From the IMG/VR virus record IMGVR_UViG_3300010354_000512, positions 1 to 27,039 of that record: a stretch of 27,039 nucleotides of DNA; one strand, 5' to 3'. The translations under genes were made by a program, and so were the position numbers. The notes beneath the pieces are model-generated. The model saw only the letters and a list, made by a program, of their open reading frames with translations. It did not search any database and was not told where the DNA came from. Every line of letters begins with the position of its first letter. The stretch's first letter is position 1. This DNA comes from a virus. This document shows positions 1-27,039 of this stretch, in pieces.

Positions 1-122
1 ACAATGCAAATATTGCCGCAATAAAAGCAAAAACCGACAATTTACCAGCAGATCCAGCAAAAGAAGAAACTGCTCAAAAGGCGGTTGATGCTGCAAACTT
101 GGCGGTTGCCGTGTCGTCATAA
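1..122 (+). CDS. 3' end of an unidentified protein (partial)
   Basis: The frame beginning at base 3 is open from the window edge to a TAA at 120-122 and gives about 39 residues. They are rich in Ala, Lys, Asp and Asn, with a helix-like AKEETAQKAVDAANLAVAV stretch at the end. The gene lies just upstream of the neck gene, where T4-like phages carry fibre, whisker or other virion genes, so a structural protein is plausible. The visible piece has no recognisable domain. The start lies outside the window. Confidence 0.5.
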   Translation, partial: NANIAAIKAKTDNLPADPAKEETAQKAVDAANLAVAVSS

Positions 123-159
123 TCTTGCGATTCATTGAAATCATTCTTATTTAACAGAA

Positions 160-167
160 TATAAATA
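160..167 (+). promoter_or_regulatory. Late promoter box TATAAATA upstream of gp13
   Basis: An exact match to the T4 late-promoter box lies 40 bp upstream of the gp13 start and outside any gene. Its placement suits transcription of the gp13-gp14-gp15-gp16-gp17 run, which has no internal gap large enough for another promoter. gp55, the sigma factor for such boxes, is encoded at 20432-21061. Confidence 0.75.
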
Positions 168-207
168 GTATTGCACATAAAACACACTAAAATCTCTATG
201 GGTTGAT

Positions 208-1437
208 ATGCCACAACAATCGTATATTATCAATGAAAATCCAGTAAGAATATCACCTAGAACTTATTCTCTAGCAAATTATCCTATACTTAACACACAA
301 TCAATATTTGTAAATGGTCTTCTTCAAAACGTAAGTTCAACCAGCGACTACGTTATGGAAGACAACCTAATCAAATTTAATTATGATGTTTTAATTACCG
401 ATACAGTAATTGCAAATTATATGATTGAGGTTGCCGGACCAGATGATGCCGACGACTACTCAACATATTCCACAACTGGCGGCAGAAGAGAACTAATACA
501 TTGGTGCTTGAGAAAACTTGGTGCTCCGGTTATAGATATAAATTTAGACGACGATCAAATAGAAGATAGAATTGATGAGGCTCTGAGGTATTTTAGAGAT
601 TACCATTTTGATGGCGTTGAGAGAGTATATTTGCATCATCAAATATCAGCGTCTACCATGACTTTACAGTCGCCATATCTTTTGCCAATAGATGAAAATA
701 ATAAAATTTATGGGCAAACTAGTAAAGCTGAAGGATTTATATATTCTAAAACTGATGATGGCACAGTAATAACCTACAAGACAACAAACGGAAAATATTT
801 TATACCAGGAGAAATAGTTTCTATTGTCGGAACAAGCAATACATTTACAATATTAAATTCATCAATAGCTATAACTTTAGGAAATCTAGATACTGGATAC
901 ATTCACGTTGGTAAGAAAGTATTAAGCATTACTAATATTATTCCTCAACAAACCTCTATTATAGGAGGAAATCTTGGTGGAATGTTTGATTTTCAATATC
1001 AGTTTGCACTAAACAATATGTTTAATTTGGCTTCCACAGATTTAGTAACATATGATATCTATCAAAGATATATTAGTATGTGGGATTTTATGTTTCGTGG
1101 TCAGAGAGGGCTAAGATTTAACAGAAAAACCGATAGAGTATATTTCGACATGAAAAATATTTCTCCGGGGCAGTGGATTGTTTTTGAAGCCTGGTCTACA
1201 TTAAATCCTAGCATGTATAAAGAAATTTATACCGATGAATTTGTTAGAGAGTATTCTTGCAGTTTATTGAAGATGCAATGGGGGCAAAATTTAAAAAAGT
1301 TTTCTGGAATAACCCTACCTGGTGGAGTTACACTAAATGGTCAGCAAATATACGATGAAGCCAAAGCCGAACTAGATGTTTTGCGAGAAAGAGTTAAAAA
1401 GGAGTTTGAATTGCCTCCAGATTTTATAGTAGGTTAA
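208..1437 (+). CDS. 13: Neck protein gp13 (head completion) with extra N-terminal and internal domains
   Basis: gp13 forms the neck with gp14, closing the filled head and providing the docking site for the tail. The T4-like core starts near residue 93 (RRELIHWCLRKLGAPVIDI, then DYHFDGVERVY) and ends with LPGGVTLNGQQIYDEAKAE and a C-terminal PPDFIVG. Both ends align with what I recall of T4 gp13. T4 gp13 is about 309 residues; this is 409. The extra length is an N-terminal segment of about 90 residues (including SIFVNGLLQNVSSTSDYVM, a beta pattern common in phage appendage proteins) and an internal beta-rich insert at about 165-228. It is first in a tight run, with gp14 starting 4 bp after its stop. 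The Shine-Dalgarno is weak. Confidence 0.93.
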   Translation: MPQQSYIINENPVRISPRTYSLANYPILNTQSIFVNGLLQNVSSTSDYVMEDNLIKFNYDVLITDTVIANYMIEVAGPDDADDYSTYSTTGGRRELIHWCLRKLGAPVIDINLDDDQIEDRIDEALRYFRDYHFDGVERVYLHHQISASTMTLQSPYLLPIDENNKIYGQTSKAEGFIYSKTDDGTVITYKTTNGKYFIPGEIVSIVGTSNTFTILNSSIAITLGNLDTGYIHVGKKVLSITNIIPQQTSIIGGNLGGMFDFQYQFALNNMFNLASTDLVTYDIYQRYISMWDFMFRGQRGLRFNRKTDRVYFDMKNISPGQWIVFEAWSTLNPSMYKEIYTDEFVREYSCSLLKMQWGQNLKKFSGITLPGGVTLNGQQIYDEAKAELDVLRERVKKEFELPPDFIVG

Positions 1438-1441
1438 TTTT

Positions 1442-2299
1442 GTGGTATCAAATAAGTATTTTAATTTATATAATCAAAAACAAGAACAAAAACTTGTTCA
1501 AGAGTTGGTGGAAGAAGCGGTTAAAATACATGCTGTTGACGCCGTTTATATTCCCAGAACAAAAGAAAAAATAGATCCAATTTTCAGAGAAGATCCATTA
1601 GCATATTTTAATGATTATCATTACATAGACGTATATGTAAAAAGCGTAGATGGATTTGAAGGTGATGGTAGTGTTTTCAGAAAATTTGGATTGGATATAA
1701 AAAGTCAAATAACTCTTAGCATTTCCAGATCCAGTTTTTTTAAAACTTTTGGATTAGAATTATCCAGACCCAGAGAAGGTGATTTAATTTATTTACCAAT
1801 GAGTAACGCAACCGCACTATTTGAAATTAGATTTGTAAACGAACAAAGTATATTTTACAATCTGGGTGAATTTTATGTATATGATTTACAATGTGAGCAG
1901 TTTGCATTCCAAGATGAAAGCATAGCAACCGGAATAAAAGATTTGGATGAAAACATATCCGATGACTCACAGACATTACTGCTAGATATAGCAGGTTTAA
2001 CTGGAACATTTTCTCCAGGAGAATATATTTACCAAGGTGAAACTTTATTGAGTTCTGTTTCTCGGGCAAGATTTATAGAATATATCACCACAACTCAAAT
2101 AAAAATAAAAGATTTATATAATAATTTTGAAATCACTTCTGGTGTATTAAAAGGATCACTATCTAACGCTCAAGCAACTCTTACAGAAAATATTGATATT
2201 TTGAATATTCAAGATGATTTTGGAGCCAAGAATAAAGACTTTAATGATTTTGTGGTAATAGATTTTACCGAAAGTAATCCATTTTCGGAGGATGAATAA
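1442..2299 (+). CDS. 14: Neck protein gp14 (head completion)
   Basis: Partner of gp13 in the neck. It starts with GTG four bases after the gp13 stop and no better ATG precedes the conserved part. Conserved gp14 features are KIHAVDAVYIPR (28-39), GFEGDGSVFRKFGLDIKSQ (71-89), REGDLIYLPM (111-120), FYNLGEFYVYDL and the C-terminal FVVIDFTESNPFSEDE. The T4 protein is about 256 residues; this one is 285. The extra part is a beta-rich insert at about 177-250 containing GTFSPGEYIYQGE and GVLKGSLSNAQATL. The stop overlaps the gp15 start by one base (TAATG), which suggests translational coupling. Confidence 0.93.
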   Translation: MVSNKYFNLYNQKQEQKLVQELVEEAVKIHAVDAVYIPRTKEKIDPIFREDPLAYFNDYHYIDVYVKSVDGFEGDGSVFRKFGLDIKSQITLSISRSSFFKTFGLELSRPREGDLIYLPMSNATALFEIRFVNEQSIFYNLGEFYVYDLQCEQFAFQDESIATGIKDLDENISDDSQTLLLDIAGLTGTFSPGEYIYQGETLLSSVSRARFIEYITTTQIKIKDLYNNFEITSGVLKGSLSNAQATLTENIDILNIQDDFGAKNKDFNDFVVIDFTESNPFSEDE

Positions 2300-3192
2300 T
2301 GTTTGGCAGACCATTCTATCATCACACACTAAGAAAAATTGTAGCTAGTTTTGGTTCTATATTTGCTAATATTTACCTTATAAAGCGAGGCGCAAATTCA
2401 AATGAAATAGAGAGAATTAAAGTTCCTCTTTCCTATGGTCCTGCTGAGAGATATTTGATAAGAAATATAGATGATCCGGAATTAACCAAATCTTTCGCTA
2501 TAAAATTACCCAGAATGAGCTTTGAGATAAAAAGTGTGGAGTATGATTCTCAAAGAAAATTAAATACCATAAAAAGACAAATTTCAGCCAAGGATGGTAT
2601 TCAGCAAACAGTTAATCATCAGTATCAAGGTGTTCCATACAGAATAACCATGGAATTATCCATATTATCAAAATATATCGATGATGCAAACCAAATTGTT
2701 GAGCAAATATTGCCTTGGTTCACTCCTGCATTTACTATATCAATCAATAGTATTCCCGAAATGGAGTATGTAGATGATATTCCTATCACCTTAACCAGCG
2801 TTAATTTGCAAGACAACTATGAAGATGATTGGAAAACCAGAAGAGATATAATTTGGACCTTATCGTTCGATGTTAAGGCTATGTTCTATGGTCCAATAGT
2901 AGATAAAGAATTGATTACTAAAGCAATAGTGGATACCTATGCAGCATCAACACTAAGTTTGGATGATTCTATGCGTAGACAAACAATTCCCAGAAGCATA
3001 AGATCCATAGCAGAAGTTATTCCATCAGACTCTACATTTGAAGATGAATTTGGTTATACGGAGACCACACAGGCATTTTCCGATGATAAAGTGCGAGATC
3101 CTGAAACTGGATTGGATGTTACTGTAACTCATAGAATTAGAACCAGTATAATATCATCCAAGGAAAAAATATATAATTACACAGTAAAATAA
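2299..3192 (+). CDS. 15: Tail completion and sheath stabiliser gp15
   Basis: gp15 caps the contractile tail and connects it to the neck. Family features are the MFGRPFYHHTLRKIVASFGSIFANI start, VPLSYGPAERYL, the ITMELSILSKYIDDANQIVEQILPWF core (about residues 115-139), and DDWKTRRDIIWTLSFDVKAMFYGP (about 173-196), all matching T4 gp15 as I recall it. Length 297 against 272 in T4. A good ribosome site (CGGAGG at 2285-2290) lies inside the end of gp14, and the start overlaps the gp14 stop by one base. Confidence 0.93.
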   Translation: MFGRPFYHHTLRKIVASFGSIFANIYLIKRGANSNEIERIKVPLSYGPAERYLIRNIDDPELTKSFAIKLPRMSFEIKSVEYDSQRKLNTIKRQISAKDGIQQTVNHQYQGVPYRITMELSILSKYIDDANQIVEQILPWFTPAFTISINSIPEMEYVDDIPITLTSVNLQDNYEDDWKTRRDIIWTLSFDVKAMFYGPIVDKELITKAIVDTYAASTLSLDDSMRRQTIPRSIRSIAEVIPSDSTFEDEFGYTETTQAFSDDKVRDPETGLDVTVTHRIRTSIISSKEKIYNYTVK

Positions 3193-3207
3193 TTTTGAGA
3201 TATATGT

Positions 3208-3756
3208 ATGAGTGAAAAAGATTTGGTAAAAAAATATGATGTTAGTGAAAATTCATTTGTTGCGACCGAAGATGAGTTAAAAATAATACAAAATTTGGCA
3301 AATGAAACTTCGGATGAGATCGACAAGACCTTAGATCCAAAAATATCTAGCGGAGAATTTAAAAATCAAGATACTCAATTAGCACCAGTGAAATTTGAAG
3401 ACCGGCAAATTTGTGCAGCCCCATCTGGTGACGATGATTTAAAAACCGATTATAACTACATAAGAACAAACATCTATACCATAACTGAACGATCCATAGA
3501 CGCACTTAATAATTTGGTTCAGATTGCAGATCAAAGTCAACACCCCCGAGCATATGAAGTTGTTGCTCTTTTGGTAAATACCATAGCCAGCGCACAAAAA
3601 GATTTAATGACCATACACAAAGATAAGAATAAAATAATTGGAGATTCCACTAAAAATTCTCCAGAGGTAGTTAATAATAATTTGTTTGTAGGAAATACAG
3701 CGCAGCTAGATGAAATTATTTCCAGAATGACAAAGAAGAGTGATTTAGATGAGTGA
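3208..3756 (+). CDS. 16: Small terminase subunit gp16
   Basis: Recognises phage DNA and stimulates the gp17 packaging motor. The 182-residue protein has a variable acidic N-terminus, then DDLKTDYNYIRTNIYTITERSIDALNNLVQIADQSQHPRAYEVVALLVNTIASAQKDLMTI-type helices (about 75-140), matching the central oligomerisation region of T4 gp16. It ends with NNLFVGNTAQLDEIISRM, equivalent to VFMGSPTELMDEI in T4. Length is close to T4 (164). It overlaps gp17 by 8 bp, the classic coupled 16-17 pair. Confidence 0.92.
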   Translation: MSEKDLVKKYDVSENSFVATEDELKIIQNLANETSDEIDKTLDPKISSGEFKNQDTQLAPVKFEDRQICAAPSGDDDLKTDYNYIRTNIYTITERSIDALNNLVQIADQSQHPRAYEVVALLVNTIASAQKDLMTIHKDKNKIIGDSTKNSPEVVNNNLFVGNTAQLDEIISRMTKKSDLDE

Positions 3757-5440
3757 TAATTTCCAACAAATAACTCCAGATGGAATTAGAATATATAAAG
3801 GAAATCCCAACTTAAAATCTTCTGGTGTATCCTTTGTATTTTCCAAAGAGCAAATAGAAGAAAGAATAAAATGCATGAGGGATCCCATATATTTTATTCA
3901 AAAGTATATGAAAATTGTTCATGTAGATAGAGGATTGGTTCCTTTTGATCTTTATGAATTTCAAAAAACTTTATTAAAATCATACATAGATAACAGATTT
4001 ACCATAGCTAAATTACCTCGTCAGGTTGGAAAATCAACTGTAACTATAGCATACATTCTTTGGACCATCTTATTTGGTCCTATGCAAAATATAGCAATAT
4101 TAGCCAATAAAGCCAGCACTTCAAGAGATATCTTAGCTAAACTTCAATTGGCATACGAATATATTCCTATGTGGATGCAGCAAGGCATAGTTTCTTGGAA
4201 TAAAGGGTCTATTGAATTGGAAAATGGATCTAAAGTTATTGCCGCTGCAACCGCATCATCGTCAGCCCGAGGCAATACCTATAATGTAATATTTTTGGAC
4301 GAGTTTGCTTTCGTTCCAAAAAATATTGCCGAGGAGTTTATCACTTCTGTATATCCAACGATTTCTTCCGGTAAAACTACCAAAGTTATTATGGTATCCA
4401 CACCAAACGGAATGAATCTATTTTACAAATATTGGACCGATGCAGTTCAAAAACGAAACTTATATATTCCAATAGAAGCACATTGGTCTGTGGTTCCAGG
4501 TAGAGATGCCGATTGGGCTGAAGACCAAGTAAAGCAGCTAGGTCAAGAAAAGTTTGATCAAGAGTTTGGATGCTCTTTTTTAGGATCATCTAATACACTG
4601 ATATCAACATCTAAATTGTCCACATTGGCGTGGGTATCTCCTAGCAGAAAATTAAATGATTTAGATGTATATGAAGAACCAAAACCTGGGCACATATACG
4701 TTGTTGCTGTTGATACAGCCGAAGGACAAAATTTAGACTATTCAGCATTTACTGTAATCGATTGCACAACTACCCCATATAAACTGGTAGCCAAATATCG
4801 AAATAATAAAATTACACCTATGCTATATCCTACCGTAATATACAATGTTGCAAATGCTTATAATACAGCCTATGTTTTGGCTGAAACCAATAGTATTGGC
4901 ATGCAAGTTGTAGAATTACTACATAAGGATTTGGAATATGAAAATATTTTTTCCACTACCAATATGGGTCGAGGTGGACAGAGAATTTCGGCTGGCTTTA
5001 AAAAGAATTCAAAGCTAGGTGTAAAAATGACAAGTCAAATAAAAAGCATCGGCTGTGCAAACTTAAAAGGAATGTTGGAATCAGACAAAGTATTAATTCA
5101 AGATTTTGATGTTATATCAGAATTGACTTCGTTTGTAGCCTCTTATGGGTCATATTCAGCAGAAGCCGGCTGTAATGATGATTTGGTAATGAGTTTAGTT
5201 TTATTTTCTTGGCTATCTACTCAGCAACCATTTAAAGAAATAACCGACACTAATGTAAGACAAAAATTAGTGGAAGAAAAAATAGAAAGTATGCAGGAAG
5301 AAATACTTCCTTTTGGTATAATAGATGATGGTATGGATTCGGCTGAAAGATTTACCGACAGTGAAGGTAATGTTTGGGAAGAAATACGAGCTGAGTCTGA
5401 GGGATATTATGATCCGAATGGATTTTATTGGAAAAAATGA
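3749..5440 (+). CDS. 17: Large terminase subunit gp17 (packaging ATPase and nuclease)
   Basis: Motor that pumps DNA into the prohead and cuts the concatemer. ATPase: Walker A LPRQVGKS (89-96), Walker B IFLDE (181-185) and a VSTPNG coupling motif (216-221). RNase H-like nuclease: VDTAEGQNLDYSAF with D322, ETNSIG with E379, and CNDDLVMSLVLFSW with D477/D478. All catalytic positions are intact. It is 563 residues, shorter than T4 gp17 (610), with little sequence before the ATPase domain. It ends the neck-terminase run. Confidence 0.97.
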   Translation: MSDNFQQITPDGIRIYKGNPNLKSSGVSFVFSKEQIEERIKCMRDPIYFIQKYMKIVHVDRGLVPFDLYEFQKTLLKSYIDNRFTIAKLPRQVGKSTVTIAYILWTILFGPMQNIAILANKASTSRDILAKLQLAYEYIPMWMQQGIVSWNKGSIELENGSKVIAAATASSSARGNTYNVIFLDEFAFVPKNIAEEFITSVYPTISSGKTTKVIMVSTPNGMNLFYKYWTDAVQKRNLYIPIEAHWSVVPGRDADWAEDQVKQLGQEKFDQEFGCSFLGSSNTLISTSKLSTLAWVSPSRKLNDLDVYEEPKPGHIYVVAVDTAEGQNLDYSAFTVIDCTTTPYKLVAKYRNNKITPMLYPTVIYNVANAYNTAYVLAETNSIGMQVVELLHKDLEYENIFSTTNMGRGGQRISAGFKKNSKLGVKMTSQIKSIGCANLKGMLESDKVLIQDFDVISELTSFVASYGSYSAEAGCNDDLVMSLVLFSWLSTQQPFKEITDTNVRQKLVEEKIESMQEEILPFGIIDDGMDSAERFTDSEGNVWEEIRAESEGYYDPNGFYWKK

Positions 5441-5531
5441 TGATATACTAATACTAGCTTTAGAAGAAAGATTTTTAATAAATACAAAAGCAAAGATTAA
5501 TAGCCAAAATATAATGGTAATTCGCATTTAA
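5409..5531 (+). CDS. Possible 40-residue protein overlapping the end of gp17
   Basis: An ATG at 5409 follows a GAGG (5399-5402) at a reasonable distance and opens a 40-codon frame that leaves gp17 in another frame and ends at 5531, just before the gp18 ribosome site. The frame is also open further upstream inside gp17, so part of it may be a shadow. About 90 bp extend beyond gp17. The product (GKNDDILILALEERFLINTK in the middle) matches no family I know, and the late promoter box for gp18 lies inside it, which argues against a strongly expressed gene. Confidence 0.22.
   Translation: MIRMDFIGKNDDILILALEERFLINTKAKINSQNIMVIRI
5477..5484 (+). promoter_or_regulatory. Late promoter box AATAAATA upstream of gp18
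   Basis: NATAAATA box 61 bp upstream of the gp18 start in the short interval after gp17, matching the other late boxes in this window except for the variable first base. Confidence 0.5.
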
Positions 5532-5545
5532 TCAAGGAGATAAAC

Positions 5546-7471
5546 ATGGGATTTCAAGTATCACCTGGAGTAGTGGTAACCGAAAAGGATCTTACAACTA
5601 TTGTTCCAGCAGTATCTACTACAGACGGAGCTTTCGTTGGGACATTTTCCTGGGGACCTCTAAACCAAATAACATTAATCGGAGATGAAAATCTTTTGGT
5701 AAAAAGGTTTGGTAAACCTACAAATGACACAGCAACTTCTTTCTTTACCGCAGCTAACTTTCTAGCTTATGGAAACAAGTTACGTTTAGTTCGTGTTGCA
5801 GACGAAGCCACAGCAAAAAACTCAACCACATCGGGTGGCGGTGCGCTAATCAAAAACGATGATGACTATGATGCAAACTTCGCTGATGGAACTAACTCTA
5901 AAGGAACTTGGGCTGCAAGACATCCAGGAACTTTGGGTAATAGCATAAAAGTATCCATATGCCCAAGCGCAGAAGCATTTTCTTCGACTTTGGTTGGTAC
6001 TTATAGCGGCTCGGCTGGTTCAACTACTATCACAGCAGTTACTGGTGGTGACACTGAGAATCCAGATAAGAGACTTGTTGCGGGTTCTATCATTAAACAT
6101 GCTCTATCGGGACAACAAAGAGTTGTTGTTTCTACTACAGCAACTACAATAACCATAGACAAGGCGCTGGATACTGCTATTGTTGCAGGAACTCTTACTG
6201 CTACTTGGGAGTTTGCTTCGGTTTTTGGTATAGCACCAGGAACATCAACAAGCGTTTCAAACGCCGGTGGTACTCGTGATGAAATGCACGTTGTAGTAGT
6301 AGATAGCACAGGAAATATTAGCGGAACCAAAGGAACTGTACTAGAAAAATACGGTTTCGTATCTAAAGCCAAGAAAGCAAAAACCGACGACGGAGCTTCA
6401 CTGTACTATGTAGATGTAATAAACAGCACATCTGAATATATTCGTTGGATGGATCATGCAACTGTTGGAACAAACTGGGGTCAAGATGTTGGAGCTGTAA
6501 ACTTTAAGCCAGAAGTTTCTGATGCAAGTCAGCTTCCTATAACAGATTCTCTTACCGGTGGTGTTGATGGTAATTCATTAGCCAATGTAAACGCCGAGAT
6601 AAGATTGGGTTATGATTTGTTTGTAAATGCCGATAAAGTGGATGTTTCTCTTGTTCTATTAGGTGAAGCAACTCCTTCCTTGGCAGCTTATGTAATAGAT
6701 AACGTATGCGAAGTTAGAAAGGATTGTGTGGCATTTATTTCTCCAGAGTATTCTGATGTTATTAATGTCAATGTGGGTGAAGAATTGTCAAATATATTGG
6801 CATTTAAATCTCAGTTAGGCAGATCCACTTCCTACGCGGTTATGGATAGCGGCTGGAAGCAACAGTATGACAAATACAATGACACTCTTAGATGGATTCC
6901 GCTAAACGCCGATATAGCCGGTCTATGTGTTCGTACAGATACAAACCAAGATCCTTGGTGGTCGCCTGCTGGTTACAATCGTGGCTTAATTAAGAATATC
7001 GAAAAGTTGGCTTTTAATCCATATAAAGCAGAAAGAGATGACTTGTATGTTAACGGAATCAATCCTGTAATATCAACTCAAGGTGAAGGCACTCTATTGT
7101 TTGGAGATAAAACTCTATTAGCCAAACCAAGTGCATTTGACAGAATCAATGTTCGCAGATTGTTCATTGTTCTTGAAAAGGCTATCGCACGAGCAGCCAA
7201 GTTTATGTTGTTTGAATTCAACGATGAGTTTACTCGCCAGCAGTTCCGCAATCTTGTTGAACCATTTCTTCGTGATGTTCAAGCACGACGAGGAATTTAT
7301 GACTTCAAGGTTGTATGTGATCGCACAAACAACACACCCGAAGTAATTGATCGAAATGAGTTTGTTGGAGATATCTACATCAAGCCAGCCAGATCGATTA
7401 ATTTTATCCAGTTGAACTTTGTTGCTGTTAGAACAGGTGTTGACTTCTCTGAAATTGTTGGAAGAGCATAA
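5546..7471 (+). CDS. 18: Contractile tail sheath protein gp18
   Basis: Forms the contracting outer tail cylinder. The N-terminus (FQVSPGVVVTEKDLTTIVPAV) and the GAFVGTFSWGP segment are typical of T4-like sheath. The C-terminal region holds INVRRLFIVLEKAIARAAKF, FNDEFTRQQFRNLVEPFLRDVQARRGIYDFKVVCD-type sequence and IYIKPARSINFIQLNFVAVRTGVDFSEI. Length 641 (T4 659). Between KVSICPSAEAF (about 145) and SVFGIAPGTS (about 226) is a Thr/Ala/Gly-rich beta-like insert that I do not recall in T4 gp18. A strong ribosome site (AAGGAG, 5535-5540) precedes the ATG. The gene uses more CGT, CTT and GCT codons than its neighbours, as expected for an abundant protein. Confidence 0.96.
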   Translation: MGFQVSPGVVVTEKDLTTIVPAVSTTDGAFVGTFSWGPLNQITLIGDENLLVKRFGKPTNDTATSFFTAANFLAYGNKLRLVRVADEATAKNSTTSGGGALIKNDDDYDANFADGTNSKGTWAARHPGTLGNSIKVSICPSAEAFSSTLVGTYSGSAGSTTITAVTGGDTENPDKRLVAGSIIKHALSGQQRVVVSTTATTITIDKALDTAIVAGTLTATWEFASVFGIAPGTSTSVSNAGGTRDEMHVVVVDSTGNISGTKGTVLEKYGFVSKAKKAKTDDGASLYYVDVINSTSEYIRWMDHATVGTNWGQDVGAVNFKPEVSDASQLPITDSLTGGVDGNSLANVNAEIRLGYDLFVNADKVDVSLVLLGEATPSLAAYVIDNVCEVRKDCVAFISPEYSDVINVNVGEELSNILAFKSQLGRSTSYAVMDSGWKQQYDKYNDTLRWIPLNADIAGLCVRTDTNQDPWWSPAGYNRGLIKNIEKLAFNPYKAERDDLYVNGINPVISTQGEGTLLFGDKTLLAKPSAFDRINVRRLFIVLEKAIARAAKFMLFEFNDEFTRQQFRNLVEPFLRDVQARRGIYDFKVVCDRTNNTPEVIDRNEFVGDIYIKPARSINFIQLNFVAVRTGVDFSEIVGRA

Positions 7472-7474
7472 ATA
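7467..7474 (+). promoter_or_regulatory. Late promoter box CATAAATA upstream of gp19
   Basis: CATAAATA overlaps the gp18 stop codon and lies 29 bp before the gp19 start. It would let the tube gene be transcribed separately from the sheath gene. Confidence 0.6.
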
Positions 7475-7503
7475 ATTAAGACAAATATCAAGGAGATTAA
7501 CAC

Positions 7504-8109
7504 ATGACATTCAACATTAATCAATTTAAAAATCAACTAACATTTGGTGGAGCTAGACCTTCGTTGTTTCAAGTACAACTAAGTCTTCCAGCCAACTTGT
7601 CGGATCCTGTAGATAATGGTATATCTGATGCTGCTGGACTTTCTGGAAGTACAGTTGAAAGAAAATTGGCTTTTATGTGTAGAGCTACCTCTATACCAGC
7701 CAGCACGATTGCAGCGATAGACGTACCATACTTTGGAAGAAAAACCAAGGTTGCAGGAAACAGAACCTTTGCTCCATGGTCTATAACAGTAATTAACGAT
7801 GAGGACTTTCTAGTTCGCAAATCGTTGGAAAACTGGATGGCTTCCATAAATGGACATGCAAGTAATTTAAAAAATTCTGGCATAACATCTCGCCCAGCCG
7901 ATTATCAATCAACAGCAACGGTTAGACAGTTTGGTAAAGGTCCAGAAGAAGTTGCAATCAGAGCATATAAGTTTGTGAATCTTTTTCCAACCGAAGTTTC
8001 AACTATTGAACTAGATTGGAATACCACAGACACAATCGAGGAGTTTACAGTAACATTTGAATATGATTACTGGGAAATTGAAAGCTCCTTGGATGTTGGT
8101 GTAGTATAG
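7504..8109 (+). CDS. 19: Tail tube protein gp19
   Basis: Inner tail tube through which DNA passes. The T4 gp19 family pattern is clear: FGGARPSLFQVQLSLP (about 15-30), CRATSIPAST, IDVPYFGRKTKVAGNRTF, WSITVINDEDFLVRKSLENWMASINGH and the C-terminal IELDWNTTDTIEEFTVTFEYDYWEI. Length 201 against 163 in T4, partly from a segment around residues 35-55 (SDPVDNGISDAAGLSGSTVE) absent from the paralogue at 8189. A strong AAGGAG ribosome site precedes the ATG, and a terminator hairpin follows at 8143-8167. Confidence 0.94.
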   Translation: MTFNINQFKNQLTFGGARPSLFQVQLSLPANLSDPVDNGISDAAGLSGSTVERKLAFMCRATSIPASTIAAIDVPYFGRKTKVAGNRTFAPWSITVINDEDFLVRKSLENWMASINGHASNLKNSGITSRPADYQSTATVRQFGKGPEEVAIRAYKFVNLFPTEVSTIELDWNTTDTIEEFTVTFEYDYWEIESSLDVGVV

Positions 8110-8126
8110 TATTTTTTTACATTACG

Positions 8127-8134
8127 CATAAATA
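8127..8134 (+). promoter_or_regulatory. Late promoter box CATAAATA upstream of second gp19-like gene
   Basis: Same CATAAATA box as before gp19, 17 bp after the gp19 stop. It sits immediately before the terminator-like hairpin at 8143-8167, so transcripts initiated here should begin just upstream of that hairpin. Confidence 0.55.
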
Positions 8135-8142
8135 ATAGTAAC

Positions 8143-8167
8143 TCGCCTTCTTTAGAGAAGGCGTTTT
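8143..8167 (+). terminator. Intrinsic terminator after gp19
   Basis: CGCCTTCT (8144-8151) pairs with AGAAGGCG (8156-8163) around a TTAG loop, followed by TTTTACTTTA. The 8-bp GC-containing stem plus T-run is a standard factor-independent terminator and would limit read-through from gp18/gp19 into the paralogue. Confidence 0.75.
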
Positions 8168-8188
8168 ACTTTATGGTAAAAAAACTAT

Positions 8189-8740
8189 ATGCCATTTAAT
8201 ATAACAAATTTTAAAAGCAGATTCAATTTTGGTGGGGCAAGACCTTGTTTATTTCAAGTTCAACTTACTTTACCTGAAGGAGTTAATACGGAACAATTTC
8301 GTTCCACATTTGCTGAAAAATTTTCATTTACTTGCAAGTCAGCTTCTATTCCAGGAAGCTCAGTTTCAAACATAGAAATACCATTTCAAGGAAGAAAAGT
8401 ATATTGTGCGGGAAATAGAGTGTTTGAACCTTGGACTGTTACTGTATTAAATGATGAAGATTTTTTGGTTAGAAGGGCATTTGAATTCTGGTTGTCTTCT
8501 ATAAATGGACACTCAACAAATCAGCCCAGGTCTTTATCTTTTGGATCAGCTAGTCCAAAAAATTATCAAACAGATGCCATAGTAAAACAATTTTCTCAAC
8601 AATATACAGAAATTCCTATTGCAACATACACATTTAAAAATTTGTTCCCCACAGAAATTTCTCCGATGGAATTGGACTGGAATGAAACCGATACTGTGGA
8701 ACAATTTAATGTTACTTTTAGATATGATTACTGGACTTAA
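8189..8740 (+). CDS. Second gp19-family tail tube protein (paralogue)
   Basis: A 183-residue homologue of the preceding tube protein sharing FGGARPCLFQVQL, CKSASIPGSS, IPFQGRKVYCAGNRVF, LNDEDFLVRRAFEFWLSSINGH, NLFPTEISPMELDWNETDT and a C-terminal FRYDYWT. By eye about half the residues are identical, so the duplication is old and both copies are under constraint. Unlike gp19 it has no strong Shine-Dalgarno (GGTAAAAAAAC before the ATG) and lies behind a terminator with its own late promoter, which suggests a less abundant, specialised tube or baseplate-proximal component. Confidence 0.88.
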   Translation: MPFNITNFKSRFNFGGARPCLFQVQLTLPEGVNTEQFRSTFAEKFSFTCKSASIPGSSVSNIEIPFQGRKVYCAGNRVFEPWTVTVLNDEDFLVRRAFEFWLSSINGHSTNQPRSLSFGSASPKNYQTDAIVKQFSQQYTEIPIATYTFKNLFPTEISPMELDWNETDTVEQFNVTFRYDYWT

Positions 8741-8761
8741 AAATTATCTTGAAATAGGTAC

Positions 8762-8769
8762 AATAAATA
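8762..8769 (+). promoter_or_regulatory. Late promoter box AATAAATA upstream of gp20
   Basis: NATAAATA box in the 57-bp gap before the portal gene, 28 bp upstream of its ATG, at the same type of position as the other late boxes. Confidence 0.55.
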
Positions 8770-8797
8770 TAGCTAAAGACCTATTGGGAATATAATT

Positions 8798-10456
8798 ATG
8801 GCATTTAATATATTTGGATGGAATATCAAAAAAACAAAAGATGAAGAAAAGCGTGATGACGCAAAATCTTTTGTATTACCAGAAAATCAAGATGGTGCAG
8901 TAAATATTGCAGGCGTTGCAGGAGCTTATGGCGCATATATTGATTTTGATGCAACAGTTAAAAATGAATTTGAGCTTGTAACCAGATATCGAGAACTATC
9001 ATTATTACCAGATGTTGATTATGCCATTGACGATATTATCAATGAAATGTTGGTATTTGATGGTACCGCAGAGGCTCTAAAAATAAATTTGGAAAAAGTA
9101 AAGTTATCCAAACCAGTAAAAGCAAAAATCGAAGAAGAATTTAAAACAATATTGATGCTTTTGGATTGGAATAATCAAGCATATGAAATAGCAAGAAAAT
9201 GGTATATAGATGGTAGATTGTATTATCATGTTATTTTAGATGAGTCCAAAAAAGATAGAGGAATATTAGAGCTTCGATATATTGATCCTAGACAAATACG
9301 AAAAATTCGTGAAATAGATAAAAGAATTGATAACGAAACTGGAATTGAGTTGCTAAAAGTAAAGGATGAATATTTTACCTATAACTCCAGAGGAATAAAC
9401 TATAATGCTCCAAACTCTTATAGCTCTATAGCAACTATGGGTGGAGTAAAAATAAGACCCGATAGCATTTCCTATGTTCATTCAGGAATCGTTGACAAAT
9501 ATTCGGCTGCAATTTTATCCAATTTACACAAAGCAATAAAGCCCATCAATCAGCTAAAAATGATGGAAGATGCTTTGGTAATTTATCGTATTGCCAGAGC
9601 ACCTGAGCGAAGAATATTTTACGTTGATGTTGGTAATTTGCCAAAAACCAAAGCTGACGAATATCTTCGTACAGTAATGAATCGCTACAGAAATAAACTT
9701 CAATATAATATTGAAACCGGTGAAATGAAAGATGGACCAAGATTTCAATCTATGTTGGAAGATTATTGGCTTCCTCGTCGAGAAGGATCTCAGGGAACTT
9801 CAATAGATACTCTTCCAGGTGGAGAAAATCTAGGAGAATTAGCTGATGTAGAATACTTTCAAAAGAAGGTATATCGTGCATTAAATGTTCCACTCTCAAG
9901 ACTGGAGACCAGCAGCGGATTTCAACTAGGAAAAGCCGCAGAAATTTCCCGAGATGAAATTAAGTTTTCCAAGTTTATTCATAGACTAAGACTAAGATTC
10001 AGTCATTTATTTGACGATCTATTAAGAAAGCAACTGATACTAAAGCGAATAATAAACGGTGACGAATGGCCGTTTATTAGAGAAAATATAAAGTACGATT
10101 ACAATACAGATAATCATTTTGCTGAGTTAAAAGAAGCTGAGATAATAAAGAGCAGATTGGAAATTCTACAAAGTATAGAACAGTATTCCAACAAATACTT
10201 TTCGGTTAAATGGATTAGACAAAATGTTTTACATCAAAACACCGAAGAGCAGGAATTGATAGATAGACAAATTAAAGAAGAAGCTGATAAGTATTCTCCT
10301 AAGGACACAATATCAAACGATCAGGCATCCTTCAATGATACACAAAGCGATGCTGTTGATACCGCTGCAACACCTTCTGATACCGGAATAGATAATCCAT
10401 TAGGAGACATTCTTGAAATATATGATTCAGAAGATGATATATTGGATGATGTTTAA
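8798..10456 (+). CDS. 20: Portal vertex protein gp20
   Basis: Dodecameric portal: initiates head assembly and is the channel for DNA and the docking point for gp17. T4 portal hallmarks include ELVTRYRELSLLPDVDYAIDDIINE (about 58-82), ARKWYIDGRLYYHVILD, LRYIDPRQIRKIREI, HKAIKPINQLKMMEDALVIYR, RAPERRIFYVDVGNLPK, DYWLPRREGSQGTSIDTLPGG, and VPLSRLETSSGFQLGKAAEISRDEIKFSKFI in several pieces. Length 552 (T4 524). The acidic, Ser/Thr/Asp-rich C-terminal 50 residues are variable, as is usual. The ribosome site is modest (GGGA). Confidence 0.97.
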   Translation: MAFNIFGWNIKKTKDEEKRDDAKSFVLPENQDGAVNIAGVAGAYGAYIDFDATVKNEFELVTRYRELSLLPDVDYAIDDIINEMLVFDGTAEALKINLEKVKLSKPVKAKIEEEFKTILMLLDWNNQAYEIARKWYIDGRLYYHVILDESKKDRGILELRYIDPRQIRKIREIDKRIDNETGIELLKVKDEYFTYNSRGINYNAPNSYSSIATMGGVKIRPDSISYVHSGIVDKYSAAILSNLHKAIKPINQLKMMEDALVIYRIARAPERRIFYVDVGNLPKTKADEYLRTVMNRYRNKLQYNIETGEMKDGPRFQSMLEDYWLPRREGSQGTSIDTLPGGENLGELADVEYFQKKVYRALNVPLSRLETSSGFQLGKAAEISRDEIKFSKFIHRLRLRFSHLFDDLLRKQLILKRIINGDEWPFIRENIKYDYNTDNHFAELKEAEIIKSRLEILQSIEQYSNKYFSVKWIRQNVLHQNTEEQELIDRQIKEEADKYSPKDTISNDQASFNDTQSDAVDTAATPSDTGIDNPLGDILEIYDSEDDILDDV

Positions 10457-10461
10457 GATTA

Positions 10462-10469
10462 AATAAATA
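10462..10469 (+). promoter_or_regulatory. Late promoter box AATAAATA upstream of the prohead core genes
   Basis: NATAAATA box immediately after the gp20 stop and 25 bp before the ATG at 10495. It would serve the small core-like gene, gp21 and the two genes that follow. Confidence 0.5.
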
Positions 10470-10494
10470 TATGATTATTGTGCAATAGGAAATT

Positions 10495-10689
10495 ATGAAA
10501 AACAACAAAAACACTGAGAAAAATTATATCAAAGCAGCTTTATCATCACTAAAGTCTGGGGATGTTACCAATTTAAAAACTAACATTCAAAAGGCTTTAC
10601 TATCTAAAGTAAAGAAAGCCATTAATTTAAAAGAAAAAAAGATGGCTAAAACTTTATTGAAGAATGTTACTGAAAAAAATAAGCAATAA
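10495..10689 (+). CDS. Putative small prohead core protein
   Basis: A 64-residue, Lys-rich helical protein (ALSSLKSGDVTNLKTNIQKALLSKVKKAINLKEKKMAKTLL). It occupies the slot between portal and protease where T4 has genes 67 and 68 (prohead core proteins), and the 'SGD...I..AL..K...A...K...A..L' spacing resembles a short helical unit seen in such core proteins. That assignment rests mainly on position. An AGGA at 10487-10490 supports the start; it ends 22 bp before gp21. Confidence 0.6.
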   Translation: MKNNKNTEKNYIKAALSSLKSGDVTNLKTNIQKALLSKVKKAINLKEKKMAKTLLKNVTEKNKQ

Positions 10690-10711
10690 TCCATTAAATA
10701 AGGTACTACAA

Positions 10712-11371
10712 ATGAAATTAATTTGCGAAGTAACAGAAGAAATAAAAGTAATAAAAGAAGGAGTAGAAAATTCTCCCAAAAATTATTTCATTGAAGGAAT
10801 TTTTCTTCAAGCAGAATTAAAGAATAGAAATGGACGAATGTATCCAAGAGAGATGTTGGATAGAGAAATTCAACGATATACCAAAGAGTATGTGGAAAAG
10901 AATAGAGCTTTTGGAGAGCTTGGACATCCAGAAGGTCCAACAATCAATCTTGACCGCGTTTCTCACATGATTACCGAACTTAAAGCCGACGGTAATAATT
11001 TTGTAGGGAAAGCCAAGATAATGAACACACCCATGGGAAATATAGTAAAATCTCTTATCGATGAGGGTGCTAGATTAGGAGTATCTTCTCGTGGAATGGG
11101 TTCTATTAAGTCTGAAGGAATGGACATAGAAATAGTTCAAGATGATTTTTATTTGGCTACAGCAGCAGATATTGTTGCTGACCCTTCGGCACCAGATGCT
11201 TTTGTAAATGGTATTATGGAAGGTAAAGAGTGGGTTTGGCAAAATGGAATATTAAAGGAAAGTGAACTTTCTAAAATTAAAAGGTCCATCAAGTCGGCGC
11301 CCAGAAAATCAATAAAGACGGTTAGTATTAGCGCATTTGAGTCGTTTTTGAAAAAGATGGAAAGAAAATAA
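10712..11371 (+). CDS. 21: Prohead core protease gp21
   Basis: Serine protease that digests the scaffold and trims gp23 during head maturation. The ATG at 10712 gives 219 residues; a longer in-frame start upstream lies inside the preceding gene and adds nothing conserved. Motifs: YFIEGIFLQAELKNRNGRMYP (25-45), GELGHP with His72, GVSSRGMGS with Ser125/Ser126, and DPSAPDAFV (157-165), the T4 protease signature. The C-terminal ILKESELSK contains an LxE site of the kind this protease cuts, so self-processing is likely. The next gene starts on the last base of the stop codon. Confidence 0.93.
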   Translation: MKLICEVTEEIKVIKEGVENSPKNYFIEGIFLQAELKNRNGRMYPREMLDREIQRYTKEYVEKNRAFGELGHPEGPTINLDRVSHMITELKADGNNFVGKAKIMNTPMGNIVKSLIDEGARLGVSSRGMGSIKSEGMDIEIVQDDFYLATAADIVADPSAPDAFVNGIMEGKEWVWQNGILKESELSKIKRSIKSAPRKSIKTVSISAFESFLKKMERK

Positions 11372-11820
11372 TGCCAAATTTCCTATATGCAAAAGCCAAA
11401 GAAAAATTCCTAAATGGGCAACTATCTTGGGGAGTTGGAACTGGAGGTGACACCTTTAAAGCCATGTTATTATCCGAAGACTATGTTTTCGATAAGGTAA
11501 ATCACACAACTTTGGCTAATGTCCCCACATCTGCTAGATTGGGAACTTCTTCGGCTCTTACTAACAAGAATGTAACATCTGGTGTGGCTAGTGCCAACCC
11601 TGCAACATTTACCAATTTACCTCTTTCAAAGTCCATAAAAGCTATTTTAATTATAAAGCAAAATGCCGGAGCAACAGATTCTCAAACGGATTTAATAGCA
11701 TACATAGATACAGCCACAGGATTAACAACTGGACTTCCAATAACGGTATCTACAGCAACTATTGAGTGGGGAAATGACACATCAACTCCACCTCAGAAGA
11801 GATTGATTTTTGAATTATAA
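11371..11820 (+). CDS. Putative virion protein of a family common in tailed phages
   Basis: 149 residues beginning MPNFLYAKAKEKFLNGQLSW, with NHTTLANVPTSARLGTSSALTNK-type sequence in the middle and IAYIDTATGLTTGLPI then IEWGN near the end. This resembles, from memory, a widespread phage family (FLY.KA...FL.G.., HTTLADIPAGARVATS, LIAYID.ATGLP) found in structural gene clusters of non-T4 phages; its function is unknown to me. It is coupled to gp21 by a one-base overlap and so is made with head genes. A head decoration or appendage role is a guess. Confidence 0.65.
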   Translation: MPNFLYAKAKEKFLNGQLSWGVGTGGDTFKAMLLSEDYVFDKVNHTTLANVPTSARLGTSSALTNKNVTSGVASANPATFTNLPLSKSIKAILIIKQNAGATDSQTDLIAYIDTATGLTTGLPITVSTATIEWGNDTSTPPQKRLIFEL

Positions 11821-11821
11821 A

Positions 11822-12151
11822 ATGAACAACGTAGAATATAATTTACTGGCTTATGTTAAAGAACCAAATGAAGTTTTGCCTATAACTGTAAAATTTATTT
11901 CGGTTCTGAATAAATATATAAAGTTCAGTGAGGCTGTTGCAACCAAATGGAAAAGAGAATCTCCAGAAAATGTTGAATCAGCAAATACAATTATGATGTC
12001 ATCTTTTCCAATTATAGAATCGTCAAATTCGGTTAAAATTTTACTTGCCGGAGGAGATGATGGATACGATTACAAAATATCTATAACTGCTATTTTGGAT
12101 AATGATGATACTTTATATGAAGAGGTTTTTGTTAGAGTTAGACAAGATTAA
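11822..12151 (+). CDS. Putative Ig-like or beta-sandwich virion protein
   Basis: The ATG at 11822, one base after the previous stop, gives 109 residues; a TTG 12 bp upstream is less likely. The sequence has alternating beta-strand character and ends SSNSVKILLAGGDDGYDYKI then SITAILDNDD and a VRVRQD terminus. That recalls the 'l.sGgt.G..Y.vt..i.t..g....r.f.l.V' pattern of small phage beta-sandwich proteins, usually next to a relative of the preceding gene. No good Shine-Dalgarno is visible, so translation is probably coupled. Function unknown. Confidence 0.6.
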   Translation: MNNVEYNLLAYVKEPNEVLPITVKFISVLNKYIKFSEAVATKWKRESPENVESANTIMMSSFPIIESSNSVKILLAGGDDGYDYKISITAILDNDDTLYEEVFVRVRQD

Positions 12152-12156
12152 TTTTT

Positions 12157-12164
12157 TATAAATA
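12157..12164 (+). promoter_or_regulatory. Late promoter box TATAAATA upstream of gp22
   Basis: Exact T4 late box in the gap before gp22, 41 bp upstream of the ATG. It is one of the two perfect TATAAATA copies in the window. Confidence 0.75.
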
Positions 12165-12205
12165 AAAGTGCCGTTATAGCACATACTTACATTCAGGAGT
12201 TTACA

Positions 12206-13549
12206 ATGCCGATAACATCAAAATTTTTAAAAGACCTTCGAGAAAGCGCCGAAGCTGATGTTCCAACACATCCATCTGATGCAGCAGCTCAGATCCCAGA
12301 TTCGCTTTCCAGCAAGAAATCAGTAACAGAGAATGACGAAGATTCCATGGAAGACGATATGTTGGATATGGATGAGAATCTTGAGTCGGATGTTCCAACA
12401 CATCCATCTGATGCAGCAGCTCAGATCCCAGATAGTCTCAAGGAAGAAGACGAGGACGAAGATGATATGGAATTGTCCGAGGAAGAAGACGAGGACGAAG
12501 ATGATATGGAATTGTCCGAGGAAGAAGAAGAAGAAAAGCTCACTGAGGAAGAAGAGAAAGAAGATGAGCTAACTGAAGAGGATGAGGACGAGGAAGAAAA
12601 AATGTCCATGTCTGAGGAAGAAGAGAGTGACGAAGATGAAGACCTCACCGAAGAAGAAGAGAAAGAAGATGAGCTAACTGAAGAGGACGAGGACGAGGAA
12701 GAAAAGATGTCCATGTCCGAAGAAGAGAAAGAAGATGAGCTAACCGAAGAAGATGGTGAGCTAAGTGATGCTGAAGAGAAGAAGATGAGTGAAGAGGAAG
12801 ATGAGGCTGTTAAAGAAGCCGCAGATGCTCTTACAAAAGATGAAGAACTTCCAGAGTCATTTAAAAAGAAGGCTACAGCGATTTTTGAAGCTGCTATTAA
12901 GCGCACCACAAAGAAGCGTGTAGTAGCAGAAAAGAAGAAGTTGGTTGAAAGCTACAATAAAAAGCTAAAGACCACAAAGAAGAAAGTTTCAGAAACTTTG
13001 GTAAACAAGATAGACGGTTATTTGGACTATGTTGTTGAAGAATGGATGAAAGAAAATAAGGTGGCTATTGAAGGTGCACTTCGCTCAGAAATTACGGAAA
13101 ACTTTATTTCTGGACTAAAGAATCTTTTTGAGAATCACTACATTGAAGTTCCTGCAAAGAAGAAAAATGTTCTCGCCGAGCAGGAGCGTAAGATAAAGAG
13201 TCTTGAAAAAGCATTGAACGAGCAACTTAACAAAACAGTTGAGATTCGCAAGGAAAATGTTCGTCTCAAGAGAGCAACTATTATCAAAAAGCTCACTGAA
13301 GGAATGACCGTAAGTGATGCCTCAAAGTTCGTTGAGCTTTGTGAAGGTGTTGCTTTTGATAATTCAAAATCATTTGGACAAAAGCTAAAGGTAATTAAGG
13401 AAAATTATTTTCCAAAGAGAGCCCGCGCAGTTCGTGATATTGATTCCTCATTACTAACTGAAGGTGGGTTGAAGCATGAAGAAGTAAAGCCAAAGGTAAC
13501 TGAGGTTGATGCTTTTGCTGATGCTATTTCCAGAATGGTAAAAAGATAA
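12206..13549 (+). CDS. 22: Prohead scaffold protein gp22 with expanded acidic repeats
   Basis: Major internal scaffold of the prohead, destroyed by gp21. It is identified by position between gp21 and gp23, by its acidic/Lys-rich helical composition, and by the C-terminal LTEGMTVSDASKFVELCEGV then FGQKLKVIKENYFPK, typical of T4-like gp22. At 447 residues it is far longer than T4 gp22 (269). The excess is residues about 79-204, almost only Glu, Asp, Ser, Lys, Met and Leu in tandem repeats. The N-terminus carries two identical DVPTHPSDAAAQIPD segments. A strong AGGAG ribosome site (12196-12200) precedes the ATG. Confidence 0.9.
   Translation: MPITSKFLKDLRESAEADVPTHPSDAAAQIPDSLSSKKSVTENDEDSMEDDMLDMDENLESDVPTHPSDAAAQIPDSLKEEDEDEDDMELSEEEDEDEDDMELSEEEEEEKLTEEEEKEDELTEEDEDEEEKMSMSEEEESDEDEDLTEEEEKEDELTEEDEDEEEKMSMSEEEKEDELTEEDGELSDAEEKKMSEEEDEAVKEAADALTKDEELPESFKKKATAIFEAAIKRTTKKRVVAEKKKLVESYNKKLKTTKKKVSETLVNKIDGYLDYVVEEWMKENKVAIEGALRSEITENFISGLKNLFENHYIEVPAKKKNVLAEQERKIKSLEKALNEQLNKTVEIRKENVRLKRATIIKKLTEGMTVSDASKFVELCEGVAFDNSKSFGQKLKVIKENYFPKRARAVRDIDSSLLTEGGLKHEEVKPKVTEVDAFADAISRMVKR
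12257..12301 (+). repeat. 45-bp direct repeat, copy 1 (gp22 N-terminus)
   Basis: Identical over 45 bp to 12389-12433. It encodes the peptide beginning DVPTHPSDAAAQ and keeps the frame (copies offset by 132 bp, 44 codons). Perfect nucleotide identity, including third positions, points to recent duplication or gene conversion. Confidence 0.95.
12389..12433 (+). repeat. 45-bp direct repeat, copy 2 (gp22 N-terminus)
   Basis: Second exact copy of 12257-12301, in frame, just before the acidic tract. Confidence 0.95.
12441..12728 (+). repeat. Tandem acidic repeats inside gp22
   Basis: Two exact head-to-tail copies of a 39-bp unit (12441-12479 and 12480-12518, 13 codons). They are followed by two near-identical copies of a roughly 85-bp unit (from 12539 and from 12644, offset 105 bp, 35 codons). 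All offsets are multiples of three. The units encode blocks such as DEDDMELSEE and EKEDELTEEDEDEEEKMSMS. Confidence 0.9.
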
Positions 13550-13561
13550 ATATAATAAATA
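13545..13561 (+). promoter_or_regulatory. Tandem late promoter boxes upstream of gp23
   Basis: GATAAATA (13545-13552, overlapping the gp22 stop) and AATAAATA (13554-13561) lie back to back, 53-62 bp before the major capsid gene. Either or both could drive high late expression of gp23. Confidence 0.6.
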
Positions 13562-13578
13562 GTTTTAATTAAAAGAGA

Positions 13579-13595
13579 ACAATTTTTCAAATTGT
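13579..13595 (+). promoter_or_regulatory. Leader hairpin before gp23 ribosome site
   Basis: ACAATTT (13579-13585) and AAATTGT (13589-13595) form a 7-bp perfect stem with a 3-base loop, near the expected 5' end of the late transcript and 7 bp before the strong AAGGAG. It does not cover the ribosome site, so mRNA stabilisation is more likely than repression. Confidence 0.4.
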
Positions 13596-13614
13596 ATTAA
13601 AAGGAGAATAAAAA

Positions 13615-14934
13615 ATGTATCTCACAGAACAATTACAAAAGAAATGGGAAAAGGTGTTAAACCACCCAGATTTGCCTGAAATTCAGGATCCTCACAAGAG
13701 AGCAGTTCTTACTGTTCTTCTTGAGAACCAACTTGAAGAGTCTCGTAAAGAGCGTATGATTACTGAAGCATCACCAGCAAACGCCGGTCTTGCTACTCCT
13801 AGCACATCAGGTGCTAATGCTAATATGCAGGGATATGATCCAGTTCTTATTTCGCTACTTCGTCGCGCTCTTCCAAATCTTATGGCGTTTGATGTGTGCG
13901 GAGTTCAGCCAATGAAAGCTCCAACCGGGCTTATCTTTGCTATGAAGTCTCGCTACTCAACACAGGGTGGAACTGAGGCTCTCTTTAACGAGGCTGATTC
14001 GGATTTCTCAGGAACAGGAACTCATTCAACATGGACTCCTGGATCTGCTGATCCTTTCACTGGCACATTTACTCACGGCTCTGGTCTTGCTACGCAGGAT
14101 GGAGAAGCCAAGGGTACTGGTCTTAACAGCAACCCTGTAACAAATACAGATCCATTCCCTGAGATGGCTTTCAGCATCGAGAAAGTTAGCGTTGAAGCTA
14201 AGACTCGTGCTCTCAAGGCTGAATACTCGATGGAGCTTGCTCAGGATCTTCGTGCAGTTCACGGTCTTGATGCTGAGACAGAGCTTGCTAATATTCTTTC
14301 GGCTGAGATTCTTGCTGAAATCAACCGTGAAGTTATCCGTTTGGTTTACAAGAGTGCTAAGTTGGGTGCATCGTATGGTACCGCTACAGCAGGAACATTT
14401 GACCTAGATGTTGATTCAAACGGTCGTTGGTCGGTTGAGAAGTACAAGGGTCTCATGGTTCAGATTGAGCGTGAGGCTAATGCGATTGCTAAGGAAACTC
14501 GTCGTGGTCGTGGTAACATGATTATCTGCGATAGCGATACTGCTAGTGCTCTTAGCGTAGCTGGTCTTCTTGATTGCGGTTCAGCTCTCAAGGATTCACT
14601 ACAAGTTGATGATATGGGCAATACTTTCGTAGGTGTTCTTAACGGACGCTTCAAGGTATACATTGATCCATATGCTCCACTCGGTGCTAATTTCGTAGTA
14701 ACTGGCTTCAAGGGTGCAAATCAGTATGATGCCGGTTTGTTCTATTGTCCTTACGTTCCTCTCCAGATGGTTCGTGCAGTAGATCAAGGTTCGTTCCAAC
14801 CAAAGATTGGATTCAAGACTCGTTACGGGCTTGTAGCTAATCCTTTCTCGACAGCAAACGTAACTGCGGGTGCTGGACTTGGTGACGGAGCTAATACATA
14901 TTATCGAAAAGTGAAAGTGATGAACCTCCTTTAA
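13615..14934 (+). CDS. 23: Major capsid protein gp23
   Basis: Builds the head lattice. The HK97-fold T4 capsid features include YDPVLISLLRRALPNLMAFDVCGVQPM (about 74-100), TGLIFAMKSRY, MAFSIEKVSVEAKTRALKAEYSMELAQDLRAVHGLDAETELANILS in several pieces, NREVIRLVY, and the C-terminal VPLQMVRAVDQGSFQPKIGFKTRYG region. ITE at 49-51 followed by ASPANAG fits the gp21 (I/L)xE cleavage site that removes the T4 gp23 prosegment. Length 439 (T4 521). Strong ribosome site AAAAGGAG and codons rich in CGT, CTT, CTC and GCT mark it as the most highly expressed gene here. A strong terminator follows. Confidence 0.98.
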   Translation: MYLTEQLQKKWEKVLNHPDLPEIQDPHKRAVLTVLLENQLEESRKERMITEASPANAGLATPSTSGANANMQGYDPVLISLLRRALPNLMAFDVCGVQPMKAPTGLIFAMKSRYSTQGGTEALFNEADSDFSGTGTHSTWTPGSADPFTGTFTHGSGLATQDGEAKGTGLNSNPVTNTDPFPEMAFSIEKVSVEAKTRALKAEYSMELAQDLRAVHGLDAETELANILSAEILAEINREVIRLVYKSAKLGASYGTATAGTFDLDVDSNGRWSVEKYKGLMVQIEREANAIAKETRRGRGNMIICDSDTASALSVAGLLDCGSALKDSLQVDDMGNTFVGVLNGRFKVYIDPYAPLGANFVVTGFKGANQYDAGLFYCPYVPLQMVRAVDQGSFQPKIGFKTRYGLVANPFSTANVTAGAGLGDGANTYYRKVKVMNLL

Positions 14935-14956
14935 GAAGAAGGTTTATGTCTAGCAA

Positions 14957-14984
14957 AAAGAGGTCCTTCGGGACCTCTTTTTTT
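14957..14984 (+). terminator. Strong intrinsic terminator after gp23
   Basis: AAAGAGGTCC (14957-14966) pairs perfectly with GGACCTCTTT (14971-14980) around a TTCG tetraloop, and the T-run continues to 14984. The stable UUCG loop and T8 tail make this the clearest terminator in the window. It isolates the capsid transcript from the homing-endonuclease-like gene. Confidence 0.95.
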
Positions 14985-15028
14985 ATTATGATACATAATG
15001 TAAATAGAAACATAGTGAAAGAAATTTT

Positions 15029-16339
15029 ATGAAACTAAAAATTAAAAAAGAAGAAATACTTGATTGTGTATCCAAAAACATGAGTCAGCGAGAGATTGCT
15101 GAACATTTTTCTGTATGCAGAGAGTATGTAAGAAATCTCTTTAAGCACTACGATATTCCAATAACCAACAGAAGAAAAAAACCACCGATATCTAAAGATA
15201 TATTGATAGATGAGAATCATACTAATAACTTAACACTAAAAGAAATCTCTAAAAAATACGGTAGAACATATCGCTCAATTAAGCATATGTTTAAAAAATA
15301 TGGCATAGAAGTTAAAAATAATATTATACAAAAGAATAATAGAAATAGAGAAGAGCGAGTTGCTCAAGCAAAAGAGTTATATGGATCACTGACCAGATAT
15401 GAACTTCAAAAGAAACTTAACATAGGTCAACAATATATAAATGAGGCTTTAAAAGATGAGCCGCATAGATTTGCAAATAAATCTTCTTTGGAGATTAAAC
15501 TGTCCGAATATCTAAAATCACTTGATATTGAACATGATTCTTCAGTTAAAGATATAATACATCCAAAGGAGCTTGACATCTATATACCAAGCAAAAAATT
15601 GGCTATTGAAGTTAATGGACTATTTTGGCATTCAACCAATGGTGGCAGAAGTGTTGATAAAAATTATCATTTGGAAAAAACAAATCAATGCAAGAAACTT
15701 GGAATAAAACTATTGCACTTCTTTGAAGATGAGCTTAAAGAAAAGCTGGAAATATGTAAAGGTATAATAGACGCAAATATACGAGATGGAGAACAAATAT
15801 ATGCCAGAAAATGTTCTATTAAAGAGATATCTCATACAGAATCAAAAAATTTCTGTGACAAATATCATTTGCAAGGAAGCACAATAGCCACAGCACACAT
15901 AGGATTATTCTATGAAAACTCTTTGGTTAGTGTAATGACATTTAGAAAACACAGATTTTCTAAAAATACAAATGCTTGGGAAATAATAAGATATTGCACA
16001 AAAAATCACACTAGAGTTATAGGAGGTGCATCCAAATTGTTTTCCAAATTTTTAGAATTATATAATCCCAACCGAGTTGTTTCTTATGCGGATATTAGAA
16101 TATCCAATGGAAATGTATATGAAAGATTGGGATTCAAGTATTCACATACAACCACACCAAACTACTATTATATCATTGGAAAAAATAGATCCAATAGACT
16201 AAATTGGCAGAAAAAATCTTTATCCAAAAAGCTCAAAATTTATAATCCAAATCTGACCGAAGAAGAAAACATGAAACTTAATGGATACAATAGGATATAT
16301 GATTGTGGAAACAAAGTGTATGTTTGGAATCTTAATTAA
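15029..16339 (+). CDS. Free-standing homing-endonuclease-like protein (Vsr/PD-(D/E)xK type)
   Basis: 436 residues. N-terminus: helix-turn-helix-like units at about 15-45 (SQREIAEHFSVCREYVRNLF), 68-95 (LTLKEISKKYGRTYRSIKHM) and perhaps 120-142. Middle: SSLEIKLSEYL (E155), ELDIYIPSKKLAIEVNGLFW (D183, E194) then H201, H214, C221 and LLHFFEDE (229-235), the pattern of Vsr-like nucleases found as phage homing enzymes. C-terminus about 255-436: a separate domain with LVSVMTFRKHRF, GGASKLFSKFL and YADIRISNGNVYERLGF, a usual companion of this nuclease. It lies between a terminator and a late promoter, with AT-rich codons and a poor ribosome site, as expected of an intruder. gp23 itself is intact. Confidence 0.82.
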   Translation: MKLKIKKEEILDCVSKNMSQREIAEHFSVCREYVRNLFKHYDIPITNRRKKPPISKDILIDENHTNNLTLKEISKKYGRTYRSIKHMFKKYGIEVKNNIIQKNNRNREERVAQAKELYGSLTRYELQKKLNIGQQYINEALKDEPHRFANKSSLEIKLSEYLKSLDIEHDSSVKDIIHPKELDIYIPSKKLAIEVNGLFWHSTNGGRSVDKNYHLEKTNQCKKLGIKLLHFFEDELKEKLEICKGIIDANIRDGEQIYARKCSIKEISHTESKNFCDKYHLQGSTIATAHIGLFYENSLVSVMTFRKHRFSKNTNAWEIIRYCTKNHTRVIGGASKLFSKFLELYNPNRVVSYADIRISNGNVYERLGFKYSHTTTPNYYYIIGKNRSNRLNWQKKSLSKKLKIYNPNLTEEENMKLNGYNRIYDCGNKVYVWNLN

Positions 16340-16385
16340 TTTGGATATTTAATTTTTACTTGATTATGGCACCTATACGCTATAA

Positions 16386-16393
16386 CATAAATA
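16386..16393 (+). promoter_or_regulatory. Late promoter box CATAAATA upstream of gp19-like structural gene
   Basis: CATAAATA 28 bp upstream of the ATG at 16422, in the gap after the homing-endonuclease-like gene. It implies the downstream protein is a late virion component. Confidence 0.6.
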
Positions 16394-16421
16394 CTATTAG
16401 ATTAAACAGAGAATCCAAACA

Positions 16422-16988
16422 ATGACTATAACAAATGTAGAAAATAGAAATTTTCAATCTCCTTTAAACTATGAGTTTAGAGTTGATAGATTGAAAGATT
16501 TTGATTTCTTTGTCCAAAAAGTAAACATCCCATCTCTTAGTCTCCCCACAGCGTCAAATGGTGGTTCAAATCCTTTTGTAAAAATTCCATATCCTGGAGA
16601 TCATTTGGAGTTCGGAGAATTATCCGTTGATTTTAAAGTAAGTGAGGGTCTTTATAATTGGTATGAAATATTTTCCTGGATGCAAGGGCTAGGATTTCCT
16701 GAGAGATTGCAGCAATATGTGGATCTTAAATCTGGTTCAACCAAAGATTTAAATGGAAAAATAATTCCACCAAAAATGCTAAGACAGCCTCATGGGAATT
16801 TATACGGTCAAGCATCATTAATTATTAACACAAGTCAAAACAATCCATCTGTAAAAATAAATTTTGTGGATATATATCCTGTAAATTTATCTGAAATATC
16901 TTTGGACACCAGAGATTCAGAGGTTTTGCATGTAACTTCTTCGGTTAGTTTCAAGTATGATTATTTTACAGTAGAAAAACTTTTATAA
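16422..16988 (+). CDS. gp19-like tail structural protein
   Basis: 188 residues of beta-rich sequence: NYEFRVDRLKDFDFFVQKVNIPSLSLP in two pieces, PYPGDHLEFGELSVDFKVSE, YNWYEIFSWMQGLGFPERLQ, and a C-terminal SSVSFKYDYFTVEKLL. The last block resembles the FEYDYWEIE end of the tube proteins here. The whole is like a conserved marine T4-like virion family often placed near tail tube or tail completion genes. T4-like phages of this kind may carry tail completion gene 3 in this slot, but I cannot confirm homology to T4 gp3. The late promoter supports a virion role. Confidence 0.65.
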   Translation: MTITNVENRNFQSPLNYEFRVDRLKDFDFFVQKVNIPSLSLPTASNGGSNPFVKIPYPGDHLEFGELSVDFKVSEGLYNWYEIFSWMQGLGFPERLQQYVDLKSGSTKDLNGKIIPPKMLRQPHGNLYGQASLIINTSQNNPSVKINFVDIYPVNLSEISLDTRDSEVLHVTSSVSFKYDYFTVEKLL

Positions 16989-17007
16989 ACCAATATAGGA
17001 GTGTTAT

Positions 17008-17373
17008 ATGAGTGGTAAGAAGAATGTTCGACGTAAGACGCCAAAGAAAATAAAAATCGGGTATTCGGACTTCAAACTCATACCCAGATCCAATCATTGG
17101 GGTAAAAGAAACAAAGCCTTTGGTGAGTGTGCTCCAGACCAAGGAAAAATACAATTTGATTCTTCTCAAAAACGCAGCGAATTGGTAAATACAATCATTC
17201 ACGAGACATTACATGGAATAGTTTATATGTTTGATATAAACTTTAAGTCTATGCGAGATGAGGAAACAGTTATTAGAAAAATGGCGAATGGTATTCATAC
17301 CGTTTTTCGTGACAATCCACATTTCGTAGAGTGGATAATGCAAAACTCAAACTTAACATCCGAAGATGAGTAA
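17008..17373 (+). CDS. Small HExxH putative metallopeptidase
   Basis: 121 residues with a basic N-terminus and IIHETLHGIVYMF, giving the zinc motif H65-E66-x-x-H69 (written HETLH). The layout of a short strand, an HE..H helix and a following helix resembles small SprT-like or minimal zincin domains. A third ligand is not obvious; a Glu in SMRDEETVIRKMAN or a His in NGIHTVF is possible. A good ribosome site (AGGAG) precedes the ATG. The stop overlaps the next start by 8 bp. The substrate is unknown. Confidence 0.6.
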   Translation: MSGKKNVRRKTPKKIKIGYSDFKLIPRSNHWGKRNKAFGECAPDQGKIQFDSSQKRSELVNTIIHETLHGIVYMFDINFKSMRDEETVIRKMANGIHTVFRDNPHFVEWIMQNSNLTSEDE

Positions 17374-17620
17374 TACACCAAATTGGATAAAACAATTAAA
17401 TAAAAATGATGTTTTTGTGTTGGTATTTCCCAGCATAAACAAATCTGTATTAGCTGAAGTTATAGAAAATAGCCCAGTTTTGGACGAAAGCACTTATTTT
17501 GGAATTATAACTGTAAATTATAACAGCAACAATTTTGTTAACCAAGATGATTTGCTATACGATGATTATTCAGAAGATTCAACCAATAAAAATTCTTGGT
17601 ATGGACAAATATTGATGTAA
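17366..17620 (+). CDS. Hypothetical acidic protein
   Basis: 84 residues that I do not recognise. It starts MSNTPNWIKQLNKNDVFVLV, has a beta-like first half, then a polar acidic segment (DDLLYDDYSEDSTNKN). It overlaps the HExxH gene by 8 bp and so is probably co-translated with it. It is the last gene before the early-type promoter of uvsY. Confidence 0.6.
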   Translation: MSNTPNWIKQLNKNDVFVLVFPSINKSVLAEVIENSPVLDESTYFGIITVNYNSNNFVNQDDLLYDDYSEDSTNKNSWYGQILM

Positions 17621-17655
17621 TTTCACACATCACATAAATTAAGTGATGCATTATC

Positions 17656-17685
17656 TTTACATAATCTTATAGTGTGCTATACAAT
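17656..17685 (+). promoter_or_regulatory. Early-type sigma70 promoter upstream of uvsY
   Basis: TTTACA (17656-17661), 16-bp spacer, then TGTGC immediately before TATACA (17678-17683). The TGTGnTA extended -10 with a TTTACA -35 is typical of T4 early promoters. It lies 38 bp before the uvsY ATG, and a near-identical GTGTGCTA occurs in the promoter at 26522-26550. Confidence 0.6.
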
Positions 17686-17699
17686 CAGTTAAACTATTA

Positions 17700-17720
17700 A
17701 GATATTATTAAATATTATCT
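17700..17720 (+). promoter_or_regulatory. Hairpin abutting the uvsY start codon
   Basis: AGATA (17700-17704) pairs with TATCT (17716-17720), with three further pairs after one T-T mismatch and a 3-base loop. The stem ends directly at the ATG, and no Shine-Dalgarno is visible. It is all A-T except one pair, so stability is modest. Confidence 0.3.
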
Positions 17721-18152
17721 ATGAAATTGGAAGACATTGAAATTTTATGGGAGCAGGATGCAAAAATCGATAGAACAGATTTGGATAATGAGAGTCTTAA
17801 AATACCAACACTTCATAGCAAATACTATAAAATATATTTGCGAGAAAAAGTCCAACTAAAAGCCGAAGAGCAAGAGTATAAGATATTCTATAAGCTAAAG
17901 CATGAATACTATACTGGAAAATTATCTCAAGAAGATTTAACTCACTATAGTTGGCAACCTTTTCCCTTTGTTCTAAAGGGAGATTTACAAATATATATGG
18001 AATCGGATAAAGACCTAGCCGAAAAACTACTGAAACTTCAAGTGCAGAGAGAAAAAGTAGAATTGCTGGAAAATATTATCAAGACTCTTAACGGAAGAGG
18101 CTTTCTAATCAAAAACGCCATAGATTTTATACGCTTTACTAGCGGCAACTAA
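17721..18152 (+). CDS. uvsY: Recombination mediator UvsY
   Basis: Loads the UvsX recombinase onto gp32-coated single strands in recombination-dependent replication. 143 residues (T4 137). N-terminal MKLEDIEILWEQDAKIDRTDLDNES-type sequence mirrors MRLEDLQEELKKDVFIDSTKL of T4. The middle has KLKHEYYTGKLSQED, like the RLDYYSGRGD segment, and the C-terminus NGRGFLIKNAIDFIRF matches SRGFAIKHIQDMRAF. An early-type promoter precedes it and uvsW follows after 54 bp, as in other T4-like phages. Confidence 0.88.
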   Translation: MKLEDIEILWEQDAKIDRTDLDNESLKIPTLHSKYYKIYLREKVQLKAEEQEYKIFYKLKHEYYTGKLSQEDLTHYSWQPFPFVLKGDLQIYMESDKDLAEKLLKLQVQREKVELLENIIKTLNGRGFLIKNAIDFIRFTSGN

Positions 18153-18160
18153 CCAAATAT

Positions 18161-18209
18161 CATTACTAAATATAACAGCATAGTATAATGTTTGTTATTA
18201 TTAGTAATG
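18161..18209 (+). promoter_or_regulatory. Start-codon hairpin with a -10 box in its loop (uvsW leader)
   Basis: CATTACTAA (18161-18169) is the exact reverse complement of TTAGTAATG (18201-18209), whose last three bases are the uvsW start codon. Inside, ATAACA (18172-18177) pairs with TGTTAT (18193-18198) after a 2x2 mismatch, making 15 bp in total. The loop (18178-18192) contains a consensus TATAAT (18184-18189). A transcript from that -10 would begin near 18196 and lack the left arm, while read-through from uvsY would hide the start codon. No good -35 is visible. Confidence 0.55.
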
Positions 18210-19679
18210 GAAAAACTGATTGTAGCCAAATTAGATGAGGTATATCTTCAAGTTTCTTGCGACTCAGGTGTGGCTAGAGAGCTTGTTGATTATTTTTCAT
18301 TTTATGTTCCAGGCTATAGATTCATGCCAGCATACCGTATGCGTATGTGGGATGGAAAACTCAGATTGTTCAATTTAATGAACTACACTCTTTATCTGGG
18401 TTTACTTCCATATCTACATGAATTTTGCAAATCCAGAGATTATGAAATTACAGTTGATTCTTCTTTGACTGATACTTTGCAATTTTCTGATATTGATTGT
18501 AAAGATTTTTTGAATAAACTTTCTCTTCCATTTGAAGCCAGAGATTACCAAGCGCAAGCAATCCAGCACAGCATAAAAAATCATAGAGCATTGTTATTGT
18601 CTCCTACAGGATCAGGAAAAAGTCTGATCATATATGCATTAACACAATACTACAATAAGAAAACCTTGATAATAGTTCCCACCATATCATTGGTTTCGCA
18701 GATGTTTTCGGACTTTAAGCAGTATGCCAAAAACAATTCTAAAATAAATGTTGATTCACTATATCACTGTATTTATGGCGGTCAAGATAAAAATACAAGT
18801 AAAAAATTTGTAATATCCACCTGGCAGTCTATCTATAAACTTCCTAAATCTTGGTTCGATGAGTTTGAAGTTGTAATTACCGATGAAGTGCATTTAGCAA
18901 AAGCCAAGTCGCTTACAAATATAATGACAAAAATGGATAAAACCAAATATAGATTTGGCACCACAGGAACTTTAGACGGAACTCAAACTCACAAATTGGT
19001 TTTGGAAGGATTATTTGGTAAAACATTTTCTGTTACCACAACCAAAACTTTAATGGACAAAAAACAGCTTGCTGAATTGTTTATAGATTGCATTGTTTTA
19101 AAATATGATGAGGAGATTTCCAAATCCATTAAGAACTTTAACTATCAAGAAGAAATAAAATTTTTGGTTCAAAATGAAAAGCGTAACAAGTTTATTAGAA
19201 ATTTGGCGATAAGCACAAATTCAAATTGCTTGGTTATATTTCAATTAGTTGAGCTTCACGGTAAAGTATTGCACAAGATGATTGTGGATAAACTATCAGT
19301 TTCAGATCCTACAAGAAAAGTATTTTTTGTTTCTGGAGAAACTGATGCTGAAATTCGAGAAGATATACGAAACATAACAGAGAATGAAAAAAATGCCATC
19401 ATAGTTGCATCCAGTGGAGTTTTTTCTACGGGAATAAACATAAGAAATTTGGAAAATATAATATTTGCTTCTCCTACAAAATCAAGAATCAAAACTCTAC
19501 AGTCTATAGGAAGAACTCTTAGAATTGGAGACAATTCTGATAAAGCAAAACTATACGATATTGTGGATGATTTAACTCACAAAAGTCACAAAAACTTTGC
19601 CGTAAAGCATTTTATGGAAAGAATCAAGATTTATAATGAAGAAAAATTTAAGTATAAATTATTAAAAGTGAATATTTAA
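18207..19679 (+). CDS. uvsW: RNA-DNA/DNA helicase UvsW
   Basis: SF2 helicase that unwinds R-loops and remodels forks and recombination intermediates, switching replication from origin to recombination mode. The ATG at 18207 gives 490 residues; a TTG 15 bp upstream is disfavoured because the protein aligns with T4 UvsW from the ATG. N-terminal DNA-binding part: FFSFYVPGYRF-like (30-39) and WDGKLRLF (48-55). Helicase motifs: Walker A SPTGSGKS (132-139), DEVH (226-229), VSGETD (375-380), ASSGVFSTGI (401-410), QSIGRTLR (432-439). All are intact. The start codon lies in a hairpin arm. Confidence 0.95.
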   Translation: MEKLIVAKLDEVYLQVSCDSGVARELVDYFSFYVPGYRFMPAYRMRMWDGKLRLFNLMNYTLYLGLLPYLHEFCKSRDYEITVDSSLTDTLQFSDIDCKDFLNKLSLPFEARDYQAQAIQHSIKNHRALLLSPTGSGKSLIIYALTQYYNKKTLIIVPTISLVSQMFSDFKQYAKNNSKINVDSLYHCIYGGQDKNTSKKFVISTWQSIYKLPKSWFDEFEVVITDEVHLAKAKSLTNIMTKMDKTKYRFGTTGTLDGTQTHKLVLEGLFGKTFSVTTTKTLMDKKQLAELFIDCIVLKYDEEISKSIKNFNYQEEIKFLVQNEKRNKFIRNLAISTNSNCLVIFQLVELHGKVLHKMIVDKLSVSDPTRKVFFVSGETDAEIREDIRNITENEKNAIIVASSGVFSTGINIRNLENIIFASPTKSRIKTLQSIGRTLRIGDNSDKAKLYDIVDDLTHKSHKNFAVKHFMERIKIYNEEKFKYKLLKVNI

Positions 19680-19696
19680 TTATGTAGGTAAAATTT

Positions 19697-20041
19697 ATGA
19701 GCAACTTAAAAGTTATAAAGCTAATAACCGGAGAAGAGATTTTGGGTGTTGTTTATGATAATAATTACCAAAAATCCGAACATTTAGGTGAAGATATAAT
19801 ATATGTTTCTGGTCCTTTAAAAATAACCACAGAATATGACAAACCATCAAAAACTCATTCATTATATCTATCAGATTGGATTCCTGCGCTAATAGACGAA
19901 GCCTTTCCCATACAAAAACAAAAGATATTAACCATAGGAAATCCAACTAAGCATTTGGAAGAGCATTATTTGGAATTGGCTTTGCTTTCTCATCTTGATA
20001 TTGATACTTCAGATGATTTTAGTGATGACGACTTGCAATAA
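19697..20041 (+). CDS. Hypothetical protein with a GEEIxGxV N-terminus
   Basis: 114 residues. It begins MSNLKVIKLITGEEILGVVYDN, a pattern found in small Sm-like or SH3-like barrels of phage hypothetical proteins, followed by DIIYVSGPLKI and LYLSDWIPALIDEAFPIQ. The C-terminus is acidic (DIDTSDDFSDDDLQ). It follows uvsW by 17 bp with an AGGT at a suitable distance, so it is probably in the same transcript. No function can be assigned. Confidence 0.7.
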   Translation: MSNLKVIKLITGEEILGVVYDNNYQKSEHLGEDIIYVSGPLKITTEYDKPSKTHSLYLSDWIPALIDEAFPIQKQKILTIGNPTKHLEEHYLELALLSHLDIDTSDDFSDDDLQ

Positions 20042-20127
20042 TTCGCTCCAAATTAGTTAATGGTATTAATAACTTACCAGAGCAAAAATCAATAGGAATA
20101 ACGAATCTATACTCCGATATAGCTTGA

Positions 20128-20229
20128 GTTTCCAAAATTGCATTGGATTGAGCGGAAATTTTTTTTATTTTAACCGTTTCTATACTTTAACGGCTAAGTG
20201 AAAATTATTTTTATTGCAATTTTGGAAAC
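20128..20229. repeat. 15-bp perfect inverted repeat with 72-bp centre
   Basis: GTTTCCAAAATTGCA (20128-20142) and its exact reverse complement (20215-20229) flank 72 bp containing a smaller CCGTT/AACGG hairpin (20174-20178/20189-20193). A transcript from either strand could fold into a two-tier stem-loop. Confidence 0.6.
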
Positions 20230-20382
20230 CGTATTTTTTTCTTATTTGGATGTATATATATAGTGTCAGCGCCAAAAATAATATTAATATCCTTTATATT
20301 AGATATAACTTAATATCCATTAAGATATACTTTACCACATATAATATTCTCTAAAATCTTTGCATTATCTTTGCTATTAATG

Positions 20383-20415
20383 TAATAATGGTCTGTAACA
20401 GTTTAACCATTATTA
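20383..20415 (+). promoter_or_regulatory. Hairpin just upstream of gp55
   Basis: TAATAATGGT (20383-20392) pairs perfectly with ACCATTATTA (20406-20415) around a 13-base loop, ending 16 bp before the gp55 ATG. TTGCAT (20360-20365) lies 17 bp before the left arm, which itself resembles a -10 (TAATAAT), so it may combine promoter and leader hairpin. No T-run follows, so it is not a terminator. Confidence 0.4.
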
Positions 20416-20431
20416 TAGTGAATCTTATTAT

Positions 20432-21061
20432 ATGTCCAAAACTTCATTTAGAAAATTACATTATGTAAACAATCCTGAATTCCTAGAACACATGAAAAAG
20501 CACGTTGCTTTGGTAAAGGAATGTAAAGAGCAAAATAAAAATCCTCCTCAAGTATCAGATTATATAGGCGAGTGTATTTACTCTATAGCTACTAAATTGG
20601 CTAATAAACCCAATTTTATGAATTATCCGTTTAGAGATGAGATGATTTCAGATGGTATAGAAAACTCTCTTCAATATATCAACAATTTTAATCCATCGAA
20701 GAGTTCAAATCCTTTTGCATACTTTACTCAAATAATATACTATGCTTTTGTTAGACGAATACAAAGAGAAAAAAAGCATCTGTATGCCAAATATAGACTA
20801 ATCGAAGAGTCTTTAATTCACGATATATCCGAAAATGAATACTTACACGCCACAAAATATGGCAGCGATCAGGCAGATTTAAATATGCATGAGTTTGTGG
20901 AGAATTTTGAAAAAAGCAGAGAAACTAAAAAGGCAAAAGCTAAATTAGCCAGCACTAAAAAGAAAAATTTGGATTTTGATGATATTTTTGAACAATTGGC
21001 TCAAGAAGCTGATTTTTTAGAGGAGATTGAAATTGATGAAAACTCAGAGCAAGAAAAATAA
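20432..21061 (+). CDS. 55: Late-transcription sigma factor gp55
   Basis: Directs host RNA polymerase to NATAAATA late promoters, with the sliding clamp and gp33 in T4. 209 residues (T4 185). T4-like features: the LHYVNNPEFLEHMKKH start, SDYIGECIYSIATKLANKPNF-type helix, FRDEMISDGIENSLQYINNF (about 68-87), and NPFAYFTQIIYYAFVRRIQREKKHLYAKY in pieces (about 92-120), the sigma2-like core that reads the late box. The C-terminus has DFDDIFEQLAQEADFLEEI, where the clamp-binding end of T4 gp55 lies, but extra residues follow it. No clear Shine-Dalgarno; a hairpin lies just upstream. Confidence 0.92.
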   Translation: MSKTSFRKLHYVNNPEFLEHMKKHVALVKECKEQNKNPPQVSDYIGECIYSIATKLANKPNFMNYPFRDEMISDGIENSLQYINNFNPSKSSNPFAYFTQIIYYAFVRRIQREKKHLYAKYRLIEESLIHDISENEYLHATKYGSDQADLNMHEFVENFEKSRETKKAKAKLASTKKKNLDFDDIFEQLAQEADFLEEIEIDENSEQEK

Positions 21062-21302
21062 AAATAAAACTATTAAAAAAAAGATTACCAAACCCAAAGT
21101 TTCTTCTGACTATATCATCATTGATGATGTTACTTATGAAAAAATGTCTAACGATTCGGTAAATGTTGAGCTTGATCTTGCAAGCGATGTTATAGATTGT
21201 TTAGATGAACTGGTTAAAAGCGGAAAATTTGTATCCAGAGGTGATGCAATAAGAACCATTCTTAGAAACAAAATTGAACAAATAGAAATGGAAAAAAAGT
21301 AA
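21036..21302 (+). CDS. Ribbon-helix-helix DNA-binding protein
   Basis: The ATG at 21036 gives 88 residues, with AGGAG (21021-21025) at suitable spacing; it overlaps the end of gp55 by 26 bp. The N-terminus is very Lys-rich (KKNKNKTIKKKITKPK). The C-terminal half, VNVELDLASDVIDCLDELV then KFVSRGDAIRTILRNKIEQ, has the strand and two-helix pattern of CopG/MetJ-type regulators, with an Arg-Gly-Asp turn before helix B as in many phage members. It is a likely transcription regulator made together with gp55; targets are unknown. gp47 follows after 1 bp. Confidence 0.75.
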   Translation: MKTQSKKNKNKTIKKKITKPKVSSDYIIIDDVTYEKMSNDSVNVELDLASDVIDCLDELVKSGKFVSRGDAIRTILRNKIEQIEMEKK

Positions 21303-21303
21303 A

Positions 21304-22386
21304 ATGAAAGTGGCTATTTTGGCAGATACTCACTGTGGAGCTGGTAACGATAATCAAGCCTTGAACGGTTTCTTTTTGGACTTTTATGAAAAAGTATTTT
21401 TTCCATATTTAAAAGCCAATAATATTAAAACTGTGATTCATTTAGGAGATACTTTTGATAGAAGAAAGTATATAAACTTTAATACACTTCACTCTTGGCA
21501 AAAACGTGTATTCGAGCCTTTAAATGAATGGTGCGATAGGGTTGATATTTTAATTGGAAATCACGATACCTATTTTAAAAATACCAACTCTGTTAATAGT
21601 GTTAGTGAATTGTTGAAGATATATTCCAAATTTAATATATTTGAAAACTCTACCGAGGTTGAAATAGACTCACGAAAAATACTATATGTCCCATGGATTT
21701 GCGATGATAATCATTCCTCAACATTTGATTTAATCAGCAGCACAAAGTCAACTATATGTATGGGTCATCTTGAGCTAATAGGATTTGAAATGTATGCCGG
21801 GCATATAAACTCGGACAAAGGGATAAGATCCGAAATATTTGATAAGTTTTACATGACATTATCTGGACATTTTCATCAAAAGTCTTCCCGAGGAACCACA
21901 CATTATTTAGGAGCTCCTTATGCTATGATGTGGGGTGATTATGGTTCAAACAAAGGATTTCATGTTTTAGATACCGAAACTCTTGATTTGAATTTTATAG
22001 AAAATCCAATTCACATGTTTCATAAATTATATTATGATGATTCCAATATCTCATACGAACAGATATTGGAAAATTCTAAAGTCGATGTATCTGGCAAATT
22101 TGTTAAAATCATAGTTAAGAAAAAAAATAATCCATATTGGTTCGACCAGTATTTTGAATTATTACAAAAGCAAAATCCTGCGGATATATCGGTGATAGAA
22201 TCTTCATTTGAAGAAACCATTTCTGAAAGTGCAGATATAGACCAAGCAAAAGATACCTTGACTATATTAAAAGAGTGTGTAGAATCTTTAGAGATAGATA
22301 ATTATAAAACATCTCTTAATAATCTTCTAAGAGATTTATATATGGAAGCACTTAATACCAACGATCACATTCAGAGCAATGGATAA
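21304..22386 (+). CDS. 47: Recombination nuclease subunit gp47 (Mre11-like)
   Basis: Nuclease of the gp46/gp47 complex, which resects double-strand ends for strand invasion and takes part in host DNA breakdown. Metal-binding motifs of calcineurin-like nucleases are intact: ADTH (D8, H10), GDTFDRR (48-54), GNHD (85-88), MGHLEL (H155) and SGHFHQKS (188-191). Length 360, close to T4 (339). It is directly followed by gp46 (3-bp gap), the conserved order. Confidence 0.95.
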   Translation: MKVAILADTHCGAGNDNQALNGFFLDFYEKVFFPYLKANNIKTVIHLGDTFDRRKYINFNTLHSWQKRVFEPLNEWCDRVDILIGNHDTYFKNTNSVNSVSELLKIYSKFNIFENSTEVEIDSRKILYVPWICDDNHSSTFDLISSTKSTICMGHLELIGFEMYAGHINSDKGIRSEIFDKFYMTLSGHFHQKSSRGTTHYLGAPYAMMWGDYGSNKGFHVLDTETLDLNFIENPIHMFHKLYYDDSNISYEQILENSKVDVSGKFVKIIVKKKNNPYWFDQYFELLQKQNPADISVIESSFEETISESADIDQAKDTLTILKECVESLEIDNYKTSLNNLLRDLYMEALNTNDHIQSNG

Positions 22387-22389
22387 TTA

Positions 22390-24102
22390 ATGATATTTTT
22401 TACCAAAGTTAGATGGAAAAATCTTCTTTCCACCGGAAATAATTTTGTTGAGATTGATTTATCCGGAAATAGAACCACAATACTATTAGGTCCTTCGGGT
22501 AGTGGAAAAAGCACCTTGCTAGATGCAATTTCATTTGCTCTATTCAATAGACCATTTAGAAACATTAATAAGAATCAATTAGTAAACAGCATAAACGAAA
22601 AAAATTGTTTAGTGGAAATAGAATTTACTCTAGGCACTCAAAATTATCTGATTCGCAGAGGAATAAAGCCTACAATATTTGAAATATATTGTGACCAAAC
22701 TTTAATAAATCAAGACTCTCATTCCAAAGATTATCAGCAATATTTGGAAAGAAATATATTAAAGTTTAATTTTAAAGCGTTTACTCAAATAATTGTATTG
22801 GGCGCCAGCAATTTTACTCCATTCATGCAATTAAAACCCGCTGATAGAAGGATTATTATAGAAGGACTTTTAGATATAGAAATATTTTCTGTTATGAATG
22901 TTTTATTAAAACAGAAAATATCCAATTTAAAAACCTCTATTCAAGATTTGGACTTTTCTTCTTCTATCATAAAAGAAAAAATAGAGTTGCAAAATAAGTA
23001 TATTTTGGAGATATCTCAAAACAAGCAGGATAAAATTAATGAAAATCTACAAACTATAGAAAACAACAATCAAGAAATAGTAAAGTTGCAAAGCGAGATA
23101 TTGGATTTTGAAAAACAAATTGAATCTTTAAAATTAGAGATAGATAATAAATCCGAATTGGATTCTCAATTTGAAAAAATAAAGGGCATAAAGACTAGAT
23201 TTGAATCTAACATTAAAAAGTTCAAAAGAGAAATATCATTCTATGAAGATAACGATATTTGTCCTACTTGTGACCAAGATATTCCCACAGAATTTAAATC
23301 TCAGGAAATTACCAAAAAAGCCGAAAAAATAGTTGAGTGGCAAAATGGTTTATCTGATGTTGAAGTTGCGGTAAATAAGCTACTGACAAAACTAAGCGAT
23401 ATTAGAAATATAGAGGATAAAATCCAAAAGATTCAATCTGACATTATAAAAAACAAAAACATGATTGATGGAATCAATAAGTTTATTAAAAAGATTGCCA
23501 AAGAAACTTTAACTTTAAAAACTGACACTCATCAATCTGATGATGTTCAGATAAAATTAAATGAGCTTGTAGATGAATCCAATAAATTGGAGCAAAGCAA
23601 AAAAACCTTTAGTTTTGATAGAGCTGTTCAGGATTTGGCTACTTCTTTGTTAAAGGATAATGGAGTTAAAGCTAAAATAATAAAACAATATCTACCATTA
23701 ATAAACAAGCACACAAACATATTCTTAAATGCCATGAACTTTTTTGTTACCTTTAATATGGATGAAGAATTTAACGAGTCTATAAAATCCCGAGGTAGAG
23801 ACGACTTTAGCTATGAAAATTTCAGTGAAGGTGAAAAGCAGAGAATAGATTTGGCTTTATTGTTCACTTGGAGAACCATAGCTAAAATGAAAAATAGTGT
23901 TAATACCAATTTACTAATAATGGATGAGGTGTTAGACAGTTATTTGGATAATGCAGCCACAGAAAATGTTTTGCAGTTGTTGGGGTCCGATATGTTTAAA
24001 GATACAAATATTTTTGTAATTTCTCATAAAGAAACCATATCGGATAAATTTAGTAAAGTAATTCGCTTTACAAAGGTAAAAAACTTTAGTACGATAAACT
24101 AA
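22390..24102 (+). CDS. 46: Recombination ATPase subunit gp46 (Rad50/SbcC-like)
   Basis: SMC-like ATPase partner of gp47. Walker A GPSGSGKS (34-41), FNFKAFTQIIVLGASNFTPFM (conserved in T4), a coiled coil of about 170-460 interrupted by a zinc-hook ICPTCD (C291, C294), signature FSEGEKQRIDLALLFTWR (478-495), and Walker B LLIMDE (D512, E513). Length 570 (T4 560). The Walker A reads GPSGSGKS rather than the GRNGGGKS type I recall in T4; the Lys and Ser are in place, so activity is expected. Confidence 0.95.
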   Translation: MIFFTKVRWKNLLSTGNNFVEIDLSGNRTTILLGPSGSGKSTLLDAISFALFNRPFRNINKNQLVNSINEKNCLVEIEFTLGTQNYLIRRGIKPTIFEIYCDQTLINQDSHSKDYQQYLERNILKFNFKAFTQIIVLGASNFTPFMQLKPADRRIIIEGLLDIEIFSVMNVLLKQKISNLKTSIQDLDFSSSIIKEKIELQNKYILEISQNKQDKINENLQTIENNNQEIVKLQSEILDFEKQIESLKLEIDNKSELDSQFEKIKGIKTRFESNIKKFKREISFYEDNDICPTCDQDIPTEFKSQEITKKAEKIVEWQNGLSDVEVAVNKLLTKLSDIRNIEDKIQKIQSDIIKNKNMIDGINKFIKKIAKETLTLKTDTHQSDDVQIKLNELVDESNKLEQSKKTFSFDRAVQDLATSLLKDNGVKAKIIKQYLPLINKHTNIFLNAMNFFVTFNMDEEFNESIKSRGRDDFSYENFSEGEKQRIDLALLFTWRTIAKMKNSVNTNLLIMDEVLDSYLDNAATENVLQLLGSDMFKDTNIFVISHKETISDKFSKVIRFTKVKNFSTIN

Positions 24103-24126
24103 AATGATTGTTATAGGAATTTTATT

Positions 24127-24792
24127 ATGTGTTTTCACAAGGATATGAAAATAATGACAAACGAACCGAAAATAAGAAATGCTATACTTGTAAACGAGTT
24201 TACCGAATTTGGCGTTAAATCTTTTAAAAGCGATTTTGATGAATTGAATTCGGGTCTTATGCCTATAATTCCAATTTTTATTGATAGTTTTGGTGGTGAA
24301 ATATACTCACTTTTGGCTATGTTGGATATTATATCCACTTCAACCAAACCAGTTGCAACAATAGCCTTGGGAAAAGCTATGAGTTGTGGTAGCATATTGC
24401 TGGCTTGTGGCACACCTAAATTTAGATTTGTTGGACCACATTCTACTGTAATGATACACGATGCAGCCACATTTTCTTTTGGTAAAATTGAAGATTTAAA
24501 GGCTGATGTTGGTGAAGCTGAAAGATTGAATCACAAAATATTTGACTTGCTAAATGAAAAGTGCAATAAACCAAAAGGACATTTTCAGTCAAAAGTTGCT
24601 GAGAAAAAGCACGTTAATTGGTACTTGGATTCCACAGAAGTAATAAAGAACGGTTTGGCGGATCATGTTGGAATTCCAGTGATAGATTCATTGTTTAATT
24701 TGGATATAGTTTCTTTACCAAATGCTAAGAATGTCAAGAAGTCAACAAAGTCCACTGCGAGTAAGACCAAGACTAAAACAAAAAAGAAGTAA
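24127..24792 (+). CDS. ClpP-type serine protease
   Basis: ClpP/crotonase-fold peptidase. Oxyanion strand DSFGGEI (53-59), nucleophile in GKAMSCGSILL (Ser86), His111 in STVMIHDAA, and a candidate Asp168 in NWYLDSTEVIKNGLADHVG. The Ser-His spacing of 25 residues equals that of ClpP, and the IxNGLxDxVG motif is typical. The C-terminal about 25 residues are a Lys/Thr/Ser tail (STKSTASKTKTKTKKK), possibly nucleic-acid binding or disordered. ATGs at 24127, 24145 and 24154 compete; AGGA (24115-24118) favours the first, AAGGA (24139-24143) the third. Phage ClpP relatives often act in head maturation, but gp21 fills that role here and this gene sits with replication genes. Confidence 0.85.
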   Translation: MCFHKDMKIMTNEPKIRNAILVNEFTEFGVKSFKSDFDELNSGLMPIIPIFIDSFGGEIYSLLAMLDIISTSTKPVATIALGKAMSCGSILLACGTPKFRFVGPHSTVMIHDAATFSFGKIEDLKADVGEAERLNHKIFDLLNEKCNKPKGHFQSKVAEKKHVNWYLDSTEVIKNGLADHVGIPVIDSLFNLDIVSLPNAKNVKKSTKSTASKTKTKTKKK

Positions 24793-24795
24793 GCT

Positions 24796-25539
24796 ATGCC
24801 AGAGCCGCAAATAAAAACCATTTTGATATCCCAAATAGATGCATCATATCATGAAGATAGTTGTTTTCATTATTTGGAGCTGATACAAAATAGTGATTTT
24901 CTTAGATCCACTCCAATTTATGTTAGCGAACATGGCTTAAAATTGTATGGAAATAGTCTATCGGTTTTTCATTCTCTAAAGAAGTTTGGCATTGACAAGT
25001 GCTTTGCTTTTATTGTTCCTGGAGATTATAATGAAAAGTTTGATATGTATCTTAATAACATACAGTCAAATGTAACTTTGTTGTATCATAAGATTAAGAA
25101 ATTATATTCAGAAGCAATAAATTTAACAAATTGTGAGTTCGATATAAATCAACTGGATTTAATGTATTTGGTTGAGTTGGATGATGAGTCCATGGATGTA
25201 AGAGAGTTGGCTGAAGAAACCGTAAAGATAAAAAAACAATTCAACGTAACAATAGTTTTAAAAACTCTTGAACACAATTTTCTTATCCAAAAGTTTTTTA
25301 AGACAAATAAAAATGAAATAACATTCAATGATTTTAATCGAGTTGTTAATAAGATAGTTGGTCCATTTGATGATGAGCCAGAAGAAAGATTTTATAGAAA
25401 CAATACTTATCCAGATTTTATTATAAAGTGTGATACCTATGAACAATTAAATGCAGTCTTGGACTTTTTTAAGATAAACAAAGATAAAGTAAAAACCACC
25501 AGATTGAATTTTAAGAAAATCGAAAAGTGCATCGTATGA
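24796..25539 (+). CDS. Hypothetical protein, faint ParB-like N-terminus
   Basis: 247 residues. The N-terminal stretch TILISQIDASYHED, TPIYVSEHGLKLYGNSLSVF and HSLKKFGIDKCFAFIV follows the spacing of ParB/sulfiredoxin folds ('pI.V..dG..l.G..r..a...lG...v...v'). The key GxxR residues are replaced (YGNSL), so an enzymatic or CTP-binding role is doubtful. The C-terminal half is unrecognised. Its stop overlaps the next ATG by 4 bp (ATGA), so the two are co-translated. The resemblance is weak inference. Confidence 0.6.
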   Translation: MPEPQIKTILISQIDASYHEDSCFHYLELIQNSDFLRSTPIYVSEHGLKLYGNSLSVFHSLKKFGIDKCFAFIVPGDYNEKFDMYLNNIQSNVTLLYHKIKKLYSEAINLTNCEFDINQLDLMYLVELDDESMDVRELAEETVKIKKQFNVTIVLKTLEHNFLIQKFFKTNKNEITFNDFNRVVNKIVGPFDDEPEERFYRNNTYPDFIIKCDTYEQLNAVLDFFKINKDKVKTTRLNFKKIEKCIV

Positions 25540-26486
25540 AAAGAATTTTGTTTATAGGTCCATACAGTCATCATTTAAGTTCACGAAACTTGCTGGCTTG
25601 TTATAGAATTGTAAGATGGTTTTGTGCGAATGTTCCAGGGTGTGAATTAATTCAATATGAAGATTATGTTAAAGCGGATTGCCACAAAAATGTTGATGCT
25701 ATTATATACTTTTATTCTTCGTTTTATGCCAAGTATGATGAGATTATTACTTTTATGAAGAAACATCCTCATGCCAAAACCTATTGGTTATATAATGAAT
25801 ATACGCTTGCCCTAAACAGTTCTGTGGCAAAATATTTTTATTCCAGAGGATACGAAGTTATAACAAATTTGGTGGATGGACACGGAACGGATGTTGTTAA
25901 TACAGCTAAAAAGCTCCACATTTTAAATATGAATGTTACAGCATTTAGAGATGAGATAGTTAAAAGACCTTTTGGTGATAGAACAATAGATTTGATGTAT
26001 TATGGTTCTTATCGCCCAGACCGACAAGAGTACATGAATGAATACTATCAAAATTCCATAGTTAGCACCAGCCCTAAAAATATTGGAAGATTTAAAGCAA
26101 ATGGACTTTCGGCAAAATTTGTAGATAAACTTGTGTGGGGAAGAAATGATTCTACTTTAAATAGAGTTAAATTTTCTGTTTATATAGAGGACAAGAGTAT
26201 GCATTTGGATAAGTTTAGTAATTTATCCGACAGATTTTATGAGTGTGTTAGTAATGGTGTGGTTTTGTTTTTTGACATTAATTGTAAAAAGAACGTGAAG
26301 GCTTCCGGATATAATATTGAGGAATATTTTTTTGTTAAGAATAATGCCGAGCTAAAAGCTAAAATGAAAGAAATAGAAATGGATTTATCCATACGAGATA
26401 GATATTTTTCCAATGTTATCGAAGGTATAGAAATGGAAAAACAAAATCTCCGCACAGAGTTCTCCAATGTATTTAAAAATGTCTAA
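25536..26486 (+). CDS. Putative GT-B glycosyltransferase-like protein
   Basis: The ATG at 25536 overlaps the preceding TGA (ATGA) and gives 316 residues; a GTG 9 bp upstream is less likely. Begins MKRILFIGPYSHHLSSRNLL, a Rossmann-type start. The C-terminal half has RTIDLMYYGSYRPDRQEYMN, STSPKNIGRFKANG, FSVYIEDKSMHLDKFSNLSD and RFYECVSNGVVLFFD, the layout of a nucleotide-sugar-binding C-lobe in which an acidic residue near RFYE holds the ribose. T4-like phages use glycosyltransferases on modified DNA or virions, but the substrate here cannot be read. The class call is pattern-based. Confidence 0.45.
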   Translation: MKRILFIGPYSHHLSSRNLLACYRIVRWFCANVPGCELIQYEDYVKADCHKNVDAIIYFYSSFYAKYDEIITFMKKHPHAKTYWLYNEYTLALNSSVAKYFYSRGYEVITNLVDGHGTDVVNTAKKLHILNMNVTAFRDEIVKRPFGDRTIDLMYYGSYRPDRQEYMNEYYQNSIVSTSPKNIGRFKANGLSAKFVDKLVWGRNDSTLNRVKFSVYIEDKSMHLDKFSNLSDRFYECVSNGVVLFFDINCKKNVKASGYNIEEYFFVKNNAELKAKMKEIEMDLSIRDRYFSNVIEGIEMEKQNLRTEFSNVFKNV

Positions 26487-26521
26487 TGAATACAGCACGT
26501 TATCTATACTAAAAAATGCGC

Positions 26522-26550
26522 TTGCAATATAAGGTTAGGTGTGCTAATTT
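26522..26550 (+). promoter_or_regulatory. Early-type promoter upstream of the HEVGH gene
   Basis: TTGCAA (26522-26527), 17-bp spacer, then TGTGC before TAATTT (26545-26550). The -10 itself matches poorly, but the GTGTGCTA context is shared with the uvsY promoter at 17656-17685. Transcription would start near 26557. Confidence 0.5.
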
Positions 26551-26551
26551 A

Positions 26552-26579
26552 ATCTCATCGATATTAAAAAAGGTGAGAT
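26552..26579 (+). promoter_or_regulatory. Ribosome-site hairpin directly before the HEVGH gene
   Basis: ATCTCATC (26552-26559) pairs with GGTGAGAT (26572-26579), 8 bp including one G-T pair, with a 12-base loop. The right arm is the Shine-Dalgarno (AAGGTGAG) and ends at the base before the ATG, so the ribosome site would be closed. A transcript starting near 26557 would lack most of the left arm and stay open. Confidence 0.5.
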
Positions 26580-27039
26580 ATGACAGATTCAAAAATAACT
26601 TCCAAAGAGATACTAGCCAAGTTAATGGCTACCGAAAATATTATAGTAGAACATGCCAATGTTCCTACTGCGGCATTTGACCTTAAAAATAGAAAGTTAC
26701 TTCTTCCCATTTGGAAGGATATTTCGGATGATGTATATACTTTACTAATCTCTCACGAAGTTGGACATGCACTATATACTCCTCATTCCGAATGGCAAGA
26801 AACGGTTAAAGATGAAACTGGATCCGACCTAAAACATATAATCAACGTGATTGAGGACGTTAGAATTGAGAAGCTCATTCAAAGTAAATTTCCTGGGACT
26901 GTAAAGTCCTTCAGAGTTGGTTACAACGAGCTTGAGCAGAAAAATATCTTTGGAACCAAAGATAGAGATATTCAGTCCTACGGATTTTTGGATAGAATTA
27001 ATATCCAATTTAAGATTGGTCATTTTGGATATGCCAAAG
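26580..27039 (+). CDS. HEVGH zinc metallopeptidase, N-terminal part
   Basis: 153 codons are visible and the gene runs off the window. LLISHEVGHALYTP gives the zinc motif H59-E60-x-x-H63, and HIINVIEDVRIEKLIQSKFPG downstream supplies a likely third ligand (Glu of IED) in the position used by gluzincin-type enzymes. The following VGYNELEQKNIFGTKDRD and FLDRINIQFKIGHFG match a T4-like marine phage protein annotated as peptidase, which in its full form carries a C-terminal von Willebrand A domain. That part would lie outside the window. Strong AAGGTGAG ribosome site, predicted to be masked by a hairpin. Confidence 0.8.
   Translation, partial: MTDSKITSKEILAKLMATENIIVEHANVPTAAFDLKNRKLLLPIWKDISDDVYTLLISHEVGHALYTPHSEWQETVKDETGSDLKHIINVIEDVRIEKLIQSKFPGTVKSFRVGYNELEQKNIFGTKDRDIQSYGFLDRINIQFKIGHFGYAK

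Follow-up and report, generated by a model that had tools for sequence, protein, structure and literature searches.

A predicted start-codon hairpin with an embedded candidate late promoter at uvsW in a clade of T4-like phages

Masking of a start codon by a hairpin that itself contains a late promoter is known from genes of phage T4 (PMC3014915, PMC2988022). In gene 49 (endonuclease VII), for which masking has been described in the literature (PMC3014915), the late motif (AATAAATA) lies in the left arm of the hairpin, the start codon sits directly at its 3′ end, and the late mRNA loses the left arm. Long early mRNAs of the lysozyme gene e are likewise masked (PMC3014915); two late promoters lie where the 5′ strand is encoded, and the hairpin of e encloses a strong Shine-Dalgarno (SD) sequence. 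The leaders of the homing endonucleases I-TevI, I-TevII, I-TevIII, SegB, and MobE also have a late promoter so placed that the inhibitory structure is missing from late transcripts (PMC2988022); these are genes of mobile elements and have a consensus ribosome-binding site. The T4 gene uvsW is expressed from a late promoter; its product unwinds R-loops at origins and contributes to shutting down origin replication (PMC3016281), which is why the timing of UvsW matters. The gene goes unmentioned in a review of post-transcriptional control in T4, and we found no report of a masked uvsW in the literature searched, in agreement with a preceding sequence-only reading of the DNA studied here, which knew of none for a uvsW relative; an earlier remark on the structure of the T4 uvsW leader may exist.

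Here, we analyzed the uvsW start in a stretch of viral DNA of 27,039 nucleotides (the window). The window is a region of a T4-like phage and encodes terminase, tail sheath, tail tube, portal, major head protein, UvsY, UvsW, and a late sigma factor of the gp55 type. All features of the locus lie on the plus strand. The genes uvsY (17721–18152; PHROGs UvsY-like recombination mediator, E 2e-36) and uvsW (18207–19679; PHROGs DNA helicase, E 2e-99) had been named correctly from the letters alone, and the sigma factor gene (20432–21061; PHROGs late sigma transcription factor, E 3.8e-54) is expected to encode the reader of TAAATA promoters. The closest annotated isolates by UvsW, at no more than 54% identity, are phages of Methylophilales, Pelagibacter, and Synechococcus, and the three isolate records checked among these nearest phages are all classed as Kyanoviridae; the group that carries the design described below consists of T4-like phages related to cyanophages. 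Elsewhere in the window, an HNH or homing-endonuclease-like gene (15029–16339) is located between the major head protein and tail tube genes, and two tail tube-like genes (7504–8109 and 16422–16988) both belong to PHROG family phrog_45.

The inverted repeat of nine plus six base pairs that had been read at the uvsW start is indeed present, with a left (5′) arm at 18161–18177 and a right (3′) arm at 18193–18209, each of 17 nt, 88% complementary and separated by a spacer of 15 nt. The stem is composed of a perfect 9-bp helix (CATTACTAA/TTAGTAATG), a 2×2 internal loop, and a 6-bp helix (ATAACA/TGTTAT), and the last base of the right arm is the G of the uvsW ATG (18207–18209). RNA spanning 18150–18230 is predicted to fold at −16.1 kcal/mol (z −3.1), with none of 200 shuffles as stable, and the region from −50 to +3 of uvsW gives z −4.3 (p = 0.001 against shuffles). 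Once the left arm is removed, as in RNA 18178–18230, the fold shows no stem across the arms, which is the outcome that the sequence-only reading had anticipated for this comparison. The uvsW gene of the window has no SD.

The left arm contains ACTAAATA (18165–18172), an element that the earlier reading did not mention and that resembles the core of a gp55-type late promoter; late promoters have the form TATAAATA in T4 and NATAAATA in S-PM2 (PMC2984593). In the window together with nine related records, positions just upstream of genes are enriched about 14–21-fold in NATAAATA and 14.5-fold in ACTAAATA relative to the rest of the sequence, in counts that include the uvsW leaders themselves and among them some with CTAAATA, while AGTAAATA, CGTAAATA, and GGTAAATA never occur just upstream of genes in the same records. 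It is likely that uvsW is served by this candidate late promoter inside the left arm. The core in the window reads CTAAATA and not ATAAATA, and the strength of the promoter is therefore uncertain. If the start site follows T4 geometry, as we assume, transcription would begin at the sixth base after TAAATA, at 18178, which is the first base past the left arm, and would yield a 29-nt leader from which the left arm is absent. This predicted leader also contains an out-of-frame AUG (18188) that opens a 16-codon reading frame overlapping the uvsW start (18188–18238). In three phages (window 8127–8189, G001 near 40404, and G003 near 20491), a gene start comes after a terminator-like hairpin (CGCCTTC...GAAGGCG, TTTTAC) that itself lies immediately behind a late motif.

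Scans of IMG/VR recovered 13 further distinct leaders of the same design, giving 14 with the window. The UvsW proteins of these relatives are 66–78% identical to that of the window, except for the intein-carrying G010/G011, which have a single leader in common. The uvsW reading frame of L195 (31–2574), and likewise of L196, carries at Walker A (PTG / SGKS) an in-frame insert of about 350 amino acids that looks like an intein with a LAGLIDADG-type motif. The motif [AC]TAAATA is found 25–46 nt upstream of the uvsW ATG in all 14 distinct leaders, against a chance expectation of about 2.4% per shuffled sequence, and a first survey of 128 distinct upstream regions showed it at −20 to −50 in none outside the group; in a wider set of 165 upstream regions, the remaining matches lie at −13, −14, or −55. 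The ATG start is kept throughout the clade, the hairpins of the relatives close at the ATG or a few bases from it (over it in G013), and an SD at uvsW is missing in most members. Ten sequences gave hairpin z values from −1.1 to −6.0 (Stouffer −12.7).

The sequences of the arms are mostly unrelated among relatives, although some pairs, G006/G014 and G001/G002 among them, do resemble each other. As most arms cannot be aligned, column-by-column covariation was replaced by an arm-swap test, in which each left half was paired with the right halves of the other sequences. Native pairs reached a mean of −16.2 kcal/mol and swapped pairs one of −7.3 (sd 3.2), and 10 of the 14 native pairs were better than all 26 of their own swaps, the exceptions being G002, G009, G013, and G014. 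The compensatory change that had been proposed as a check on relatives is therefore seen in the form of arms that change together and keep their pairing in 14 distinct sequences.

To express this as accessibility, we predicted the energy needed to open positions −8 to +5 of the uvsW start in the long and in the late mRNA, with a null in which only the 5′ part missing from the late mRNA was shuffled. In the window, this opening energy falls from 11.6 kcal/mol in the long form to 4.6 in the late mRNA, and shuffling of the 5′ part gives 4.7 ± 1.6 (p = 0.007); across the clade, it falls from 5.2–16.4 to 1.1–4.6 kcal/mol. The 14 sequences combined give z 9.3, although such combined values are not strict probabilities because the sequences share ancestry, and G001, G005, G009, G010, and G012 individually fall short of p = 0.05. 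The same procedure singled out the T4 genes 49 (13.8 long, 2.4 short), e (15.9 long, 3.9 or 1.0 short), I-TevII (11.7 and 0.4), and segB (15.5 and 5.7), and more weakly soc (9.5 and 5.8; null 6.7 ± 2.0), with gp53 marginal (9.9 and 6.9; null 7.9 ± 1.3) and gp9 and gp18 not standing out. The start of T4 uvsW is open (1.6 versus 3.9 ± 2.0 shuffled). Thus, of the parallel with T4 that had been drawn from the letters, e is recovered and soc weakly so, whereas T4 uvsW itself is unmasked and convergent with uvsY. Start-codon accessibility is reported to matter for genes without an SD (PMC3121790), and since most clade members lack one at uvsW, it likely matters more here.

In all 14 clade sequences, uvsY lies directly upstream of uvsW on the same strand. 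A tree groups all 14 together with L084 (support 100/99), in which the late motif sits at −13 and no comparable hairpin is present; L084 may have lost the design or may preserve an older state, and its fork is weak (82/60). A late motif 13–14 nt before the uvsW ATG, which predicts a nearly leaderless late mRNA, is shared by L084, L149, and L155. Small open reading frames directly follow uvsY in G001, G002, G003, G005, G007, G008, and G010 and none does so in the window; they comprise 30–38 codons (80 in G010) and are hydrophobic, possibly encoding single-pass membrane proteins, and the one in G010 reads through the hairpin into uvsW. We looked for tRNA genes between uvsY and uvsW, which the sequence of G001 had led us to suspect, and found none. 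No conserved promoter upstream of uvsY, early and middle ones included, could be demonstrated in the clade as a source of read-through, because uvsY comes after, or overlaps with, the gene before it in many relatives.

Although other genes share the design, its consistency is by far greatest at uvsW. Of the 98 late-motif genes scored in the clade, the 13 uvsW genes have a mean z of 2.8 and the 85 others one of 0.3; 11 of these 85 exceed z 2, including gp5-like, gp25-like, tail-fibre-like, and phrog_455 genes, where the first three names were read from sequence and not obtained by search, and where starts of the non-uvsW genes come from a simple ORF caller. At other genes, hairpins that extend to the start codon and have a late motif within or next to them occur at G001 1474, 4329, and 75277, G003 9795, G004 52165, G012 17920 and 50332, and G013 1468, some of them as strong as at uvsW.

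Several other explanations of the hairpin can be weighed against these data. The sequence-only reading had taken the perfect TATAAT hexamer in the loop, which is present at 18184–18189, as the −10 box of a sigma-70 promoter driving an open mRNA from about 18196. The hexamer is exact in only 3 of the 14 clade members, a promoter scan of the window returned no −35-paired site at 18184–18189, and dozens of copies occur on both strands of the AT-rich window, mostly within genes; it is probably no promoter, the candidate was set aside for its lack of conservation and of a −35 site, and we regard an origin of the open mRNA there as exceedingly improbable. The conserved element is instead the late core in the left arm, with its predicted start near 18178. 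Hardly more credible is that the hairpin is no start mask at all and acts as an operator palindrome, an intrinsic terminator, or a spacer that brings an upstream SD near the start. An inverted repeat overlapping a promoter would suit an operator, but arm sequences that are mostly unrelated between relatives speak against a sequence-specific one, and the hairpin is followed by no U-tract (ATGGAAAAACTG) as expected of a terminator. Hairpins between SD and start do improve initiation of T4 genes 25 and 38 (PMC3014915); a conserved SD upstream of the hairpin was, however, looked for in the clade and not found, and Rfam covariance models gave no match in 17600–18600 at E ≤ 1.

A different opener of the mask is somewhat easier to imagine, although it too is unlikely: the hairpin would mask uvsW and be opened when a ribosome finishes translating uvsY, or the small reading frame that some relatives have behind it. 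The uvsY stop codon (18150–18152) lies 8 nt before the left arm in the window, so that a terminating ribosome would overlap the arm, and uvsY and uvsW overlap or abut in most of the more distant relatives, which lack the design. Such translational coupling is disfavoured by the distance from uvsY to the uvsW ATG, which spans anything from 38 to 783 nt among clade members, and it does not account for the invariant late-promoter core of the left arm.

We therefore consider it probable that the hairpin is a cis-acting translational mask of uvsW coupled to the late promoter in its left arm. In RNA that enters uvsW through uvsY, 18161–18177 would pair with 18193–18209 and bury the SD-less start codon, so that UvsW would be made poorly from read-through RNA; the gp55-dependent promoter would start RNA near 18178, and since this late RNA lacks the left arm, its start codon would be open. 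The purpose may be to keep UvsW apart from UvsY and to confine it to late infection. The idea of a masked read-through mRNA and an open local one that came from the letters thus survives in principle, strongly supported by arms that change together in 14 sequences with pairing kept, and not in its TATAAT promoter or its start at 18196.

By prediction, the window combines a sequestered start codon, a late promoter in the 5′ strand, and an open late transcript, as is characteristic of T4-type masking. It shares with T4 gene 49 the late motif in the left arm, the start codon at the 3′ end of the hairpin, and the loss of the left arm from late mRNA, the masking being described for gene 49 and predicted for uvsW. 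As in e, the late promoter occupies the 5′-strand region, but uvsW has no SD and a single late motif; as in the homing endonuclease leaders, the late transcript would be free of the inhibitory structure, but uvsW is a core recombination/replication gene. The homologous T4 uvsW is preceded by segE and convergent with uvsY, has no start-codon hairpin, and has its nearest late motifs at −102 and −656, whereas uvsW of the window is the gene immediately following uvsY and is co-directional with it. Other Kyanoviridae, such as Melnitz-3 and C48C1, have the order uvsY, uvsW, gp55 of the window with uvsW directly after uvsY, but their two genes overlap or are almost contiguous, so that a late promoter and hairpin of this kind would not fit between them.

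The mechanism is already known from T4; we take uvsW as a new case of it, at a gene and in a phage group for which the literature searched held no such report. A broader reading, which we advance tentatively and would put slightly short of an even chance, is a clade-specific switch in which uvsY and uvsW are uncoupled and UvsW is tied to late transcription, with selection acting on pairing while both arms turn over, and in which the same stem-embedded late promoter may control other late genes (gp5, gp25, tail-fibre-like, and phrog_455). With its arms turning over, the locus offers a clean case from nature in which pairing, and not sequence, is under selection. If the mask is conserved, the reach of the T4 mechanism would widen to take in Kyanoviridae-like phages and a gene that lacks an SD, and phages with another gene order would reach late-only UvsW by another route.

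Follow-up and report, generated by a model that had tools for sequence, protein, structure and literature searches.

The start site of a phage peptidase gene, phrog_459, is predicted to pair with the gene's own promoter region more strongly than with promoter regions from other loci in a set of T4-like phages; the strong cases are limited to a subset of relatives and most leaders are not strongly masked. The window, by which we mean the whole 27,039-base stretch of viral DNA in IMG/VR record IMGVR_UViG_3300010354_000512, comes from a T4-like phage and carries a hairpin at this start site that, taken alone, is marginal and barely above chance. uvsW, which lies upstream in the same window, is a far better example of a masked start than the peptidase.

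Packaging, tail and head genes in the window are followed by uvsY, uvsW, gene 55, 47, 46, a ClpP-like protease, two ORFs that match no family, and the beginning of the peptidase gene (Table 1). The order 55-47-46-peptidase is also found in S-SSM4. The run from gene 55 through the two orphan ORFs could be a source of read-through into the peptidase gene; the upstream ORFs are co-directional with it, and terminator scans found no + strand terminator between them and the peptidase. The hairpin lies in the 93-base gap that separates the second orphan ORF from the peptidase ATG. The stretch between gp46 and the peptidase, 24127-26486, holds the ClpP-like protease and both orphan ORFs, which match neither phrogs nor Pfam, and a Pfam search with the full-length peptidase of locus L002 gave no match worth naming (best E 0.1, under the family cut-off). 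In HTVC008M and P-HM1 (L348, L349), cobS lies directly 3' of the peptidase, which suggests that the two genes may be a functional pair. Three tail-tube (phrog_45) genes are also present in the window, at 7504-8109, 8189-8740 and 16422-16988, with an HNH endonuclease preceding the third.

Table 1. Features of the window bearing on the peptidase and uvsW start sites
Feature	Position	Strand	Basis or remark
uvsW masked start: CATTACTAA (18161-18169) paired with TTAGTAATG (18201-18209); TAAATA at 18167-18172	18161-18209	+	Opening energy and swap test
Co-directional ORF upstream of peptidase, no family match	25527-26486	+	Last of the run 55-47-46-ClpP plus two orphan ORFs
Candidate -35, TTGCAA, 4/6	26522-26527	+	Not above chance
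Candidate -10, TAATTT, 3/6; TG at 26542-26543	26545-26550	+	Not above chance
Hairpin left arm, ATCTCATC	26552-26559	+	Pairing and folding
Implied transcription start	26557	+	Predicted from promoter spacing only
Hairpin loop, 12 nt	26560-26571	+	Folding
Hairpin right arm, GGTGAGAT	26572-26579	+	Contains most of the SD-like AGGTGAG (26571-26577); adjoins ATG 26580
phrog_459 "peptidase" gene, HEVGH motif	26580-27039	+	Truncated by window end

A first-pass annotation had proposed that bases 26552-26559 pair with the Shine-Dalgarno (SD) sequence up to the ATG, and both the coordinates and the pairing are exact. The two arms form eight base pairs, including one G-U, at -8.1 kcal/mol. Opening the region from the SD to the ATG costs 7.4 kcal/mol in a read-through RNA versus 2.2 kcal/mol in an RNA begun at 26557; the latter retains three of the eight bases of the left arm, and its folding energy is -0.5 kcal/mol. 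A helix over the SD and AUG of the long transcript is therefore predicted, marginally so relative to shuffles: the cost of 7.4 kcal/mol is equalled by 32 of 500 shuffles of the upstream sequence and by 9 of 52 promoter regions swapped in from relatives, and with slightly different flanks the opening energy is 8.1 (p 0.05). The stem score is matched by 3.3% of shuffles of the same leader (n=300), and p<0.05 was reached in 2 of the 30 leaders tested in this way. The 121-nt hairpin region shows no extra folding relative to shuffles (z -0.39). Conservation of the window's own hairpin was sought by a pattern scan of viral contigs, which returned four stretches; all four, with their flanks, read as unrelated coding DNA and give no support.

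The early-type promoter that the annotation had placed within the left side of this hairpin fares less well. TTGCAA and TAATTT, separated by 17 nt and with a TG ahead of the -10, give 7/12 consensus matches, and the pair is absent from the sigma-70 scan output for the window. Scored with a matrix built from 52 relatives, it is the best site in the window leader, at -2.1 versus at least 10.3 for the matrix members, and 729 of 2000 shuffles equal its score, so that the proposed promoter does not rise above chance. It lies 29 nt from the ATG, compared with 30-36 nt in the four nearest dereplicated relatives. Nor is there a T4-late promoter at the peptidase, no TAAATA being present within 8-70 nt upstream of its ATG. 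The hairpin would be unable to form in RNA from 26557, but the promoter for such a start scores at chance level.

Relatives provide the stronger evidence. A first scan gave 80 viral loci, the best 71% identical, and a wider set from three queries pooled 241 loci, yielding 231 usable leaders, 96 representatives and 52 tested leaders (the 44 representatives left out comprise 40 with weaker promoters and 4 with promoters too near the ATG). A sigma-70-type promoter with at least 10/12 matches occurs in 31 of 42 dereplicated peptidase leaders versus about 6% of shuffles, mostly ending 20-36 nt upstream of the ATG, and many leaders show complementarity between this promoter region and the start site. 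In our swap test, the start-site opening energy is summed over leaders carrying their own promoter regions and compared with sums in which the regions come from other loci (derangements). For 24 relatives plus the window, the sum is 192.4 versus 144.4 (sd 9.0), with none of 7461 derangements as high; for the 52 leaders, it is 350.2 versus 287.1 (sd 12.7), with 0/5000 as high. The masking excess is located at -14..+3, where z is 5.3, against values from -2.8 to +1.7 in seven windows farther along; in the 52 leaders it is robust to moving the transcription start 3 nt either way, with z 0.17 in a control window at +5..+22. The idea that the peptidase start is closed in read-through RNA and open in the local transcript is supported across the relatives, by both the 52-leader sum and the confinement of the excess to SD/ATG; for the window alone it is marginal and lacks a promoter above chance.

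Masking recurs at orthologous peptidase genes in a subset of relatives. It amounts to at least 5 kcal/mol in 10 of the 52 promoter-led dereplicated leaders and to less than 5 kcal/mol in the other 42, and individual p values are below 0.05 in 8 leaders (2.6 expected) and above 0.95 in 3, with a mean of 0.41. L006, among the nearest relatives of the window, shows no masking (p 0.70). Arm sequences are unrelated between the strongly masked loci: in L089/L088 the left arm of a perfect repeat of 14 bp extends over the -35 hexamer, the spacer and -10 pair with the SD in L097/L099, and the L159 leader folds at -27 kcal/mol. Compared with shuffles, 3 of 12 named-phage leaders are masked, those of S-SSM4 (1/100), DSL-LC02 (0/100, with a weak promoter) and P-HM1 (4/100), and the remaining 9 are not masked at 5%. 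Alignment A1 (9 leaders, 7 distinct), the one alignable subclade, has 88.8% of its cells paired versus 34-51% when slid by 1-3 columns, and compensatory change within it is not above shuffles (1 pair; 238/500 as high). In a second alignment, A2, L102 appears by eye to differ from L097 in both arms with pairing retained; this case was not counted, the outer helix being shifted by one base. In 10/10 strongly masked leaders the closest long ORF upstream runs in the same direction as the peptidase; because this also holds for 38/42 weakly masked leaders, orientation does not discriminate between them. Terminator-like stems occur in 0/10 strongly masked and 4/42 other leaders (p 0.58). In the named cyanophages L349, L352, L353, L355 and L356, an apparent intrinsic terminator, read by eye, lies just ahead of the peptidase promoter, possibly another way to stop read-through.

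The likeness of the peptidase start to uvsW, which the annotation had also drawn, is borne out on the uvsW side. There, a T4-late-type promoter is present in the window as TAAATA, and this motif lies inside the start-masking hairpin both in the window and in eight of nine close relatives (L267-L275), with unrelated arms. None of 200 shuffles matches the masking of the window uvsW, and among the nine relatives, which are 66-78% identical, at most 5 of 200 do so in eight, the count for L275 being 37/200. When promoter regions are swapped among the window and its nine relatives, the sum is 143.7 for the native combinations versus 80.6 (sd 5.2), with 0/5000 derangements as high. The uvsW collection comprises 75 leaders (29 distinct); among the 22 that were listed and read by eye, the distant ones include no clear case of masking, and T4 uvsW has no such structure by eye.

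We tentatively read the peptidase leader of the window as a masked start with its own promoter inside the left arm, a view that we hold to be somewhat less likely than not. RNA reading through from the 55-47-46-ClpP run would contain both arms and fold, hiding the peptidase SD and allowing poor translation, whereas RNA from the peptidase's own promoter would begin within the left arm, fail to fold and be translated. The likely role of such an arrangement would be to tie peptidase synthesis to its own promoter rather than to the upstream operon. The calculations show the arms, where they lie, how far the two RNAs differ in energy, and that masking recurs at this gene in some of the relatives with strong promoters. 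A working promoter at the weak TTGCAA/TAATTT pair, the occurrence of read-through and an effect on translation are inferred. Nearly as likely for the window is a chance hairpin, in which the purine-rich SD of an AT-rich leader pairs accidentally with a pyrimidine stretch, the phage making no regulatory use of the pairing. The counts given above, with p<0.05 in 2 of 30 leaders and equal masking by 32/500 shuffles and 9/52 foreign promoter regions, agree with accidental pairing, as does a promoter at chance level; significant masking of the same gene across relatives with unrelated sequences does not, and because of it the prior for the window leader is raised.

Every transcript might instead begin 5' of position 26552, at a promoter such as TATACT (26505-26510) or one belonging to the operon, so that the hairpin always lowers peptidase initiation. 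We consider such constitutive damping unlikely: no credible promoter was found within 26522-26557 and TATACT is present, though without a good -35, but the promoters of the relatives lie mostly 20-36 nt upstream of the ATG and would produce transcripts from which the left arm is largely or wholly missing. It is very improbable that the arms are instead half-sites for a DNA-binding protein that overlap the promoter. The left arm does overlap the promoter region, and the repeat in L089/L088 is a perfect 14 bp; against an operator of this kind, arm sequence, length and spacing vary between loci, the excess is restricted to SD/ATG, and G-U pairs are present in L106. Extending the masked-start reading beyond the window, we regard it as possible, if somewhat short of probable, that cyanophage-type T4-like phages have repeatedly shielded the peptidase after the gp46 region from operon read-through, using hairpins that mask its start and are made of its own host-type promoter sequence, with arms rebuilt lineage by lineage, and that uvsW in the relatives of the window is insulated likewise with a late promoter. 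What selection maintains would in that case be the arrangement rather than any particular sequence.

The masking logic itself is already known, from T4 e, soc, 49 and I-TevI and from B. subtilis sigG. The transposases of IS10 and IS50 are likewise protected from outside transcription, the outside RNA folding over the ribosome-binding site (RBS); they share with the peptidase relatives a host-type promoter and an RBS covered in outside RNA, and differ in lying at the end of a mobile element. T4 gene e, a demonstrated case, scores 0/200 shuffles in our masking test. Two reports on T4 describe starts of e, soc, 49 and I-TevI that are masked in long early RNA, late promoters within the 5' part that open the start of e and I-TevI, a 100-fold cut in the synthesis of e by the structure, and RBS hairpins on early or middle read-through RNA with a late promoter in the 5' arm also for segB and Aeh1 mobE (PMC3014915, PMC2988022). 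These late genes resemble the peptidase leader in having an SD/AUG hairpin in the long RNA and a local promoter that drops the 5' arm; the promoter in T4 is the late TATAAATA, whereas the peptidase relatives use the host-type TTGACA/TATAAT and the window's own version is degenerate. For B. subtilis sigG, a large hairpin is proposed to block the spoIIG read-through RNA and is unable to form in PsigG RNA (PMC5942855). The logic is the same: the promoter is of the bacterial sigma-factor type and follows an operon read in the same direction. But sigG is a sporulation gene with a hairpin of 20+ bp, whereas the window has 8 bp at a gene of a phage. Searches of the open-licence literature found no masked start that uses a host-type promoter in a T4-like phage, and none at the peptidase gene. 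If our reading is true, T4-like phages have reused, at particular core genes and with host-type promoters as well, a design so far described for a few late genes of T4 and for sigG, and it would be visible only by testing a promoter region against its own start site for complementarity, because the arms have no shared sequence. The promoter-swap test makes it possible to search for masked starts, and bench tests could use the leaders of, for example, S-SSM4 or L089.

Two cases in one window had been taken as a sign that masking is a general way for this phage to decouple long transcripts from translation. This broader claim fails, because promoter-led starts as a class are unmasked among the 362 gene starts taken from three related contigs, which total 332 kb in pieces. 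For the 30 starts led by host-type promoters the mean p is 0.54, with 3 below 0.05: the peptidase gene twice (G011, G002) and a calcineurin-like phosphoesterase. For the 39 that have TAAATA at 20-60 nt before the start the mean p is 0.49; 4 fall below 0.05, including uvsW (assigned by protein start). Among promoter-less starts, 150 were sampled out of 296 and 4 fall below 0.05 (7.5 expected), 36 intermediate starts being excluded. The annotation had suggested a genome-wide scan, with a frequency no higher than in shuffled leaders counting against its proposal; the tests on these contigs gave that outcome for the general claim and not for the gene-specific one. Masking is gene-specific, at the peptidase and very strongly at uvsW, and is no general device for promoter-led starts. 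The phosphoesterase (L184:12856-13773, - strand) has a host-type promoter and a start masked by GCCTTTCT/AGAAAGGC. In L177 (G002:C1:1-20000), a 131-aa gene starting at about 4329, which is probably gene 25, has TAAATA together with a start-masking hairpin within a fold of -24 kcal/mol.
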